Below the pieces are notes generated by a model. The model had not been told where the DNA came from. It did no database searches and worked only from the letters and a program-made list of their open reading frames with translations. 64,000 bases of DNA from positions 372,001 through 436,000 of the forward strand of contig CANMAW010000001.1 in assembly GCA_947495915.1 (NCBI GenBank). Reading direction: 5' to 3'. This document shows positions 1 to 64,000 of this stretch, piece after piece; position 1 is the stretch's first letter; every line of letters begins with the position of its first letter. A program made the position numbers and the translations under genes. This DNA is from Maribacter algarum (ex Lu et al. 2025) (nom. illeg.) (GTDB lineage: Bacteria > Bacteroidota > Bacteroidia > Flavobacteriales > Flavobacteriaceae).

Positions 1-1
1 A

Positions 2-769
2 TTTGATGAAAATAGTTTCGATGTAAAATCAGTTCGTGTTACAGCACAAAGTGCAATATGTGCTTCTAAAGATGAAGGGGGTATCTTAGTTGAAAACAGT
101 TCAGGATTTAGATTCAACGTTTCGGTCGAAAAAGAAGATGATGAAAATGTTAAAAGAGATCAAAACCTTGATGGTAATAGTAACATCGTGTTCGAAAATT
201 TAGTTATTGGAACCTATATAGTTATATTAGAAAACCTAACTAACCCCGAATTAAACACACCAAGTTTTAAAGTTCAAATTCAAAAACAAGAAGCTATTTC
301 CGCAGAAGTCAATAGTGTTGATTTAAATTCAAAAACAGGAAACATTACGGTCTCGGGGAGTACAAAATACACAGTGACTGCGAACTTTAAAACCTATGAT
401 TTCAATTTTGAAACCATCGCATCTCAAACACTTTCAATTCCTCTTGAAAACGGACTGAACAGTATTTCTATTGAAGGTGCAGCAACTTGTCAAGGTAAAA
501 TATCAGAACAGATAATGATTGATGCATCTTATGTTTATCCTAATCCTACACAAGATATCATAACAATACTAGGTTTCAATAGTGGAGATCAGGTGTACGT
601 TAAAATTTTCGATCCCACGGGAGGTATCGTTCTTGAAGAACAAAAAGTAATGCTAGAAAATCAATTGAAAATTAGTCTCTTGAACCTTCAAACTGGTTTA
701 TACCTTGGTCAAATAAAAACAGACAATGGTAGGCAAGTTACTTTTAAAATAATAAAAGAAAACAAGTAA
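2..769 (+). CDS. C-terminal part of a T9SS-secreted protein (5' truncated)
   Basis: The reading frame is open from the first bases of the window, so this is the C-terminal 255 residues of a longer protein; an internal GTG at 188 is not a convincing start. The last ~80 residues match a type A type IX secretion C-terminal domain: a YPNPT motif, alternating beta strands, a 'GLYLGQI' strand and a basic end. In that family the domain directs outer-membrane export and is cleaved on secretion. The rest looks like beta-rich repeat material, and the catalytic or binding domain lies upstream of the window. A lipoprotein gene starts 3 bases after the stop, so the two are probably co-transcribed. Confidence 0.85.
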   Translation, partial: FDENSFDVKSVRVTAQSAICASKDEGGILVENSSGFRFNVSVEKEDDENVKRDQNLDGNSNIVFENLVIGTYIVILENLTNPELNTPSFKVQIQKQEAISAEVNSVDLNSKTGNITVSGSTKYTVTANFKTYDFNFETIASQTLSIPLENGLNSISIEGAATCQGKISEQIMIDASYVYPNPTQDIITILGFNSGDQVYVKIFDPTGGIVLEEQKVMLENQLKISLLNLQTGLYLGQIKTDNGRQVTFKIIKENK

Positions 770-772
770 ATT

Positions 773-1444
773 ATGAAACCAATTACCTTACTAATATGTT
801 TTTTGTCTCTACTCATTTCGAGTTGTGATGGTGACTTTATAGAGGCGGAAATGGCTATTAATTTAGTGTACCCTTTAGCCAATGAAACTTGTGAAGATGC
901 AAATTTAACCGAGAATAGTGTAGAAGTACCGTTTAGATGGACTGCCCAAGGAGATTTCGATAGCTTTTCTCTAATTATCGACGGAGAAACACGTAATGCT
1001 GAAATTATATTTGACGAGGATAAACAACAATACGAGGCTAAGGTTCCATTGGCTTATAGAAATAGTTATTCTTGGAAAATCTTAGGAAAAAGCACTTTAG
1101 ATTTTAATAGTGAGGATCGAACTTTTTCGACACCTGCCACGTTTGAGAATAATAATTATGCACCTTACCCAGTTTTGATTGAGGCACCAATTATTTCACC
1201 TGGTCAAGTTATTTTAAATTGGACAGCTGAAGATCCTGATGGGGCGGCAGCTACTGATGATCTACGTTTTGAAGTTTATCTTGATGAATCTAACCCACCT
1301 ACTACGCTTAGAAATACTGACAATTCACGGCTAACATCTATCACAGTACAAAATTTAGAAAGAAAAACGTATTACGTTTTAATTATCGCCATTGATTCCG
1401 AAGGAAACTCTTCTTCAAATACGATTAGTTTTGAAGGAGAATAA
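773..1444 (+). CDS. lipoprotein with fibronectin-III-like region
   Basis: 223 residues with a hydrophobic signal peptide and a lipobox ending in Cys18 (LISSC), so it should be lipid-anchored, probably in the outer membrane. The mature part looks like two beta-sandwich modules: one around residues 40-120 and a fibronectin-III-like one around 135-220 (strand patterns such as 'VILNWTAEDPDG' and 'YYVLIIAIDSEG'). No catalytic motif is visible. It lies 3 bases after the T9SS substrate gene and 4 bases before the CotH-like gene, which suggests a three-gene unit for a surface complex. The function is unknown. Confidence 0.75.
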   Translation: MKPITLLICFLSLLISSCDGDFIEAEMAINLVYPLANETCEDANLTENSVEVPFRWTAQGDFDSFSLIIDGETRNAEIIFDEDKQQYEAKVPLAYRNSYSWKILGKSTLDFNSEDRTFSTPATFENNNYAPYPVLIEAPIISPGQVILNWTAEDPDGAAATDDLRFEVYLDESNPPTTLRNTDNSRLTSITVQNLERKTYYVLIIAIDSEGNSSSNTISFEGE

Positions 1445-1448
1445 TTTC

Positions 1449-2576
1449 ATGCTTTTGAAGTTTTCTAGTTTTCTTATGCTGTTTTTTGGGGTCATTATTT
1501 GTAATTGTCAAGAAACAAAGAATGACCTAAGACAAGTAATGAGTTCGAAACAAATACTCCCTCTAAAATTCTCCTATTCTAACAAGCAGATGCGAAACCA
1601 GAGCAGTACGGAAAACTATATCAAATCTTACTTGTCATTTAAACAAAATGACATTTGGGATAGCATTCCTATTGAAATGAAAGCGCGTGGGAATTTCAGA
1701 AGAACTAACTGTTATTTTCCTCCTATAAAACTCAAAATAAAGGCCTCCAAAGCTGAAGGCACTTTATTTGAAGGCTACAAAAAAATGAAGGTTGTAATGC
1801 CTTGTCTGCTTCAGAATCGGTCAAACGATGATGTTTTAAAAGAATATTTGGCCTATCAACTTTATGAACTTATTTCTCCCGCTCATTTTAAAACCAGGTT
1901 GATTGCTCTTGAGTTTACCGACGACCCTAACAAAAAGATGGCTGATGACCCGCTCGCTGCTATTTTCATGGAAGTCACTCAAAGAAAATTTTATGCTGCA
2001 AACGATATTATTTTTACCAGAAGAAAACCCAAAACTCATCACTTCAATGCAATTCTAATCGAAGATGTTAAGAATGTAGCACAAAGAAATGATGCGAAAG
2101 TGCTAGATCGTTTCGTACACCCACTAGCACAAGATTCACAGGCTTCTTTACGGAATGCATTTTTTCAATTTATGATTGGAAATACCGATTTTTCTACTGC
2201 TTATGGACACAATCAAAAATTACTTTTTCTACATCATAAAGCCCTACCGGTACCTTATGATTTTGATATGTCAGGCTTAGTAAATGCCAGCTATGCCGTG
2301 GTCTCTAATATTAATGATCAAAACTTACCCATTAACGAAGTGACCCAACGTCATTACCGCGGTTTTCAAAGAGATACGAAAACAACAGCAGCAGTACGAT
2401 CGGAGTTCTTAGCACTTAAAGGTGAAATGCTACAAGCCGTAGAGGAGTATAAATTGGTGTTTGAAAATCAAAAAACCTTTCAACAAACCAAGGATTTTAT
2501 ACTCGACTTTTTTAAGATTCTTGAAAGTGATGTTCGTTATCGTAAAGAAATCATTGAACAAGCAAGAATTAAATAA
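1449..2576 (+). CDS. exported CotH-like protein
   Basis: 375 residues from the ATG at 1449; an in-frame ATG at 1392 lies inside the previous gene and would put 19 polar residues before the signal peptide. The N-terminus (MLLKFSSFLMLFFGVIICNC) is a signal peptide, possibly lipidated. The central and C-terminal parts resemble the CotH kinase-like family: a 'KARGNFRR' stretch, a 'NTDFSTAYGHNQKLLF' stretch and a 'PVPYDFDMSG' stretch, in the order of the CotH Asn/Asp metal- and ATP-binding region. CotH proteins are atypical protein kinases, but the activity here is not established. The gene ends 4 bases from the convergent CHASE2 gene. Confidence 0.6.
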   Translation: MLLKFSSFLMLFFGVIICNCQETKNDLRQVMSSKQILPLKFSYSNKQMRNQSSTENYIKSYLSFKQNDIWDSIPIEMKARGNFRRTNCYFPPIKLKIKASKAEGTLFEGYKKMKVVMPCLLQNRSNDDVLKEYLAYQLYELISPAHFKTRLIALEFTDDPNKKMADDPLAAIFMEVTQRKFYAANDIIFTRRKPKTHHFNAILIEDVKNVAQRNDAKVLDRFVHPLAQDSQASLRNAFFQFMIGNTDFSTAYGHNQKLLFLHHKALPVPYDFDMSGLVNASYAVVSNINDQNLPINEVTQRHYRGFQRDTKTTAAVRSEFLALKGEMLQAVEEYKLVFENQKTFQQTKDFILDFFKILESDVRYRKEIIEQARIK

Positions 2577-2580
2577 AAAA

Positions 2581-3777
2581 TTACTTCAAGTAGCTTTTAA
2601 ATTTTCTTTTGGTTTTGATATAGCGAATCAAATGTTTGTAATATTTAACAAAGCCAGCACTGAAAACTGTAACTAAGATTATAGGTGCTATTTTTAATAC
2701 AATTCCGGACTTAAATAATAATAAGGCTATCCACATTAGGAGTATTGAAAAAACCAAAATAACCGCTTTTCTAACTGTTCTATAGCTAATTTTTAAACGC
2801 TTGTTTAGCCAGATGAAATAAACACTAGCAATAAAACTGCATATAAACATCAGAACGATCATCCAAAAATTAGAAATTTTATACATAAAACGATCTGAAA
2901 TTAACATGGAGAGTATGTTTGCGTGAATTACAGCCCCATACATATCTGGAACACTTTTACCAGCTGTTATTGAGTTTAATGGCGTAAAATGCTTGTCTTC
3001 AATATCAAATGAATTTCCGGTGGGAGAACCCAAATACCCCAATATAACCGCCTTATCTTTTAGCAAGCTCAATTCTTCAAGCTCTATAATTTGTGAAGCC
3101 GTAAAATTCATAAAGTGATCTAAGTCGCCTTGATAATTAATCACTCTTGAATTTTCTAATTTGGCATCAAGCTCCTTTGAATTCCATTGATCTTCTGAAA
3201 GATATTGCCTTGCCATGGCCGCACTAAACGCGGGCAACATCTCCCCTTCCGATTCATAGAAACCAGTAAACTCTCGGATCACCCCATAATCAGGATTAAA
3301 ATTAAAATTTGCAAAACCTCTGATTGCCTTTGATTTGAAAAAAGGATGACTATTCGTATTACTGCTATCAGGCTGAAAAATATAGGTTTGCACCACATTT
3401 TTACTTTTAAGTAATTGCGCCAATAAGGTATCTGTTTTCGTTTTTTCAAACGCTTTCAATATAACATCAAAACCAATCACTTTTGGTTGCGATTGTTGTA
3501 TTTTTTGAAGTACTAAAGCCAAATGTTCTCTTGACTGATGCTCAATATTAACTAGTATAATATCTGTATTTACCGACGTTTTAGGAGCAAGCCTTTCAGC
3601 GTAATAGACATCTAAAAAGCTGAAATCTTTTAACGCCTTACTTAAGGGATTGAAAAACGAGGTGTTTAAAAAAAGTAATGAAAGCAAATAGCATGTAAAC
3701 AACGATAACACCGTATTTACTAAGCCATCTCTGACTAATAAAAGGTTTTTACGTTTCTTTTTAGATGGCTTCTTCAT
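2581..3777 (-). CDS. CHASE2-domain membrane protein (copy 1)
   Basis: 398 residues when started at the ATG at 3777, which matches the length of its paralog (397) and lies 13 bases after the previous stop; an upstream ATG at 3846 would overlap that gene. Order: basic N-terminus, one TM helix (~15-35), a CHASE2 extracytoplasmic sensor domain (~40-280, with 'VIGFDVI', 'FNPDYGVIREF' and 'AVILGYLG'), then three TM helices (~300-385). CHASE2 normally feeds a kinase, cyclase or other output domain, and none is fused here. The protein is therefore either a bare sensor or signals through partners. It is the last gene of the 9.2-2.6 kb operon. Confidence 0.8.
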   Translation of the reverse strand: MKKPSKKKRKNLLLVRDGLVNTVLSLFTCYLLSLLFLNTSFFNPLSKALKDFSFLDVYYAERLAPKTSVNTDIILVNIEHQSREHLALVLQKIQQSQPKVIGFDVILKAFEKTKTDTLLAQLLKSKNVVQTYIFQPDSSNTNSHPFFKSKAIRGFANFNFNPDYGVIREFTGFYESEGEMLPAFSAAMARQYLSEDQWNSKELDAKLENSRVINYQGDLDHFMNFTASQIIELEELSLLKDKAVILGYLGSPTGNSFDIEDKHFTPLNSITAGKSVPDMYGAVIHANILSMLISDRFMYKISNFWMIVLMFICSFIASVYFIWLNKRLKISYRTVRKAVILVFSILLMWIALLLFKSGIVLKIAPIILVTVFSAGFVKYYKHLIRYIKTKRKFKSYLK

Positions 3778-3790
3778 AGAAGTAATTTCG

Positions 3791-4579
3791 TTAAAAAGAG
3801 CATAATTTGTAGTCTGAGCAAATAACTTCTTGTATTTCGGCTTCACTAAATCCTAAATATTTGAAGGCTATGATAATCGCATTGATTTCTTTCAACGAGT
3901 TTTGGTATTCCTCTTTCGTTAAAACATTCAATTGATTGAATTGAAGTTCATTTAAATTAGGAAAAGGAAACTCAGAAACCGACCATTCATACGATTGGCC
4001 TGGCTTTAAAATAAAATTATCAACACTCAACGTTAATGCGTTTCCTGTAAGGCCAATTTTAGATAAATGCTTTGTTTTTAAATCTCTTAAAAAAAAGAAC
4101 AAATCTTCTTTATCCGTTTTGTTATTCCATGAAAACTTCACCTCTGGCGAGCCTGTTTTAACACTATCAATCGGTGTTATTAAAGCTATATTTCTTTCTT
4201 CACGATAAACAACGCCAGCCTCTTGCTTACGCTTATGTTGGTTTGTGAATTGTTGCCATACATAAACAAAATACTTTTGAGTTAACGACTCCTTTTCAAT
4301 CTTCTTTTTATAATCCGTAATTGCAGAGAAAGCATAAATATTTGACTTAGATATTTCAAAAAGATCACCAATTTTATTCACAAACAATACGTAGTCATTC
4401 TCACCTAAATGCAGTGTGTCAGCATCTGAGAAAACACTACCTCTATTTAAAGTTTCTGTTTTATTTATTGTTGGTTTTCCTCTTTTTTTAAAAACATAAT
4501 AGTTTTGTGCAAAACACACACTACCTGTAATAAAAAAGAAAAATACTCCTACTAATCGTGATAAAAATATCCGTTCCAT
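3791..4579 (-). CDS. exported protein between two CHASE2 genes
   Basis: 262 residues with a signal peptide (MERIFLSRLVGVFFFFITGSVCFAQ). Residues ~27-85 look like a small beta-barrel module of the kind seen at the start of FecR-like extracytoplasmic proteins ('RGSVFSDADTLHLGENDYVLFVN'). The later part has a beta-sandwich pattern with 'GQSYEWSVSEFP'. No enzyme motif is visible. The start overlaps the end of the upstream CHASE2 gene by 28 bases, and the next CHASE2 gene follows 13 bases after its stop, so the three products are probably made together. A periplasmic ligand-binding partner of the CHASE2 domains is my inference. Confidence 0.7.
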   Translation of the reverse strand: MERIFLSRLVGVFFFFITGSVCFAQNYYVFKKRGKPTINKTETLNRGSVFSDADTLHLGENDYVLFVNKIGDLFEISKSNIYAFSAITDYKKKIEKESLTQKYFVYVWQQFTNQHKRKQEAGVVYREERNIALITPIDSVKTGSPEVKFSWNNKTDKEDLFFFLRDLKTKHLSKIGLTGNALTLSVDNFILKPGQSYEWSVSEFPFPNLNELQFNQLNVLTKEEYQNSLKEINAIIIAFKYLGFSEAEIQEVICSDYKLCSF

Positions 4580-5745
4580 TTGAATCTTTTATATAGCATA
4601 TGTGCTAGTTTTTTATAATATCCTATGAGTCCTACGCTAAAAGCCACCACCGCAATCATACCTGCTGTTTTTAGCAAGACACCCGACCGAAATAACAGTA
4701 ATGCAATCCAGACCATAACAACCATAAAGGCCAATCGAATTATATTGAGCCTTAAAATATAACTGGCTAGTTGTCTTTTTGCCAACCAAATAAAATAAGC
4801 TAATGCGATAAAAGTTAGTGCAATGGTCAAAAACACCAAAAACCAATTCGGCACCACTTTTATAAAATTATCGGTAATGATCATATTAATAATATTCGCA
4901 TGCACTACTAATCCGAAGGTATCAGGAACACTTTTGCCAACAAACTTTGAATTCATTGGTGTAAAGTGTTTATCTTCCAAATCGAATTCATGATGCAGCT
5001 CGTCGCCCAAATAACCAAGCAAAACGATATGGTCTTTTACTAATGGAATCTCCTTTAAATTCATGACATCTTGATATTCTAAAACCAAAAAGTTATCACG
5101 ATTTCCCTTAAAATTTATTGGTCTTTCTTTGAGCAAATAGGCTTCCCAATGTTCTTGCCACTTATTCTTTAAAAACATTTTAGAAATGGCTGTGCCAAAG
5201 GCTACCTCTATACGCTCTCCATTTTTTCGATATCCTTGAAAATTTCGTACAACTGTTGTTTCCGGGTCGAAACTAAAATTTGAATACGCATTTTTGTGTT
5301 CGGTACTAACTATAGCACTAGTGGATTTAACAACTTCTGTATTTGTTACCTCATAAGCAACCACCATATTAGACCCTTGAAGACTCTGAGCCAATGCTTG
5401 ATCACCCATGGAATCTTTTTTTTGTTTAAAAATTACATCAATACCAATTACACTCGGCTTTTGTGCTTTTAGCTTATTAATCAGTTTGGCAATTTCACTT
5501 CTTTCTAACCTATTAACATTAACCAAAACGATACTTTGATTGATGTCACCTGCGGTATCATCTAGCTTTTCAGCATAATACAAGTCTAAATAACTAAAGT
5601 CTTTAAAGGCATTTTTAAAGGGTTTAAAAAAACTAAGATTAAGACTTATTAACGAAACCACACCCAACACCAAAAATGAAAAAAGCATTGCAAAAAATGC
5701 CTCTTTAAAAAGGGGTTTATTAATATTTTTGAACGGGTTTTTCAT
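4552..5745 (-). CDS. CHASE2-domain membrane protein (copy 2)
   Basis: 397 residues with the same plan as the copy at 2581-3777: one TM helix near residues 15-35, a CHASE2 domain (~40-280, with 'VIGIDVIFKQ', 'NFSFDPETTVVRNFQG', 'IVLLGYLGDE' and 'DLEDKHFTPMNS'), and three TM helices at ~300-385. Both copies share 'DLEDKHFTP' or 'DIEDKHFTP' followed by 'GKSVPD', so they are clearly paralogs and may form a heterodimer. No cytoplasmic output domain is present. The start is ATG at 5745, 39 bases after the M48-like gene. Its end overlaps the following exported-protein gene by 28 bases. Confidence 0.8.
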   Translation of the reverse strand: MKNPFKNINKPLFKEAFFAMLFSFLVLGVVSLISLNLSFFKPFKNAFKDFSYLDLYYAEKLDDTAGDINQSIVLVNVNRLERSEIAKLINKLKAQKPSVIGIDVIFKQKKDSMGDQALAQSLQGSNMVVAYEVTNTEVVKSTSAIVSTEHKNAYSNFSFDPETTVVRNFQGYRKNGERIEVAFGTAISKMFLKNKWQEHWEAYLLKERPINFKGNRDNFLVLEYQDVMNLKEIPLVKDHIVLLGYLGDELHHEFDLEDKHFTPMNSKFVGKSVPDTFGLVVHANIINMIITDNFIKVVPNWFLVFLTIALTFIALAYFIWLAKRQLASYILRLNIIRLAFMVVMVWIALLLFRSGVLLKTAGMIAVVAFSVGLIGYYKKLAHMLYKRFKWNGYFYHD

Positions 5746-5784
5746 GTTATAAGTTAATTGCCTTACGCCTTATCATAAAGTATG

Positions 5785-7251
5785 CTATTTTGGCACCGCA
5801 GCTTTAAATTTATTTAACCTAGTTCTTAGACCTTGTGCATTGGGATAAGTTCTAACACCTTCTTCTAAAACAGCAATAGACTTTTGAAAATTATCATCCA
5901 TCTTAGCTTTCAGCGTTTTATATTTTGACTGCGATTCAGTTGTATTATTTAAAGCGTTTATTTCTGTTATTGTTTTGTTGGCAATATTCCAATAAACTAG
6001 GGATAAGTTTAGATAAGCGTTATGTACCGTAGAGTAATTTTTTAAGTCATCTTTTCCTGCATCGATAGCTTGTCGTAAAAATTTAATAGCTTCTTTATCT
6101 TGACCTAAATTAAAAAACGAAGTTCCTAAATCATACTTTGCATAGACTTTTTTAGGTCTTAACTTTGCGGCAATCAAAGCATACTCTAAAGCTTTATTTC
6201 CGTCACCTTTCTTTATATATGCACTTGCCAAGTTATTATAAACATTAACATCATTATTTCTTTGAGTTTTTATGATTTCGAAAAATCTAATCGCGTCATC
6301 AATTTGGCCTTTATCAAAATAAAGTAATCCGATCTGTTCATTTACAGTATTGATCGAATTTTCAGCTAAACCTTTATAATTTTTTTTTATTATTATCAAG
6401 AGATACTCAAATCCGATATCGTATTTATTATCAGCGATATAAAAAGTCGCTGCCCATGCCAAATACTCTAAATTCTGTCCACTGAATTGATACGCCTTCA
6501 ACTCATTTTCTGCCGCAACTAAAAAGTTCTTTTTATCATAAGACGCAATAGCTTTTCTATGAAATTCCTCTGCCTTTTTTTTATTTAAATCAAAGACCTC
6601 AATATTATTACCAGCTTTCACATTCACAACCTGCCTTGTAATTTCTTGTTTTGAGCTTCTATTCTTTCCTTTTTTGGCAATATTCCAACCTCTTTTTATA
6701 GCATCAAGCCGATCTGATTTTGCTGGGTGGGTGGCAGTTGCCTTTTCGTAAGTAATTAGGGTCTCTATTGCTCTTTGGGCTTCGTCTAAGCTTGCCCCGA
6801 GTAGACCCAGGGCTGTTCCAGCAAAAAAATCTGCTTTAATCTCATAGCTTGGTAAGCTACCCATACCATCTAAAGAATCTCCATTTAAATGATGGGCAAT
6901 TTCATGTGCTAAAATGAAATATGCTCCCCATTTAGACTTTGCACTACCATCAGCTTGGTCTAAAAAATCAGGGTCATAAAAAATGTAGCGCTCTTTATAA
7001 TTGGGTGAAACCTGAACTATTTTAGCAATAGCATTTTTAATATCAGGGCATTCTTGAATTACAAATGTTCTCGTTAGACTAAACTGTTCTAAAATTAAAT
7101 CAACAGCAATTTCTGCCTCCTGATTACTCATGAAACTTAATTGTCCACATTGCTCTTGCACTTCAACAACAGTTTGAAATGTTTGCGCTTTGGTCATTGT
7201 TCCAATTAGTACTAACAGTAAGAAAATTTTAAATATCTTTTGTATTTTCAT
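5785..7251 (-). CDS. exported M48-like metalloprotease with TPR repeats
   Basis: 488 residues from the ATG at 7251, which gives a clean signal peptide (MKIQKIFKIFLLLVLIGTMTKAQ); an ATG at 7272 would add seven residues. An HEIAHH zinc motif at ~116-121 is followed by 'EIKADFFAG' with a likely third ligand Glu at ~137, as in M48/gluzincin proteases. Residues ~215-480 are TPR-like helical repeats ('NVYNNLASAYIKKGDGNKALEYA', shown in part as one unit). Proteins of this plan (BepA/YfgC-like) act in envelope quality control. The gene sits in an operon with a papain-like protease and CHASE2 proteins. The substrate is unknown. Confidence 0.8.
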   Translation of the reverse strand: MKIQKIFKIFLLLVLIGTMTKAQTFQTVVEVQEQCGQLSFMSNQEAEIAVDLILEQFSLTRTFVIQECPDIKNAIAKIVQVSPNYKERYIFYDPDFLDQADGSAKSKWGAYFILAHEIAHHLNGDSLDGMGSLPSYEIKADFFAGTALGLLGASLDEAQRAIETLITYEKATATHPAKSDRLDAIKRGWNIAKKGKNRSSKQEITRQVVNVKAGNNIEVFDLNKKKAEEFHRKAIASYDKKNFLVAAENELKAYQFSGQNLEYLAWAATFYIADNKYDIGFEYLLIIIKKNYKGLAENSINTVNEQIGLLYFDKGQIDDAIRFFEIIKTQRNNDVNVYNNLASAYIKKGDGNKALEYALIAAKLRPKKVYAKYDLGTSFFNLGQDKEAIKFLRQAIDAGKDDLKNYSTVHNAYLNLSLVYWNIANKTITEINALNNTTESQSKYKTLKAKMDDNFQKSIAVLEEGVRTYPNAQGLRTRLNKFKAAVPK

Positions 7252-7296
7252 ATTAATAGGACAGTGTTTCAAAATATTATCTATTTTTTGTAACGC

Positions 7297-7788
7297 TTAA
7301 AGGTTTTTAAATCTAGTTGCTATTGCGCTATTATACTTCACCACTCGCTGCCCTTCCAAATTAATAAACCCTAATTTCTTACGTTCTTCATCAACCAAAA
7401 TGAATAACCTTTGACCTTCTTTCTTTAATAAAATTTGAAGCGAAGGATCAAATCTAGGGTCTTCATCAGTAGCCTCCCAAACGTAGGAAGCATCGTCTTT
7501 AAGTAATTCAACCAATTGAATTGTCTGCTGATTACTTAAAGTGTCATTCAACACCACTTTATTCGAATATTCATCAGTAGTACCTTCAATAAGACTTTTC
7601 TGAATATCAAAAAGCACCATCAATTCTACGGTATTAACAAGGTCAAAATTAGCCTCATTTAAAAACGCTCTAATCTTTTGGCTAGCAACCGTTTTTTCTT
7701 GCAAGACATCTTCAGTATTCGCGCGTTTTTGACTATTACAGGCTACTAAAAAAAACAATAAGGGTACCGCTAGAAAATGTCTACGCAT
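7297..7788 (-). CDS. small lipoprotein
   Basis: 163 residues with a lipobox ending at Cys17 (LVACN), so it is probably a lipid-anchored envelope protein. The mature region alternates helix and strand, with a basic C-terminus ending in 'IATRFKNL'. I do not recognise a family. It starts 4 bases after the papain-like protease gene stops and ends 45 bases before the M48-like gene, so it belongs to the same operon and probably to the same envelope complex (inference). Confidence 0.7.
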   Translation of the reverse strand: MRRHFLAVPLLFFLVACNSQKRANTEDVLQEKTVASQKIRAFLNEANFDLVNTVELMVLFDIQKSLIEGTTDEYSNKVVLNDTLSNQQTIQLVELLKDDASYVWEATDEDPRFDPSLQILLKKEGQRLFILVDEERKKLGFINLEGQRVVKYNSAIATRFKNL

Positions 7789-7792
7789 ACTA

Positions 7793-9238
7793 TTATGATC
7801 TTTTAATATCTAAAATCATCATTGCCATAGATCCTTTTTCAAATTCTGCATTAAAGCCCATTTTCGCATCCATTAATTGTACATCATCTTTGTTAATCAA
7901 TTTATCTTCAAAAATGATATACAACTTATCAAGTAAGTCTCCTTCCATTTCATCTAATCTGGATTTTACTGCAGTTAAATCAATCTTTTCTAAAGAATAC
8001 ATAACAATCGTATAATCAGATTCTACATCTTCATTCAGTTCAAAAAACACTTTGGCGTTCGGTTTTGTATAAGGAATAATCACTTCGGCATCTGCCCCAT
8101 TTATATAGGGACTTATGGTTTCTTCATGCGGAAATAGTAATGAACTGGGATTCTTTGAATCTGCACCTAAAACATACACATAACAAGGTTTATTTACCTT
8201 TGTTTTTAATCTATATCTAGTTCCCTTCGGATATATAGCCTCAGTTGCATAGTCACCTATACTTTGTGCTTCTTCTTCAATTACAACTTTTTGAAAGCCA
8301 TATACTGAACTGTTGTATTCACCATCTTCTTTTACAACTGCCATGGCGGTACCATCTCTCAGTTCAAGTTCTAATTCACCTGCAAGTACCGTCTTTACCT
8401 TTGGAATAGTTGTTTCAGGTATCATTTCAAAAGCGTATCTAGTATACTTTGCAAAATCTGCATATTTGATCCACATATACCCATCATTACCCCACGATGG
8501 GCCCCAGCTATTTACGACTTCAATAGCTCCTCCATATTTTTCATCATCGTAACCAATAACACACATAGCGTGGCCACCTTCAGTTCCTAAATTATCTGGC
8601 TCATAGACGTTTTTTGCTACGAAAAAAGAGCTTTCCACCTTAAAACCAATGATCACAGGGTTCCCATTAACCAAAGATTTTTTTACGCCGTCAATTTTAA
8701 CCTCATCAGATTCATCAGAACCAAACAACCGGGTGTAATCTTTAATCTTATGTTCTTTAGCAGGGTCAAATAAATTTTCAGGAATGCTGGTATCACACAT
8801 AACATTATATTCCTCATAAGAAGGAACTCCCTTATTTGTCATAGCATCTAATGCTTTAGCTATAAAAGCACCACCTTGACAATTATAATCATTATCAACA
8901 TTGGCATGTAAATAGGTAAATACTGGTGAAAAGGCACTGGCATTTATGGCTGTCTGATCGGTAATATTGGCTAATCTATTTTCAAGAATGGTTCTTCCAT
9001 AATAGGCGCTTGACCAACCTACGCAAGTACCATAACCGCCTTGATCTTTTATTTCTGGAACAAACTGTTTTAATGAAGTAGCTGTAGTTTCAGAAACAAC
9101 ATCTTGAAAAGCAACATTTCTTGCTTTCAATGGGGTTTTATCATAGGCATCATCATCAAACAATAAGCCAGTACTTCTAGGGTTTTGAGCAAATACAAAA
9201 GTTCCAATTAAAAGGAAAATGGTGAATAATATTCTCAT
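7793..9238 (-). CDS. exported papain-family (C1) peptidase with DUF4384-like tail
   Basis: 481 residues with signal peptide MRILFTIFLLIGTFVFAQ. The C1 catalytic set is complete: Gln66 and Cys72 in 'DQGGYGTCVGWSSAY', His223 in 'GGHAMCVIGY' and Asn243 in 'VVNSWGPSWGNDGY'. A second domain (~285-430) carries 'GTRYRLKTKVNKPCYVYVLG', 'SSLLFPHEE' and 'AEVIIPYTKP', the pattern of DUF4384, a module often fused to proteases and kinases. A short acidic region follows. This is the first gene of the six-gene minus-strand operon with M48-like and CHASE2 genes. The protein should act in the periplasm or at the surface. The protease call is firm and the tail-domain call fairly so. Confidence 0.85.
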   Translation of the reverse strand: MRILFTIFLLIGTFVFAQNPRSTGLLFDDDAYDKTPLKARNVAFQDVVSETTATSLKQFVPEIKDQGGYGTCVGWSSAYYGRTILENRLANITDQTAINASAFSPVFTYLHANVDNDYNCQGGAFIAKALDAMTNKGVPSYEEYNVMCDTSIPENLFDPAKEHKIKDYTRLFGSDESDEVKIDGVKKSLVNGNPVIIGFKVESSFFVAKNVYEPDNLGTEGGHAMCVIGYDDEKYGGAIEVVNSWGPSWGNDGYMWIKYADFAKYTRYAFEMIPETTIPKVKTVLAGELELELRDGTAMAVVKEDGEYNSSVYGFQKVVIEEEAQSIGDYATEAIYPKGTRYRLKTKVNKPCYVYVLGADSKNPSSLLFPHEETISPYINGADAEVIIPYTKPNAKVFFELNEDVESDYTIVMYSLEKIDLTAVKSRLDEMEGDLLDKLYIIFEDKLINKDDVQLMDAKMGFNAEFEKGSMAMMILDIKRS

Positions 9239-9395
9239 AATTATTTGTGTATGGTTATGTCAACAATTTAACACTTATTTGAAGAATCTAAAATACCCGA
9301 TACAAGGTATTTACCCATAAAAATCAGGGGTTTAACGAAAAAAGTAAGAATAGAGACTCCCTTTGAACGAGGTTACTTACAAGATGAAAGAATAA

Positions 9396-10775
9396 TTAAG
9401 AAAGTAAGGTTCTTTTAATTTCTCGTCGTAAATACCACCAAGTAACCAAAGTTGCCAAAACATCGGCTATTGCAAACGAAACCCAAACTCCTATTTCACC
9501 ATAAAAATAAGGAATCAAATAAACCAAAGGAATAAAGAAAAAACCCTGTCTCGAAAGGGTTAATAACATCGCCGGTACTGCTTTACCAATGGCTTGAAAA
9601 TAGGCGCCTCCCATCAACGGAATTGCAATTATAGGTGTGGCTGCAAATACCCATCGCATAGCCGTTGCAATATGTTCTATTACATATTTGTTGATCGCAA
9701 TTTCGTTCGAAGTTAAATCAGGCTTACTGCTTAAGAATAGGTTTGCAATTTCAACAGGAAATAAAAATAACCCTAAATAAACTACAGCACCTAAAATACA
9801 AGCATAGGTTATTGAAGTATAAATACTCTCTTTAACTCGATCATACTTTTTTGCTCCATAATTAAATCCTGCAATAGGTAAAAACCCTTGAGCAATTCCG
9901 TAAACCGGAAAAAGGGCAAACATGAGCATACGACCAATAATTGCATATACAGCTACTAAAGCTTCACCGTCAAGATTAAATAGTATATTATTTAAAAGCA
10001 AAACTACCAAACTAACCATAGCTTGTCGTGCCAATGTAACAGAACCTAAGGCACCAATTTCTTTCATTATATCAAAATTCAATTTGAAATGCGAGGCATT
10101 GATTCTTAATTCTGAACGATTCGTGCGAAAAATAATAATCAAATAAACAAATGAAATAAAGTAAGAAATTACAGTGGCCCAAGCGGCACCTTCCATTCCC
10201 CCGTCGAGTACATAAATAAAGAGATAATCTAATACCAAATTAGTAACCGAAGGTATAATCATGGCAATCATGGCATATTTTGGTTTCCCTTCAGAACGAA
10301 TTACAATGTTACCCATCATTGTTAACGCTAAAAAAGGAACACCATAAAAAACAACTGTGTAAAAAGGTTGTGCATATTCGAATATGGCTCCTTTTCCACC
10401 AAAAGCAGGAATCAAGGAATTTGTAAATAGCAAACCAAATACTACCATAATCGAAGTAACCACGACAGTTAAGGTTATTTGATTTCCAAATACTTTTTTA
10501 GCTTTTTCTAACTCTTCTGCACCTAAAGCTCTTGAAATAATACTTGCACCACCAACACCAATGGCCATACCCAATGCGGCAACAAAAAAAGTAACAGGAA
10601 GCACTACACTAATTGCAGCAATAGCCAAGGGACCTATCCAATTGCCAACAAAAATAGAATCTACTAAAACATTTAATGACATGACTAATACACCAATCGA
10701 AGCTGGAATAGATTGCCGAATTAGCAATGTACTTATCGGTAACGTACCCAGATCGTCTGCACTTAATCTTGCCAT
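9396..10775 (-). CDS. MATE-family multidrug/cation efflux transporter
   Basis: 459 residues from the ATG at 10775; the longer frame would start at a TTG. About twelve TM helices form two repeated halves. The first helix region ('IRQSIPASIGVLVMSLNVLVDSIFVG') and 'GMAIGVGGASIISRALG' are typical of the MATE family. These inner-membrane proteins export cationic drugs or metabolites using a Na+ or H+ gradient; the substrate cannot be read from the sequence. The start is 62 bases after the ferrochelatase stop on the same strand, so co-transcription with hemH is possible. Confidence 0.9.
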   Translation of the reverse strand: MARLSADDLGTLPISTLLIRQSIPASIGVLVMSLNVLVDSIFVGNWIGPLAIAAISVVLPVTFFVAALGMAIGVGGASIISRALGAEELEKAKKVFGNQITLTVVVTSIMVVFGLLFTNSLIPAFGGKGAIFEYAQPFYTVVFYGVPFLALTMMGNIVIRSEGKPKYAMIAMIIPSVTNLVLDYLFIYVLDGGMEGAAWATVISYFISFVYLIIIFRTNRSELRINASHFKLNFDIMKEIGALGSVTLARQAMVSLVVLLLNNILFNLDGEALVAVYAIIGRMLMFALFPVYGIAQGFLPIAGFNYGAKKYDRVKESIYTSITYACILGAVVYLGLFLFPVEIANLFLSSKPDLTSNEIAINKYVIEHIATAMRWVFAATPIIAIPLMGGAYFQAIGKAVPAMLLTLSRQGFFFIPLVYLIPYFYGEIGVWVSFAIADVLATLVTWWYLRREIKRTLLS

Positions 10776-10837
10776 GGTTACTATCAATTAATATAAAATA
10801 ACCGCTTGGTCATTTTTTGCAATTCACTTATTGCATT

Positions 10838-11869
10838 TTAAACAGGCAGTGTTTCTGTGGCCTGCCATTCATTAACCCATTTCGCCATAACTTCAACCCA
10901 AGCATCGCTATCATTTAAACAAGCTATGTGTTTATATTGCTCACCACCAGCCTCTTCAAATTGCTCTTTTCCTTCCATAGCTATCTCTTCAAGGGTTTCC
11001 AAACAATCGGAAACAAAAGCTGCAGTAATTACCGCTAGTTTCTTTTTACCTTCTTTTGGAAAACGTTCAAATTCAAAATCAGTATAAGGTTTTAACCATG
11101 GGTCATTAGGTAGTCTTGACTGAAAAGAATTGCTGACTTTATCTTCAGAGAGTCCTAAATGAGCAATAACTTTTTTAGTGGTATCGAAACATTGGTGACG
11201 ATAACACGTATGATGAGCTACAGAATTTGTATCACAACAACTACCATCTATTTTACAATGAAACTTCGTAGGGTCACTCTTTCGAATATGACGTTCAGGA
11301 ATGCCGTGGTATGAAAATAAAATATGATCATAATCAAAGCCTTTCAATCCTTCAGCAATACTTTCTGAAAGAACTTTTATATAATCAGGATTTTTATAAA
11401 AAGCAGGTAACGTTGTTATTTTTAGATTTGGAAAATGTGTTTCCTTTTCTTCCATGGTTTTTACAACAACCGTTTCAAAAGAAGACATTGCATAATGTGG
11501 GTACAATGGCACTAGCAGTACATCATCAACACCTTTATCAGCTAATTCTTGAAGTGCATTTTTAATGGTCATACTACCATAACGCATACCCAAAACTACC
11601 GGCATTTCAGTACGTTCTTTAACCTTGCTTGTAAATCGTTCAGAAATGACCACAAGTGGTGACCCTTCTTCCCACCAAATTTTTGAATATGCTTCGGCTG
11701 ATTTTTTAGGCCTGGTTCTTAGAATAATACCACGAACTAAAAAACTTCTTAATAGTTTAGGTACATCAATAACACGCTCATCCATCAAAAACTCATCTAA
11801 ATATGGCTTCACATCTTTAGCAGTTGGACTATCAGGTGAACCTAAATTAACTAGTAAAACTCCTTTCAT
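10838..11869 (-). CDS. hemH: ferrochelatase
   Basis: 343 residues, the usual length for bacterial ferrochelatase, which inserts Fe(II) into the porphyrin ring as the last step of heme synthesis. Visible motifs are the N-terminal 'GVLLVNLGSPDSP', 'SYHGIPERH' with the catalytic His188, 'FQSRLPNDPWLKPYTD', and 'SDCLETLEEI' with Glu291/Glu294. Residues 205-227 form a Cys-rich insert (Cys205, 211, 212, 222, 227) that could bind metal or an Fe-S cluster, as known for some bacterial ferrochelatases; that is inference. The gene lies apart from the other hem genes of the window. A TAnnTTTG box lies 22 bases upstream. Confidence 0.95.
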   Translation of the reverse strand: MKGVLLVNLGSPDSPTAKDVKPYLDEFLMDERVIDVPKLLRSFLVRGIILRTRPKKSAEAYSKIWWEEGSPLVVISERFTSKVKERTEMPVVLGMRYGSMTIKNALQELADKGVDDVLLVPLYPHYAMSSFETVVVKTMEEKETHFPNLKITTLPAFYKNPDYIKVLSESIAEGLKGFDYDHILFSYHGIPERHIRKSDPTKFHCKIDGSCCDTNSVAHHTCYRHQCFDTTKKVIAHLGLSEDKVSNSFQSRLPNDPWLKPYTDFEFERFPKEGKKKLAVITAAFVSDCLETLEEIAMEGKEQFEEAGGEQYKHIACLNDSDAWVEVMAKWVNEWQATETLPV

Positions 11870-11890
11870 AGTGCTTCAATTTTTCAAATG

Positions 11891-11898
11891 CAAAAATA
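11891..11898 (-). promoter_or_regulatory. -7 box of hemH
   Basis: On the minus strand this reads TATTTTTG, a match to the Bacteroidota -7 consensus TAnnTTTG, 22 bases before the hemH start. No good -33 box is visible at the right distance, so the call rests on one box and position. Confidence 0.4.
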
Positions 11899-12102
11899 AG
11901 ACTTGAACCTCAGTCTTAGGCGTAAATCATCTTTAACTTTTTCAATGATGCTATTGATAATAGTAATTGCACTACTCATTATTCCGAATAGAAATCAAAA
12001 ATTATTTAAAAACAGAAAATACCGATGCGAAATACTCGTTATAACTGAGATAATGGCCAAATTTTCACAGTTTATAGGGATATAGTATGGCTATTACTTA
12101 TT

Positions 12103-12110
12103 TAAATTTG
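12103..12110 (+). promoter_or_regulatory. -7 box of the TraB/GumN-like gene
   Basis: TAAATTTG fits TAnnTTTG and lies 34 bases before the ATG at 12144. The -33 element is weak. Confidence 0.4.
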
Positions 12111-12143
12111 TGTCTACCCAACATTTTTTAAAAGCTTCTTTAC

Positions 12144-15100
12144 ATGCGATATGTATTAATTTTTCTCTTTATTTTTTACAATACCTTCAATTTTGCTCAA
12201 GAGATAAACAGCTTGCTTTGGGAAATTTCGGGTAATGGCCTTCAACATAGTTCGTACCTCTATGGCACCATGCATGTTAGCAAACGTATTGCTTTTCGAT
12301 TAGATGATGTCTTTTATCAATCACTTCAAAAAAGTGATATTGTAGCTTTAGAATCAGACCCCGATACTTGGCTTGATAGTGATCTTATGACTAGCAGTGG
12401 GTATGGGCAAGCTACCGGCTTTAAAAGTACTGGCTTTTATACTTTTCCGTTTGCTATTCAAAATCCTAAAAAGGAAGAAATAGCGTCTTATTTATCCTTC
12501 GAAGATCGTCGCGTGAACAGCATTTTATATCGCACCAATGAGTATTCTCAAAATTTTGAGGAAGAAACTTATTTAGATATGTTTATTTACCAAGCCGGAA
12601 AAAAATTCAGTAAAAAAGTAGTAGCCTTAGAAAATTTAGAAGAATCTTCAGCTTTAGTTGGTAGGGCAAGCTTAAATGCTGTAAAGAAAAAACCAGACGA
12701 ATGGTTACAAAAAAAGATGCAAGAGTCTGACCCCATGACTTTACTACAAGACGCTTACAGAAATCGAAATATCAATATGCTTGATTCGATAGACAGAGCC
12801 ATGTATACTGATCACTACCGCAAGCATATGTTAACCATACGCAATCACAACATGGCGAATCAATTAGACTCCCTAATTCAAACAGCTAAGGTGTTTACCG
12901 GAATTGGCGCCGCACACCTTCCTGGTGATGAAGGCGTAATTGAATTGCTTAGAAATAAAGGATACACCGTAAAACCACTAACCTCTCGATCTACGGCTAA
13001 GGGTAATACTTTAAAAGAAGAAATTGAAAACAAGCTTTTAGAAAATTCATATGAGGAGGTTAGTCCTGATGACGCTTTTTTTACGATGAAACTTCCTAAT
13101 AAATTATACCCTATAACGGAGTTTAAAAACACCACTTACATTTCGCCAGACCTAGCGAATGGTAGTTATGTCATGCTTAATCGCGTCAACACTTTTGCTT
13201 TTTTAAAGAATGATGATGTATTTACTTTGGATGATCTTGATGAGTTATTGTTTGAAAACATTCCAGGAAAAATTATTGAAAAAACAAAAATTACTAGAAA
13301 CGGATATCAAGGATTAGATATTCGTAATCAATTAAAAAACGGTGACCACCAACGCTATCATATATTCATAACTCCGCTTGAAATTTTGATTTTTAAAATG
13401 GGGGGCAAAGGGGATTATGTGACTCAATTTGGTGATACCATTTTTAATAGCATTCATTTTAAAAAATCAACCAAAAGGTTTCAAAAAATATCTTCAGGAT
13501 TCGATGATTTTGAAATACAAATGCCTACCTCATATAGCTTTACAAATCGTTTTCGTAAGGGAGACCGATTCGTACAAGGATACGATTCTATAACTAACGA
13601 TTACTATTTTCTACGAAAAGTCACCCTAAACGATTTAAACTTTATAGAAGAAGATCAATTTGAATTGAAACAAATTCAAAAACGTTTTTATCAAGACCTT
13701 GAACTTGAAAATGTGGAATATGATGAATTCAAACAAAATTCGCTTACCTCAAAAGCAAAAATGAGAAGAGGTCAAAACAAAGAATTGTTTTTAAAAACTA
13801 CCTTCAAACGAGGTGACTATTATTTAATGGGTATTGTTTCTAAAGATGCCGAACTTGCGCAGCAATATTTTGACTCTTTTCAACTTAAGAAGACCAAATA
13901 CCAAGAACAATTTAAAACCATACGTGACACGGCCATGTTATTTCACACAGTCACTTCGATAAAGCCTTCTAAATTCGTCGAAAACAGCCAGAACTATTAT
14001 ACAGGTGATAACAAGCCTAAACCCTATAGTGCTTACAGTAAAAAGACAGTGTATCAAAATAAAAATAATGAAGCTATCACTGTTGAACTAAGTAAATCAC
14101 ATGATCTATTGATGTTTGAAAATATTGATTCTGTTTGGGCGCTGCGAAAAAAAATATATGCAAGAAAACGCTTTAAAATTCATAATGAAAGCAATAGCAA
14201 ACGAAAAGAAGGCGAGTATGAACTCAATCTTACTTTAACCGATACCTCAAGCACCCGAGGCATCTTAATTAAAAATGTTGTTAAAAACGGATTGCTCTAC
14301 GAACTGAAAACTCAAATTGACACTATTAGTAATCCTAGCGATTTTATTTCTAAATTCTATTCGAATTTCACACCATATGACACCCTTGTTGGTTCGCCTA
14401 TTTTAGCAGATAAAACAGACGTTTTTTTTAAAGCCCTACGAAAAAACGATAGCATCGTAATGGACGGTTATCCTTTTATCAAATTTCAAAAAAAGCATAT
14501 CGACTCATTGAAATATTTTATTAGTGAGTTTGAATATCCTGAAGATAAAAAAGACATACAATCACATTTAATACAGCAATTAGCAAATCTTGATGACCCA
14601 AAAGTCAATAGTTTTTTTGAACAGTTTTATGTAAAATCTTATAACAATTCAAATGCGCAGACAAAAATTCTATGTGCAGTAACCAAAAAAAGTGATGAAG
14701 CCTCTACCGCTTTATTGTTGGAGTTAATGTCTAAGGACTTGCCATTGGTTTCTAACACCTATGAAATTCATCAAATTTTCAAACCCTATTTAGACAGTTT
14801 GCCCTTGGCAAATAAGTTATACCCTGAAATTTTAGATTACAGTGCTATTGAAGAATATAAATCTCCCATTTTTTCAATGTTGGCCAAACTTCAATCTAAA
14901 GGTATGTTGAAGCCAAAAAGCTATAAGAAGTACCGAAAGCAAATTTTAAACGATGCTAAAATTCAACTTAAAAGGCAACTGGGGCAACTAACTCAAGAAT
15001 ATGAAGAAAGAAACTTCTACCACAAAGCCGTGGGTATAGATTCTAAAATTCTTGAAAACTATGCGATATTGCTGTACCCTTTTGTAGCAGAAAAAGAAGT

Positions 15101-15668
15101 ACGCCAATTTTTTAATCGCTTGGTTTTGGTAAAAGATCCTGGGGTGCAAACTACTTACGCAGCCTTACTTTCTAAAGATGAAATGACCTTGCCTTTTGGC
15201 AAGCTAGATTCTTTGGCTGCCGATATAAACAGCAGGTTAATACTTTACAGCAAATTAAAAGAAATTGGAAAATTAAACCTATTTCCTTCTAAATATCACA
15301 ATGAAAAATCATTAGCGGAAGCAAGTTTGTTTGATTATAAATCTTATGATTCACAACGTGATTCTATAGTTTTCGTTGAGCAGCAACCATTGCGCTACAA
15401 AGGAAAATCATATACTGGTTACTACTTCAAAACAAAAAGTAAGCAAGACTATGATTCCAATTTTAAAATGCATTTAATCGTCTACGAAAAGAATAAACCA
15501 TTAACCACTCTGCCTTTTTATAGCAGTGCAGGTTTACGCATAGAAGACACAGATACAGACAAAGAAGCCTTAGCATATGTCACTGAAGGGTTTCTACTTC
15601 AAAACCGTCAACGTGCCATAGTTTACCGCCCCAATTTATATGGAGGTTACGGGTATCATGGATATTAA
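12144..15668 (+). CDS. very long exported TraB/GumN-family protein
   Basis: 1174 residues with a signal peptide (MRYVLIFLFIFYNTFNFAQ). Residues ~20-285 are a TraB/GumN domain: 'SYLYGTMHVS' (GTMH at 41-44), 'ALESDP', and the closing 'FTGIGAAHLPGDEGVIELL'. This fold is related to Tiki-type metalloproteases, so protease activity is possible but unproven. Typical members are ~300 residues; here ~890 more residues follow. They hold repeated alpha/beta segments around 300-620 and a helical, HEAT-like part around 800-1050. I do not recognise the extension. The gene stands alone, with hemH divergent upstream and a convergent gene downstream. Confidence 0.8.
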   Translation: MRYVLIFLFIFYNTFNFAQEINSLLWEISGNGLQHSSYLYGTMHVSKRIAFRLDDVFYQSLQKSDIVALESDPDTWLDSDLMTSSGYGQATGFKSTGFYTFPFAIQNPKKEEIASYLSFEDRRVNSILYRTNEYSQNFEEETYLDMFIYQAGKKFSKKVVALENLEESSALVGRASLNAVKKKPDEWLQKKMQESDPMTLLQDAYRNRNINMLDSIDRAMYTDHYRKHMLTIRNHNMANQLDSLIQTAKVFTGIGAAHLPGDEGVIELLRNKGYTVKPLTSRSTAKGNTLKEEIENKLLENSYEEVSPDDAFFTMKLPNKLYPITEFKNTTYISPDLANGSYVMLNRVNTFAFLKNDDVFTLDDLDELLFENIPGKIIEKTKITRNGYQGLDIRNQLKNGDHQRYHIFITPLEILIFKMGGKGDYVTQFGDTIFNSIHFKKSTKRFQKISSGFDDFEIQMPTSYSFTNRFRKGDRFVQGYDSITNDYYFLRKVTLNDLNFIEEDQFELKQIQKRFYQDLELENVEYDEFKQNSLTSKAKMRRGQNKELFLKTTFKRGDYYLMGIVSKDAELAQQYFDSFQLKKTKYQEQFKTIRDTAMLFHTVTSIKPSKFVENSQNYYTGDNKPKPYSAYSKKTVYQNKNNEAITVELSKSHDLLMFENIDSVWALRKKIYARKRFKIHNESNSKRKEGEYELNLTLTDTSSTRGILIKNVVKNGLLYELKTQIDTISNPSDFISKFYSNFTPYDTLVGSPILADKTDVFFKALRKNDSIVMDGYPFIKFQKKHIDSLKYFISEFEYPEDKKDIQSHLIQQLANLDDPKVNSFFEQFYVKSYNNSNAQTKILCAVTKKSDEASTALLLELMSKDLPLVSNTYEIHQIFKPYLDSLPLANKLYPEILDYSAIEEYKSPIFSMLAKLQSKGMLKPKSYKKYRKQILNDAKIQLKRQLGQLTQEYEERNFYHKAVGIDSKILENYAILLYPFVAEKEVRQFFNRLVLVKDPGVQTTYAALLSKDEMTLPFGKLDSLAADINSRLILYSKLKEIGKLNLFPSKYHNEKSLAEASLFDYKSYDSQRDSIVFVEQQPLRYKGKSYTGYYFKTKSKQDYDSNFKMHLIVYEKNKPLTTLPFYSSAGLRIEDTDTDKEALAYVTEGFLLQNRQRAIVYRPNLYGGYGYHGY

Positions 15669-15713
15669 CCCAAAACTCCATTATTTAAGAATTCCATCTT
15701 TTTGCTGACAAGC

Positions 15714-17390
15714 TTAGTTTACACTATCTAAGATTACTTCAGGAATTTTATTTTCCATGGAATCGATAACGACAGGTGGAATAGAATCCAATTGCTGAAG
15801 CTGATTCATATCACTATCCTGTTTATTAGGATATAGCATTTCATCTGTAAGATTCTCGGAAGCCTTCCATGTTTCTCCCAATTGGTTTAAGATGGTGGTT
15901 GTCCATTTTGAAGGGTGCTTGGCATCAATCCAAATAACATCACGATATTCCGCATCTACCAAAGCTAAATCAGGTGTAGCAGCGCCATCAAATTGTTTTC
16001 CGCTATCACGAATTGCTGCAACGGTTCCAATAACAAACATTCTTTTTTTACCCGCAATCTTTTTAATAAAGGGTCTAAATTCAACAGGTTTATTTACAGA
16101 CCAATCATACTCTTTTCTAGATTCAATCACCTTTAATGGCATCGCAGAAACACCAGCATATCCTTCCTTTTTAGCCGCATGATCGTAATAAAATAGTTTT
16201 TGAGTACCATCAGCCGGAATCATAACACTATAGGCCAAACTGGTTCGCTCTGCACCAATCGGTTCTAAACCGAACCAATGATACAATCCATCGACAGCAT
16301 CCGTTTTCATTCCCTCGAAATCAAAATCAGTCACATACGGCTGTTGGTTTTGGTCTTCTGGTAACTCCGGAATCTTCACCGCAGTTTTCATATTCCATGG
16401 TAACGGATCGGTGAAACCTCCTAAGAATTGTAATGATTGGGCTTGCAACTGTGAAATTCGCTCTGCCACCGTATTTTGTCCTTTTAAATACGGATATTTT
16501 TTAATGTCTTCGGGTGCAACATAGGTTCCTTTTCCTATAGTAATACGTTCTAAATAATCATTCATATCATGCTCACCAGCATCTACCACCATCACTCCCC
16601 CATACGTTGGATACGGAAAGAAAAAACCTTTCCATTTGATCAGATTCACCACTTGTACCCATTCATTTTCATCATTTTTCATGTAAAAAACATCACTGGG
16701 TTCCATAGTGAACAATTGAAAAATATTAAAGCGTTGTACTACTGCATTATAGGTGTTTCTACTAAAAGCTAAAGATTCACCAATAGAAAAGGTTACCGGC
16801 ACTCGGTTCTCATTTGAAAAACGAGGAAACGGCGAAGTACTTTCTACCATAAAAATTTCTTCTGTATTGTCGTTCATTCGTTGCCAAGTGTACTCCTTTG
16901 CAGGTTGCACCGCCATAGTCCACTGATTGGTACTATCTACCCGAACTAGTTGTGGTAATGATACTTCTTGTGTTTCACCGACCGATTCATAGGCCATGGT
17001 CACAATATTGTTGAAAGGCTGAATACGTTCGTTTTGGGTTAAAGGCAACTCATTCAATTCCTCTAGATTTAGGTTTTTGTACACGTTGTAGGTTTGCATA
17101 TAATTGTACAAATTAAGTTTCCATCCGAAAAACCATAAGGTGGCAAAAAAGGCTGCAATACCTACTAGAATCAATATTCGCTTTCCTGAACTTGGGGCAC
17201 TTCGAAATTTAGAGAGTGTAAACCACAAAAACAAAATACCTAATAGAATGATAAAGATGTATTTTCTTAGAAAGAGTAAAAATGGTTGGTAATCGTCTCT
17301 TAGAAAAAACAAGGCTATAACTGCAATTATCGATATGATAATGACCATACGTTTTTGTCGTTTACCTTTTTGCCAATATGATTTAATCAT
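15714..17390 (-). CDS. membrane-anchored protein, last gene of the AAA+ operon
   Basis: 558 residues. Three TM helices lie in the first ~95 residues (roughly 15-30, 38-58 and 71-90), followed by a ~430-residue soluble, probably extracytoplasmic, beta-rich domain and a polar C-terminal tail. I do not recognise the family and see no catalytic motif. It begins 19 bases after the VOC gene and is the distal gene of a run starting at 24052, so it is probably the membrane or periplasmic part of the same system (inference). It converges with the TraB/GumN-like gene, 45 bases away. Confidence 0.7.
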   Translation of the reverse strand: MIKSYWQKGKRQKRMVIIISIIAVIALFFLRDDYQPFLLFLRKYIFIILLGILFLWFTLSKFRSAPSSGKRILILVGIAAFFATLWFFGWKLNLYNYMQTYNVYKNLNLEELNELPLTQNERIQPFNNIVTMAYESVGETQEVSLPQLVRVDSTNQWTMAVQPAKEYTWQRMNDNTEEIFMVESTSPFPRFSNENRVPVTFSIGESLAFSRNTYNAVVQRFNIFQLFTMEPSDVFYMKNDENEWVQVVNLIKWKGFFFPYPTYGGVMVVDAGEHDMNDYLERITIGKGTYVAPEDIKKYPYLKGQNTVAERISQLQAQSLQFLGGFTDPLPWNMKTAVKIPELPEDQNQQPYVTDFDFEGMKTDAVDGLYHWFGLEPIGAERTSLAYSVMIPADGTQKLFYYDHAAKKEGYAGVSAMPLKVIESRKEYDWSVNKPVEFRPFIKKIAGKKRMFVIGTVAAIRDSGKQFDGAATPDLALVDAEYRDVIWIDAKHPSKWTTTILNQLGETWKASENLTDEMLYPNKQDSDMNQLQQLDSIPPVVIDSMENKIPEVILDSVN

Positions 17391-17409
17391 TTTTCAATTT
17401 TTTAAATTA

Positions 17410-17799
17410 TCATTTCGGTTGAATCAGATCCCATTGGTTGCCGTATAAGTCATTAAATACTGCAACAGTACCGTACACCTCTTCTTTTGGCGCTCTAACA
17501 AAATTTACTGCATTTGCTTCCATTTGTTTAAAGTCACGCCAGAAATCATCTGTAAATAGAAATAAAAAAACTCTACCCCCTGATTGATTTCCAACACTAT
17601 CTAGTTCTCTTTGATTGGTTGCTTTAGCCAATAACAAATTACTTCCTTCCTCACCAGGTGGCGAAATTACAACCCATCTTTTATCGACATCTAACTGGGT
17701 ATCTTCCAAAACAGTAAAGCGCAGTTTTTGCGTATAAAACGTGATAGCTTCATCATAATCTTTTACAATTAAAGCAACATGTCCGATTTTCTGTTTCAT
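17410..17799 (-). CDS. VOC-family (glyoxalase-like) protein
   Basis: 129 residues, one full vicinal-oxygen-chelate unit of two beta-alpha-beta-beta-beta modules. 'GHVALIVKDYDEAITFYT' begins the first module and 'VAVFNDLYGNQWDLIQP' ends the second. His7 and the late Glu/Asp positions could be metal ligands. VOC proteins include lyases, dioxygenases and antibiotic-binding proteins, and no specific reaction can be assigned. The gene is embedded in the AAA+/coiled-coil operon with gaps of 19 and 24 bases, but may be a passenger. Confidence 0.85.
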   Translation of the reverse strand: MKQKIGHVALIVKDYDEAITFYTQKLRFTVLEDTQLDVDKRWVVISPPGEEGSNLLLAKATNQRELDSVGNQSGGRVFLFLFTDDFWRDFKQMEANAVNFVRAPKEEVYGTVAVFNDLYGNQWDLIQPK

Positions 17800-17823
17800 T
17801 CTAAAATGTTGTTTTGTAATGAT

Positions 17824-18342
17824 TTATTTTATCATTCCTCTATCTTTCAATCGGTCTCTCGCCGATTTTTTTGGGGGTACTTCAGGTTCGGGTTGTGTCG
17901 CTGTTTTTTCAGTAACTTCTTCTACCGGTTGTTCTTCGCCCTCCACCAAATCTTCAACAAACTCTTTACCCTTATCAAACACTTTTTCAATGTTTTCTTT
18001 ACTGGTGCTATCTCTAGTAAAAATAACTGCAGAGGCAATGTAACTACCGATTAAAGTACCTACAATTGCCGATGCAAAATATTGTATAAAAAAGACATTA
18101 ATCGGCGTTACAAAAGTCACGATTGCAGCTCCAAATGCAAAGAGTAGGGTTACCCAAACCAAGCGCATTAAAAAGGGCTGCTGATGCAAAAAACCTTTTT
18201 TGTTGTCTGATTTCATTTGCAAATCTTTGGCATGGGTAATTTTATTCGCAACACGATACAATTTATTGTTTTTCGATTCTCGCCAATACCAAACTATTCC
18301 AAAAAGAATGGCTGAAATAAATACTATGATTTCTAATGTCAT
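17824..18342 (-). CDS. small membrane protein of the AAA+ operon
   Basis: 172 residues. One TM helix lies at the N-terminus (~3-20) and two more at ~60-78 and ~82-108, with a basic loop between. After them comes a cytoplasmic acidic, proline-rich tail (~125-160: 'EGEEQPVEEVTEK', 'PEPEVPPKKS') and a basic end. No family is recognised. The start overlaps the preceding stop by 4 bases (ATGA), so translation is coupled to the 416-residue protein. It could anchor the soluble partners at the membrane (inference). Confidence 0.75.
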   Translation of the reverse strand: MTLEIIVFISAILFGIVWYWRESKNNKLYRVANKITHAKDLQMKSDNKKGFLHQQPFLMRLVWVTLLFAFGAAIVTFVTPINVFFIQYFASAIVGTLIGSYIASAVIFTRDSTSKENIEKVFDKGKEFVEDLVEGEEQPVEEVTEKTATQPEPEVPPKKSARDRLKDRGMIK

Positions 18343-19589
18343 AAGCCGTGTTTTTTATTGTTTTCTAATATTTCTTTAATCACCCAATCTTGGTAATCAG
18401 TACTCCAAGTATCATATAGAGCATAAAAATGTTCTTTATCATACCAATACATATGAACCGGATCTTTAGGAACTATTTTCGAGAGTAACTTCCAAGTCAA
18501 TTCTTCCTCTTCTTCTTTTAAAGAAGGATGTGGTTCATGCAATATTTTTACAAAATGCTCATCAACGTATTCTTTGATTTTAAGATTTTTATCGACTATT
18601 AATCTTTGGTAATACAACTCTACGCCTGAAATTCTTTTTTGTACTTCTTTAGAAAGTTTATTCAAATACTTTTTGAATAAAAAATGACTATCAAGAATTT
18701 CACTTAACGGATGCTCTGTTTTCTTAATTTCTTCAACAAAAACATGCTTCTTAATCCGATCGTAACGAGGGGTACGCATGGCACCTTTAAAATCTTTTCG
18801 AAGTATCATATTTTCGACCAAGGCATCTATCAATTCATCATGATCTTGATGAAACAACAAAATATCATGTGCGGTATCATTAATAGCCTTTTGAAACATT
18901 TTTTCATCTTCGAAGACCAGAATTTTCTTCACAAAATTTTTGAGTACAAAAACACCCCCAAAAGCTCTGGTATAAAAAGATTTAACTTTGAGTCTAATGG
19001 GCTCAAGTTTTAATTTTCTGCCTCTTAAATCACCAAATTGCTTCGCTGATTTCAATAACTGTTGGTGAACATCACGATCAATAAAATTGTTTTTACGCTT
19101 GAATAAATTGATAAAGGCTTGTTGTTCCATTTGCCTTTTATCTAATTCGTTTAAAACAGAAAAGGTCACTTCTATTTCATCGTAACGCAATAGATCAAAC
19201 GGCTCAAAAAATGCATCAATCTTCTGATCTAAATTGAGAACTAAGGCAGCATCTTTAGTGATATCTCTTATCTCACGGTCATATGCTGCAAAAACAGCAT
19301 TCATCACATCTCTATCAAAGCTATGTGAAGGCATGTGTACTGCCAAACCCTTTTGTTGTGGTGTTATTACAATCGCATTTACATTGGCATCACCAGTATT
19401 TAGGTAATAATTATCTTTTTTTTCAACCGCTAATTCTGGGCTCCAGCCTAAACCATCAATAGAAAAGGTTTTTAGCTTTGTTGGTTTTACGCCCAACATT
19501 GACAAACATTCATTATATCGATTCGCTAATGAACCTGATAGGGTTACCATACCACCACCAAACAAACCAGCCTCCCTTAGTTTCTTCAT
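18339..19589 (-). CDS. uncharacterised protein coupled to the AAA+ ATPase
   Basis: 416 residues, no signal peptide or TM helix. The Gly-rich start ('GLFGGGMVTLSGSLANRYNECL') is followed by a mixed alpha/beta part (to ~120) and a long helical part rich in Lys/Glu ('LSKEVQKRISGVELYYQRLI'). I do not recognise a family. The ATG overlaps the AAA+ stop by one base (TAATG) and the next gene starts in an ATGA overlap, a sign that these proteins are made in fixed proportion and probably bind each other. Confidence 0.75.
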   Translation of the reverse strand: MKKLREAGLFGGGMVTLSGSLANRYNECLSMLGVKPTKLKTFSIDGLGWSPELAVEKKDNYYLNTGDANVNAIVITPQQKGLAVHMPSHSFDRDVMNAVFAAYDREIRDITKDAALVLNLDQKIDAFFEPFDLLRYDEIEVTFSVLNELDKRQMEQQAFINLFKRKNNFIDRDVHQQLLKSAKQFGDLRGRKLKLEPIRLKVKSFYTRAFGGVFVLKNFVKKILVFEDEKMFQKAINDTAHDILLFHQDHDELIDALVENMILRKDFKGAMRTPRYDRIKKHVFVEEIKKTEHPLSEILDSHFLFKKYLNKLSKEVQKRISGVELYYQRLIVDKNLKIKEYVDEHFVKILHEPHPSLKEEEEELTWKLLSKIVPKDPVHMYWYDKEHFYALYDTWSTDYQDWVIKEILENNKKHGL

Positions 19590-21550
19590 TATTTTCTTTG
19601 GTCAAATATTTTATTTGCTGCCAGTTGTACGTTTAGATCGTGCACACGACCATCGACCTTTCGTTTAAAGTCAGTGTCAGCTATGGTAGCCACATTATCT
19701 AAATACCGAACGGTTTCTTGTCTACGAATGTCTGAAAAATCAAGGCCTTTCATGTTTCCTTTCATCAATTCTTTCAACATTTCAAACTTGGTATCATAAT
19801 CCTTTTTAAAGTATAATTCCGGTTTTTCAAACCAATCTTCAGGAAGGTCAAAATCTGTCAAACGTAAAGATATCGCACTTTGAATATTTCGAATATCACG
19901 TGAGGAGAAAAACGGAAAAGACTTTTGAATATTTTTATACAACTCGGCAAAAAACAAATGCTCATTGGTTTTAAATTTGGCTTCAGTTTGCTCATATATT
20001 TCAAGTACTTTAGCTTCGGTTGGCTTTTCAGATTGATTTAAGATTTCACTTAAATTCTTCGCCAAACCTTGCTCGCTTAGAAAAGCATAATTTTCAGGAT
20101 TCTTCATATTCACAAAGTCTGGCATCGTCTTATCAAACTTCTTCCACCAAATATAATCTTGATCAATAAAATCAGGAATCGTTCGTGCACCATCAATTTT
20201 AAATCGTCCTTGCACGCGAGATATTACTGCCTTGTCTAACATTTCAGGAAGGTTGGTAAACATACCTATAGAACTATTTCCGTAATTAATAGCGTAGGCT
20301 CCCTCCGTATATCTTAAAAAGACACCAATGACTTCTTTTACCCCTGCAGAAACCCCTTGTGCTGTTCGCTCTTGCAAATTGTTTTCTGCATCATCAATAG
20401 GCGCAAAAATGAGTTTTGTTGGATCTTGTAGTGGCTTCATCCATTGTACCATTTTTTCAGCTGAACCCCCTTGGAAGGTAGAGATTAAGGTATCTGGCAT
20501 CGGATGAAATAGAAATGGAATATCTAAGGCTTCACAATGCGCTTTCAACTTGGTTGCAATAGCCGCAATTAACATACTTTTACCTGTACCAGGTATTCCG
20601 TATCCCATAAAAACAGGCATAAATCCGCCCAATTCTTGAAACGGGTTTTTCTTAGCCTCAAAATCATAGCTCATCATTCGCTCGGTTAACCGACGCGCAA
20701 AATGCTTCGCATCTCGGTTACCAACAATTTCTTCGAATTGAATCTTATTAAATTCAACACTAACTGCGGTACCTTCAAAGACATTATCCCATCCAGATAT
20801 GGCAAACTCACTTTTCTCTAATTTATAAGTGCGATCAGTAACAGTTTCCGTATATTCAAACGTACTTAATCGCTGCTGTAACTCTGATATTATAGCCTCA
20901 AAAAAGACGACCGTAAAATTCGTCACCTCTTCATCAGAAGTAATAATTTCAGGGTGACTCATGTATTTGTCATAATAAAACAGCATACATGATATTCCTT
21001 TTAAAGGAGAAATCACAGAAAGTTCAGGAATTCCGGCAAACTTATTCTTCATCACACTGAGGTCATCAGAAGCCACAGATTTTAAATCAAACAAAATGCG
21101 ACATGCAATACCGTGCAACATAAACGCTGTTGCGGTTTGTTGTTTGGAATCATATTCGCGTCGTTGCGCTACATCTAATGAAGATTTACGCTCATTCAAC
21201 GTAGATAAACCCGAAGCATCGGTATAACTATCTCGCAACCATACGCCCATAGTTAAACCTTCTTGCAATGCAAAAAGTGCTCTATTCAAATGCAGTGGAA
21301 TTGCAACAGAATCGGGCAATAGTCGCTTTTTTAGCGAAAGTATTGTTTTAGAAACCGAAGTAACTTCGTTGGCCGCTGTACCATTTGCTTTCGATAAATA
21401 CAGTAAAATAGACTCCTCTTTTTTACCCTTTTCACGGCTTTTGGCTTTTCCGCCTTGCTCCCATTGCACTCCCTTTAAATAGGATGTGGCTTCATCACGT
21501 AACGCATTGAGTTCACTTATTTTTATAGGAAATGTACTGTTGTGTTCCAT
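19589..21550 (-). CDS. AAA+ family ATPase
   Basis: 653 residues. The N-terminal ~270 residues are helical and specific to this protein. The ATPase core follows, with Walker A 'GYGIPGTGKSML' at ~316-327, Walker B-like 'LIFAPIDDAENNL' at ~379-391, and a possible arginine-finger region 'KAVISRVQGRFKIDG' at ~440-455. The C-terminal ~180 residues are helical. It does not match FtsH, ClpX, MoxR or Lon layouts that I know. It overlaps both neighbours by one base (TAATG). The AAA+ assignment is secure; the substrate is unknown, and remodelling of the coiled-coil partner is inference. Confidence 0.85.
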   Translation of the reverse strand: MEHNSTFPIKISELNALRDEATSYLKGVQWEQGGKAKSREKGKKEESILLYLSKANGTAANEVTSVSKTILSLKKRLLPDSVAIPLHLNRALFALQEGLTMGVWLRDSYTDASGLSTLNERKSSLDVAQRREYDSKQQTATAFMLHGIACRILFDLKSVASDDLSVMKNKFAGIPELSVISPLKGISCMLFYYDKYMSHPEIITSDEEVTNFTVVFFEAIISELQQRLSTFEYTETVTDRTYKLEKSEFAISGWDNVFEGTAVSVEFNKIQFEEIVGNRDAKHFARRLTERMMSYDFEAKKNPFQELGGFMPVFMGYGIPGTGKSMLIAAIATKLKAHCEALDIPFLFHPMPDTLISTFQGGSAEKMVQWMKPLQDPTKLIFAPIDDAENNLQERTAQGVSAGVKEVIGVFLRYTEGAYAINYGNSSIGMFTNLPEMLDKAVISRVQGRFKIDGARTIPDFIDQDYIWWKKFDKTMPDFVNMKNPENYAFLSEQGLAKNLSEILNQSEKPTEAKVLEIYEQTEAKFKTNEHLFFAELYKNIQKSFPFFSSRDIRNIQSAISLRLTDFDLPEDWFEKPELYFKKDYDTKFEMLKELMKGNMKGLDFSDIRRQETVRYLDNVATIADTDFKRKVDGRVHDLNVQLAANKIFDQRK

Positions 21551-22602
21551 TAATTTAATTTTAAACTAGGTATCTCAATAGGATTACCTGTTAGTGAATT
21601 GATTGTTTCAGGAATGGTATCATATAACGCTTGCATGACTCTATGCGAACAAAACAAATGATTTTTGGTTTTTGATTTTTCCCAGACTTGCAAGACTTGT
21701 TTATTGAAAAAGTTGCCTTCTGTAAATTCAGAAGTTGAAACAGCTTCATCGATTTTTAGTGATAAAGCATAGGCTGATAAATCAAATGTTTTTTCTACAA
21801 TTGCTTTCAAAATTACATGGGTTACATCTAATTCGTCTTTGGCAAAAACACTGTGCAACGGCCCTAAATCAATCTTTTTTATTCGCTTCGGAAAAACATT
21901 AACCAATTTCTTATCGATGGCATATGCCATCATATCAACATCCATATCACGGTCAGCGGTATTTTCAAGAACATCGTAAATTTCCTGTTTCGCTTCTTCA
22001 ATAGTTACTTTTTTAATATCAAAGTACATGAAACAAATAAAGGGTCGGTTGAAGGTCACATCATAAAAAGACCAACTCACCATGTGTTTTGCATCTAAGC
22101 CCATTACCGGAAGTATTTTACCCTGAATAAAACGCTTATATATGAACTGCGGTTCTACAGATGAGTAATAAATAATAGATGCCGCTTGGTGCAACTTTCG
22201 ATCTGAAATGGGCTGTTTTTCTTTCAACAAGGTTTCTAGAAATTCTGCTTTAATTTTTGGAACTGTCGGCAGCTTGCTAACATGCTCTTGCTTTAATTGC
22301 AAATCATTAAACAAATAGCGAAACTCCAAATAATTTGGAAATCCAGATTCGGTTAAATCGATCCGCATTTTTTCTTCATCATCAAATAAATATTTAATTC
22401 TAAACGCCTCTAAGGAATAGGTAAGCAATTCACAATATTGTTTGATGAAAGTCACCTCTGCTTCAGTACAGATATTTTCTTTAGATATACTATGCACCAA
22501 TTCGTTGAATGCGTGATTCACTATTTTAAAGTACACCTTATACTGCTCTTTAGTTTCAAGCACAGCACTATCTAATGGTGTAACGATTTGGTTTATAGCC
22601 AT
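21550..22602 (-). CDS. uncharacterised protein upstream of the AAA+ gene
   Basis: 350 residues, predicted cytoplasmic, largely helical, with a 'PFICFMYFDIKKVTIEEAKQ' strand-helix stretch near the middle. No catalytic motif is seen and the family is not recognised. Its stop overlaps the AAA+ start by one base (TAATG). A 109-base gap with a perfect 17-bp inverted repeat separates it from the coiled-coil gene upstream. It is probably a partner or adaptor of the ATPase (inference from coupling). Confidence 0.75.
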   Translation of the reverse strand: MAINQIVTPLDSAVLETKEQYKVYFKIVNHAFNELVHSISKENICTEAEVTFIKQYCELLTYSLEAFRIKYLFDDEEKMRIDLTESGFPNYLEFRYLFNDLQLKQEHVSKLPTVPKIKAEFLETLLKEKQPISDRKLHQAASIIYYSSVEPQFIYKRFIQGKILPVMGLDAKHMVSWSFYDVTFNRPFICFMYFDIKKVTIEEAKQEIYDVLENTADRDMDVDMMAYAIDKKLVNVFPKRIKKIDLGPLHSVFAKDELDVTHVILKAIVEKTFDLSAYALSLKIDEAVSTSEFTEGNFFNKQVLQVWEKSKTKNHLFCSHRVMQALYDTIPETINSLTGNPIEIPSLKLN

Positions 22603-22640
22603 GAGTGTAAATTGATTTTAGGTTGAACACTGTCATCTCT

Positions 22641-22675
22641 AGCGAAGTTGTGAATACAGTATTCACAACTTCGCT
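22641..22675. repeat. perfect 17-bp inverted repeat inside the AAA+ operon
   Basis: The arms 22641-22657 and 22659-22675 (AGCGAAGTTGTGAATAC and its exact complement) are separated by a single base. It lies between the coiled-coil gene and the next gene. There is no T-run on the minus strand, so it is not an ordinary terminator. An RNA-processing or stability hairpin, or a dyad operator, is possible. Confidence 0.8.
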
Positions 22676-22711
22676 TAAAGTGCCCACAATTTTAATGGTA
22701 TCTGTTTGGTT

Positions 22712-24052
22712 TTAGCTCAATAAGTCGTCTTCGGCAGCTGGTGGTGGCGGAGTTGGCGCATCATCACCTTCACTAGGTGCAGCATTACCATCTGTAGCGT
22801 AATATTCTTCAAAAATTTCTTTCATATCAATGCCATATCGATTGGCAAAATCTTTTTGAATATCTGCATCTTTCACCCTGATTTCCTGCAATGCCTCAGC
22901 ATAACTTGAATATACCCCTTGCATAACTTTTTCATGCACCGGAATATTATCCATCATTTCTTGACGTGCCTTAGCACTTGCCGTATGCATCGACGCTAAG
23001 GTTTGGCCAATATGTTCATCAGTTTTTACACCTAAATGCTCTAATATAGCTGCAAATTCTTGATCAGTTCTTGCTTTTAACGCAACAACATAACCATCAT
23101 AATACTTCAAACGTTCATCGGTATCACTCTTTAATTTTGCACGATGCGTTTGTAAGTTACTACGCAATGAAGTCAACACCTTAATAGTTAAATTATGCTT
23201 GTGTACAAAACTATCTTTACTTGCAGCAAGCGTTGTATAAGCATTTTTCAATCCTTCTAATTCTTCCACTTTCTGTTCAATGGTAGTGACTTTACCAATC
23301 GCTTCAGAATATGCTGCTGATTGTTTATCAGCAATTTCTTCAAGAGCTTGACGTGCTTGTTTTAATAGCGCATACTGCTCTTCTAACTTATCTTCAGTTT
23401 CTTTTTTCTTCTCTAAAGATTTGGTGTGATTTTTACTCGCTTCAACAATTGCAACTTGCAATTTGTCTTCCACTTCTTTAATCTCGGTTTCACGAGTTTT
23501 CAATCGACCTACAGCCGCTTGACTTTTATAAGATAGCTCGTTTAACAACGTTTGAATATCAGCAGTTTCAATACGTTCTTGAAACATTGCTTTGGCTTTC
23601 ATATCAGCCCCATCTCTGGTTTTTTGCGCAGCTTCAAGTTCTGTTTGTCTTGCTTTGATTTTTGATTTTCTACCCCAAAGGTTATTCCACCAATTGTCTT
23701 TTACATTTTCAGCATCTTCTAAAGCAATTTTAGCCCGCTCTAAATCTTTTTGCGCATCGTCAATTACTTTTTGCTCTTTAGCATTTAGTGTGGAGAATTT
23801 TTCAAATATGATACCGACTTCGTCTTGATAATCAGTCAAGTCTTTAATCGCATCTAATAAAGATTTTCGATCTGATTCTGCCATACCCACCACATCATCT
23901 AGTGTAGCATTCAATATTTTCTGGCGTACTTCGGGGTCATCTTCTTGCGCCAATTTAGACTTCATCTGGTCTACAGCTTTGCCCCAATTAACATCTACTT
24001 TATCTTGTTTGGAAGTAGAATCAGTTTCTAATAAATCAAAATCGTCGGCCAT
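22712..24052 (-). CDS. long coiled-coil protein, first gene of the AAA+ operon
   Basis: 446 residues with an acidic start ('MADDFDLLETDS') and acidic, proline-rich end ('PTPPPPAAEDDLLS'). From ~85 to ~390 it is almost wholly helical with heptad-like Leu/Ala spacing and dense Glu/Lys/Gln, interrupted by a Trp-rich turn ('NWWNNLWGRKSK', ~118-130). Similar proteins are sometimes labelled 'microtubule-binding' or TelA-like; I see only the coiled-coil character and would not carry those names over. It has no signal or TM segment and could form filaments or a scaffold for the AAA+ ATPase (inference). Confidence 0.8.
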   Translation of the reverse strand: MADDFDLLETDSTSKQDKVDVNWGKAVDQMKSKLAQEDDPEVRQKILNATLDDVVGMAESDRKSLLDAIKDLTDYQDEVGIIFEKFSTLNAKEQKVIDDAQKDLERAKIALEDAENVKDNWWNNLWGRKSKIKARQTELEAAQKTRDGADMKAKAMFQERIETADIQTLLNELSYKSQAAVGRLKTRETEIKEVEDKLQVAIVEASKNHTKSLEKKKETEDKLEEQYALLKQARQALEEIADKQSAAYSEAIGKVTTIEQKVEELEGLKNAYTTLAASKDSFVHKHNLTIKVLTSLRSNLQTHRAKLKSDTDERLKYYDGYVVALKARTDQEFAAILEHLGVKTDEHIGQTLASMHTASAKARQEMMDNIPVHEKVMQGVYSSYAEALQEIRVKDADIQKDFANRYGIDMKEIFEEYYATDGNAAPSEGDDAPTPPPPAAEDDLLS

Positions 24053-24086
24053 TTGTATGGAGTGTTTTTTAGGTTATTAATTGAAG

Positions 24087-24117
24087 TTTCAATTTCGGTA
24101 AAAAAACCGAGTTGAAA
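24087..24117. repeat. hairpin upstream of the coiled-coil gene
   Basis: TTTCAATTTCGGT (24087-24099) can pair with ACCGAGTTGAAA (24106-24117) with one bulge and a G-T pair, around an A-rich loop. It lies 34-65 bases upstream of the coiled-coil start and could be in its leader. No T-run follows it on the minus strand. Confidence 0.35.
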
Positions 24118-24229
24118 AAACACTATCGTTGAAGTGTTTGAAATATATGTGTATGAAAAGTTGTATTTGTTACGTAAGTTTTTAAAAATTGATTTTGATT
24201 TCATAAAATTTCAAATAGATACAACACGA

Positions 24230-24258
24230 TTTGTTGGCCCAATTATTGCTTACTTTTG
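24230..24258 (+). promoter_or_regulatory. promoter of the DUF1460 gene
   Basis: The -33 box TTTG at 24230-24233 and the -7 box TACTTTTG at 24251-24258 are 17 bases apart, slightly short but both perfect matches. A transcript starting near 24264 would exclude the ATG at 24259 and supports the start at 24277. Confidence 0.55.
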
Positions 24259-24276
24259 ATGCAGAAAAAGCAATTT

Positions 24277-25122
24277 ATGAAAGCACTTTCTTATCTAATA
24301 TCTTTTATTTTATCAATAAACCTTTTAGTGGCCCAACAACTTATTTGTTCTGCTACAGATAAAGAAGCTTTTGAAAATAAAACCATAGCAATTGACGGAT
24401 TTCTAGAAAATGATTTGGGAAAAACTATAACCGCGATTGGTAAAACATTTAAAGGCACCCCTTATGTAGCAAAGACTTTAGAAATTGGTGAAACTGAATC
24501 ATTAGTTATCAATTTACAAGGACTTGATTGTACTACTTTCGTTGAAAACGTTTTAGCTTTTAGCTGGCTTCTTAAAGATGGAAAATCAGACTTTGAAACT
24601 TTTATCAATTACTTAAAAACCATTCGGTATAAAGATGGAGAGCTTGATGGATACGCTTCTCGACTCCATTATTTCTCAGAATGGATAGCTAATAATGAAT
24701 CCAAAGGAATTCTGAAAGACATCACTGCAGAAATCGGTGGTACACCAATTACCAAGAAAATAAATTTCATGAGCACACATCGCAACTTGTACCCGTTTCT
24801 CAGTGATGAAAACAATTTTGAAAAGATTAAAGATTCTGAAGCCTTCTTAAATAATCAGTCAATTTGCATACTACCTCAAGATCAAATTGCTGCCAATGAA
24901 CATCTTATTAAAACTGGTGATATTATTGCATTAACAACCTCAATAAAAGGGTTGGATATTACACACACCGGTTTTGCAACTCGTGAAAAAGATGGCAAAA
25001 TTCATTTACTTCATGCTTCCACCAGCTCAATGAAAGTTGAAGTTTCAGAACTTTCATTAGTTGCATATTTAAAAAAAATAAAAGGTAATACAGGTATTAT
25101 GATAGCGCGCCCCATGAATTGA
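24277..25122 (+). CDS. exported DUF1460 (NlpC/P60-like fold) protein
   Basis: 281 residues from the ATG at 24277, which begins the signal peptide MKALSYLISFILSINLLVAQ; earlier starts (TTG 24256, ATG 24259) overlap the promoter. The DUF1460 signature 'LDCTTFVENVLAF' places the putative catalytic Cys at 85. A later 'ITHTGFATREKDGKIHLLHAS' supplies the His region. Solved DUF1460 proteins have a papain-like NlpC/P60 fold and are thought to act on cell-wall peptides, so a periplasmic muropeptide amidase or peptidase is likely. The gene stands alone, with the lipoprotein gene 63 bases downstream. Confidence 0.85.
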   Translation: MKALSYLISFILSINLLVAQQLICSATDKEAFENKTIAIDGFLENDLGKTITAIGKTFKGTPYVAKTLEIGETESLVINLQGLDCTTFVENVLAFSWLLKDGKSDFETFINYLKTIRYKDGELDGYASRLHYFSEWIANNESKGILKDITAEIGGTPITKKINFMSTHRNLYPFLSDENNFEKIKDSEAFLNNQSICILPQDQIAANEHLIKTGDIIALTTSIKGLDITHTGFATREKDGKIHLLHASTSSMKVEVSELSLVAYLKKIKGNTGIMIARPMN

Positions 25123-25185
25123 ATAAGAAAGTACTTTTTTTAAAAACCTAGCGTTAGCCATCATGTAACCATTAAAACCAACTAC

Positions 25186-26535
25186 ATGAAATTGAGTGTT
25201 ATTATCCCTCTATTTTTATTCTTATTTCTAATAACATCTTGCAGCAAAGATGACCCTACTATCACTCCGGTAGATCAAGAAACTCCTAATGATGACCCAA
25301 TAATAGAAGAGGAAGAAATTACTCAAGAAGCACCCTATTTTACTTTCAATATTGACTCTGGTTATTATTTTGACTCCATTTTCAAGGAGGGCTATATTAT
25401 AATACATAATGATCAAGGTGAATTACTTGACTTTCAAAAATTTGCAAATGGAGGGCAACTGATTTTTGAAGCTGAAGAAGGCCAGACAGTTTCTGATCAG
25501 CTAACCATAACTCAATTTATTCATTTAGAACTCCAACAAGGTGAAGACTATTACACCATATTTACTTTTCCATTAATTGCGAAATCTTCAGAATGGAATT
25601 TGACAAAAGGGATTAGTACGTATAACCCATCTGGGGAATTTGATGTGACCTTAACTGATGTTGAAGGCTGGAAAAACTACAAGCTATCTAACAAAGACGG
25701 ACATGGACCAGGTGGATCAAGTTATTACAAATGGTTCAATAACCCAGAAGATGCAGAACCAACTATTGAAATAGACGGTACTGATTGGTTTAGTAATAAT
25801 GACTTTTTATTGACCATTATTGATGCCAATTCGAACGTTAAATACGTTGATATAGCCAATGTTCAACAAGGTGATTCAATAGTATTAAGCAGTAGCGACC
25901 TTCTTGATTTTGATGATTATTTAGAAATAGATCTCCCTACACACGATGGATTTTCACATGGTGTTTACGGTTTCGAAAGTGCACAAAACTATGAATCAGG
26001 TGGTCTAGCACTAAATGTAAGCTATGATTACGTATTTACTGAACCAGTTGACCAATTAAAACTGGGTTACTTAAATCGTTTTTCTAAATTTAAAACTGCT
26101 GTTTCAGTTACGGAAGAAAACTATATCTATAAGCTTGAACAATATGGTGCTAAACCAAATGCAATTACACTAGCAAATAAAGGTACTTTTACGATTTCAG
26201 ATAGTACTCAAACAAACTTTAGTTATGCCACAGATCTAACGTTTGAACGAGAAAAAAGTGTTTGGTCAACTAGAAGAGATTTCTTTGATTCAGACTTCAG
26301 CTCTACTTCATGGTTGGTATACGCGCCACATACAGATACTATTGATATTTATGCTTTACCAGAAGCCATTACAGATTTATATTCGAATCTTGATATCGAT
26401 CAGATAAAGCACGAAAGCACAACACTTTATTTACAATCAAATTCTTACCAAAGCTTTATTAATAGAAGGTTTGGAACAGAAAAAATTGATGATGGATATG
26501 TTGAAGAATCAATGTTATTTGGTGAAGGAATTTAA
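25186..26535 (+). CDS. uncharacterised lipoprotein
   Basis: 449 residues with a lipobox (FLITSCSKDD) at Cys19, followed by an acidic linker rich in Asp, Glu and Pro, the usual Bacteroidota surface-lipoprotein signal region. The mature part is beta-rich, with 'HGPGGSSYYKWFN' near residue 170. No catalytic motif or recognised family. It converges on the AraC gene, whose stop lies 6 bases away. Confidence 0.75.
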   Translation: MKLSVIIPLFLFLFLITSCSKDDPTITPVDQETPNDDPIIEEEEITQEAPYFTFNIDSGYYFDSIFKEGYIIIHNDQGELLDFQKFANGGQLIFEAEEGQTVSDQLTITQFIHLELQQGEDYYTIFTFPLIAKSSEWNLTKGISTYNPSGEFDVTLTDVEGWKNYKLSNKDGHGPGGSSYYKWFNNPEDAEPTIEIDGTDWFSNNDFLLTIIDANSNVKYVDIANVQQGDSIVLSSSDLLDFDDYLEIDLPTHDGFSHGVYGFESAQNYESGGLALNVSYDYVFTEPVDQLKLGYLNRFSKFKTAVSVTEENYIYKLEQYGAKPNAITLANKGTFTISDSTQTNFSYATDLTFEREKSVWSTRRDFFDSDFSSTSWLVYAPHTDTIDIYALPEAITDLYSNLDIDQIKHESTTLYLQSNSYQSFINRRFGTEKIDDGYVEESMLFGEGI

Positions 26536-26541
26536 TCGCCA

Positions 26542-27423
26542 TTAGAGCGACATCAAATATTTTTTAGGTGTGGTACCGTATTTCTTTTTAAAAGCCGCAA
26601 TAAAATGGCTTGAAGTACTGTACCCCACCTTTAATCCTACTTCACTTACATTATGCTTACCCGTTTCTAACATTTTACGCGCATATTCCATCTTATAGTC
26701 AAACAGAAAACTAAAAACTGAATCTCCATAAATTTGTTTAAAACCCTCTTTAAGTTTTTTAAGGGAAAGACCTATTTCATCTGACAATTCAACCAAACTA
26801 GGTGGTTCAGACATTCGAGCAATGACTATTTCTTTCGCCTTTCGAATTCGCTGTACATTATCTTCATCAACTAAAAATGGGCATTGTTCAATGTCAGCAT
26901 CGGTACTTTTATTAAAATACAACGAAATGAGTTCATACACCTTTCCTTTAATGTATAATTCTTTAATAGATGGATGCAAGTTATAATTCATCATTTGACT
27001 TAAAATCACGGCAATCGCCGGACTAACACCTTCTTGCGTATAGTACTTTTTATCCTTATTATCAGCACTTAAAAAGGGAATGTATTCTGCCTCCTTAGAA
27101 AACAACGAGTGAAACTTGCGTATGGTCATAACCACCGACACCAACCAAGAATTTTGATTCAATTCTAAGTTCAAAGGCAAATCTATTTGAGTATTATATA
27201 ACAAAAGTGAATTCTCTTCAGACACCTCTAAGGCATACCGACCATCATTAAAAATAAATTTAGCATTTCCCTTTAAACAAAAATGAAATTGAATATATGA
27301 ACTATCAATTGCTCTTGTAACATTCTGAATATGAGCAGTATCGTTTTGAATTTTCAATACATAAAAACCATCTTCAATAAGTACTTCTTCAAACGAACCT
27401 TCAGCGACATTTTTTTCGATCAT
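26542..27423 (-). CDS. AraC-family transcriptional regulator
   Basis: 293 residues. The C-terminal ~85 residues hold the two AraC helix-turn-helix units ('LVELSDEIGLSLKKLKEGFK' and 'VSEVGLKVGYSTSSHFIAAF') ending in the classic 'KKYGTTPKKYL'. The N-terminal ~190 residues are a cupin-like or other sensory domain that I cannot name. It is divergent from hemA with 203 bases between, so control of heme synthesis and of itself is the simplest idea, but no binding site is proven. A short palindrome lies in the shared region. Confidence 0.9.
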   Translation of the reverse strand: MIEKNVAEGSFEEVLIEDGFYVLKIQNDTAHIQNVTRAIDSSYIQFHFCLKGNAKFIFNDGRYALEVSEENSLLLYNTQIDLPLNLELNQNSWLVSVVMTIRKFHSLFSKEAEYIPFLSADNKDKKYYTQEGVSPAIAVILSQMMNYNLHPSIKELYIKGKVYELISLYFNKSTDADIEQCPFLVDEDNVQRIRKAKEIVIARMSEPPSLVELSDEIGLSLKKLKEGFKQIYGDSVFSFLFDYKMEYARKMLETGKHNVSEVGLKVGYSTSSHFIAAFKKKYGTTPKKYLMSL

Positions 27424-27447
27424 AACTTGTAAAATTTAAATCAATCT

Positions 27448-27466
27448 ATTTAGAAACATTCTAAAT
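27448..27466. promoter_or_regulatory. short palindrome between araC-type gene and hemA
   Basis: ATTTAGA (27448-27454) and TCTAAAT (27460-27466) form a 7-bp dyad with a 5-base spacer, 25 bases upstream of the regulator start. It could be an operator, but AT-rich dyads of this length arise by chance. Confidence 0.25.
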
Positions 27467-27598
27467 TAATAAATCTATAATCCTTGAAAACTATATAAAA
27501 ATAAAGCAATTCAACCAAGAAACAACGAATTACGTCCAAAAAAACTCGCAACGACATTAATTGTTCTTCTAGCGTTATTTTTTTAACAAAGATGCAGT

Positions 27599-27606
27599 TA
27601 TTTTTG
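27599..27606 (+). promoter_or_regulatory. -7 box of the hemA operon
   Basis: TATTTTTG matches TAnnTTTG and lies 20 bases before the hemA ATG. A T-rich stretch at 27577-27584 could serve as a -33 region. Confidence 0.5.
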
Positions 27607-27626
27607 CCTTCGTTCGTGAATACCGC

Positions 27627-28886
27627 ATGAAAAACTATCATATTTCAAGACATCCTTCTTTTTATACCATTGGCCTAAACTACAAAAAGGCTGATGCTGT
27701 ACTTCGCGGAAAATTTAGTTTAGAAGAATCTTCGATGCAAAGTTTACTTCAAGATGCTAAACAACAAGGTATTGATGGAATACTTGCAACCTCAACCTGT
27801 AACAGAACTGAACTACATGGCTTTGCACAACACCCGTTTCAACTTATTAAACTTTTATGTGATCATACCAAAGGTACAGTAGAAGAGTTTCAAGACGTAG
27901 CCTATGTTTATAAAAACAAAGATGCCATTAGCCATTTGTTTAAAGTTGGTACGGGTTTAGATAGTCAAATTTTAGGTGATTTTGAAATCATTAGTCAGAT
28001 TAAACAAAGTTTTAATCGTTCTAAAAAAATGGGTATAGCAAATCCTTTTGTAGAGAGACTTTGTAATTCTGTCATTCAAGCGAGCAAACGTATCAAAAAT
28101 GAAACGGAAATCTCTTCTGGGGCTACCTCAGTAGCATTTGCATCCGTTCAATATATTTTGAAAAACGTTACTGACATTTCAGAAAAAAATATTTTGTTAT
28201 TTGGTACCGGTAAAATTGGTAGAAATACCTGCGAAAACCTCATCAAACATACTAAAAACCCGCATATAACACTTATCAATCGTACCAAAGGAAAAGCGGA
28301 GAAAGTAGCTGGTAAGTTTAATTTAGTCGTAAAAGATTATGGTGATCTTCAAGCTGAAATTAGAAAGGCAGATGTGCTCATTGTTGCCACCGGGGCGAAT
28401 GCACCTACGGTTTCCAAAGACCTCATATATCCTAAAAAACCCTTATTAATTCTTGACTTGTCTATCCCAAAGAATGTAGCTGATGATGTTACTGAATTAT
28501 CAAATGTTACTACCATTCATCTAGATCATTTATCTCAAATGACCGATGAAACCTTAGAAAGAAGAAAAGAATTTATTCCGCATGCTGAAGCCATCATTGA
28601 AGATGTCAAAGAAGAATTCATTCAATGGCTTGAAACACGAAAGTTTGCACCCGTTATTAAAGCTTTAAACAAAAAGCTTAAAACGATGAAAGAAGAAGAA
28701 ATAGACTATCAATCTAAAAAACGTGCAGATTTTGATGAAGAACAGGCTGATGTAATTTCAAATCGAATTATTCAAAAAATCACCAAACAATTTGCGAATC
28801 ATCTTAAAGATGACTCGATTGATGCTGATACCAGTTTGGCACTAATTCAAAAAGTTTTCCAATTAGAAATTGAACCTAAACAATGA
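27627..28886 (+). CDS. hemA: glutamyl-tRNA reductase
   Basis: 419 residues, normal length. The enzyme reduces glutamyl-tRNA(Glu) with NADPH to glutamate-1-semialdehyde, the first committed step of C5-pathway tetrapyrrole synthesis. The active-site Cys58 lies in 'ATSTCNRTELHGF', 'ILGDFEIISQIKQ' follows, and 'NILLFGTGKIGRN' is the NADPH-binding loop. The C-terminal helical dimerisation domain is complete. It is the first gene of the hem operon, overlapping hemC-hemD by 4 bases (ATGA), with a promoter box just upstream and an AraC-type gene divergent. Confidence 0.96.
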   Translation: MKNYHISRHPSFYTIGLNYKKADAVLRGKFSLEESSMQSLLQDAKQQGIDGILATSTCNRTELHGFAQHPFQLIKLLCDHTKGTVEEFQDVAYVYKNKDAISHLFKVGTGLDSQILGDFEIISQIKQSFNRSKKMGIANPFVERLCNSVIQASKRIKNETEISSGATSVAFASVQYILKNVTDISEKNILLFGTGKIGRNTCENLIKHTKNPHITLINRTKGKAEKVAGKFNLVVKDYGDLQAEIRKADVLIVATGANAPTVSKDLIYPKKPLLILDLSIPKNVADDVTELSNVTTIHLDHLSQMTDETLERRKEFIPHAEAIIEDVKEEFIQWLETRKFAPVIKALNKKLKTMKEEEIDYQSKKRADFDEEQADVISNRIIQKITKQFANHLKDDSIDADTSLALIQKVFQLEIEPKQ

Positions 28887-30466
28887 GTAAAGTAATACGT
28901 ATCGGTACGCGCGATAGTGAATTAGCATTATGGCAAGCGAATACCGTTAAACAAAAACTTGAGTCATTAGGTCACCAAACAAAATTAGTACCAGTAAAAT
29001 CAACAGGTGACTTAATTCTTGATAAGCCCCTTTATGAGTTAGGCGTTACCGGTATTTTCACCAAAACCTTAGATGTTGCGATGCTCAACGGAGAAATTGA
29101 TATAGCGGTTCATTCCATGAAAGATGTACCCACAGCCTTACCTAAAGGTATTGTACAAGCCGCTGTTTTAGAGCGAGCTAACTTTCTAGACATCTTAGCT
29201 TACAAAGAAAATCAAGAATTTTTAGCAAGTCCGAAGGCTACTATTGCCACAGGTAGTCTTCGTAGAAAGGCACAATGGTTGAATAGATATCCAACTCATA
29301 CCGTAGTTGACCTCAGAGGAAATGTAAATAGTAGACTGCAAAAGTTAGAAGAGAATGACTGGAATGGAGCTATTTTCGCTGCCGCGGGATTGGAAAGACT
29401 TGGTATAGATTCTGAAAACACGATCGGACTAACATGGATGGTACCAGCACCTGCGCAAGGTGCAATTATGGTCGTTGCTATGGAAGCAGACGAAGAAATT
29501 CGGGAAGTTTGCAGACCGCTAAATCACGAACACACTGAAATTTGTGTGACTCAAGAACGTGAGTTTTTAAGATTATTAGAAGGTGGGTGTACCGCTCCAA
29601 TAGGAGGCTTCGCATATATTAATGACGCAGATCAAGTAGTCATGAAGGGTGTTTTATTAAGCGAAGACGGCAGTAAAAAACTCGAAGCAGGCATTACCTG
29701 CAAACTAGGCGAACATCAAAATTTAGGTCGTGATTGTGCAAATAGTATTTTAGCGAGAGGTGGTAAACGGTTAATGAGTGAGTCGCAAGATGCTGGATTG
29801 TCTACTCAAATTTTTGCCACCAAAAAGTTGACAGAAGATCAACAGCGGTTGTTTGATAGTGGTTTAGTTGTGAAATCTGAAGATTTTATTAAAACTAACC
29901 CTACTAGAATTGCTCCTTCGGTATTGAAAAATACTTATGAAAACGTTGTTTTCACTAGTCAGAATGCTGTAGAATCATTATTAAAACACACCACAGCTGA
30001 TAGCCTCAACTTTAAAAATATATACTGCGTAGGCCGCAAAACAAAACGCCTTGTTGAAAGCAATATCGCGCCTGTAAAATTTACGACTAGCAATGCCAAA
30101 AAATTAGCTAAGCATCTTGTTGAATTCATGGAAGGCACCACCGTTACTTACTTCTGTAGCAACCTAAGAATGGATGAATTACCCGATATTTTATCAGCTA
30201 ACAACATCTCAGTAACTGAAATAGAAAGTTACAAGACTAAACATTCTTCGGTTAAGATTCCTGATTCTGTTGAAGGGGTTTTATTTTTCAGTCCTTCAGG
30301 AATTGACAGCTATTTACAACTAAATACGGCAAATAAAATTGCCTACTGCATTGGCGATACAACGGCTACCCATGCTCGAAAACATTTTGATAAGGTTCAG
30401 GTGGCCAAATTTCCTTCGGTTGAAAGTGTAATCGAATTAGTAAATTCTAATTATAAAACCAGCTAA
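28883..30466 (+). CDS. hemC-hemD: fused hydroxymethylbilane synthase / uroporphyrinogen-III synthase
   Basis: 527 residues, far longer than HemC alone (~310). Residues 1-~300 are porphobilinogen deaminase: 'RIGTRDSELALWQA', 'HSMKDVP', 'GSLRRKAQW', and Cys236 in 'LEGGCTAPIGG', which carries the dipyrromethane cofactor. Residues ~308-527 look like uroporphyrinogen-III synthase (HemD): 'VVFTSQNAVESLL', 'YFCSNLRMDELPDIL', 'VEGVLFFSPSGIDSYL' and 'YCIGDTTATHARK'. The fusion would hand unstable hydroxymethylbilane directly to the cyclising domain. No frameshift or internal start is needed. It is coupled to hemA by a 4-base overlap. Confidence 0.93.
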   Translation: MSKVIRIGTRDSELALWQANTVKQKLESLGHQTKLVPVKSTGDLILDKPLYELGVTGIFTKTLDVAMLNGEIDIAVHSMKDVPTALPKGIVQAAVLERANFLDILAYKENQEFLASPKATIATGSLRRKAQWLNRYPTHTVVDLRGNVNSRLQKLEENDWNGAIFAAAGLERLGIDSENTIGLTWMVPAPAQGAIMVVAMEADEEIREVCRPLNHEHTEICVTQEREFLRLLEGGCTAPIGGFAYINDADQVVMKGVLLSEDGSKKLEAGITCKLGEHQNLGRDCANSILARGGKRLMSESQDAGLSTQIFATKKLTEDQQRLFDSGLVVKSEDFIKTNPTRIAPSVLKNTYENVVFTSQNAVESLLKHTTADSLNFKNIYCVGRKTKRLVESNIAPVKFTTSNAKKLAKHLVEFMEGTTVTYFCSNLRMDELPDILSANNISVTEIESYKTKHSSVKIPDSVEGVLFFSPSGIDSYLQLNTANKIAYCIGDTTATHARKHFDKVQVAKFPSVESVIELVNSNYKTS

Positions 30467-30502
30467 ACGTATCTTAAAAAAGACACTAAGCTATTATCTG
30501 AT

Positions 30503-31534
30503 ATGATTAAAAACGATTTATTTTTAAAAGCTTTAAAAGGGGAAACTGTTGAAAGACCTCCTGTTTGGATGATGCGTCAAGCGGGTCGATATCTACCCGA
30601 ATTTATGGAAATCAAAGCGAAGTACGATTTCTTTACCAGATGTCAGACTCCTGAATTAGCTTCTGAAATAACTGTGCAACCGATCAGACGCTATGGAATG
30701 GACGCTGCTATCCTTTTTTCTGATATTTTGGTGATTCCACAGGCCATGAACATTGAGGTAGAAATGAAACCTAATTTCGGGCCTTATTTACCAAACCCTA
30801 TCCGCTCGCAAAAGGATTTAGACTCCGTTATAATTCCCGATGTAAATGACTCCTTAGGATATGTAATGGAAGCTATTAAGGCTACCAAAGAGAAACTGAA
30901 TGATGAAATTCCATTAATAGGATTCGCCGGTTCTCCTTGGACTATACTTTGCTATTGTGTACAAGGTCAAGGCAGTAAAAATTTCGACAAAGCAAAAGAA
31001 CTTTGTTTTACACAACCCGTTGTAGCGCACTCTTTGTTGCAAAAGATAACCGATACGACTATAGCTTACTTAAAAGCGAAAGTGAAAGCGGGAGTGAATG
31101 CTGTACAAGTTTTTGATTCATGGGGTGGCATGTTATCGCCAACCGATTACCAAGAATTTTCATGGCAATACATGCAGCAAATAATTGATGCCTTGAAAGA
31201 TGAAGTTCCAGTGATTGCGTTTGGAAAAGGATGTTGGTTTGCTCTTGGCGAAATGGCAAAATCAGGAGCATCTGCTTTAGGTGTAGATTGGACCTGTTCT
31301 GCACGCAATGCTCGTTATTTAACCGGCGGCAACATAACGCTTCAAGGAAATTTTGACCCATCACGGTTGTTATCTCCTCCTTCTGAAATTAAGAAGATGG
31401 TTACCCAAATGATTAATGACTTTGGAAAAAATAAATATGTGGTGAATTTAGGTCATGGTATTTTACCAAATATACCTATCGAAAATGCCAAAGCGTTTAT
31501 TGATGCTGTTAAAGAATATCAAAGTCCAGTTTAA
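30503..31534 (+). CDS. hemE: uroporphyrinogen decarboxylase
   Basis: 343 residues, normal length. It decarboxylates the four acetate side chains of uroporphyrinogen III to give coproporphyrinogen III. The '[16 protein letters not shown]' motif (Arg25, Arg29) is the family signature. '[15 protein letters not shown]' holds the active-site Asp, and '[14 protein letters not shown]' and '[14 protein letters not shown]' are also typical. It lies 36 bases after the fused hemC-hemD and 19 bases before the GNAT gene, in the same operon. Confidence 0.96.
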
Positions 31535-31553
31535 AAACCACTAGAATTGAATC

Positions 31554-32093
31554 GTGTTTAAAGAGTTTAGCGAATTTTATATAGATGCCATTCATGAAAA
31601 ATATGCATGGAGAATTTGTGATTTTTGCACCATAAACAATGATCGATTAAAAAGATATTTTCCAAAAACTTTAGAACAAAACCTCACCCCCGATTTATCA
31701 AAATTCTTTGTAGAACGTAAGATTAAAGCTTTTGCGAACAAAGAAGAGTTTCTTTTTGTTATGAAAGAAAAAGTAGATCATAGGGTTATTGGTCTACTTT
31801 ACCTCAAGGCACTTGATTGGACCAAAATGCAAGGCGAACTCGCCTATGCCATAAGCTATGATTTTCAAGGAAAAGGGTTTATGACTGCTTCAGTAGACGC
31901 TTTGTCTGAATGGGGTTTAAAAGAACTACAGCTTAAAACCCTACAGATTATAGTTCATCAAAGTAATGTGGCAAGCGTAAAGGTTGCTGAAAAATGTGGC
32001 TTTACTTGGAAAGGGTTATTAAAAAACGAACATACTCCGCCAGGAGAAAACCCGTTAGATATGGAGTTATATGAACTTCATAGCCCCAACTAA
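31554..32093 (+). CDS. GNAT-family N-acetyltransferase (RimJ/RimL-like)
   Basis: 179 residues from GTG at 31554. The acetyl-CoA-binding region is recognisable: 'GELAYAISYDFQGKGFMTAS' followed by 'LQIIVHQSNVASVKVAEKCGFTWKG', the motif A/B pattern of RimJ/RimL-type enzymes that acetylate protein N-termini or small amines. The substrate is unknown. It sits between hemE and a membrane-protein gene, which it overlaps by one base (TAATG), so it is co-transcribed with heme genes without any obvious role in heme synthesis. Confidence 0.85.
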   Translation: MFKEFSEFYIDAIHEKYAWRICDFCTINNDRLKRYFPKTLEQNLTPDLSKFFVERKIKAFANKEEFLFVMKEKVDHRVIGLLYLKALDWTKMQGELAYAISYDFQGKGFMTASVDALSEWGLKELQLKTLQIIVHQSNVASVKVAEKCGFTWKGLLKNEHTPPGENPLDMELYELHSPN

Positions 32094-32731
32094 TGCAGAT
32101 TATTGAAAAGTATGACCTACATTTTGAGTACGCTGGTATTCTAATTAATTTACTAATCACCTATCAATTTTACCGTGTTTGGAGCAATCCGCCTATAGAT
32201 GAGCCAAGTCAGATTTCAACCTTGGCAATCGTAATGGCCTTTGAGTTTATTATGGTACATTCCGGTGTTTTTATGGCCATTGCACCTCGTAAAATTTCAC
32301 TTTACATACTATTTCCAGTATATGGGATTTTTGCATTTACCATGAACGCAATGTTAGATAACAATACCGTTTTAATAGCCTATTTATTAGTTGTGTTCAA
32401 TCGCATGCGCTTTGCATTTACTGATGTCAGTCCTACAATACGTAAAAGAGCAATTATCACCTCTGTATGTGCAGCTATTGCTTATTTTATACTAATTTTC
32501 GCAGTTGTTTTTTCAATGGATAATATTCCTCAATTAGGTTTAAATGCAACGTACTTAGAGGCTTCAGGCTATAACGCAGCCAAAACAGGCAGTGGTGTTT
32601 TTATTGATACGCCGCATATTGCTATTTGCTTCGGACTAATCTATTATTGTACTTTAGTTCTTATAGAAGTTTTTTTGCTGTACAACACACCTTTTAAAAC
32701 CCATCTACCAATTCACAAAAGGCATTCATGA
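32093..32731 (+). CDS. polytopic membrane protein in the heme operon
   Basis: 212 residues with five or six TM helices and short loops; a His/Lys/Arg-rich C-terminus ('THLPIHKRHS') would be cytoplasmic. I do not recognise the family. It does not show the HemJ pattern, and its length is unlike HemG. It overlaps the GNAT gene by one base and hemF by four, so its production is coupled to coproporphyrinogen oxidase. That placement makes a role near heme synthesis or transport worth considering, but this is inference only. Confidence 0.75.
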   Translation: MQIIEKYDLHFEYAGILINLLITYQFYRVWSNPPIDEPSQISTLAIVMAFEFIMVHSGVFMAIAPRKISLYILFPVYGIFAFTMNAMLDNNTVLIAYLLVVFNRMRFAFTDVSPTIRKRAIITSVCAAIAYFILIFAVVFSMDNIPQLGLNATYLEASGYNAAKTGSGVFIDTPHIAICFGLIYYCTLVLIEVFLLYNTPFKTHLPIHKRHS

Positions 32732-33630
32732 AAGATATATTTTACCAATACATTGAAACGCTACAAAATACGATCACTTCAAAACTGGAAGAAATTGATG
32801 GTGAAGCCAAATTTCAAGAAGATCTTTGGAAACGACCTGAAGGTGGAGGCGGTAGAACTCGTGTTATCGAAAATGGAAAAGTTTTCGAAAAAGGTGGCGT
32901 AAACATTTCAAAAGTGCATGGTGCCTTACCTAAAAGCATGCAAACTTACTTTGGCGTAGATGATGCAGATTTTTTTGCCTGTGGATTAAGTTTGGTGTTA
33001 CACCCAAAAAACCCGATGGTGCCTACCGTTCATGCAAATTGGCGTTATTTTGAAATGTATGATAAAACCGGAAAAATTGTAGACCAATGGTTTGGAGGTG
33101 GCCAAGATTTAACACCATACTACCTATTTGAAAAAGATGCCGTACATTTTCATTCCACCTGCAAAAAAGCTTGCGATGCTCATCATCCTGAGTTTTATTC
33201 AAGGTATAAGAAACGTTGTGATGAATATTTTTGGAATACTCATAGAAATGAAGCCCGTGGTTTAGGCGGACTGTTTTTTGATTATTGTAAGGCCAATGAG
33301 CAGATGAATATGAAAGACTGGTTTAACTTCGTTTCAGAGGTCGGAAATAGCTTTTTGGAAGCATATATACCAATTGTTATAAAACGTTTAGATATTGATT
33401 TTACTCCGCTTCAACGCGATTGGCAAGAAATTAGAAGAGGTCGCTATGTAGAGTTTAATTTGGTGCATGATAAAGGCACTTTATTTGGGCTTCGCACCAA
33501 TGGCCGTATTGAAAGCATACTCATGAGTTTACCTCCACATGTACAATGGCGCTATGACCACCACCCGGAAGAAGGTAGTGCCGAACATAAATTGATTGAG
33601 GTACTTCAAAATCCAAAAGATTGGGTATAA
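32728..33630 (+). CDS. hemF: oxygen-dependent coproporphyrinogen-III oxidase
   Basis: 300 residues, typical for HemF, which oxidatively decarboxylates coproporphyrinogen III to protoporphyrinogen IX using O2. Visible motifs are 'RPEGGGGRTRVIENGKVFEK', 'VHANWRYFEM', 'WFGGGQDLTPYYL', and 'FNLVHDKGTLFGL'. Use of HemF rather than only HemN points to aerobic growth. It starts in a 4-base overlap with the membrane-protein gene and is followed 9 bases later by the 54-residue gene. Confidence 0.96.
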   Translation: MKDIFYQYIETLQNTITSKLEEIDGEAKFQEDLWKRPEGGGGRTRVIENGKVFEKGGVNISKVHGALPKSMQTYFGVDDADFFACGLSLVLHPKNPMVPTVHANWRYFEMYDKTGKIVDQWFGGGQDLTPYYLFEKDAVHFHSTCKKACDAHHPEFYSRYKKRCDEYFWNTHRNEARGLGGLFFDYCKANEQMNMKDWFNFVSEVGNSFLEAYIPIVIKRLDIDFTPLQRDWQEIRRGRYVEFNLVHDKGTLFGLRTNGRIESILMSLPPHVQWRYDHHPEEGSAEHKLIEVLQNPKDWV

Positions 33631-33639
33631 TCTTTAATT

Positions 33640-33804
33640 ATGGGAAAGAAAGGTAAAGCCAAAAATACCGTGAATAAGGCGAAACATACCAAATTATTGA
33701 ACCAAAAGAAAAACAAACTTAAAAAGGAAGAATCTTTACGCAAAAAACGCTTGAAAGAAATTATTCGCCAAAGCAAAAACGAAAATTCCCCTACTTCACT
33801 TTAA
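33640..33804 (+). CDS. 54-residue highly basic protein
   Basis: ATG at 33640 and TAA at 33802-33804 enclose 54 codons. The product is packed with Lys, Arg and Asn ('[15 protein letters not shown]', '[20 protein letters not shown]'), has no signal or TM segment, and should be a helical, nucleic-acid-binding type of peptide. It lies 9 bases after hemF and one base before the lipoprotein gene, which supports a real gene in the operon. No family is recognised. Confidence 0.6.
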
Positions 33805-33805
33805 C

Positions 33806-34417
33806 ATGAAACTTATTATCAAAATCATCTCCATATTGTTCGTAATCGCATTGATTTCATGCACTAATAAAAAATCAAAGAGCGATATTGAAATTGTGTT
33901 TACTCAAGACACTTTACAATTGGGTTATACCTATTGGTGGAACAAAGCTGGCCCCTTTATCGGAAATTGTGGCGAAGAATTAGCATTAGTTTTTGAAGGT
34001 GTAATTACTACTATGAAGGAACCAACAAATGATCCCGGACCATTATATACCGCGCAAAAAGGGTTAATTGAAATTGAAAAAGTATATAAGATTAAAGACT
34101 TAGAAGATCGAACATTTAAAGGACAAAAAATAATAGGCACCGACTGTTTTTATGAAAGCGGACTCGCTGTAGGTGACCAAGTTCTTGTATTTTGTTATGA
34201 GTACGAAGGCGAATACACGATACCTGGTAAAAACTCTATTATTAAAATCGAAGCATTTGATTTTGAGACGATAGCCTCAGCTAGGGCATATATTGATGCA
34301 GATCAAGATCCTAAAGCCATTAAAAATGACATTGTTGTTTGGAAAAAACATGGTCTAGACAAAGACCTTATACAAATACTTGATTGCAAAGAAAACTTTG
34401 AAGCCTCTACACCTTAG
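33806..34417 (+). CDS. uncharacterised lipoprotein
   Basis: 203 residues with a lipobox (ALISCTNKK) at Cys19. The mature part has '[19 protein letters not shown]' and '[19 protein letters not shown]', a beta-barrel-like pattern with three Cys residues in the body (in 'GNCGEE', 'TDCFYE', 'VFCYEY') that could form disulfides. It reminds me of small OB-fold or TIMP-like secreted domains, but I cannot assign a family. It closes the hemA operon and converges on the helicase gene 18 bases away. Confidence 0.7.
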
Positions 34418-34435
34418 CGATAACTTTTATGTCAG

Positions 34436-37075
34436 TTATTTCCAGGTAATCGCTTTTTTAGAAACCTCTCTAAATTGATATACGATATGTGATAAACGGG
34501 CCTTCAAAAGTTCTTTTCTTCCAGCTAATGAACGCGTATATAAAAGTTTAGAACCATCAACATGCTTTTTCCAACATTTGTGAAAGCGTTCTGCCTCATC
34601 CTTTCGTTTTCCAAATTGTGCGGGTACTACGTAGTAATTTCGCAGCCCCCAATGTCGTTTGATCCAATGGCGATATACCAAAAGATATCTTGGGTTTTCC
34701 ACAGGAGCTAATACCTCTGCCAGTAAATTAACAAACAAAATACTTTCTGCATTTGTGGCGCCTTTCAAAAAACAAACAAAAGCGCCATTGCCTTGTTGCT
34801 CGGTGATTACTTCAACCTTTTCTAAAGAGGTTTGTATTAATTTTGTTTGAAACATCATCTGTCGAAGTGCTAGTCCGATTCTTTTGGTTTTTTTATGCGT
34901 ATTACCAAATAAAAAATACAATTTGACAGCTTTAAAAGTTTTAGGTGCTAATCCGACACCAATCACTAGTAAGAAAATATAGATAAATTGAAATATTCCT
35001 TTGGTTACTAGCGTTCCAATGTGTTTAACCAAAAATTCAGGAAACAATAGTCCAGCTCCAATTACTATTTCTATCAGAAGATATTTTGAAGCATTACCCC
35101 ACCGCAATTTTTTTGCTTTTTTAAATGGTGTTTCATTTAAGTAAGGTACTTTAACTTCGCGTATAAGTACACTCCCTTTTGAAATGGCATCATCCCATCG
35201 TGCTTTTAATTGATCTCTTTGAGCAGCCATTTTAAACATCTCAATATTCAGTACATCTAAATCAGTTTCGGCATTGAAACGTTTCGGTAGTTGCAAACGC
35301 TCTAGCCCATTTTCAATATAAGTAGTGTTCAATAGCGATACTCCCGAAAACGCTTCAAACCTGTTTTCAAGTTTTTCTAAATCCTTACCACCATCTTCTG
35401 CCGTAGGATCAATACATGCTAAATGCCAAATATTTCCAGTTTTATGCGGTCTTTCAACATCAACACGAATTGCTCTTCCTCGCATTTGGTTGGATGAGAC
35501 AAAAGAGCCAATGTACGAAGCTAAAATCAAGGTATTGATCGAAGGTGCATCCCAACCCTCACCTAATAGCGATTTGGTTCCTACCAATACCTTGACAAAG
35601 CCCTTTTCAAACAGACTAGTAATGCAGGCAACAACGGTATTTTTATTCGTATCACTACTTTCTATAATTGCATAATCTGGGCGTGAAGTACATTCTGACA
35701 CCCTAAACGTTGCTCCATTTACTTGTTCTGAAAAATTCTTTAATACTTCTCGATGAACAATTACCAAAGATCCTGTTAAAACAGCGATTTCTTTTATTTC
35801 AGGCAAGGCTACCCTTATGTATTGGAATATTGAAACTACACCTAACTTATTAAGTGCACTAGTATCATCTCCTTTAAAATCTAAATACTCTTTGCGAATA
35901 AAATCAGTCAACACCACTGCTCTTAGATCTTCACCTATGTTCTTTTTTTCTTGGGCAATAATTGCTGCAATACTTTTTAACTTTGAAGGACTATTAGCTA
36001 AAGTTCGGTATAGATGGGCATCGCCAATAAAATTTACCCGCTTCTTGTCGAAAACCCCTATTTGCTTAAGTTTTTTTTCTATTTGCTGAAGTAAGACCTC
36101 GTGTTGTTCTAGTTGCTCACGTTGGTCAACAAGCATTTGCTGCAATAAAATTTCTAACCATTCATAGTTTAAATTCGGAAAAACAATGTGTTGCTCAGTG
36201 AAACCTAAGAATTTGAGTTTTTTCTTTTCTATAGGATGTCCACTAGCATTTAGAAAAATCAATATCGATGAGAAAAACTCGGGCATTTCATAAATAGCCT
36301 CCAATTCCTTTTCTGATTGGGCATAGAGCGGAAGATGAAGAAGCACTTTCTGAAATTCTTCATTAGCAACCAAAGCGTTATTAAAGTTGATAATCTGCTC
36401 TCGGTAATCAACAATATATTTAATTTGTGCAGCGTCAGGTTTTGAGAAATATATAAAATCTTGATGTGGACATAAATCTCCATTTTTAATCAAATCAGGA
36501 ACGGCGATTTCATCATCTAGTGGCCCACAAAGGTCAAAATATTTATTCAATTCTAATGTTGAACTATCGTAAGGTGGTGTGGCAGTGAGCGAAATTATGG
36601 TTAGGCCTTTAATTTTTTTTAACGCAAATAAACTTTTCCACCAGGCATTTTTTAAATGATGCGCTTCATCTAAAACTAATGTTTGAATATGGTGCTCTTT
36701 AATAAAATCTACCAGTGCTTTCTTTTCGTTCACCAAAGATTTATCTAAGGCATGTAATGACTGGTAAGTCGAAAATGTGAGTAATTTTGGCTTTTTAATA
36801 TTAACCGTATAGTTATTAAAGTTTTCATTAATTCGAAAAAACGTCTCTAACCTGCTTATCCACTGATTACGTATGGTTAACGTTGGCGCCAAAATCAATG
36901 TGGGCTTATTAATGCGAACAAGCATTTCTAAACCTAAAATAGTCTTGCCTGAACCAGGGGGTGCAACAATATGTAAATGATCATCTTTTAAATGATCGTT
37001 GAACCTTCCTAAAAATTGCTCTTGATAACTGCGCCAAGTGAATTTAAATTTTAGATTTTTATGAAGATTAGTCAA
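34436..37075 (-). CDS. SF2 DEAH-type helicase with membrane hairpin
   Basis: 879 residues. Helicase core: Walker A 'APPGSGKTI' (38-46), 'DEAH' at 136-139, 'LTATPP' (~163-168), then domain 2 with 'VGTKSLLGEGWDAPSINTL' (~497-515) and 'QMRGRAIRVD' (~524-533), all motifs intact. This resembles restriction-type and UvrB-like translocases. Two strongly hydrophobic stretches follow at ~668-690 and ~697-720, with basic flanks, so the protein may be membrane-tethered, which is unusual for the family. The last ~150 residues are basic and of unknown fold. It is alone on its strand between the hemF operon and hemB, and is divergent from hemB. Confidence 0.85.
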   Translation of the reverse strand: MTNLHKNLKFKFTWRSYQEQFLGRFNDHLKDDHLHIVAPPGSGKTILGLEMLVRINKPTLILAPTLTIRNQWISRLETFFRINENFNNYTVNIKKPKLLTFSTYQSLHALDKSLVNEKKALVDFIKEHHIQTLVLDEAHHLKNAWWKSLFALKKIKGLTIISLTATPPYDSSTLELNKYFDLCGPLDDEIAVPDLIKNGDLCPHQDFIYFSKPDAAQIKYIVDYREQIINFNNALVANEEFQKVLLHLPLYAQSEKELEAIYEMPEFFSSILIFLNASGHPIEKKKLKFLGFTEQHIVFPNLNYEWLEILLQQMLVDQREQLEQHEVLLQQIEKKLKQIGVFDKKRVNFIGDAHLYRTLANSPSKLKSIAAIIAQEKKNIGEDLRAVVLTDFIRKEYLDFKGDDTSALNKLGVVSIFQYIRVALPEIKEIAVLTGSLVIVHREVLKNFSEQVNGATFRVSECTSRPDYAIIESSDTNKNTVVACITSLFEKGFVKVLVGTKSLLGEGWDAPSINTLILASYIGSFVSSNQMRGRAIRVDVERPHKTGNIWHLACIDPTAEDGGKDLEKLENRFEAFSGVSLLNTTYIENGLERLQLPKRFNAETDLDVLNIEMFKMAAQRDQLKARWDDAISKGSVLIREVKVPYLNETPFKKAKKLRWGNASKYLLIEIVIGAGLLFPEFLVKHIGTLVTKGIFQFIYIFLLVIGVGLAPKTFKAVKLYFLFGNTHKKTKRIGLALRQMMFQTKLIQTSLEKVEVITEQQGNGAFVCFLKGATNAESILFVNLLAEVLAPVENPRYLLVYRHWIKRHWGLRNYYVVPAQFGKRKDEAERFHKCWKKHVDGSKLLYTRSLAGRKELLKARLSHIVYQFREVSKKAITWK

Positions 37076-37088
37076 GAGTTGTTTGGGT

Positions 37089-37122
37089 TTTGTTCAGAGT
37101 AATGAGATAATAAGTAACTTTG
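37089..37122 (+). promoter_or_regulatory. promoter of hemB
   Basis: TTTG at 37089-37092 and TAACTTTG at 37115-37122 are separated by 22 bases. Transcription would start near 37129, ~18 bases before the hemB ATG. Confidence 0.6.
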
Positions 37123-37146
37123 GTTTTCTAAAACTAATTCAATTAA

Positions 37147-38133
37147 ATGTATCCTTTAAGAAGAAACCGCAGACTAAGAACTAACGACGCCATTCGACAG
37201 TTAGTGCGTGAAACTATAATTACACCAAGTGATTTTTTAGTTCCTCTTTTTGTAGTTGAAGGCAAAGCCATTAAAGAAGAAATTGAATCAATGCCCAACT
37301 ATTACCGTATGAGTTTAGATCATCTTGAAAAAGAGGTGAAAGAACTTTGGAGTATGGGGCTACGCGCCGTTTTACTTTTCGTAAAGGTAGCTGATGATCT
37401 TAAAGATAATAAGGGTACCGAGGCGTTAAACCCCAACGGACTTATGCAATTAGCGATTAAAACAGTTAAGCATGCATGCCCTGAAATGTTGGTAATGACT
37501 GATGTAGCTTTAGACCCATTTTCATCACTGGGCCATGACGGAATTGTTCAAGATGGAATGATCTTAAATGACGAAACATCGGAAATTTTAGCTGAAATGA
37601 GCGTAAGCCATGCCGATGCAGGCGCAGATTTTGTGGCTCCTAGTGATATGATGGATGGTCGCATTTTAACCATTCGAGAAGCTTTAGAAGATGAAGGTCA
37701 CATCAATACTGGCATCATGAGTTATAGCGCTAAATATGCCAGTGCATTTTATGGTCCGTTTCGCGATGCTTTAGATTCAGCTCCAGTAGCAATGAAAAAC
37801 GTGCCAAAAGACAAGAAAACTTATCAAATGGATGCTGCAAATCGCTTTGAAGCCATAGCAGAAACTCAAGCAGATATTGATGAAGGAGCCGATATAGTTA
37901 TGGTCAAACCAGGATTATGCTATCTTGATATCGTACGTGAAATACGAAATGAAGTTGATGTGCCAGTTGCGGTTTATCAAGTTAGTGGTGAATATGCGAT
38001 GTTAAAGGCCGCTGCTGAAAAGGGATGGCTAGATCATGATACCGTAATGATGGAACAGCTTACGGCAATAAAAAGAGCAGGAGCAAATATCATTGCAAGT
38101 TACTTCGCAAAAGATGCCATCAAGCTACTGTAA
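37147..38133 (+). CDS. hemB: delta-aminolevulinic acid dehydratase (porphobilinogen synthase)
   Basis: 328 residues, normal length. It condenses two aminolevulinate molecules to porphobilinogen. The two Schiff-base lysines are Lys196 ('MSYSAKYASAFYGPFRDA') and Lys254 ('MVKPGLCYLD'). The metal loop reads 'DVALDPFSSLGHDG' with no Cys triad, so this is the Mg-type rather than the Zn-dependent form. It has its own promoter and is separate from the hemA-hemF operon; the serine hydrolase gene follows 27 bases later. Confidence 0.96.
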   Translation: MYPLRRNRRLRTNDAIRQLVRETIITPSDFLVPLFVVEGKAIKEEIESMPNYYRMSLDHLEKEVKELWSMGLRAVLLFVKVADDLKDNKGTEALNPNGLMQLAIKTVKHACPEMLVMTDVALDPFSSLGHDGIVQDGMILNDETSEILAEMSVSHADAGADFVAPSDMMDGRILTIREALEDEGHINTGIMSYSAKYASAFYGPFRDALDSAPVAMKNVPKDKKTYQMDAANRFEAIAETQADIDEGADIVMVKPGLCYLDIVREIRNEVDVPVAVYQVSGEYAMLKAAAEKGWLDHDTVMMEQLTAIKRAGANIIASYFAKDAIKLL

Positions 38134-38160
38134 ATAGAATCGTTTATAAAATCTAAACAA

Positions 38161-39495
38161 TTGAAAAATCTATTTATAATACTGATCGGTTTATTTGTTT
38201 CGATTTTAAAAAGCCAAGAGCCTTCAAACCCCGAAGTGCTCATAAATACTTCGATTGGCCTAACCAAGGGCACTTTAACTGAGGTGGAATTAGATTCTAT
38301 TTTTATTTATAAAAAGGTCGACTCAATCATGACCTTAGGAATTCAAAAAGAAGCTTTTCCTGGTGCGCAATTACTAGTTGCTAAAAACAATAAAATTGTT
38401 TTTCATCAAGCGTACGGTTTTCATACGTATGATAGTATTCAAACAGTACAATTAGACGATATTTATGATCTGGCCTCTGTTACTAAAATCGCCGCTGCCT
38501 TACCTGCCCTAATGAAACTACATGGAGAAGGTAAAATAGACTTAGATCAACCTTTTAGTTCATATTGGAAGCCTTGGAAAAAGCATAAAAATAAAAACGA
38601 GCTAACCTTACGAGAAGTTTTAGCTCATCAGGCTGGTTTAAATCCTTATATCGTTTTTCTTAGTCACGTTCGAAAGAAAAACGGCAAACTCAAAAAAAAA
38701 TGGATTCGTAGAAAACCAAACAAAAAATATGATCAACAGGCTTTTGATAATTTGTACGTTAAAAACCGATTTAAGAAAAAGATTTACCGTGAAATCAATA
38801 AATCAAAAGTTTCCGATGAAAAAAACTACAAATATTCAGGACTCACTTTTCTCTTATACCCTCGGTTAATTGAAAATCTAACTGGTATTTCATACACCGC
38901 ATACCTACGTTCTAATTTTTATGATCCTTTAGATAATACTACCATGGGGTTTAATCCATATCATAAAGGATTTTCAAACAGGATAGTTCCTACGGAAATC
39001 GACACGATTTTTAGACACGGTCTCACCAAAAACTGGGTACATGATGAAAACGCAGCACTTATGGGAGGTGTTTCAGGAAATGCTGGCCTTTTCGCCACTG
39101 CTGAAGACCTTGCTAAACTGATGCAGATGTATATGAATTATGGAGTTTACAATGGTAAGCGGTATCTTAAGGAAGAAACCGTTAAAGAATTTGCACGAGT
39201 ACAATACCTTCAGAATAAAAATAGACGTGGTCTTGGGTTCGATAAACCACTTATAAAAAATTCAGAATTACCATTAGTTGATGCCTATCCAGCACCGCAA
39301 GCAAGTGAAGAAAGCTTTGGTCATTCTGGCTTCACGGGTACCTTTGTCTGGGCTGATCCTAAAAACCAATTGGTATTTATATTTCTCTCAAATAGAGTTT
39401 ACCCCACCAGAAATCATAGAAATCTATATGATCTTAATATTAGAACTGCTCTTCATACTATTTTTTATGATACCAAGACACCCCTTCAAGAATAG
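38161..39495 (+). CDS. exported serine beta-lactamase-like hydrolase
   Basis: 444 residues starting at TTG 38161, which opens directly into a signal peptide (MKNLFIILIGLFVSILKSQ); no ATG gives a better start. The SxxK motif is Ser106-Val-Thr-Lys109 ('LASVTKIAAALP'), the Tyr of the YxN-like motif is Tyr225 ('YKYSGLTF'), and 'FGHSGFTGTF' near 395 is the third motif. This is the class C beta-lactamase/esterase/DD-peptidase-like family. A periplasmic peptidase or esterase is more likely than resistance. It is 27 bases after hemB. Confidence 0.87.
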   Translation: MKNLFIILIGLFVSILKSQEPSNPEVLINTSIGLTKGTLTEVELDSIFIYKKVDSIMTLGIQKEAFPGAQLLVAKNNKIVFHQAYGFHTYDSIQTVQLDDIYDLASVTKIAAALPALMKLHGEGKIDLDQPFSSYWKPWKKHKNKNELTLREVLAHQAGLNPYIVFLSHVRKKNGKLKKKWIRRKPNKKYDQQAFDNLYVKNRFKKKIYREINKSKVSDEKNYKYSGLTFLLYPRLIENLTGISYTAYLRSNFYDPLDNTTMGFNPYHKGFSNRIVPTEIDTIFRHGLTKNWVHDENAALMGGVSGNAGLFATAEDLAKLMQMYMNYGVYNGKRYLKEETVKEFARVQYLQNKNRRGLGFDKPLIKNSELPLVDAYPAPQASEESFGHSGFTGTFVWADPKNQLVFIFLSNRVYPTRNHRNLYDLNIRTALHTIFYDTKTPLQE

Positions 39496-39531
39496 CAATT
39501 TTCTTAGTACATTCGTGCATAAATAAATTTT

Positions 39532-40653
39532 ATGGGTCTTCTCATTTTTTACGCAGTAATATCTATCTTTTTTTCCTTTTTGTGCTCCATACTTGAAGCA
39601 GTATTGTTAAGTGTTACGCCCACCTTTGTAAATATCAAAAAGAAGGAAGGTAAAGGCTATGCAGAAACACTTGAAGAATTAAAGAACGATGTTGACAAAC
39701 CATTAATAGCCATTCTAACATTAAATACTATTGCTCATACGGTCGGTGCAATTCTAGTAGGGGTACAAGCTAAAGTTGCGTATGCAGAATTATACGGCAG
39801 TACGACAAGATCATTTTTCAGCATCGAATTTACTGAAGATCTTATGGTCGGTGTTGTTTCTACTTTAATGACAATTTTGATTCTTGTAGCATCTGAAATC
39901 ATACCAAAAACTATTGGGGCAACGTATTGGAGAGGTTTAGCAAATTTTACCTCTAAAACTCTAAAAATAATGGTGCTTGCTCTAAAATATACAGGCTTAT
40001 TATGGATACTGCAATTGTTTACAAAACTTGTAGGAGGAAAAGGGCATCATGGTAGTGTTTTGAGTCGTGATGATTTTAGTGCAATGGCTGATATTGCGCA
40101 TGAAGAAGGTGTTTTTGAACAATCGGAGTCTACGATCATAAAAAACCTTTTACGTTTTGATGAGGTTTTAGCGAAAGATGTAATGACCCCAAGAGCAGTT
40201 ATGAAAATAGCTTCTCAAGATAAAACCATTAGAGATTATTTTACGGAGAACCCAAAAATGAGATTCTCTAGAATTCCTATTTTTAGCGAAAAGCCAGACA
40301 ATATCACAGGGTTTGTACTGAAAGATACTATTTTAGAAGAAATGGTTAAAGATAATGGTGATGTTCCATTATCAAATATTAAACGTAACATTCTTGTTAC
40401 GGAAAGAAATACGCCCATTCCTAAACTTTTTGATATTCTTATTAATGAAAGAGTTCATATTGCATTAGTTGTAGATGAATATGGTTCAATTAGTGGTTTG
40501 GTGACTATGGAAGACATTATTGAGACACTTTTAGGGCTTGAAATTATGGACGAAAGCGACAATGTTGCCGATCTTCAAGATCTTGCTAGAAAAAATTGGG
40601 AAACCCGAGCGCAACGCATAGGTATTATTGATAAAGATCAAAAACCAGAATAA
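39532..40653 (+). CDS. CNNM/CorC-type (DUF21-CBS) transporter
   Basis: 373 residues. Residues 1-~180 form the DUF21 domain with four hydrophobic segments, including 'LTLNTIAHTVGAILVG' and 'ILVASEIIPKTIGATYW'. Two CBS repeats follow at ~205-330 ('DEVLAKDVMTPRAVM' and 'HIALVVDEYGSISGLVTMED'). The C-terminal CorC/HlyC domain is missing, giving a short form. Family members export Mg2+ or other divalent metals with CBS nucleotide sensing; the ion is not known here. Its stop overlaps the ogt start by one base (TAATG). Confidence 0.88.
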   Translation: MGLLIFYAVISIFFSFLCSILEAVLLSVTPTFVNIKKKEGKGYAETLEELKNDVDKPLIAILTLNTIAHTVGAILVGVQAKVAYAELYGSTTRSFFSIEFTEDLMVGVVSTLMTILILVASEIIPKTIGATYWRGLANFTSKTLKIMVLALKYTGLLWILQLFTKLVGGKGHHGSVLSRDDFSAMADIAHEEGVFEQSESTIIKNLLRFDEVLAKDVMTPRAVMKIASQDKTIRDYFTENPKMRFSRIPIFSEKPDNITGFVLKDTILEEMVKDNGDVPLSNIKRNILVTERNTPIPKLFDILINERVHIALVVDEYGSISGLVTMEDIIETLLGLEIMDESDNVADLQDLARKNWETRAQRIGIIDKDQKPE

Positions 40654-41129
40654 TGATTGAAACAGCCTTTGTGAACACCCCTCTTGGAATCGCAAGAATA
40701 GAAGGGTCAATAAATGGGCTTCAATCAATAACTGTGCTTGATAATGAGGAAGAGATTACCGACATCATTCCTGAGCCTTTAGAAGATAGTGTTTACCAAT
40801 TACAAGAATACTTTGCTGGCCAACGAAAAGCCTTTACACTCGAATTAAATCCGCAAGGCACCGATTTTCAAAAGCGAGTTTGGAAGGCCTTATTAAACAT
40901 ACCATATGGTAAAACTATTTCTTATTTAGAACTTTCAAAAACGCTTGGTGATGTCAAAGCAATTCGTGCCGTTGCAGCTGCAAATGGTAAAAATCCGCTT
41001 TGGATTGTCGTACCATGCCATCGTGTTATTGGTAGTGATGGTTCGCTAACTGGCTATGCTGGCGGATTGCATCGTAAAAAATGGTTAATAGCTCATGAAA
41101 ATCCTGTAAAACAGCAGTCTCTGTTTTAA
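40653..41129 (+). CDS. ogt: methylated-DNA-protein cysteine methyltransferase
   Basis: 158 residues, a standard short Ogt. It transfers the alkyl group of O6-alkylguanine to Cys122 in 'VVPCHRVIGSDGSLTGYAGG', a suicide repair reaction. 'IPYGKTISYLELSKTLG' is the helix-turn-helix that flips the damaged base, and 'AVAAANGKNP' contributes to the active site. No Ada regulatory domain is fused. It overlaps the CNNM gene by one base, a common passenger arrangement. A 12-bp hairpin follows its stop. Confidence 0.94.
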   Translation: MIETAFVNTPLGIARIEGSINGLQSITVLDNEEEITDIIPEPLEDSVYQLQEYFAGQRKAFTLELNPQGTDFQKRVWKALLNIPYGKTISYLELSKTLGDVKAIRAVAAANGKNPLWIVVPCHRVIGSDGSLTGYAGGLHRKKWLIAHENPVKQQSLF

Positions 41130-41445
41130 TGATTACCGACTAATTAGTTGGTAATGATCAACTTTGCTCTTATTATTGATAAACAAATGGTAATTCATCG
41201 ATATGATGATATATTTCATAAGCAACTACATTAAAAAGCTTAAAAATATACCCATTAAAAACCGACTCATTAGTCTTTTATCAATAATGTCATTCCCTTT
41301 GACTTACCTCTCTTATTAAATCCAATTTTTCATCTTTTTACAGTGAAAATCGAGTTGACTTTTTCCTAAAACTAAAAGATATTTTAAAAATTCATACCCA
41401 GATTTGTTTGTATATTTAAGTGTTAAACACCAACCAATTTCACGA
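41130..41445. other. intergenic region with hairpins (ogt / exonuclease)
   Basis: 316 bases without a gene. A 12-bp hairpin (41132-41155, one G-T pair) just after ogt could be a weak terminator, although no T-run follows. A direct repeat ACCGACTnATTAG occurs at 41135 and 41261. TTATTGATAAA (41173-41183) is complementary to TTTATCAATAA (41277-41287), which could bracket a structured leader. TATATTTA at 41411-41418 resembles a -7 box for the exonuclease gene. Confidence 0.4.
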
Positions 41446-42159
41446 ATGCTACAGCGAATCAATTTAGAAAACATACTTTTTTTAGATATTGAAACCGTAC
41501 CAGAAACAGAACTTTTCGACGAGCTTAATGATCAAAAAAAAGAACTATGGGATCAAAAATCGAAATACCAACGTAAAGAAGAATATACTCCTGAAGAGTT
41601 TTATGAACGTGCAGGTATTTGGGCTGAATTCGGTAAAATAATTTGCATTTCTGTCGGATTTTTTAATTATAAAGGAACAATTAGATCTTTTCGAACAACT
41701 TCATTTCATGGAGAAGAATCAACGCTTTTGAAGGAATTCAAAAACCTACTCAACACTCATTTTAACCAAACCAAGCATTTGCTTTGTGGTCATAATGCAA
41801 AAGAATTTGACTTTCCGTATATAGCACGCCGTATGCTTATACATGGTATTGAATTGCCTTATAAACTGAACCTCTTTGGTAAAAAACCTTGGGAAATTCC
41901 GCATTTAGATACCATGGAATTATGGAAATTTGGTGATTACAAACATTTTACTTCCCTAAAGTTACTGGCAAATATTTTTGGCATACCGTCTCCCAAAGAT
42001 GATATCGATGGCAGTCAAGTAAGAGAAGTATACTACGTAGAAAAGAATATTGATAGAATTGTAACCTATTGTGAAAAAGATGTTGTCACCACAGCTCAGG
42101 TATTTTTAAGGCTAAGAGGTGATGAATTGCTTGCCGAAGAAGAAATCAAAAGCGTTTAA
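41446..42159 (+). CDS. DEDD-type 3'-5' exonuclease
   Basis: 237 residues from the ATG at 41446; a TTG at 41404 would add 14 unlikely residues. The exonuclease motifs are present: Asp14 and Glu16 in 'LFLDIETVPE' (Exo I), Asp121 in 'GHNAKEFDFPYIARRML' (Exo II) and the Asp near 212 in 'TYCEKDVVTTAQV' (Exo III). It resembles the PolB-like RNase H-fold exonucleases predicted in bacteria, which lack a polymerase domain. A role in DNA or RNA 3'-end trimming is likely. It converges on the EEP gene with one base between stops. Confidence 0.86.
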   Translation: MLQRINLENILFLDIETVPETELFDELNDQKKELWDQKSKYQRKEEYTPEEFYERAGIWAEFGKIICISVGFFNYKGTIRSFRTTSFHGEESTLLKEFKNLLNTHFNQTKHLLCGHNAKEFDFPYIARRMLIHGIELPYKLNLFGKKPWEIPHLDTMELWKFGDYKHFTSLKLLANIFGIPSPKDDIDGSQVREVYYVEKNIDRIVTYCEKDVVTTAQVFLRLRGDELLAEEEIKSV

Positions 42160-42160
42160 T

Positions 42161-43135
42161 TCAAGAATTATATTTTAATTGAATATACACCGGAAAATGA
42201 TCGCTATAACCACCAATATATTTACGACCCACATATGTTCGATACGGGGCTCCTTTGTATTTTCCTTTAAATTCTGTTAAAAATTTTTGGTCAAAAATAT
42301 TGGCATTAGCAAAGCTATGAGTACCCTTTTCAAAATTGAAAAAATTATGCGAAACAATAATTTGATCAAATAGCAACCATTTTTTTTTGTAACTCGCACT
42401 GCCACGATTAGGAGACAACAATTTTTCCATAGGATTATATAGCTGATCAGACTGCATTAAATATTGAATACTCGCAGACTCTGGACCATCATTAAAATCT
42501 CCCATAATAATGTAGTTCGGATTATTAGTTTTTTCTTCAATCTTCGCCATATATGTTTTAATAGTCTTGGCTGCTTCGATTCTTTTAAGACTAGTTTCAT
42601 CTTGCCCATCTCGACGAGATGGCCAATGATTTACAAAAACGTGTATTTCCTCTTTATTTAAATTTCCTTTTACATATAGAATATCTCGAGTGGTATCTCT
42701 GGTTCCATCTTCTTCATAAAGAAATAAGGTGATTGGTTCAGAATAAACAACCTCAAAATTGTCTTTATGATAAATTAAGGCCGTGTCAATTCCTCTTTCA
42801 TCCGGAGAATCATAATGGACATAGCCATAATTTACATCTCGTAAGGGCTCGGCATTAATGAGGTCTTGAACCACTTCTTCATTTTCTACCTCAGCAACTC
42901 CCATTAAAACGGGTGGAATCTTAGAACTTTCTTTTCCGACTTCTGAAATTGTTTTAGCAAGTTTATAAACCTTACGCTTATAACGCTTCATTGACCATTT
43001 TTTAAACCCTTTCGGGGTGAAGTCATCATCTAAAGTATTCGGGTCGTCTTTAGTATCAAAAAGGTTCTCAAGGTTATAGAACCCCACCGTGTATTGTTCT
43101 TTGGCTTTTTTCTTTCTGAAAAACGAAAAATTCAT
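42161..43135 (-). CDS. endonuclease/exonuclease/phosphatase-family protein
   Basis: 324 residues, cytoplasmic in appearance. EEP-fold motifs are clear: 'GFYNLENLFDT', 'MGVAEVENEEVVQDL' (metal Glu), 'FVNHWPSR', 'IIMGDFNDGPES' (Asp-Asn) and the final 'YSDHFPVYIQL' (catalytic Asp-His). The family covers DNase I-like nucleases and phosphoesterases; the substrate is unassigned. The basic start ('FSFFRKKKAKEQ') is not a signal peptide. It is divergent from hflX, whose promoter box lies within 60 bases of its start. Confidence 0.87.
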   Translation of the reverse strand: MNFSFFRKKKAKEQYTVGFYNLENLFDTKDDPNTLDDDFTPKGFKKWSMKRYKRKVYKLAKTISEVGKESSKIPPVLMGVAEVENEEVVQDLINAEPLRDVNYGYVHYDSPDERGIDTALIYHKDNFEVVYSEPITLFLYEEDGTRDTTRDILYVKGNLNKEEIHVFVNHWPSRRDGQDETSLKRIEAAKTIKTYMAKIEEKTNNPNYIIMGDFNDGPESASIQYLMQSDQLYNPMEKLLSPNRGSASYKKKWLLFDQIIVSHNFFNFEKGTHSFANANIFDQKFLTEFKGKYKGAPYRTYVGRKYIGGYSDHFPVYIQLKYNS

Positions 43136-43188
43136 GATTTTTATAGTTGGGGGACTAAATTTACAAAAAACGTTGGCTAAGTATTGCC

Positions 43189-43196
43189 TAGATTTG
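43189..43196 (+). promoter_or_regulatory. -7 box of hflX
   Basis: TAGATTTG matches TAnnTTTG, 19 bases before the ATG at 43215. It supports that start over the upstream in-frame ATGs near 43089, which overlap the divergent EEP gene. Confidence 0.5.
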
Positions 43197-43214
43197 CACT
43201 TTAAACCAGGTTTT

Positions 43215-44426
43215 ATGCTAGAAAAGAAATCTATTGATTATGAAAGAGCGGTTCTAATCGGACTTATGAATCGAGAACAAAATGAAGAAAAGGTAAATGA
43301 ATACCTGGATGAACTTGAATTTCTAACGTATACTGCTGGAGGTGAGGTATTTAAACGATTTGTACAACGTATGGATGTGCCAAATCCGAAAACCTTGATA
43401 GGAAGTGGAAAAATGGAAGAAGTTGAAGCCTATGTTAAAAAGCATGAAATTGGATCTGTCATCTTTGACGATGAACTTAGTCCGGCGCAACAACGAAATA
43501 TAGAAAAACAACTACGCTGTAAAATTATTGATCGAACAAGCCTTATACTTGATATATTCGCACAACGAGCTCAAACGAGCTATGCTCGCACACAAGTAGA
43601 ACTCGCTCAATACGAATATTTACTACCTAGATTAACAGGTCTTTGGACCCACCTTGAGCGTCAAAAAGGGGGTATAGGTATGCGAGGCCCTGGGGAAACC
43701 GAAATTGAAACAGACAGACGTATCGTTAGAGACCGAATTACCTTATTAAAGAAGAAACTATTAAAAATTGATCGCCAAATGGAAACCCAACGAGGTAATC
43801 GTGGGTCATTAGTTCGGGTTGCTCTAATTGGGTACACCAACGTCGGTAAATCTACTTTAATGAATGTTGTTAGCAAAAGCGAAGTTTTTGCTGAAAATAA
43901 ACTCTTTGCAACTTTAGATACTACGGTTCGAAAAGTTGTGTTAGGCAATTTGCCATTTCTTCTAAGTGACACTGTTGGTTTTATTCGAAAACTACCTACA
44001 CAGCTGGTAGAAAGCTTTAAAAGTACATTAGATGAGGTTCGTGAAGCAGATTTGTTGTTACATATCGTAGATATTTCGCACCCGCAGTTTGAAGAGCACA
44101 TCGAATCGGTAAATAAAATTTTATCAGAGATTAAAAGTTCAGACAAGAAAACTATAATGGTTTTTAATAAAATAGATCAGTTTGAACATGAATCAATAGA
44201 TGATGATGACCTTATTACAGAAAAAACAGGGCGTCATTTTACGTTAGATGAATGGAAACATACCTGGATGGAACGATTGGGTAACCGTGCCCTATTTATT
44301 TCAGCATTAAACAAAGAAAACTTAGATGATTTTAGAAAAAGAGTTTATGATGAAGTTAGAGATATTCATGTAACACGTTTTCCGTACAATAACTTTCTAT
44401 ACCCAGAACATTTAGACGAATATTAA
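43215..44426 (+). CDS. hflX: ribosome-associated GTPase HflX
   Basis: 403 residues from the ATG at 43215. The N-terminal HflX domain contains 'KTLIGSGKMEEVEAYVK' and the Gly-rich 'GGIGMRGPGETEIETDRR'. The G domain shows G1 'GYTNVGKSTL' (~205-214), G3 'SDTVGFI', G4 'NKID' and G5-like 'FISALNKEN'. HflX splits stalled 70S ribosomes after stress and also acts as an ATP/GTP-dependent ribosome-rescue factor. Downstream is the ~960-base region with three repeat units. No terminator of its own is seen before the first unit. Confidence 0.95.
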   Translation: MLEKKSIDYERAVLIGLMNREQNEEKVNEYLDELEFLTYTAGGEVFKRFVQRMDVPNPKTLIGSGKMEEVEAYVKKHEIGSVIFDDELSPAQQRNIEKQLRCKIIDRTSLILDIFAQRAQTSYARTQVELAQYEYLLPRLTGLWTHLERQKGGIGMRGPGETEIETDRRIVRDRITLLKKKLLKIDRQMETQRGNRGSLVRVALIGYTNVGKSTLMNVVSKSEVFAENKLFATLDTTVRKVVLGNLPFLLSDTVGFIRKLPTQLVESFKSTLDEVREADLLLHIVDISHPQFEEHIESVNKILSEIKSSDKKTIMVFNKIDQFEHESIDDDDLITEKTGRHFTLDEWKHTWMERLGNRALFISALNKENLDDFRKRVYDEVRDIHVTRFPYNNFLYPEHLDEY

Positions 44427-44532
44427 AGGAAAATTCTGTTGTACTGAAGATTTTTAATATCATATTAGTTAAAAAAATGTGTAGTTTATCGATGAAATAT
44501 TCCGTTGATATTTTTCACAACATCAGTGGTAC

Positions 44533-44743
44533 AGTTCACAACAATAATTTAGAAATAAGTAGCTACTGGTATACCTTTACAATGTAATTAAGTGATAGTG
44601 TTGACCCCAAATCGCCCCTTGAACTTAACTGAAATTTTGAATGTAATGATCCCAAATCAATACTTAAAACTAACTGCTTAAAAGCTACCCGAATTAATCA
44701 AACCTACTTGATAAAAAAGCCCTCCAAATTGGAGGGCTTTTTT
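44533..44743 (+). ncRNA. tandem small-RNA candidate, unit 1
   Basis: A 211-base unit with promoter-like boxes TTTA (44548-44551) and TACCTTTA (44572-44579), 20 bases apart, and an intrinsic terminator at 44713-44743. The transcript would be ~160 nt starting near 44585. Inside are CCCAAATC at 44606-44613 and 44651-44658 and CTTAACTGAAA at 44624-44634. Units 2 and 3 repeat this order. No open frame fits the unit. Presence of the repeat is read directly; transcription is inferred. Confidence 0.6.
44713..44743. terminator. intrinsic terminator of unit 1
   Basis: AAAAAAGCCCTCC, loop AAATT, GGAGGGCTTTTTT: a 13-bp perfect stem with T-runs on both strands. Confidence 0.9.
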
Positions 44744-44860
44744 ACTTTCTATTTGTTAAAACTAACTTTTCAAATTACAAAGTGATGAACTTTATTGAAG
44801 CCCCGAAGTAATTCAACTTAAATTTTAAACACTTCGTCGGACACACAACAAATTAGGTTT

Positions 44861-45085
44861 AGTTCACAACAATAATTTAGAAAAACCTAGCAACTGCCAT
44901 ACCTTTACATTGTAATTAAGTAATAGTGTTGACCCCAAATCACGCCGAGAACTTAACTGAAAATTAATGTATTGTTTTACCCAAATCGATACTTAACCAA
45001 GATATTATCCGAATTCATTCGGAACTCAAATTTTACTAATCACCTACTTGTAAAAAAACACCTCATTGAAAAATGAGGTTTTTTT
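44861..45085 (+). ncRNA. tandem small-RNA candidate, unit 2
   Basis: A 225-base unit. Boxes TTTA (44876-44879) and TACCTTTA (44900-44907) have the same 20-base spacing as unit 1. The next 33 bases (44909-44941) match unit 1 at 31 positions. CCCAAATC recurs at 44934-44941 and 44980-44987, and CTTAACTGAAA at 44952-44962. It ends with CCTACTTG and a terminator. The predicted transcript is ~170 nt starting near 44913. Conserved promoter and terminator with a diverging middle fits duplicated small RNA genes. Confidence 0.6.
45060..45085 (+). terminator. intrinsic terminator of unit 2
   Basis: ACCTCATT, GAAA tetraloop, AATGAGGT, then a run of T. The GNRA loop and T-run favour the plus strand. Confidence 0.88.
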
Positions 45086-45140
45086 ATGCAGTTCATCGAT
45101 CATACCACACCTTTTAGACGGTTGGCAACAACCTATATCA

Positions 45141-45364
45141 TCTTCACAACAAAAATTTATAAGTACGCTAAACCACAACTACATTCGTCTTGTATTTGAG
45201 ATTTAATGTTAGTCCCAATGACAGAAATAATCTTAACTGAAAAATTACTATTATTTGGATTGTTCCCAAGTTTATTCTTGACTTTAGGTTTAATTATTGA
45301 CTGTAATTATCCAATTAACGAATCCTACTTAACAAAAAAACGCCTCGATTATATCGAGGCGTTT
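45141..45364 (+). ncRNA. tandem small-RNA candidate, unit 3 (diverged)
   Basis: A 224-base unit, more diverged. It keeps TTCACAACAA near its start, CCCAA at 45214-45218 and 45265-45269, CTTAACTGAAA at 45232-45242, and CCTACTT before the terminator, all in the same order. The promoter boxes are not well kept, so it could be silent or read from unit 2. Its terminator also serves the opposing suf/DUF3078 operon. Confidence 0.45.
45338..45364. terminator. bidirectional terminator between unit 3 and the DUF3078 gene
   Basis: AAACGCCTCGAT pairs perfectly with ATCGAGGCGTTT around loop TAT, with T-runs on both strands. It lies 26 bases after the DUF3078 stop on the minus strand. Confidence 0.9.
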
Positions 45365-45390
45365 ACTTTTTTTAAAAATTGTTATAGTGC

Positions 45391-46323
45391 TTATAGCGAG
45401 TAGTTCAAACCGAATAACCAGTAACTTTGAACTGGGTTATCTACATTGTCAAATGTAATTGCTGGTACTTGAACAGGCGCATTAGCTAAAGCTTCTTGCT
45501 TGTTGTTTCTTAGTCCGAATTCAAATCCTAGTCCGATTCCTTTCCAAAGTGTATAACCAAATGAGTTTACCCATGTCCAGTTTGAAAGGTCTCCACTCTT
45601 ATAACTTTGAAACGTTGAGAAGTTCGTTTTGAAACTTACGGCGCCAATTGCTTTGGTATAATCAACAACGATTTTAGCACCAGTTGAAGATTCATAAGCT
45701 GCATCATCTTCAGCAAATACAAAGTTATAGTTCAAAGGGTGTATCACCACAACCATATCAGTAATTGGAGTCCAAGTGGCACCAACACCAAGATCTAAAT
45801 AACCTGGGTCATTGAAATTATTAATGATAGAAGTTCTGTATTCACCTAAGGCTGAAATCGCGAATTTATCGCTCAATTTATAACCATATAAAGAAGTAAT
45901 ATTAAATACATCAGTAGTTCCGTTGAAGCCATCGTCATCTGTATCAATGTCTTTGTTGTCAAGCTTTACCCATTGTGCATTGATATTACCTGAGTTTCTC
46001 CAGAAAAACTTAGCTCTATCTAAATTGGCAAATGCATTTAAAGTTATACCGATATTACCAGAAGAATTATTAGGAGTACCTTGAGAGAACCAATTTTTAG
46101 AACCCGCTAAATTTGCTCCAATAGTACCGAAAGCACCTTTTCTCCAGCCTGGCAAGCCATCAATTTCACCTTGAATAGCATCTATTCTTCCTTGAATAGC
46201 AGCAATAGAATCCGCTTTAGGACCTAATAAAGCTTTTAGCTCTTCTGCCTTTTGCTTATCATCTTGTGCAAAACTTAAAGTAGCGGTAAAAACTGCTACA
46301 ACTGCAATAATTATTTTCTTCAT
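45391..46323 (-). CDS. DUF3078-family outer-membrane beta-barrel protein
   Basis: 310 residues with signal peptide MKKIIIAVVAVFTATLSFAQ. A short helical segment (~22-55, 'RIDAIQGEIDGLPGW') is followed by amphipathic beta strands and a C-terminal strand 'SYWLFGLNYSL', the outer-membrane barrel signature. It matches the DUF3078 pattern known in Bacteroidota; no ligand is known. It ends the minus-strand suf-side gene run, followed by a strong terminator. Base use is less AT-rich than its neighbours, consistent with high expression. A -7-like box lies 30 bases upstream. Confidence 0.85.
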   Translation of the reverse strand: MKKIIIAVVAVFTATLSFAQDDKQKAEELKALLGPKADSIAAIQGRIDAIQGEIDGLPGWRKGAFGTIGANLAGSKNWFSQGTPNNSSGNIGITLNAFANLDRAKFFWRNSGNINAQWVKLDNKDIDTDDDGFNGTTDVFNITSLYGYKLSDKFAISALGEYRTSIINNFNDPGYLDLGVGATWTPITDMVVVIHPLNYNFVFAEDDAAYESSTGAKIVVDYTKAIGAVSFKTNFSTFQSYKSGDLSNWTWVNSFGYTLWKGIGLGFEFGLRNNKQEALANAPVQVPAITFDNVDNPVQSYWLFGLNYSL

Positions 46324-46352
46324 AATGTTTAGTGTTTAATATTTAAGACACG

Positions 46353-46360
46353 CAAAAGTA
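46353..46360 (-). promoter_or_regulatory. -7 box of the DUF3078 gene
   Basis: The minus strand reads TACTTTTG, a TAnnTTTG match 30 bases before the start, in the 67-base gap after the DUF2480 gene. No clear -33 box. Confidence 0.45.
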
Positions 46361-46390
46361 GTAATTGTCACTTATTTTTCTAAAAATAAA

Positions 46391-46897
46391 CTACTTTCTT
46401 TTGAATAACGGAACGGAAGAACATGCTTCGCCATACATGACACTTTTAGCCACACCTTGCAACTTCAATGTTGCCCAAACATAAGCATTCGCAGGAACAG
46501 GTTTATTAGTACAGCCTTTTATTATCATGAATTTATCTTGATATGGAGTGACATCAAGATTATCAATTATATTTTGATAAATGGTAGTTTCTAGTTGCTC
46601 TTTATCTCCTATAACAACAGCCTTAGCAATACCTTGTAATTTTGAACTTAGCAGCATATAAGCCCAACCGGGAATTATAGCATCTGTTGAACATGAAAGT
46701 GCAACATACGCATCTTGGTATTGCTGCCAATCGTGTTCTAAAATCTGGCTTCTAAAGTCTTTTTCACGTAGAATCAACCCTTCAAATAACCAATCTTTAA
46801 TATCTAAAACAATGCGTTGCCCTTTAGGATAATAATCCTCTAAATCAAAGGTGATTAGTTTACTTTCTGCAACTCTGTTTTTTATTTCTTCAGCCAT
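46391..46897 (-). CDS. DUF2480-family protein
   Basis: 168 residues, cytoplasmic. It has two similar halves: 'PGWAYMLLSSKLQGIAKAVVIGD' and 'PANAYVWATLKLQGVAKSVMYGE' show the internal repeat, and 'FMIIKGCTNKPVP' and 'YGEACSSVPLF' carry Cys residues. This matches the DUF2480 family, commonly found beside suf genes in Bacteroidota. A role in Fe-S assembly is likely from context only. It lies 46 bases after the DUF59 gene. Confidence 0.85.
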   Translation of the reverse strand: MAEEIKNRVAESKLITFDLEDYYPKGQRIVLDIKDWLFEGLILREKDFRSQILEHDWQQYQDAYVALSCSTDAIIPGWAYMLLSSKLQGIAKAVVIGDKEQLETTIYQNIIDNLDVTPYQDKFMIIKGCTNKPVPANAYVWATLKLQGVAKSVMYGEACSSVPLFKRK

Positions 46898-46943
46898 AAA
46901 GAATGGTAGCTTAGCCTTTTACAAATACCCTAAAATGCAACAT

Positions 46944-47273
46944 TTACAGTAAACCCAATTCTAGTTTCGCCTCTTCACTCATTAAATCTTGTGTCCAAGG
47001 TGGATCAAAAGTTATTTCAACTTCTGCATCTTTAACCATATTTAAAGACTTCACTTTCTCTTCTACCTCAACCGGAAGTGTTTCCGCCACTGGGCAGTTT
47101 GGTGAAGTTAACGTCATTAAAATTTTAACATCATTTTCTTCGTTTACTAAAACGTCATAAATCAATCCCAGTTCATAAATATCAACCGGAATTTCAGGAT
47201 CATATATCGTCTTTAATACGTTTACTATTTTTTCTCCTAATTCTAGAGAGTCTTCTGCTATTTCTTCGCTCAT
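46944..47273 (-). CDS. SUF-associated DUF59/MIP18-family protein
   Basis: 109 residues. The DUF59 fold is clear: 'YDPEIPVDIYELGLIYDV' and 'MTLTSPNCPVAETLP' with the conserved Cys60, ending in 'FDPPWTQDLMSEEAKLELGL'. Such SufT/PaaD-like proteins help Fe-S cluster maturation. It begins 6 bases after sufE and precedes DUF2480, in the usual flavobacterial suf order. Confidence 0.92.
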   Translation of the reverse strand: MSEEIAEDSLELGEKIVNVLKTIYDPEIPVDIYELGLIYDVLVNEENDVKILMTLTSPNCPVAETLPVEVEEKVKSLNMVKDAEVEITFDPPWTQDLMSEEAKLELGLL

Positions 47274-47279
47274 AATATC

Positions 47280-47702
47280 TTAGTTGAGTTGTGTTTGATA
47301 CGCCACGGCGTACAACTTCAATTGTTTAATCATACTCACTAAACCATTGGCTCGAGTAGGTGACAAATGTTCTTTCAATCCTATCTCATCAATAAAGTCA
47401 GTATTAGCCTCAATAATGTCGGCAGGCTTTTGATTGCTAAACGCCCGTATTAAAATGGCAATAATTCCTTTGGTAATAATAGCATCACTATCGGCTGTAA
47501 AAACCAACTTATCTTCATTTAATTCAGCATGTACCCAAACCTTACTTTGGCAACCCTTGATGATGTTATCATCGGTTTTATACTGCTCAGCAATTAGCGG
47601 AAGTGATTTGCCAAGTTCGATCATATACTCATAGCGCTGCATCCAATCTTCGAACATTGCGAATTCATCTACAATCTCATCTTGTATCTCTTGTATTTGC
47701 AT
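47280..47702 (-). CDS. sufE: cysteine desulfurase activator SufE
   Basis: 140 residues, normal length. Cys51 in 'DDNIIKGCQSKVWV' is the persulfide acceptor that takes sulfur from SufS and passes it to SufBCD. 'ADSDAIITKGIIAILIRAFS' and 'GLKEHLSPTRANGLVSMIKQ' are typical of the family. The gap from sufS is 109 bases, and the DUF59 gene follows 6 bases later. Confidence 0.95.
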   Translation of the reverse strand: MQIQEIQDEIVDEFAMFEDWMQRYEYMIELGKSLPLIAEQYKTDDNIIKGCQSKVWVHAELNEDKLVFTADSDAIITKGIIAILIRAFSNQKPADIIEANTDFIDEIGLKEHLSPTRANGLVSMIKQLKLYAVAYQTQLN

Positions 47703-47811
47703 AAGTTTCTTTTAATCACATCCCAGGGGAAGCCAATTATTCTATTTGTATCGCAAAAATACAATAAGTTACGGTGCTTTTCAAGAGTTTAAGACAACCC
47801 TAACAACCTGT

Positions 47812-49026
47812 CTATAACAGCATATTTTTAGCACGTTTCACACCAGCTACCAGAACATCAATTTCTTCTTTGGTATTGTAGAAGCTAAAACTAGCTCTTA
47901 TTGTACCAGGAATTTTAAAGAAATCCATAATCGGTTGTGCGCAGTGATGCCCTGTTCGAACTGCGATACCAAGCTTATCAACTATAGAACCAATATCATA
48001 AGGGTGTGCCCCCTCTAAATTGAATGAAATTACCGAAGTTTTGTTCGCTGCTGTTCCGTAGATTTTTAATCCATCAATTTCTAACAATTTTTCAGTACCA
48101 TATTCCAAAAGCTCATGCTCATAAGCCGCAATATTATCAAACCCAATAGCATTCATATAATCTAAGGCAGCACCGAAAGCAATACCTCCACAGATATTAG
48201 GGGTACCCGCTTCAAATTTATGTGGCAATGGTGCATAGGTAGTTTTCTCGAAAGTTACTTCAGCAATCATTTCTCCCCCACCTTGATATGGTGGAAGTTT
48301 ATTAAGCCACTCTTCTTTTCCATAAAGCATGCCGGCACCCGTAGGCCCACATACTTTATGAGCTGAAACGGTATAAAAATCAACATCTAAAGCTTGCATA
48401 TCAGCAACCACATGAGGTGCGGCTTGAGCTCCATCAATTAAAACCGCAGCACCAACTGCGTGTGCTTTTTCAATAATTTCTTCAATAGGATTAATGGTAC
48501 CTAGGGCGTTCGAAATATGATTGCAGAATACTAATTTTGTGTTTTCAGAAAGCAACTCGGCATACACATTCATCAAAAGCTCTCCATCTTGATTCATAGG
48601 AATCACTTTCAAAATAGCTCCCGTACGTTCACAAAGCATTTGCCAGGGTACAATATTGGAGTGATGCTCCATTGCAGAAACAATAATTTCGTCTCCTTTT
48701 TTAATTAAAGAAGAAAAACCGTTTGCAACAATGTTAATGCTATGTGTAGTGCCTGATGTAAAAATTATTTCATGCGCTTTTGCAGCATTAAAATGAGTTT
48801 GAATTTTAATACGTGCCTGTTCATACTTATCTGTTGCCTCTTGAGACAGTGCATGAACCCCTCTATGAATATTCGCATTATAATTTTGATAATAATCTAC
48901 AATCACATCAATGACCTGTTGCGGTGTTTGTGAGGTGGCCGCATTATCAAAATATACTAGTGGTTTTCCATTTACTTCACGTTTTAAAATAGGGAAGTCT
49001 TCACGGATTTTTTTTACATCAAACAT
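47812..49026 (-). CDS. sufS: cysteine desulfurase SufS
   Basis: 404 residues, normal for SufS. PLP enzyme that removes sulfur from cysteine. Lys224 in 'YTVSAHKVCGPTGAGMLYG' binds PLP, 'MEHHSNIVPW' contacts the ring, and Cys362 in 'RTGHHCAQP' forms the persulfide. In related genomes it usually follows sufD directly; here a ~10-kb SusC/SusD locus lies between them, and a -7-like box sits just upstream, so it is probably transcribed separately. Confidence 0.96.
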   Translation of the reverse strand: MFDVKKIREDFPILKREVNGKPLVYFDNAATSQTPQQVIDVIVDYYQNYNANIHRGVHALSQEATDKYEQARIKIQTHFNAAKAHEIIFTSGTTHSINIVANGFSSLIKKGDEIIVSAMEHHSNIVPWQMLCERTGAILKVIPMNQDGELLMNVYAELLSENTKLVFCNHISNALGTINPIEEIIEKAHAVGAAVLIDGAQAAPHVVADMQALDVDFYTVSAHKVCGPTGAGMLYGKEEWLNKLPPYQGGGEMIAEVTFEKTTYAPLPHKFEAGTPNICGGIAFGAALDYMNAIGFDNIAAYEHELLEYGTEKLLEIDGLKIYGTAANKTSVISFNLEGAHPYDIGSIVDKLGIAVRTGHHCAQPIMDFFKIPGTIRASFSFYNTKEEIDVLVAGVKRAKNMLL

Positions 49027-49044
49027 AGCAAAGTAATTGATTTA

Positions 49045-49052
49045 CAAAGATA
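49045..49052 (-). promoter_or_regulatory. -7 box of sufS
   Basis: The minus strand reads TATCTTTG (TAnnTTTG), 19 bases before the sufS start, in the 166-base gap after the FG-GAP gene. The -33 region is weak. Confidence 0.45.
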
Positions 49053-49192
49053 CCTACTATGTAATAAAAAGAAGGGAAAGGAAATTTTTTATTGTTTAAA
49101 AAAGAACATTTTCACAAATAACATGTAACATATAACAATACAGCGACAGACAATTGTTATTTCTTTTTGCAATATTATTGATGCTTTTAAAC

Positions 49193-52100
49193 CTAATTAA
49201 GTTGATACAGTCGGTGTCTCGCATTATTGTTAGTAACTAATATGTATTGTTCACCGTGCTGTTCAATAAAAATCATATCGCGAATATCACCATCTAAATA
49301 TAATTCAATTTCATTGTTTGAGATATGCTTAAAATCACCTTCTTTTTTACCTTTTAAAAATGAACCAATACCGGCGTCATACCTTGTTGTTTCAATTTCA
49401 GCCATATAATTGTTACCTGCTAAAAGTAGGTCTTTGATACCGTCTTTGTCAAAATCTTTATAGAGAATTGAGTTTACAGGAGACTTTTGAACCGCATAAG
49501 AAAAAGGTGTAAATTCAAAATCACTCCCGTTATTTTTAAAAATTCCTGAGCGAAATTCGACTGCTGTATAATGCAATGATTTGTCTAAATTTTTACCGAT
49601 AATTTCGCTTAAGTCTCTAGAAGCAAAATCTTGGTATGATTCAATACGCTTACCTAAATAGGGTAACTGTTGTGTCATACAAGTTTTTCCTCTTACTGGA
49701 ACTTCTTTTCCATTATATGATTTTGCTAATAGAATATCTTCACTACCATTACCATCAAAATCATTCGTATACACATTAAATGGATCATCTTTAGAGGCAT
49801 GAAACTTTGAGTTTAATCCTAAATTTCCTGCTATTATATCTAAGTCTCCGTCATCATCAATATCTTCAACAGCGATACTACTCCACCACCCTGAAGATTC
49901 AGATAGTTCTTTATATTTTGAATTTTGCACGAGTTTTTTTCCATCATTCTCAAAAACTTCAATACCCATCCATTCTCCTGTAACAATCAAATCTAATGAA
50001 CCATCTTTATTTATATCAGCCCAAGATGCATCAGTGATCATACCAACTTTTTCAAGTTCAGGAGCAAAATCAGCAGTGACAATTTCAAAAACACCTTTAT
50101 TATTTCTCAGTAGGTAACTCGTAGGCGCCGTAGGGTATTTACCCGGAACTAACCTACCACCAACAAATAAATCTAAATCTCCATCATTATCATAATCTCC
50201 TGCAACCACGGTTGAACCCGACGACTTAATTTGAGGTAAAACACCTTGCCCTTTTTCAAAATTTCCGCTTCCATCATTGAGGTAAAGTCTATCTTGTAAA
50301 TCGGCTTCATTAAGATATGATTCATAACTACCACTTACGACGTACAAATCTTTATCTCCATCTTGATCTACATCTACAAAAAGTGCCCCTTGATCTTCAT
50401 ATTTTTTATCTGCTTCAAAAGCAATAACTTGAATCTCTTTAAAAGTTTTATTTGCACCACCAAAAAAAAGCTGACCCGATTGATTTTTAGCACCTCCAAT
50501 ATAAAAGTCTTCAAACCCATCATTGTTAAGATCAGAACTAGTTGCAAAAGGACCCGTTTGAGAAAGTTTATTGGGTAAAAGAATTTGCAAATCAAAATCA
50601 TTGAAATAGCTGTCTTCGTGCTTTGAGAGAGTGTCTACTTTTGCAAAAATTGGTGTTGTTTTACTTTTTGTAACACTATTGTTAGATGCTTCAGAGTAAT
50701 CAATCACTAAAGATTTATTGGCACTCTCTAAATTAATTTTTTGAGTTTTTCCATCTGGCCAAACCACTTCTAAAAAATCTACATTTTCATCTTTTTTAAA
50801 ACCAAAATGGAGCTCATTTGAAACTGATGAAAGATAACCTCGTGTATTAATTAATTGACGCAATAAACTAGTGCCATCTTTTAAAACTACGTTTGCTTTT
50901 ACACCTACTCCAAAAGGATTTGTTGCAGGACCTTTAAACTTTAACTTGATAAAATCTCCTTTTTGTAGTTCAATGGCTTTATTTTTAAGTACCGTAGCAG
51001 GTTCGTTAATATTATTAATAACGATATCTAAATCTCCATCACTGTCTAAATCTGCATATACTGCACCATTAGAAAAAGTAGGTTTTGTATTTAACCATTT
51101 TTTTGAAACATTCTCAAACGTAAGATCTCCTCTGTTTTTCAAAAAGTAATTACTTAGTTTTTGTTGCGGTAGCATTCGACAATATTTTAGTTTCTCTTCA
51201 GCAGTAGGTTCTAAACCATCTTTATCCCAAAATTTATTAATAGTTGCGTTCACATCTCTATCAACTACATCGCGATAAACTCCATTAGTAACATAAACAT
51301 CATTATAACCGTCTAAATCAAAATCAGCAGAAAGCAATGACCAACTCCAATCTGTATTAGCAATACCTGCTAAATTTCCTATTTCACTAAAGGTGCCATT
51401 ACCATTATTCAATTGCAACATATTATGCATGTATTGGTAATGATAGCCATTATTAACCATGTCTTCAAACTCGCTCAAAGGGGTCATTCCCATAGTTGTT
51501 TTAGATCGAACATAATCTTCAGGGTTCATATCTAAGGTCATTAAATCTGGCAACCCATCGTTGTTAATATCTGCTACATCACTACCCATACTATTTAGTG
51601 ACATATGCTTAAACATTTTACTGCCAGATTCGGTAAAAGTCTTATCGCCGTTATTTATATAAACAAGGTCAGGAGCATTAAAATCATTTGAAACATAGAT
51701 ATCCATAAACTGATCACCATTTAAATCTGCTATCATAGGATTTAAACCATAACCTAAATCATATACCAAACCTGCTTTTTCTGAAACATCTGTAAAAAAC
51801 CCTTTACCATTATTTTCATACAAACGGTCACAGCCCTTAACCTTGAGTGTTCTTGAGTTGTTATAAAAAAATGATACATCTATAACAGTATTTCGTGTAG
51901 AATTTCCAATAGGTGCATTTGCCACATATACGTCTAAATCGTTGTCATTATCATAGTCAAAAAAGGTTGCTTGGATACTCCTATTTGCATCTGCCAATCC
52001 TAACGCTTTACCTTTTTCGGTAAAAGTGAGATCTCCATTATTGATATAAAGTAGGTTTGTAAATTTTTCATTCTCTTCTTGCCAACCACCTCTCGAAATA

Positions 52101-52528
52101 TAGATGTCTAAAAATCCATCATTGTTTACGTCTACAAAAGTAACTCCTGTATTAAAACCAGGAATATGAGTTATACCCACCTCTTTACTTATTTCTACAA
52201 ACTTAAAATCACCTTTATTTAAATATAATTTGTCTGGAGATAAATTAGAAGTAAAATAAAGATCTATTAACCCATCATTATTAATATCTCCAGCTGCAAC
52301 ACCGCCACCGATATATAGGTATATATAGGAAAAATAATTCGCTATAGTTGTTTCTTCTAATGTATTTACAAAATCAATTCCTGAATCTTCAACAGAAACT
52401 GTTTCAAAAAGTAAGTTTTCGTCATTAATACTTTCTTCAGATTTAATTTTGTTCTTACACCCATTCAAGAAGCATAACAACAAAACTAGGCCTATAAAAC
52501 AGTAACTACTTTTTCGATTTGTTGACAT
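49193..52528 (-). CDS. FG-GAP/VCBS-repeat lipoprotein with ASPIC/UnbV domain
   Basis: About 1111 residues from the ATG at 52528; an ATG at 52537 would add three. The lipobox (CFLNGCKNK) gives a surface lipoprotein. At least fourteen Ca-binding repeats of the form DxNxDGxxD occur in two groups, e.g. 'DINNDGLIDLYFTS' and 'DFDKDGIKDLLLAG', which form beta-propellers. Between the groups is an ASPIC/UnbV domain ('GPATNPFGVGVKANVVLKDG', 'RGYLSSVSNELHFGF', 'VVWPDGKTQKI'). In Bacteroidota such proteins accompany SusC/SusD and probably bind substrate at the surface. A terminator separates it from susD. Confidence 0.88.
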   Translation of the reverse strand: MSTNRKSSYCFIGLVLLLCFLNGCKNKIKSEESINDENLLFETVSVEDSGIDFVNTLEETTIANYFSYIYLYIGGGVAAGDINNDGLIDLYFTSNLSPDKLYLNKGDFKFVEISKEVGITHIPGFNTGVTFVDVNNDGFLDIYISRGGWQEENEKFTNLLYINNGDLTFTEKGKALGLADANRSIQATFFDYDNDNDLDVYVANAPIGNSTRNTVIDVSFFYNNSRTLKVKGCDRLYENNGKGFFTDVSEKAGLVYDLGYGLNPMIADLNGDQFMDIYVSNDFNAPDLVYINNGDKTFTESGSKMFKHMSLNSMGSDVADINNDGLPDLMTLDMNPEDYVRSKTTMGMTPLSEFEDMVNNGYHYQYMHNMLQLNNGNGTFSEIGNLAGIANTDWSWSLLSADFDLDGYNDVYVTNGVYRDVVDRDVNATINKFWDKDGLEPTAEEKLKYCRMLPQQKLSNYFLKNRGDLTFENVSKKWLNTKPTFSNGAVYADLDSDGDLDIVINNINEPATVLKNKAIELQKGDFIKLKFKGPATNPFGVGVKANVVLKDGTSLLRQLINTRGYLSSVSNELHFGFKKDENVDFLEVVWPDGKTQKINLESANKSLVIDYSEASNNSVTKSKTTPIFAKVDTLSKHEDSYFNDFDLQILLPNKLSQTGPFATSSDLNNDGFEDFYIGGAKNQSGQLFFGGANKTFKEIQVIAFEADKKYEDQGALFVDVDQDGDKDLYVVSGSYESYLNEADLQDRLYLNDGSGNFEKGQGVLPQIKSSGSTVVAGDYDNDGDLDLFVGGRLVPGKYPTAPTSYLLRNNKGVFEIVTADFAPELEKVGMITDASWADINKDGSLDLIVTGEWMGIEVFENDGKKLVQNSKYKELSESSGWWSSIAVEDIDDDGDLDIIAGNLGLNSKFHASKDDPFNVYTNDFDGNGSEDILLAKSYNGKEVPVRGKTCMTQQLPYLGKRIESYQDFASRDLSEIIGKNLDKSLHYTAVEFRSGIFKNNGSDFEFTPFSYAVQKSPVNSILYKDFDKDGIKDLLLAGNNYMAEIETTRYDAGIGSFLKGKKEGDFKHISNNEIELYLDGDIRDMIFIEQHGEQYILVTNNNARHRLYQLN

Positions 52529-52582
52529 AAAAAACATTTAAACCTAAATAAGAAATCAGACTTACCTATATAATTATATAAA

Positions 52583-52612
52583 AAGGCTACCAATTATAAA
52601 ATTGGCAGCCTT
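52583..52612 (-). terminator. terminator after the SusD-like gene
   Basis: AAGGCTACCAATT and AATTGGCAGCCTT pair with one mismatch around loop ATAA, followed on the minus strand by TTTTT. It may reduce read-through into the FG-GAP gene. Confidence 0.75.
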
Positions 52613-52639
52613 AAAAAAAAACTAACTCAACTTTATATT

Positions 52640-54238
52640 TTAAAACCCAGGGTTTTGCTTAATGTTAGGGTTCGTGTTTAATTCTAGCTGGGGAATTGGT
52701 GCCAACTTAAATTTCGATTCAAAAGGTTTTCTCATAGGAATTTGAGCTATTACTGCGTCTAAAGTAGAAGACAGCTCTGCATCAGAGATTACCCCAGCAT
52801 TACTCCATCGAACTAAATCAGGAAATCTATATCCTTCATAAGATAACTCTAACCTTCTTTCATTAATAATCGCGTTCATTAATTCTGCATCTGTAGCCGT
52901 TGTATTGGCTAATTGAACTCTAGAACGCACTCTATTCACGTAGTTTCTTGCTTTTCCTAAATCGCCACCACTTAATACCTGAGCTTCTGCAGCCATCAAT
53001 AAGACATCTCCGAATCTAAGTACTCTCCAATTTGTGCCATTGTTAAGTGTTATGATCGGACCACCAGCTTCATCAGTATACTGTGCTAACTTAGTTCTAA
53101 CAAAACCATGATATCCATAAATATCTTCTGATTGTACACCTGCATCAAAAGTGACGCCAGCTGCTAAAAACTCTGCTTCAGTAATCATTGTACCCTCTCT
53201 TCTTACTTGATCATTTTCAGCAAGGTATGCATCATACAGTCCAGGTAATGGATAACCGCAACCAAAACCATCACTCACTTGACCAATTGCCTCCATATTA
53301 TCGAAAGATTGAGTTCTTGGAGCAAATTGCAGCATTAATACTTGATCAGTATTAAATTTCGCATTTCCACCACCCCATCTATAATTACCAAGACCAGTTC
53401 CTTTATTTTCGGTATATGATAATTCAAAAAGCGATTCTATACCAAATTCTTCCTCTTTTCTCCATATTCTAGAGTAATCAGTGGCTAAATCAAATTCACC
53501 AGAACTAATTACCGCCTCAAACTGCTCTGCAGCCAAAGCGTATTTTTCTTGATACAAATAAGCTTTGCCTAAAAGTGCTTGAGCGGCACCTTTATTTGCA
53601 CGAATCTTATCTTCTTGACTATAAGCGCTTTTTAATGGTAGATCAGCAATTGCTTCTAATAAGTCTGATTCTATTTGAGACCAAACAGCACCGGCTTCGG
53701 CTGGTAATTGCTGGTACTCATCAGGACTTAATTCTGAAGTTACTAAAGGAATACTTTCTCCAAAAAGAGTTACTAAATCAAAATAATTAAAAGCTCTTAA
53801 AAACTTTGCTTCGGCAGCAATTCTTGTTCTCTCAGGACTATCAGTCGTCATATTGTCTAATAAAACATTTGAACGTCCAAGCCCCTGATAAAGATTATTA
53901 AAAATCAATCTTGAGTGATTGTTATTGGCATCAAAATCATATTCTGTTAATCGCTCATAACTTAGTTTATCACCACGAGTTATTCCACCTGCTGTTACTT
54001 CATCGCCCATCATTATACGATACGTCCATGGAGTTTCCCATTGTTCTGCATAGGTAGAAGCTAATTGTAAATAACCAGCTAAAACACCCTGATAAGCACC
54101 TTCATCTGTTTGAAAAAAAGTTTCTGGTGATTCCCCTCCTTTTATTTCATTGGTGTAAAAGTCATCAGAGCATGAAATAACTGCACTGAATGCTAGTACA
54201 AGACCAAATGCATATTTTGTATATTTTAATTTTTTCAT
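52640..54238 (-). CDS. SusD/RagB-family outer-membrane lipoprotein
   Basis: 532 residues from the ATG at 54238; the longer frame overlaps the susC-like gene. The lipobox (FSAVISCSDDF) anchors it on the cell surface. The TPR-like helical fold shows 'GLGRSNVLLDNM', 'RIAAEAKFLRAFNYFDLVTLFGE' and 'INERRLELSYEGYRFPDLVRW', standard SusD motifs. With SusC it forms a lidded transporter that captures large nutrients. It starts 22 bases after the susC-like gene. No glycoside hydrolase or sulfatase follows, so the substrate is unknown; peptide or other non-glycan uptake is possible. Confidence 0.93.
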   Translation of the reverse strand: MKKLKYTKYAFGLVLAFSAVISCSDDFYTNEIKGGESPETFFQTDEGAYQGVLAGYLQLASTYAEQWETPWTYRIMMGDEVTAGGITRGDKLSYERLTEYDFDANNNHSRLIFNNLYQGLGRSNVLLDNMTTDSPERTRIAAEAKFLRAFNYFDLVTLFGESIPLVTSELSPDEYQQLPAEAGAVWSQIESDLLEAIADLPLKSAYSQEDKIRANKGAAQALLGKAYLYQEKYALAAEQFEAVISSGEFDLATDYSRIWRKEEEFGIESLFELSYTENKGTGLGNYRWGGGNAKFNTDQVLMLQFAPRTQSFDNMEAIGQVSDGFGCGYPLPGLYDAYLAENDQVRREGTMITEAEFLAAGVTFDAGVQSEDIYGYHGFVRTKLAQYTDEAGGPIITLNNGTNWRVLRFGDVLLMAAEAQVLSGGDLGKARNYVNRVRSRVQLANTTATDAELMNAIINERRLELSYEGYRFPDLVRWSNAGVISDAELSSTLDAVIAQIPMRKPFESKFKLAPIPQLELNTNPNIKQNPGF

Positions 54239-54260
54239 TGCTTTAAAATTTAGTTTTTTA

Positions 54261-57200
54261 TTAAAATGATAACGACATACCAAATATGAAACTTCTTGGT
54301 GTTGGATAGAAACCTTGGTCTACACCGATACCATTATTACTAGAAGCTCCAACTTCAGGATCTAAACCAGAATATTTGGTGAATGTAAAAAAGTTCTCTA
54401 GAGACACATAAGCTCTTAATTTACTAATTGGAATCATGTCGATAACTGATTCAGGCAACGTATATCCTAACTGAATTTGCTTAATTTTTGTATACGATCC
54501 GTCTTCGACTAATAAGTCACTTCTATAGGCATTACCAGTATGACTTGCTATTGGCCAAATGGCATCTGTTCTTCCCGGAGTCCACCTGCCATTATAATAC
54601 TTAATTGGTAAGTTTATATCAAGATCGTCATTTCGTATGGTACCATTTAAGATTTCGTTTCCAGAAACACCCTGAACGAATACATTTAAATCAAAAGCTT
54701 TATACCCTAAATTTAGAGTTCCGCCATAGATTAAATCTGGGTGTGGGTCTCCTAAATATGTTTCATCAGCTGCTGTAATACCTGGCTCACCATCAGTATC
54801 AACAATAATGGGCTCACCAGTTGTAGCATCTATACCATCTGTTTTAAAACCTCTAAAGTACCATATTGGAAAGCCTTCTTCCATCCAAGTAGATCTCCAG
54901 TTTCCATTTGAAATAGCTCCTTCAAGTCTATCTACCGAACCAGATAATGATGTTACTTCATTTTTTAGAGTACTGAAGTTAAGATTTATACCAAAAGTAA
55001 AATCATCACCCACAATATCATTATACCCTAAAGAAAATTCAAAACCTTTGTTCAAAACGTCACCTGCATTAACAAACGAAGCAACATTACCTGCCTCTAG
55101 TGGTGGCGTATTTGGTGTTAACAAATCTCTTGTAGTCTTTTCATAATAATCTGCAACTAAAGACAGCCTACTATTAAAAAATTTAGCTTCAACACCTAAA
55201 TCTAATTGTTCACTAGTTTCCCAGGTTAATTCAAAATTATTTAGTTGTCTAGGTTCAATTGGTGTTACTAAATTTCCTGCTCCATCGGTATAGTTCAAAT
55301 TAACACTTGAAAGAAATCCTAAATAACCAAAATTACCTAAATTGGAAAGGCTACCATTTTCTCCCCAACTACCTCTTAGTTTAAGGAAATTAAAAAAGTT
55401 AGAATCTTGGTTAAAGAAATTTTCTTCAGAAACTACCCAACCTGCTGAGAATGATGGAAATGTTCCCCATCGATTATTAGTTGGTAAAAAGAAGTTACTA
55501 GCCGCATCTCTACGCAAGGTACCCTGCAAAATATATTTTCCGGCATAATTGTATTGTAACCTTCCAAAATAAGACCCTTGATTCGATGTATTTTCATTAC
55601 CTCTAATATTAGAAACATCTTGATTTGCAAGAAAATCAAACTCACCATATCTAATATCATTTATTGTTGTGGGCCCTCCATTTACAATAGTATTTCTAAA
55701 CGTGCTTTCTTGAGCGGAAGTTCCTAAAACTACATTAACACTATGTTCTCCAAAACTTTTGTTGTAAGTAATAAAATTTTCCCATTGCCAAAAGAAAGAA
55801 AAATTATTTTGCTCAAAAACAACTGACTGATCACCTCTATGGCTAGGGCTATATTGAAATTGTCTTGTGAATCTATGAAAACTAGAAGTATTCGAATTAA
55901 ACCCAAGTCTTGAAGTGAATTTAAAAGCTTCTGAAAACTTAATATCTCCATAAACACTTCCTAATATTCTATTAGTTTTAGTAGTTCCATCGGTAGATGC
56001 TATACGAGCTAGAGGGTTCATACTATTAACATTGGTACTATTACCAAATATATTACCCTGCCCGTCGCGTAAGGCAATGTCTAACCTATCTGCAAAAAGA
56101 TTTAAACTACCTGCTGGTATACTAGCTTCGTTAGGGTAAACAGCTGGTGTTAAAGGATCGAAACGCAAAGCAGATGAAAGCACCCCATTTGTTTGGTCAT
56201 TTTCTCTAATTGCTGATCTTTCAGAATAGATATATGATACATTATTTCCAATAGTCAACCAATCAGTAACCTTATGTTCTCCATTAAGTCTAATTGAATA
56301 TCTTTTAAAGCTATCTTTATCTGTAACCACAATACCATCTTGATTAAGAATCGATGCAGAAATTAAATTTTTAGAATTTTCTGTTCCTGAACTATAAGAA
56401 ATATTATGTCTTTGCGCATAACCAGTTTCAAAAACTTCATCTAACCAATTGGTATCAAATTGAGTAGCATCAGTAATACCATAATACTCTTTATACTGAT
56501 CAGCGTTCATATATTCAGCATTAGTATCGTTAATACTGTTAATTATATACTGCGTGTTAATATTAAATTCACTACGCCCAACCTTACCTGATTTAGTTGT
56601 AATTATTACTACCCCATTTCCACCTTCTGCACCATAAATAGCTGAAGAAGCAGCATCTTTCAGTACTTCCATACCTTCGATGTCATTTGGGTCAATACTA
56701 CTTATATCTCTTGTTCTTAAACCATCAACAATATATAGAGGGTCTGCGTTTCCATTAGAAGATACCCCTCTAATTCGAACTCTAGGTGCAGCTCCTGGAG
56801 AACCCGAATTCGGAACAATATAAACACCTGGTGTTCTTCCTTGTAAAACTTGCTCAGCTCGTGTAAAAGTATTATTACTTAGGGCATCGGAATCAACACT
56901 AGATATTGCTCCCGTAAGTAGGCTCTTCTTCTGAGCACCGTAGCCAATAACAACTACTTGCTCAAGCTCTTCTAAATCTTCTTTTAATTTTACATTAATA
57001 GATGAGTTTTCTGTCACTGAAATACTTTGTGAAACAAAACCTAAATAGCTAAAAACAAGAACATCTCCTTGTTGAGCCACAATAGTATAATTGCCATCAA
57101 AATCAGTTTGGGTACCGCTTGTAGTACCTTCAATAACAACATTTGCTCCGGCCAAAGGAAGACCATCTAAATCTGTCACCTGACCTGATACTTCGTTTTC

Positions 57201-57593
57201 TTGGATTACCACTTCGGTTGTTTGTTCTATAGCTTTTTTGGTCAGAACAATTTGATTTTCATTTATTTTAAAATCAAAATCAGCCCTTGCTGATAATTCA
57301 GTCAAAACTGGTAAAATTGTTTTGCCTTTTACCTGAATTGTAACTTTTTGCCGATCATTAATTTCTTTAGTATTATAAAAGAAACTATACCCTGTTTGTA
57401 CCTTAATTTCCTTCAATACCTTACGAAGAGAAACTTCGTTGTAATGAATATCTATTTGCTTTTGAGACATAACGGTGTTTGCCGATAATTGAAACAGCAT
57501 AATAGATGCTAAAAAGAAAGAGATTTTCATTTTTAAGCGTAATATCTTACTTCGTTCTTTTTCAAGAACTCCGCGATTAATACATTTTTTCAT
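54261..57593 (-). CDS. SusC/RagA-family TonB-linked outer-membrane receptor with STN domain
   Basis: 1110 residues. Signal region to ~44, then an STN domain (~45-115, 'VSLRKVLKEIKVQTGYSFFY') that receives signals from FecR. A carboxypeptidase-regulatory-like domain follows (~133-215, 'VSGQVTDLDGLPLAGANVVI'). The TonB plug comes next ('EVLKDAASSAIYGAEGGNGVVIIT'), then a 22-strand barrel ending in 'SFIFGMSLSF'. The STN domain fits the FecR and ECF sigma genes next to it: substrate binding should be signalled across the envelope. The long N-terminal extension ('MKKCINRGVLEKERSK') is common in this family. It is followed 22 bases later by the susD-like gene. Confidence 0.94.
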   Translation of the reverse strand: MKKCINRGVLEKERSKILRLKMKISFFLASIMLFQLSANTVMSQKQIDIHYNEVSLRKVLKEIKVQTGYSFFYNTKEINDRQKVTIQVKGKTILPVLTELSARADFDFKINENQIVLTKKAIEQTTEVVIQENEVSGQVTDLDGLPLAGANVVIEGTTSGTQTDFDGNYTIVAQQGDVLVFSYLGFVSQSISVTENSSINVKLKEDLEELEQVVVIGYGAQKKSLLTGAISSVDSDALSNNTFTRAEQVLQGRTPGVYIVPNSGSPGAAPRVRIRGVSSNGNADPLYIVDGLRTRDISSIDPNDIEGMEVLKDAASSAIYGAEGGNGVVIITTKSGKVGRSEFNINTQYIINSINDTNAEYMNADQYKEYYGITDATQFDTNWLDEVFETGYAQRHNISYSSGTENSKNLISASILNQDGIVVTDKDSFKRYSIRLNGEHKVTDWLTIGNNVSYIYSERSAIRENDQTNGVLSSALRFDPLTPAVYPNEASIPAGSLNLFADRLDIALRDGQGNIFGNSTNVNSMNPLARIASTDGTTKTNRILGSVYGDIKFSEAFKFTSRLGFNSNTSSFHRFTRQFQYSPSHRGDQSVVFEQNNFSFFWQWENFITYNKSFGEHSVNVVLGTSAQESTFRNTIVNGGPTTINDIRYGEFDFLANQDVSNIRGNENTSNQGSYFGRLQYNYAGKYILQGTLRRDAASNFFLPTNNRWGTFPSFSAGWVVSEENFFNQDSNFFNFLKLRGSWGENGSLSNLGNFGYLGFLSSVNLNYTDGAGNLVTPIEPRQLNNFELTWETSEQLDLGVEAKFFNSRLSLVADYYEKTTRDLLTPNTPPLEAGNVASFVNAGDVLNKGFEFSLGYNDIVGDDFTFGINLNFSTLKNEVTSLSGSVDRLEGAISNGNWRSTWMEEGFPIWYFRGFKTDGIDATTGEPIIVDTDGEPGITAADETYLGDPHPDLIYGGTLNLGYKAFDLNVFVQGVSGNEILNGTIRNDDLDINLPIKYYNGRWTPGRTDAIWPIASHTGNAYRSDLLVEDGSYTKIKQIQLGYTLPESVIDMIPISKLRAYVSLENFFTFTKYSGLDPEVGASSNNGIGVDQGFYPTPRSFIFGMSLSF

Positions 57594-57670
57594 AATTTAG
57601 TGAGTCTTTAATTGTTAGTTATTTGATTTTAAGCATTAGTAATTAAATTGATTAAAGAATAGGTAATATT

Positions 57671-57700
57671 GAGAGAGAAGTGCCCTAATACTTCTCTCTC
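57671..57700 (-). terminator. hairpin between FecR and SusC-like genes
   Basis: GAGAGAGAAGT (57671-57681) pairs perfectly with ACTTCTCTCTC (57690-57700) directly after the FecR stop. The T-run is poor (AATATTACC), so attenuation or mRNA processing is as likely as termination. Confidence 0.55.
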
Positions 57701-58872
57701 TATTTTTGTGTTATTGTAATTTCATTTTGATTAAAACTGTATTCGAAAGGTGTACTTAGTGAAATAGTTTGAAGAATTAATTCAATATTTTCATCTGCAA
57801 ATTCACCTATATAAGCTGCATCTTTTAAATTTTCTGCCTTGTTAATAAATTGAACATTGTTTCGACGTTCTAATTTTGTAAGTATTTCATCAAAGGTTAA
57901 GTTGTTTATTACAAGTTTATTACGCATCCAATCTGTATACATATCAGTATCAACTTTAGCATTTGTCAACTTTTTTTCTGTTTTATTGAACGTTGCTTGA
58001 TGACTTGGTGTGATTTTCAACTCTTGGTCAGGGGAATTGGTTTGATACATACTAATTGAACCTTCAACTAAAGTAGCGGCTACATTTTTATCAGTATTAT
58101 AAGAAGATATATTAAACTGAGTACCATAAACCTTAATGTCAACACCGTCGGCATTAACTATAAAAGGCTTGGTTTTATTTGTGGTTACATCAAAAAATGC
58201 TTCTCCTTCTAAATAAACTGTTCTATGATCAACTGCCTCTGTAAAATTTTGAGGAAATTTCAATTTAGACCCAGCATTTAGCCAAACCTGAGTTCCGTCA
58301 GAAAGTTGTAGTTTAAATGTTTCTCCAAAAGGAATATAAATTTGATTATACACTATTTGGTCTAGAGAACTTTCTTCGTTATTAAAAGACATTGAAGCAT
58401 TAGACCTGTTAGCCAAAACTTTACCCTTCTCATCTAAAACAATCTCTTCTCCATTCGTTGAAATCACTTTAGAAGTGCCATCAGGCAAGGTCAAAATTAT
58501 CTCATTTTTATCAAGATTTTTATTATTCTCTTGAATGTCAACTACCTTGTCTTCAATCGGTTTCTGATCCCATTGATTTTTTGCAACAAATAACCCAATT
58601 GCCAATAACAAGATTACAGCTGCTGCATATTTCATTACATTACGAATAACGATTACTTTAGCCTTCTTCGACGCTATATTTTTTGTGAATTTTTGATAGG
58701 GATACACTGAATCAAAATCAATAGAGACGTTTTTGCTGTAAGCTTTAATCTGGTTTTTGAAATACTCTTTATTTGCATCATTTTCAAATACCCAAGAATC
58801 TAAAAGAGCCCTCTCTTCTTTAGAAATAGCGCCCGATAAAAACTTATTAATTAACGAATCGTAATTTTGCAT
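57700..58872 (-). CDS. FecR-family anti-sigma factor
   Basis: 390 residues from the ATG at 58872 ('MQNYDSLINKFLSGAISKEE'), where these proteins normally begin; ATG 58902 is an alternative, and longer starts overlap the divergent sigma gene. A short cytoplasmic sigma-binding part is followed by one TM helix (~79-97) and a periplasmic FecR domain ('IPFGETFKLQLSDGTQVWLN', 'VYLEGEAFFDV', 'VYGTQFNISSY'). A C-terminal STN-interacting part follows. It controls the adjacent ECF sigma factor in response to the SusC-like receptor. It is divergent from the sigma gene, with about 94 bases between starts. Confidence 0.9.
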   Translation of the reverse strand: MQNYDSLINKFLSGAISKEERALLDSWVFENDANKEYFKNQIKAYSKNVSIDFDSVYPYQKFTKNIASKKAKVIVIRNVMKYAAAVILLLAIGLFVAKNQWDQKPIEDKVVDIQENNKNLDKNEIILTLPDGTSKVISTNGEEIVLDEKGKVLANRSNASMSFNNEESSLDQIVYNQIYIPFGETFKLQLSDGTQVWLNAGSKLKFPQNFTEAVDHRTVYLEGEAFFDVTTNKTKPFIVNADGVDIKVYGTQFNISSYNTDKNVAATLVEGSISMYQTNSPDQELKITPSHQATFNKTEKKLTNAKVDTDMYTDWMRNKLVINNLTFDEILTKLERRNNVQFINKAENLKDAAYIGEFADENIELILQTISLSTPFEYSFNQNEITITQK

Positions 58873-58966
58873 TAATAGTTCTGATTTATTTATAAGATGC
58901 ATATTTCTCAAAAAACCCCTATATGTTTTTGGATTTTTATTATTTTGCATCAAATCTTTAACAGAT

Positions 58967-59524
58967 TTGAAAGAAAAAGATCTCATACAGAAATTACGAG
59001 AAGGTAATACAAGTGCCTATAACTATTTATTTTCTGAATATTATAGTTGGCTTTGTAATTATATGTTGCAGTTAACTAATGACCGTATAATAGCGGAAGA
59101 CTTAGTACAAGAGGTTCTCATTAAATTTTGGGAAAAGCGTAAGACTATCGCTATAAATTCTTCTCTTAAAAGTTATTTGTTTAAATCTTGCTATAATGCA
59201 TTTTTACAACATATAAGGTCTAAAAAAATACAATTTGACAGGTTAGACAAAATGCATTGGGAAGTAGTTTCTGAGGCTACTTTTGAAAATAGTTTAACTG
59301 AAACTGACATTCGATTAGAAAAGTTACATTCTCTTATTAATCAATTACCTCTTAGGTGCAGACAAATCTTTATTCTTAATAAGTTAAACAAAAAGAAATA
59401 CAAAGAAATCGCCTTAGATATGGGAATATCTATTAAAACGGTTGAAAATCAAATGTCAAAAGCACTACACTTTTTAAGAGAAAATGCGGTTCTACTCATT
59501 TTCATGAATTTATTTTATAGTTAA
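58967..59524 (+). CDS. ECF-type RNA polymerase sigma factor
   Basis: 185 residues starting at TTG 58967 ('MKEKDLIQKLREGNTSAYNY'), the typical start of flavobacterial ECF factors; no ATG suits. Region 2 holds 'DRIIAEDLVQEVLIKFWEKR' and region 4 'KKYKEIALDMGISIKTVENQ'. It should switch on the SusC/SusD locus when released by FecR. Unlike most such loci, it is not co-oriented with fecR: it is transcribed away from it. It converges on sufD, 47 bases away. Confidence 0.9.
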   Translation: MKEKDLIQKLREGNTSAYNYLFSEYYSWLCNYMLQLTNDRIIAEDLVQEVLIKFWEKRKTIAINSSLKSYLFKSCYNAFLQHIRSKKIQFDRLDKMHWEVVSEATFENSLTETDIRLEKLHSLINQLPLRCRQIFILNKLNKKKYKEIALDMGISIKTVENQMSKALHFLRENAVLLIFMNLFYS

Positions 59525-59571
59525 TCAAGGTTCTGAAATAAGTATAACACTATACTTTAATACCTATATAA

Positions 59572-60888
59572 TTATAAATCAAAACCCAAATTCACCCCTA
59601 ACTTATTTGCTATCAACTTATTAATTCTCATTTTCAGTTCAGGAATTCTAACGCTTTCTAAAATGTTATTTGCGAAGGCATACATCAATAAAGCACGAGC
59701 TTCTTTTTCAGGTATTCCTCTTGATTGCAAATAAAACATCGCATCTTCATCAAGCTGACCAATGGTACAACCATGAGAACATTTAACATCATCAGCGAAA
59801 ATCTCTAACTGTGGCTTAGTATTAATCGTCGCCTTATCGCTAATTAGAATATTATTGTTTTGTTGAAATGCATTGGTCTTTTGGGCGATTTTATCAACGA
59901 TTATTTTACCGTTAAATACGCCTGTTGAGTTTTCACCATAGATACCCTTATAATCTTGGTGGCTTTCGCAGTTCGGTTCAATGTGATGCACAAGCGTGTG
60001 ATGATCTACATGTTGTTTATCTCCTAAAATGGTAACACCTTTCATTGTAGAATCCATATACTCGCCATTTTGGTAAAAATTTAAGTTATTTCTAGTCAAT
60101 TTACCTCCAAATGAAAAAGTATGAACATTTACAAAACTCTTATCTTTTTGATTGATATAAGTATTATCAATTAAGGATGCCGTAGAAGCATCATTTTGAA
60201 CTTTATAATAATCAACAATCGCACTTTTAGCTGCAAAAATTTCTGTTACAGCATTCGTAAGCACCTCATTGCTAGTCAAACTTTGATGACGTTCTATCAC
60301 CTGCAATTCTGCATTTTCTTCAACAATAATGAGGTTACGTGGTTGTAACATCAATGCAGCTTCGTTGCCTGTCGCAAAATGCACGATTTCTACCGGTTTC
60401 TTTGGCATTTTGTTCTTTGGGATATAGATATAAGCCCCTTCTCTGCTGAATGCCGTATTCAAAGTTGTTAAAGACTCGTCTTTAGAGGCTACCTTATTAA
60501 AATATACGTCAATGATTTGTTTATACATTGGTTTTGTCAATGCAGAACTCATCAAGCAAATATCAACACCGTCATGGGTAGTTTCTGAAAGATTAGAACT
60601 ATAAATACCATCAATAAATACAATCTTGTACGTATCAATGTCATGAATAAAATACTTCTTAACATCTTTGTAAGCTAAGGCATTATCTTGTTTCGGAAAT
60701 ATGCTAAAATCTATCTTTTGTAAGCCTTTTAACGACGTATATTTCCAAGCCTCTTCTTTTTTCGACGGAAACCCTTTTGTTTCAAAATTTTTCATCGCTT
60801 CCGTTCGAACATCATGCACAGGATGTTCTACATCAACGTTATTTTCAAACGCCATAAAAGATGAAACTAGTTTGTCTTTTAAATCCAT
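59572..60888 (-). CDS. sufD: Fe-S cluster assembly protein SufD
   Basis: 438 residues, normal length. Part of the SufBC2D scaffold that builds Fe-S clusters. The core beta-helix is recognisable ('HHTLVHHIEPNCESHQDYKG', 'GVFNGKIIVDKIAQKTNAFQ') and the end 'KCSHGCTIGQLDEDAMFYLQ' leads to 'SRGIPEKEARALLMYAF', as in SufB/SufD. It is 71 bases after sufC. The next downstream suf gene, sufS, is ~10 kb away because of the inserted uptake locus. Confidence 0.95.
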   Translation of the reverse strand: MDLKDKLVSSFMAFENNVDVEHPVHDVRTEAMKNFETKGFPSKKEEAWKYTSLKGLQKIDFSIFPKQDNALAYKDVKKYFIHDIDTYKIVFIDGIYSSNLSETTHDGVDICLMSSALTKPMYKQIIDVYFNKVASKDESLTTLNTAFSREGAYIYIPKNKMPKKPVEIVHFATGNEAALMLQPRNLIIVEENAELQVIERHQSLTSNEVLTNAVTEIFAAKSAIVDYYKVQNDASTASLIDNTYINQKDKSFVNVHTFSFGGKLTRNNLNFYQNGEYMDSTMKGVTILGDKQHVDHHTLVHHIEPNCESHQDYKGIYGENSTGVFNGKIIVDKIAQKTNAFQQNNNILISDKATINTKPQLEIFADDVKCSHGCTIGQLDEDAMFYLQSRGIPEKEARALLMYAFANNILESVRIPELKMRINKLIANKLGVNLGFDL

Positions 60889-60959
60889 ATTTTTCTAAAT
60901 TCTATTTCAGAAACGAACAACAGTTTTTCAAAAACTGCTTTACGTATTTGCACTTTTTT

Positions 60960-61718
60960 TTATACTGTAGCTTCCTGTTTAATCCAATCGTAACCTTTTG
61001 CCTCAAGTTCAAGAGCTAACTCTTTACCGCCAGACTTCACAATTTTACCGTTATGTAAAACGTGTACAAAATCAGGAACGATATATTCTAACAAGCGCTG
61101 GTAGTGCGTAATTACAATTACTGCGTTGTCTTTACTTTTCAGTTTATTTACACCGTTTGCTACAATTCGTAGGGCATCAATATCTAAACCAGAATCTGTT
61201 TCATCTAAAATCGCCAACTTTGGTTCAAGCATAGCCATTTGAAAAATTTCGTTTCTTTTCTTTTCACCACCTGAGAATCCTTCATTCAACGAGCGTGATA
61301 AGAACTTTCTATCAATTTCTAACATTTCTGCTTTCTCTCGAATCAACTTCAACATTTGATTTGCAGGCATATCTTCTAAGCCCTTTGCTTTACGAGATTC
61401 GTTAATAGCAGTTTTCATGAAGTTGGTAACAGAAACCCCAGGAATTTCTACTGGATATTGAAACGAAAGAAAGACACCTTTGTGCGCTCTATCTTCAGGG
61501 GCATCATCTTCTAAATCTTCACCATCAAGAACCACATTACCTTTAGTAACTTCAAATTCTTCTTTTCCTGCAATTACAGACGCCAAAGTGCTTTTTCCAG
61601 AACCATTAGGACCCATAATTGCATGAACCTCTCCGGCATTTACCTCAAGGTTAATTCCTTTTAAAATTTCTTTATCCTCTACACTAGCGTGTAAATCATT
61701 AATCTTAAGCATACTCAT
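60960..61718 (-). CDS. sufC: Fe-S cluster assembly ATPase SufC
   Basis: 252 residues, normal length. An ABC-type ATPase that works with SufB and SufD. Walker A 'GPNGSGKST' is at 36-44, the signature is 'FSGGEKKRNEI', and Walker B is 'LAILDETDSGLD'. Its start overlaps the stop of the MBL lipoprotein by one base (TAATG), and sufD follows 71 bases later. Confidence 0.96.
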   Translation of the reverse strand: MSMLKINDLHASVEDKEILKGINLEVNAGEVHAIMGPNGSGKSTLASVIAGKEEFEVTKGNVVLDGEDLEDDAPEDRAHKGVFLSFQYPVEIPGVSVTNFMKTAINESRKAKGLEDMPANQMLKLIREKAEMLEIDRKFLSRSLNEGFSGGEKKRNEIFQMAMLEPKLAILDETDSGLDIDALRIVANGVNKLKSKDNAVIVITHYQRLLEYIVPDFVHVLHNGKIVKSGGKELALELEAKGYDWIKQEATV

Positions 61719-62587
61719 TATTTTAAATATTCAGGTGCCTTAGGCATTTTAATAAAATCTTCTTTTTGATGCTGCAAGTAAACTTTTGCGTTTTTATCTT
61801 TTGCAAAAGCCTCAAAGGCATCCATACTTTTTAAGGTAAGCTCTACATCAAAATTAAAGCTCGGAACTCTTTTATGAATTCTATTTTCATACAGGTGAAA
61901 CAAATCTCCAGACAACAATGTTGGGCCATTTTCAGCTAAATCGAGAAAAAGAACTTGATGCCCCGGTGTATGACCTGGCATCGATTTAATCACCACGGTG
62001 CCATCACCAAAAACATCATAATCACCCGTCAGTTTTTTAACTTTAGTCAACTCTTTAATCGCGTTGTAGTTATCGGTATTTGTTTTTTGTGACTCTTCGC
62101 TAGTAATAAAATCATATTCGGCCTCTTGCACTAACCACGTTGCTTCTTTTAATTTATTAGCATGCCCACTGTGATCAAAATGCGTATGTGAAAGTGCTAA
62201 GAAATCAATATCTTCAATTTCTAAACCAATCGATTGCAGTTGACTTACTACAGAATCTCTTCTAGAAACTGTAAAAGCACCACTTGGGTCGGTAAATGGT
62301 TCAGGCATGCCAATTAAACCTTCAGGTAGCCCTGCATCCCACATTAGGTTTCCTTTAGGGTGGCTTATGACATAAAAAGCATCTGCAAATTCTTTGGTTT
62401 GCCCTTGATATGTGGTGTCTTGTGAAAATAGCTCTAACTTATTCACCATTACGGTACCACCGTCAAAAGTATATAGTTTCACTGTAGGCTTTTCTATCGT
62501 AGCAGCTGTTTCTTTTTCTGCTTTTTTTACTTCTTTGCATGCAAAAAGTGAAATGGCAATAAAAAATATAAATATGTACTTTTTCAT
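61718..62587 (-). CDS. MBL-fold (AHL-lactonase-like) lipoprotein
   Basis: 289 residues from the ATG at 62587; the longer frame has an implausible start. A lipobox (ISLFACKE, Cys17) predicts an envelope lipoprotein. The metallo-beta-lactamase motif 'LSHTHFDHSGH' (His134, His136, Asp138, His139) and 'SMPGHTPGHQVLFLDL' match the two-zinc lactonase branch. N-acyl homoserine lactonase activity is the usual label for this branch, but the substrate is uncertain. It is inserted between sufB and sufC and overlaps sufC by one base. Its location outside the cytoplasm makes direct help with Fe-S assembly unlikely. Confidence 0.83.
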   Translation of the reverse strand: MKKYIFIFFIAISLFACKEVKKAEKETAATIEKPTVKLYTFDGGTVMVNKLELFSQDTTYQGQTKEFADAFYVISHPKGNLMWDAGLPEGLIGMPEPFTDPSGAFTVSRRDSVVSQLQSIGLEIEDIDFLALSHTHFDHSGHANKLKEATWLVQEAEYDFITSEESQKTNTDNYNAIKELTKVKKLTGDYDVFGDGTVVIKSMPGHTPGHQVLFLDLAENGPTLLSGDLFHLYENRIHKRVPSFNFDVELTLKSMDAFEAFAKDKNAKVYLQHQKEDFIKMPKAPEYLK

Positions 62588-62615
62588 TTCTATATAATGT
62601 TTGTTCAATAGTAAA

Positions 62616-64000
62616 CTACCCAACAGAACCTTCAAGGCTGATTTCCAACAATTTTTGAGCTTCAACAGCAAACTCCATCGGTAATTTGTTTAAAACCTCT
62701 TTACTAAATCCATTCACAATTAATGCAATGGCTTTTTCAGTATCAATACCTCTTTGGTTACAATAGAATATTTGATCTTCACCAATTTTGCTGGTGGTTG
62801 CTTCATGCTCTATTTGAGCAGTTTTATTTTTCGCTTCTATGTACGGAAAAGTATGTGCTCCACATTCATTACCCATCAACAATGAATCACACTGTGAAAA
62901 GTTTCGAGCATTTTCTGCTCGAGAACCTATATGAACTAATCCACGATAACTGTTTTGAGATTTACCAGCAGAAATACCTTTAGAAATAATGGTACTCTTG
63001 GTATTCTTACCCAAGTGTACCATTTTAGTACCCGTATCAGCTTGCTGAAAATTATTAGTTACGGCTATAGAATAAAACTCGCCTACAGAATTATTTCCTT
63101 TTAAAATACAAGAAGGATATTTCCATGTTACAGCAGAACCGGTTTCTACTTGTGTCCATGAAATTTTTGAATTGTTTTCACAAATTCCGCGTTTGGTAAC
63201 GAAATTATACACCCCACCTTTTCCTTCGGCATTACCAGGATACCAGTTTTGTACCGTTGAGTATTTTATCTCTGCGTCATCTAGAGCAATTAATTCAACA
63301 ACAGCAGCGTGAAGTTGGTTCTCATCTCTTGATGGTGCTGTACAACCTTCTAAATAACTTACGTAACTGCTTTCATCAGCAATAACTAGGGTTCTTTCAA
63401 ACTGACCCGTACCGCCTTCATTAATTCTGAAATACGTCGAAAGTTCCATCGGACATTTCACGCCCTTTGGAATGTAACAGAAAGACCCGTCAGTAAAGAC
63501 TGCTGAATTTAATGCAGCATAAAAGTTGTCTGTTTTAGGAACTACGGTTCCCATATATTTTTTGACCAACTCAGGATGTTCTTGAATCGCTTCAGAAATT
63601 GGCATAAAAATAATACCCTTTTCTGCTAAGGTTTTCTTGAATGTAGTTGCTACCGAAACCGAGTCAACAACGATATCAACCGCTACATTTTGAAGCTTTT
63701 TCTGCTCATCTACGGAAATGCCTAGTTTGCGGTACATTTCTAACAATTCAGGATCTACATCATCTAACGACTTGTTAGGGTCTGCTTTCTTCGGAGCCGA
63801 ATAATAACTTATCGATTGAAAATCTGGTTTTTCATAGTTGACATTCGCCCACTCAGGTTCTTCCATCTTTTCCCAAATACGAAAGGCTTCTAATCGCCAT
63901 TCGGTCATCCATTCAGGTTCATTTTTCTTTTTAGAAATTGCTCTAACGATATCTTCATTTAACCCTTTAGGAAAAGTATCAGATTCAATATCGGTATAAA
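62616..64000 (-). CDS. sufB: Fe-S cluster assembly protein SufB (5' end outside window)
   Basis: 462 residues are visible and the frame runs off the right edge; the usual ~480-residue SufB would start just outside. Coding continues upstream of the internal ATG at 63908 ('[20 protein letters not shown]'), so that ATG is not the start. Typical stretches are '[19 protein letters not shown]', '[19 protein letters not shown]' and '[20 protein letters not shown]' near the end, with the conserved Cys. SufB is the scaffold on which the cluster forms. Confidence 0.95.

Follow-up and report, generated by a model that had tools for sequence, protein, structure and literature searches.

Tandem small-RNA-like units between hflX and a DUF3078 gene as candidate decoys of a conserved multi-copy small RNA in Flavobacteriaceae

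Results

Architecture of the array

The DNA analysed here is a window of 64,000 nucleotides in which hflX (TIGR03156, E 1.1e-131) ends at 44426 and a DUF3078 gene (PF11276) occupies 45391-46323 on the minus strand. Between these two genes, three units follow each other directly in tandem on the plus strand, each with promoter boxes and a terminator. An earlier note on this DNA had described them as likely small-RNA genes that were duplicated, and this description is supported, as is their conservation in relatives. The direct units are marked by the repeat families D1, with two copies of 122 nt (84%), D2 and D7, with spacings of 328 and 280, and D5, with spacings of 340 and 281.

Unit 1 is preceded by a direct repeat, TTCACAACA-N12-TTCACAACA, at 44514..44543 (44514-44522 and 44535-44543, 21 bp from start to start), which was identified from the sequence and from pattern counts. 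It is followed by a -33 box TTTA (44548-44551) and a -7 box TACCTTTA (44572-44579) with 20 bp between them. The RNA, a candidate decoy by its complementarity to the small RNA core described below, would extend over 44584..44746 and carries three sites: site I, which consists of CCCCAAATC (44605-44613), seven bases and GAACTTAAC (44621-44629), site II, CCCAAATC (44651-44658), and site III, ACCTACTT (44702-44709). It ends in an intrinsic terminator at 44712..44744 that was found both by the terminator scan and as inverted repeat I1.

Unit 2 has the same layout, with a promoter repeat at 44842..44871 (CACACAACA at 44842-44850, TTCACAACA at 44863-44871), a TTTA box at 44876-44879 and, again after 20 bp, a -7 box TACCTTTA at 44900-44907, so that the boxes of both units stand where the note had placed them. 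Its candidate decoy RNA (44912..45086), assigned from complementarity and a hairpin, contains site I (CCCCAAATC at 44933-44941, N7, GAACTTAAC at 44949-44957), site II (CCCAAATC at 44980-44987, in the loop of the predicted hairpin) and site III (ACCTACTT at 45042-45049), with the scanned terminator at 45060..45086. Counted on the sequence, units 1 and 2 are identical in 32 of 34 bases downstream of the -7 box, close to the 31 of 33 reported earlier.

Unit 3 is unlike the other two, which the note had not remarked on, in that its -7-like box is TACATTCG (45180..45187, supported by the sequence and by an alignment of seven type-3 units) and in that it pairs only weakly with the small RNA. Its promoter repeat lies at 45122..45151 (TTGGCAACA at 45122-45130, TTCACAACA at 45143-45151), and its RNA, a divergent member that belongs to a conserved type-3 group, would cover 45192..45373. 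CCCAA is found at 45214 and 45265, CTTAACTGAAAA at 45232-45243 and CCTACTTA at 45324-45331, and the terminator from the scan occupies 45338..45373. Each unit, including this one, has CCCAA twice and CTTAACTGAAA and CCTACTT once each, which agrees with the note.

PMC9723704 gives the flavobacterial sigma-A box as TAnnTTTG at -12 to -5. Since we took the -7 box to lie at -12 to -5 accordingly, the three units would each begin with a G, at 44584, 44912 and 45192. A terminator scan of both strands of 44200-45700 returned six sites (one of them within hflX) versus 0.7 +/- 0.8 in shuffled sequence, with terminator-like sites at all three unit ends (44712-44744, 45060-45079 and 45338-45364), as had been proposed.

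With respect to known RNA families, no Rfam model matched anywhere in the window at the gathering threshold, and membership of the units in a known Rfam family, which the note could not exclude, was rejected. The 43 sub-threshold matches belong to scattered unrelated families, mostly around terminators, and neither Flavo-1 nor 6S-Flavo, the two families singled out for this check, is among them or reaches its gathering score.

A promoter repeat shared with other genes

In each unit, the 21-bp direct repeat of TTCACAACA or a near copy, a feature that the note does not mention, lies upstream of the -33 box, the second copy directly before the box. The pattern TTCACAACA-N12-TTCACAACAAWAAT with three mismatches occurs at 10 places in the source genome versus none for the reversed control, and a shorter version with two mismatches is found in 14 of 14 genomes of the genus, at 6-17 places each (control 0-1). 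Forty stretches around repeat places among those listed, mostly from three genomes, were read for downstream genes together with earlier loci. Recurring behind the repeat in different species are genes for an ECF-type sigma factor, for a TPR-HisKA_2 histidine kinase, for a DUF6747 membrane protein, for LRR proteins and for large secreted adhesin-like proteins (named by eye), as well as tiny ORFs; some repeat loci (e.g., L082, L097, L115) have no convincing downstream gene.

Sites of the LytTR type (AgrA-like) consist of direct repeats that lie upstream of -35 and are spaced by 21-22 bp. The arrangement here resembles them: a 9-bp sequence is directly repeated at a distance of two helical turns, immediately 5′ of the -33 box, and the spacing of the unit repeats falls within the same range. 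Among the ORFs of at least 110 aa beside the kinase gene, inspected by eye in three species, no response regulator was recognised; the neighbours resemble menC/menE and an oxidoreductase.

A second, unrelated multi-copy small RNA of about 100 nt is likewise preceded by the promoter repeat, which is followed by a core ATTTTTTCATTTTCATATAGTGTTCTCGTAAAAGAGCT and a terminator. In the source genome it is found at C3:27768 (minus strand), C10:54196 (plus) and C9:14003 (minus), i.e., loci L046, L047 and L083, none of which has an Rfam match, and in relatives at L094, L096, L107 and L109.

A multi-copy small RNA complementary to unit and leader motifs

In several promoter-repeat genes, the leader resembles the units in having CCCAAA(T)C and CCTACT, here close to the ATG. 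A genome-wide search for the corresponding arrangement, CCCAA...ACCTACT...ATG, gave 13 places versus six for the control, five of the 13 being loci of the small RNA introduced here or of a short candidate decoy (see end of Discussion), and two being one and the same place. It was on the opposite strand of four tandem places from this search that we uncovered a small-RNA-like gene, here termed A-sRNA, with the core AAGTAGGTTAAGTT[C/T]ATGGTAAGATTTGGG. Its four tandem copies in the source genome (G000) lie at C1:707166-707889 on the minus strand. Judged from the sequence, the RNA would be about 70 nt long, with a 5′ part ACCAUAGCAUAAGUAGGUUAAGUUCAUGGUAAGAUUUGGGG followed by a terminator. Each A-sRNA-like gene has a -7-like box, ACCATAGCATAAGTAGGTTAAGTT[C/T]ATGGTAAGATTTGGGG or a close version of it, a GC hairpin and a T run. 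In the predicted folds of 12 copies, the 5′ CCAT can pair with ATGG, which would present a seed in the loop.

The exact A-sRNA pattern was found in 20 of 59 relatives, including 14 of 14 genomes of the same genus (control 0), mostly in three to four close copies each. In the wider family it occurs in 117 of 349 genomes and 84 of 237 genera, counts from which divergent copies are missing given the use of exact patterns; the reversed control gave none among the rows listed. A named collection contains at least 119 A-sRNA stretches. Among the 80 listed, the names are those of flavobacteria, e.g., Maribacter, Zobellia, Flagellimonas/Muricauda, Eudoraea, Robiginitalea, Arenibacter, Cellulophaga, Kordia, Aequorivita and others, with the exception of some labelled just Bacteroidetes, Bacteroidota or Flavobacteriia and of one Candidatus Rokubacteria. 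A phage origin was rejected, as the pattern is absent from viral contigs, and so was Rfam membership, for which the A-sRNA loci, like the units, have no match above threshold.

The core is present in 305 of 312 distinct sequences collected and is highly uniform across the copies found. The pattern itself fixes most of its letters, but those left free read AAGTT[C/T]AT in 296 of 305 copies, and the ten upstream bases, which are also free of the pattern, read [A/G]CCATAGCAT in 270 of 305. Of 282 copies, 169 have a TAnnTTT[G/A] or TAnnTTCG box between -8 and -15, and 113 do not. Further upstream, at about -50 and -71 from CCATA and thus roughly 21 bp apart, TTCA[ACT]CNAA boxes are seen (62 matches versus 9 with the reversed motif), with at least one box in 54 of 282 copies.

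The A-sRNA core is complementary to the unit motifs CCCCAAATC, GAACTTAAC and ACCTACTT, and their 7-nt spacing mostly matches as well. When the 41-nt 5′ part of A-sRNA was used as a query against 8528 overlapping 50-nt segments from both strands of the window, the four best segments came from units 2, 1, 2 and 1 (-35.7 to -32.1 kcal/mol), the duplex of unit 2 (-35.7 kcal/mol) ranking first and that of unit 1 (-33.5 kcal/mol) second among the 8528. Ranks 5 and 6 fell opposite the promoter repeats of units 1 and 2, on the other strand, and we take this for chance. The best duplex of unit 3 reaches only -18.9 kcal/mol, with 482 segments scoring better, and this we counted against the decoy reading. 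Duplexes of the second small RNA with A-sRNA were weak too (-10.5 to -15.4 at the five loci tested).

The complementarity extends to units beyond the window. The retrieved loci yielded 31 unit-like sequences, the window's three included, of which 28 were kept after dropping three without CTTAAC/CTTGAC. In these 28, 7-mers complementary to A-sRNA cover 915 nt versus 119.8 +/- 27.7 (maximum 186) in 200 dinucleotide shuffles, an excess that is partly built in because CCTACTT and CTTAAC/CTTGAC, though not CCCAAATC, had served to collect the units; in all 31 units, the controls gave 22 (same-sense) and 117 (reversed). The gap that separates CCCAAATC from GAACTTAAC, measurable in 19 of the 31, is 7 nt in 14, 8 in four and 22 in one, where it holds a small hairpin. 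Seven is also the gap in the complement of A-sRNA. Since the gap bases vary and are mostly unpaired, pairing at site I would give two helices of 9 bp each, separated by an internal loop. For units 1 and 2, complementarity to A-sRNA is strongly supported.

The A-sRNA core is likewise complementary to mRNA leaders that stand behind the promoter repeat found in the units. We compared 37 promoter-repeat loci outside the second small RNA family, a non-independent set with two units and several orthologs from three species, to 45 regions upstream of window ORFs of at least 150 aa. The best A-sRNA duplex averaged -22.0 in the former and -16.2 in the latter (p 3e-8). CCCAAA occurs in 21 of 37 promoter-repeat loci (19 of 35 without the two units), in some cases within coding sequence, versus 0 of 45 controls, and plain CCCAA in 22 of 37 versus 5 of 45.

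Outside the promoter-repeat set, one mRNA carries AAACCTACTTATGCTATG over its start codon and reaches -38.1 kcal/mol with A-sRNA. Its gene is present in 13 of 39 genomes. By eye, CCCAA...AACCTAC before the ATG is kept in 5 of 12 ortholog leaders, its own included, and the full motif is missing in the other seven, one of which retains the first half alone. Genome-wide, the start-codon site AACCTACTTATGCT with two mismatches gave 53 matches versus 41 for the reversed control; when 26 of these, A-sRNA genes aside, were read, 23 lay inside ORFs and two at start codons. A genome-wide target count by such short patterns was dropped as uninformative, the counts barely exceeding the controls. Because complementary start-codon sites are hardly enriched genome-wide, the targets beyond the shared-promoter set may be few.

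Conservation and co-occurrence

As the note had suggested, the repeats were sought in other Flavobacteriaceae. A sequence-only model, built from 21 units and starting after the promoter, recovered RNAs like units 1 and 2 in 38 of 349 family genomes and 29 of 237 genera, though its strict filters may lose weak units. All 38 unit-positive genomes belong to the set surveyed for A-sRNA, and all 38 have at least three A-sRNA copies; conversely, units were found in none of the 232 genomes without A-sRNA and in none of the 55 with one or two copies. Sorted by the number of A-sRNA pattern matches, units occur in 0/232 genomes with none, 0/41 with one, 0/14 with two, 6/24 with three, 19/23 with four, 11/12 with five, 2/2 with six and 0/1 with seven. 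The association of the two in presence has a Fisher p of 8e-21 that ignores relatedness.

The model retrieved 20 unit loci, five of them from genomes already used, which leaves 15 held-out loci. In 15 of 15, TTCACAACA-N12-TTCACAACA with at most four mismatches stands at the same distance upstream, even though this region lies outside the model. A stricter pattern of site I plus CCTACTT identified eight units in 7 of the 15 held-out loci; the gap is 7 in seven of them and 8 in one, and both half-sites are present in 8 of 8.

In an alignment of 21 type-1/2 units, the columns that would pair with A-sRNA are 91% identical versus 65% for the remaining columns once the first 40 are set aside (p 2e-10). 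These initial 40 are themselves 90% identical, which pairing with A-sRNA does not explain and which we count against a role purely as decoys. This conserved 5′ end, GTAATTAAGTGATAGTGTTGA (44584-44604 and 44912-44932; ~90%), is not complementary to A-sRNA and, going by the predicted fold of unit 2, could fold onto the unit's own GAACTTAAC.

The covariation analysis that the note had called for came out in part: RNAalifold on a MAFFT alignment gave no consensus structure of the whole unit, but a script search found a local hairpin around the second CCCAAATC that forms 7-8 of 8 pairs in 19 of 22 sequences, versus 7 pairs in 10 of 477 shuffles and 8 in none. It covaries at one position (A-T to T-A). 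The hairpin is poorer in unit 1 of the window (6 pairs) and in two type-3 units (5 pairs), and the second CCCAAATC tends to occupy its loop.

Discussion

The motifs of the units are same-sense copies of motifs in mRNA leaders, and their complement is the core of A-sRNA. For this reason, the units look like decoys of a regulator, and not like the multi-copy regulator that the earlier note had envisaged. Its suggestion that the CCCAA motifs are pairing sites holds in so far as they are complementary to A-sRNA, but pairing with mRNAs is not supported. We therefore consider it probable that units 1 and 2, and less clearly unit 3, are decoys for A-sRNA that free leader-bearing mRNAs from repression.

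Leader mimicry, complementarity to A-sRNA and the promoter repeat common to the units and the leader genes together make a co-induction circuit the simplest arrangement. A single regulator bound to TTCACAACA-N12-TTCACAACA would switch on leader-bearing genes and decoys together. A-sRNA would pair with leaders that bear CCCAAA(U)C and/or (A)ACCUACUU near the start codon, and since the paired sites overlap start codons, it would presumably act as a repressor, most likely by blocking translation. The decoys, once transcribed, would titrate A-sRNA in the cell through the bipartite site I (with 9 pairs on either side of an internal loop of 7 nt), the CCCAAAUC loop and ACCUACUU, such that A-sRNA would cover the unit segments CCCCAAAUC, GAACUUAAC and ACCUACUU. 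With A-sRNA titrated, the mRNAs would escape repression and be translated. On the larger claim we are evenly divided: that there is a Flavobacteriaceae-wide, Hfq-free circuit in which mRNAs for surface proteins, sigma factor and kinase are induced by one direct-repeat regulator together with leader-mimicking tandem decoys, the latter licensing translation by removing a near-invariant, multi-copy repressor sRNA. If true, this would make the circuit a coherent feed-forward loop whose target mimicry relies on a central internal loop.

Since pairing is symmetrical, the roles could also be reversed, with the units as regulators in their own right and A-sRNA as an antagonist that silences them as it would the mRNAs. 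The conserved 5′ end of the units lies outside the A-sRNA pairing and could serve as a seed for other targets, and type-3 units hold conserved sequence with little complementarity to A-sRNA. However, this 5′ end aside, the best conserved columns are mainly the A-sRNA sites, in the same sense as the leader motifs, and the units are narrower in distribution than A-sRNA (38 versus 117 of the 349 genomes), so that we regard a reversal of roles as unlikely.

Decoys of the CsrB/RsmZ kind bind a CsrA-type protein through GGA motifs in hairpin loops. The units might similarly act by titrating a protein that binds RNA and recognises the leader motifs CCCAAAUC/CCUACUU, and the CCCAA and CCTACT motifs shared with leaders had in fact first led us to this idea, which was down-weighted after the opposite strand showed a complementary sRNA. 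The motifs are repeated and common to the leaders, and no overall fold is predicted for the units. The conserved unit motifs are CCCAAATC, GAACTTAAC and ACCTACTT. However, all 38 unit genomes contain an sRNA that is the exact complement of the three motifs, arranged in the right order. Furthermore, a search that covered two RNA-binding families, Hfq and RRM_1, found the former in 0 and the latter in 1 of 14 genus genomes. We regard a protein as the titrated partner as very improbable. That the units are functionless debris of a tandemly duplicated promoter and terminator is hardly credible, for although they are tandem duplicates and some copies look degenerate (3 of 31 without CTTAAC/CTTGAC), they occur in 29 of 237 genera, show position-specific conservation and, at all 15 held-out loci, still have the promoter repeat.

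The best-studied base-pairing sRNA networks rely on Hfq. The Hfq model (PF17209) had no match in any of the 14 genus genomes, nine of which are at least 90% complete, versus matches for the control set in 5 of 14, and RRM_1 (PF00076) is absent from the source genome and was found in one of the 14 (control 2 of 14). The sole RRM_1 match lies in G013 at C13:59391-59612 (L366), in a 616-aa open frame. Pairing, if used in the cell, would hence proceed without a recognisable Hfq and, in most species of the genus, without an RbpB-type domain.

By description, the closest known kinds appear to be QrrX and CrfA. According to PMC9732341, QrrX of Vibrio cholerae is a dedicated sponge of the Hfq-interacting sRNAs Qrr1-4 with a LysR-type activator. 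It has its own transcriptional activator and pairs with and inactivates four sibling sRNAs, which is reminiscent of the four A-sRNA copies here, whereas Hfq was not found in our case and the candidate sponge is a tandem array whose promoter repeat is common to leader-bearing genes. CrfA of Caulobacter crescentus, a sponge of the four sibling sRNAs SisA-D, was found through Hfq, as stated in PMC12559287; the units, compared by description, belong to another phylum and have another architecture. Two features that mark a sponge are seen here: predicted boxes and terminators give each of the three units the make-up of an independent gene with its own promoter and terminator, and units 1 and 2, with unit 3 weak, show complementarity to one specific sRNA family in its conserved core. 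Association with Hfq, a trait of QrrX and CrfA though no requirement for a sponge, is missing here. What would be new are the tandem decoys, the absence of Hfq, the internal-loop mimicry and the shared promoter.

Within the phylum, few sRNAs have a known function, to judge from PMC9723704 and PMC11697453. The latter describes FopS and GibS of Bacteroides thetaiotaomicron, paralogous sRNAs whose antagonist is the RRM protein RbpB. They resemble A-sRNA in phylum and multi-copy family and, if A-sRNA acts as proposed, in start-region binding and an activity countered by another factor, but that factor is a protein there and a candidate RNA here (PMC11697453). In the window, the Rfam model of GibS reached 29 bits (cut-off 115), and this on the opposite strand; at the A-sRNA loci it had no match. 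Rfp18 of Flavobacterium psychrophilum, in the account that PMC9723704 gives, is likewise a conserved flavobacterial sRNA, for which metalloprotease and adhesin mRNAs have been predicted as targets; it is described as strongly structured and pairs by its third stem-loop, in which it differs from A-sRNA as far as a comparison by description goes. No description of A-sRNA or the units was found in the open-licence PMC papers searched.

From sequence alone, one can make out an sRNA core that is near-constant in 84 sampled genera, its mRNA-like leader sites and an array of dedicated candidate decoys. The resulting model, which can be tested directly, concerns the way in which surface and stress genes might be gated in flavobacteria. 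It also offers a candidate for naturally occurring target mimicry with an internal loop in bacteria.

The type-3 units (45192-45373 in the window; seven aligned) keep conserved stretches of their own, TATTTGGATTG in 5 of 7 and a TTATTGACTGTA-like stretch in most. Because they combine these with little complementarity to A-sRNA, they may have another partner.

The remaining 7 of the 312 sequences collected for A-sRNA represent a different locus, the source-genome copy of which lies beside a yidC-like gene (by eye). The opposite strand of this locus carries a short candidate decoy, CCCAAATCTTACCAAACTAAACCTACTTAATGCT, followed by a terminator. This decoy sequence is complementary to A-sRNA save for a gap of 2 nt in its centre and individual base changes. 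In the source genome it is found at C8:52333 (L132, plus strand), and similar loci are L136, L139, L141, L183, L279 and L281.
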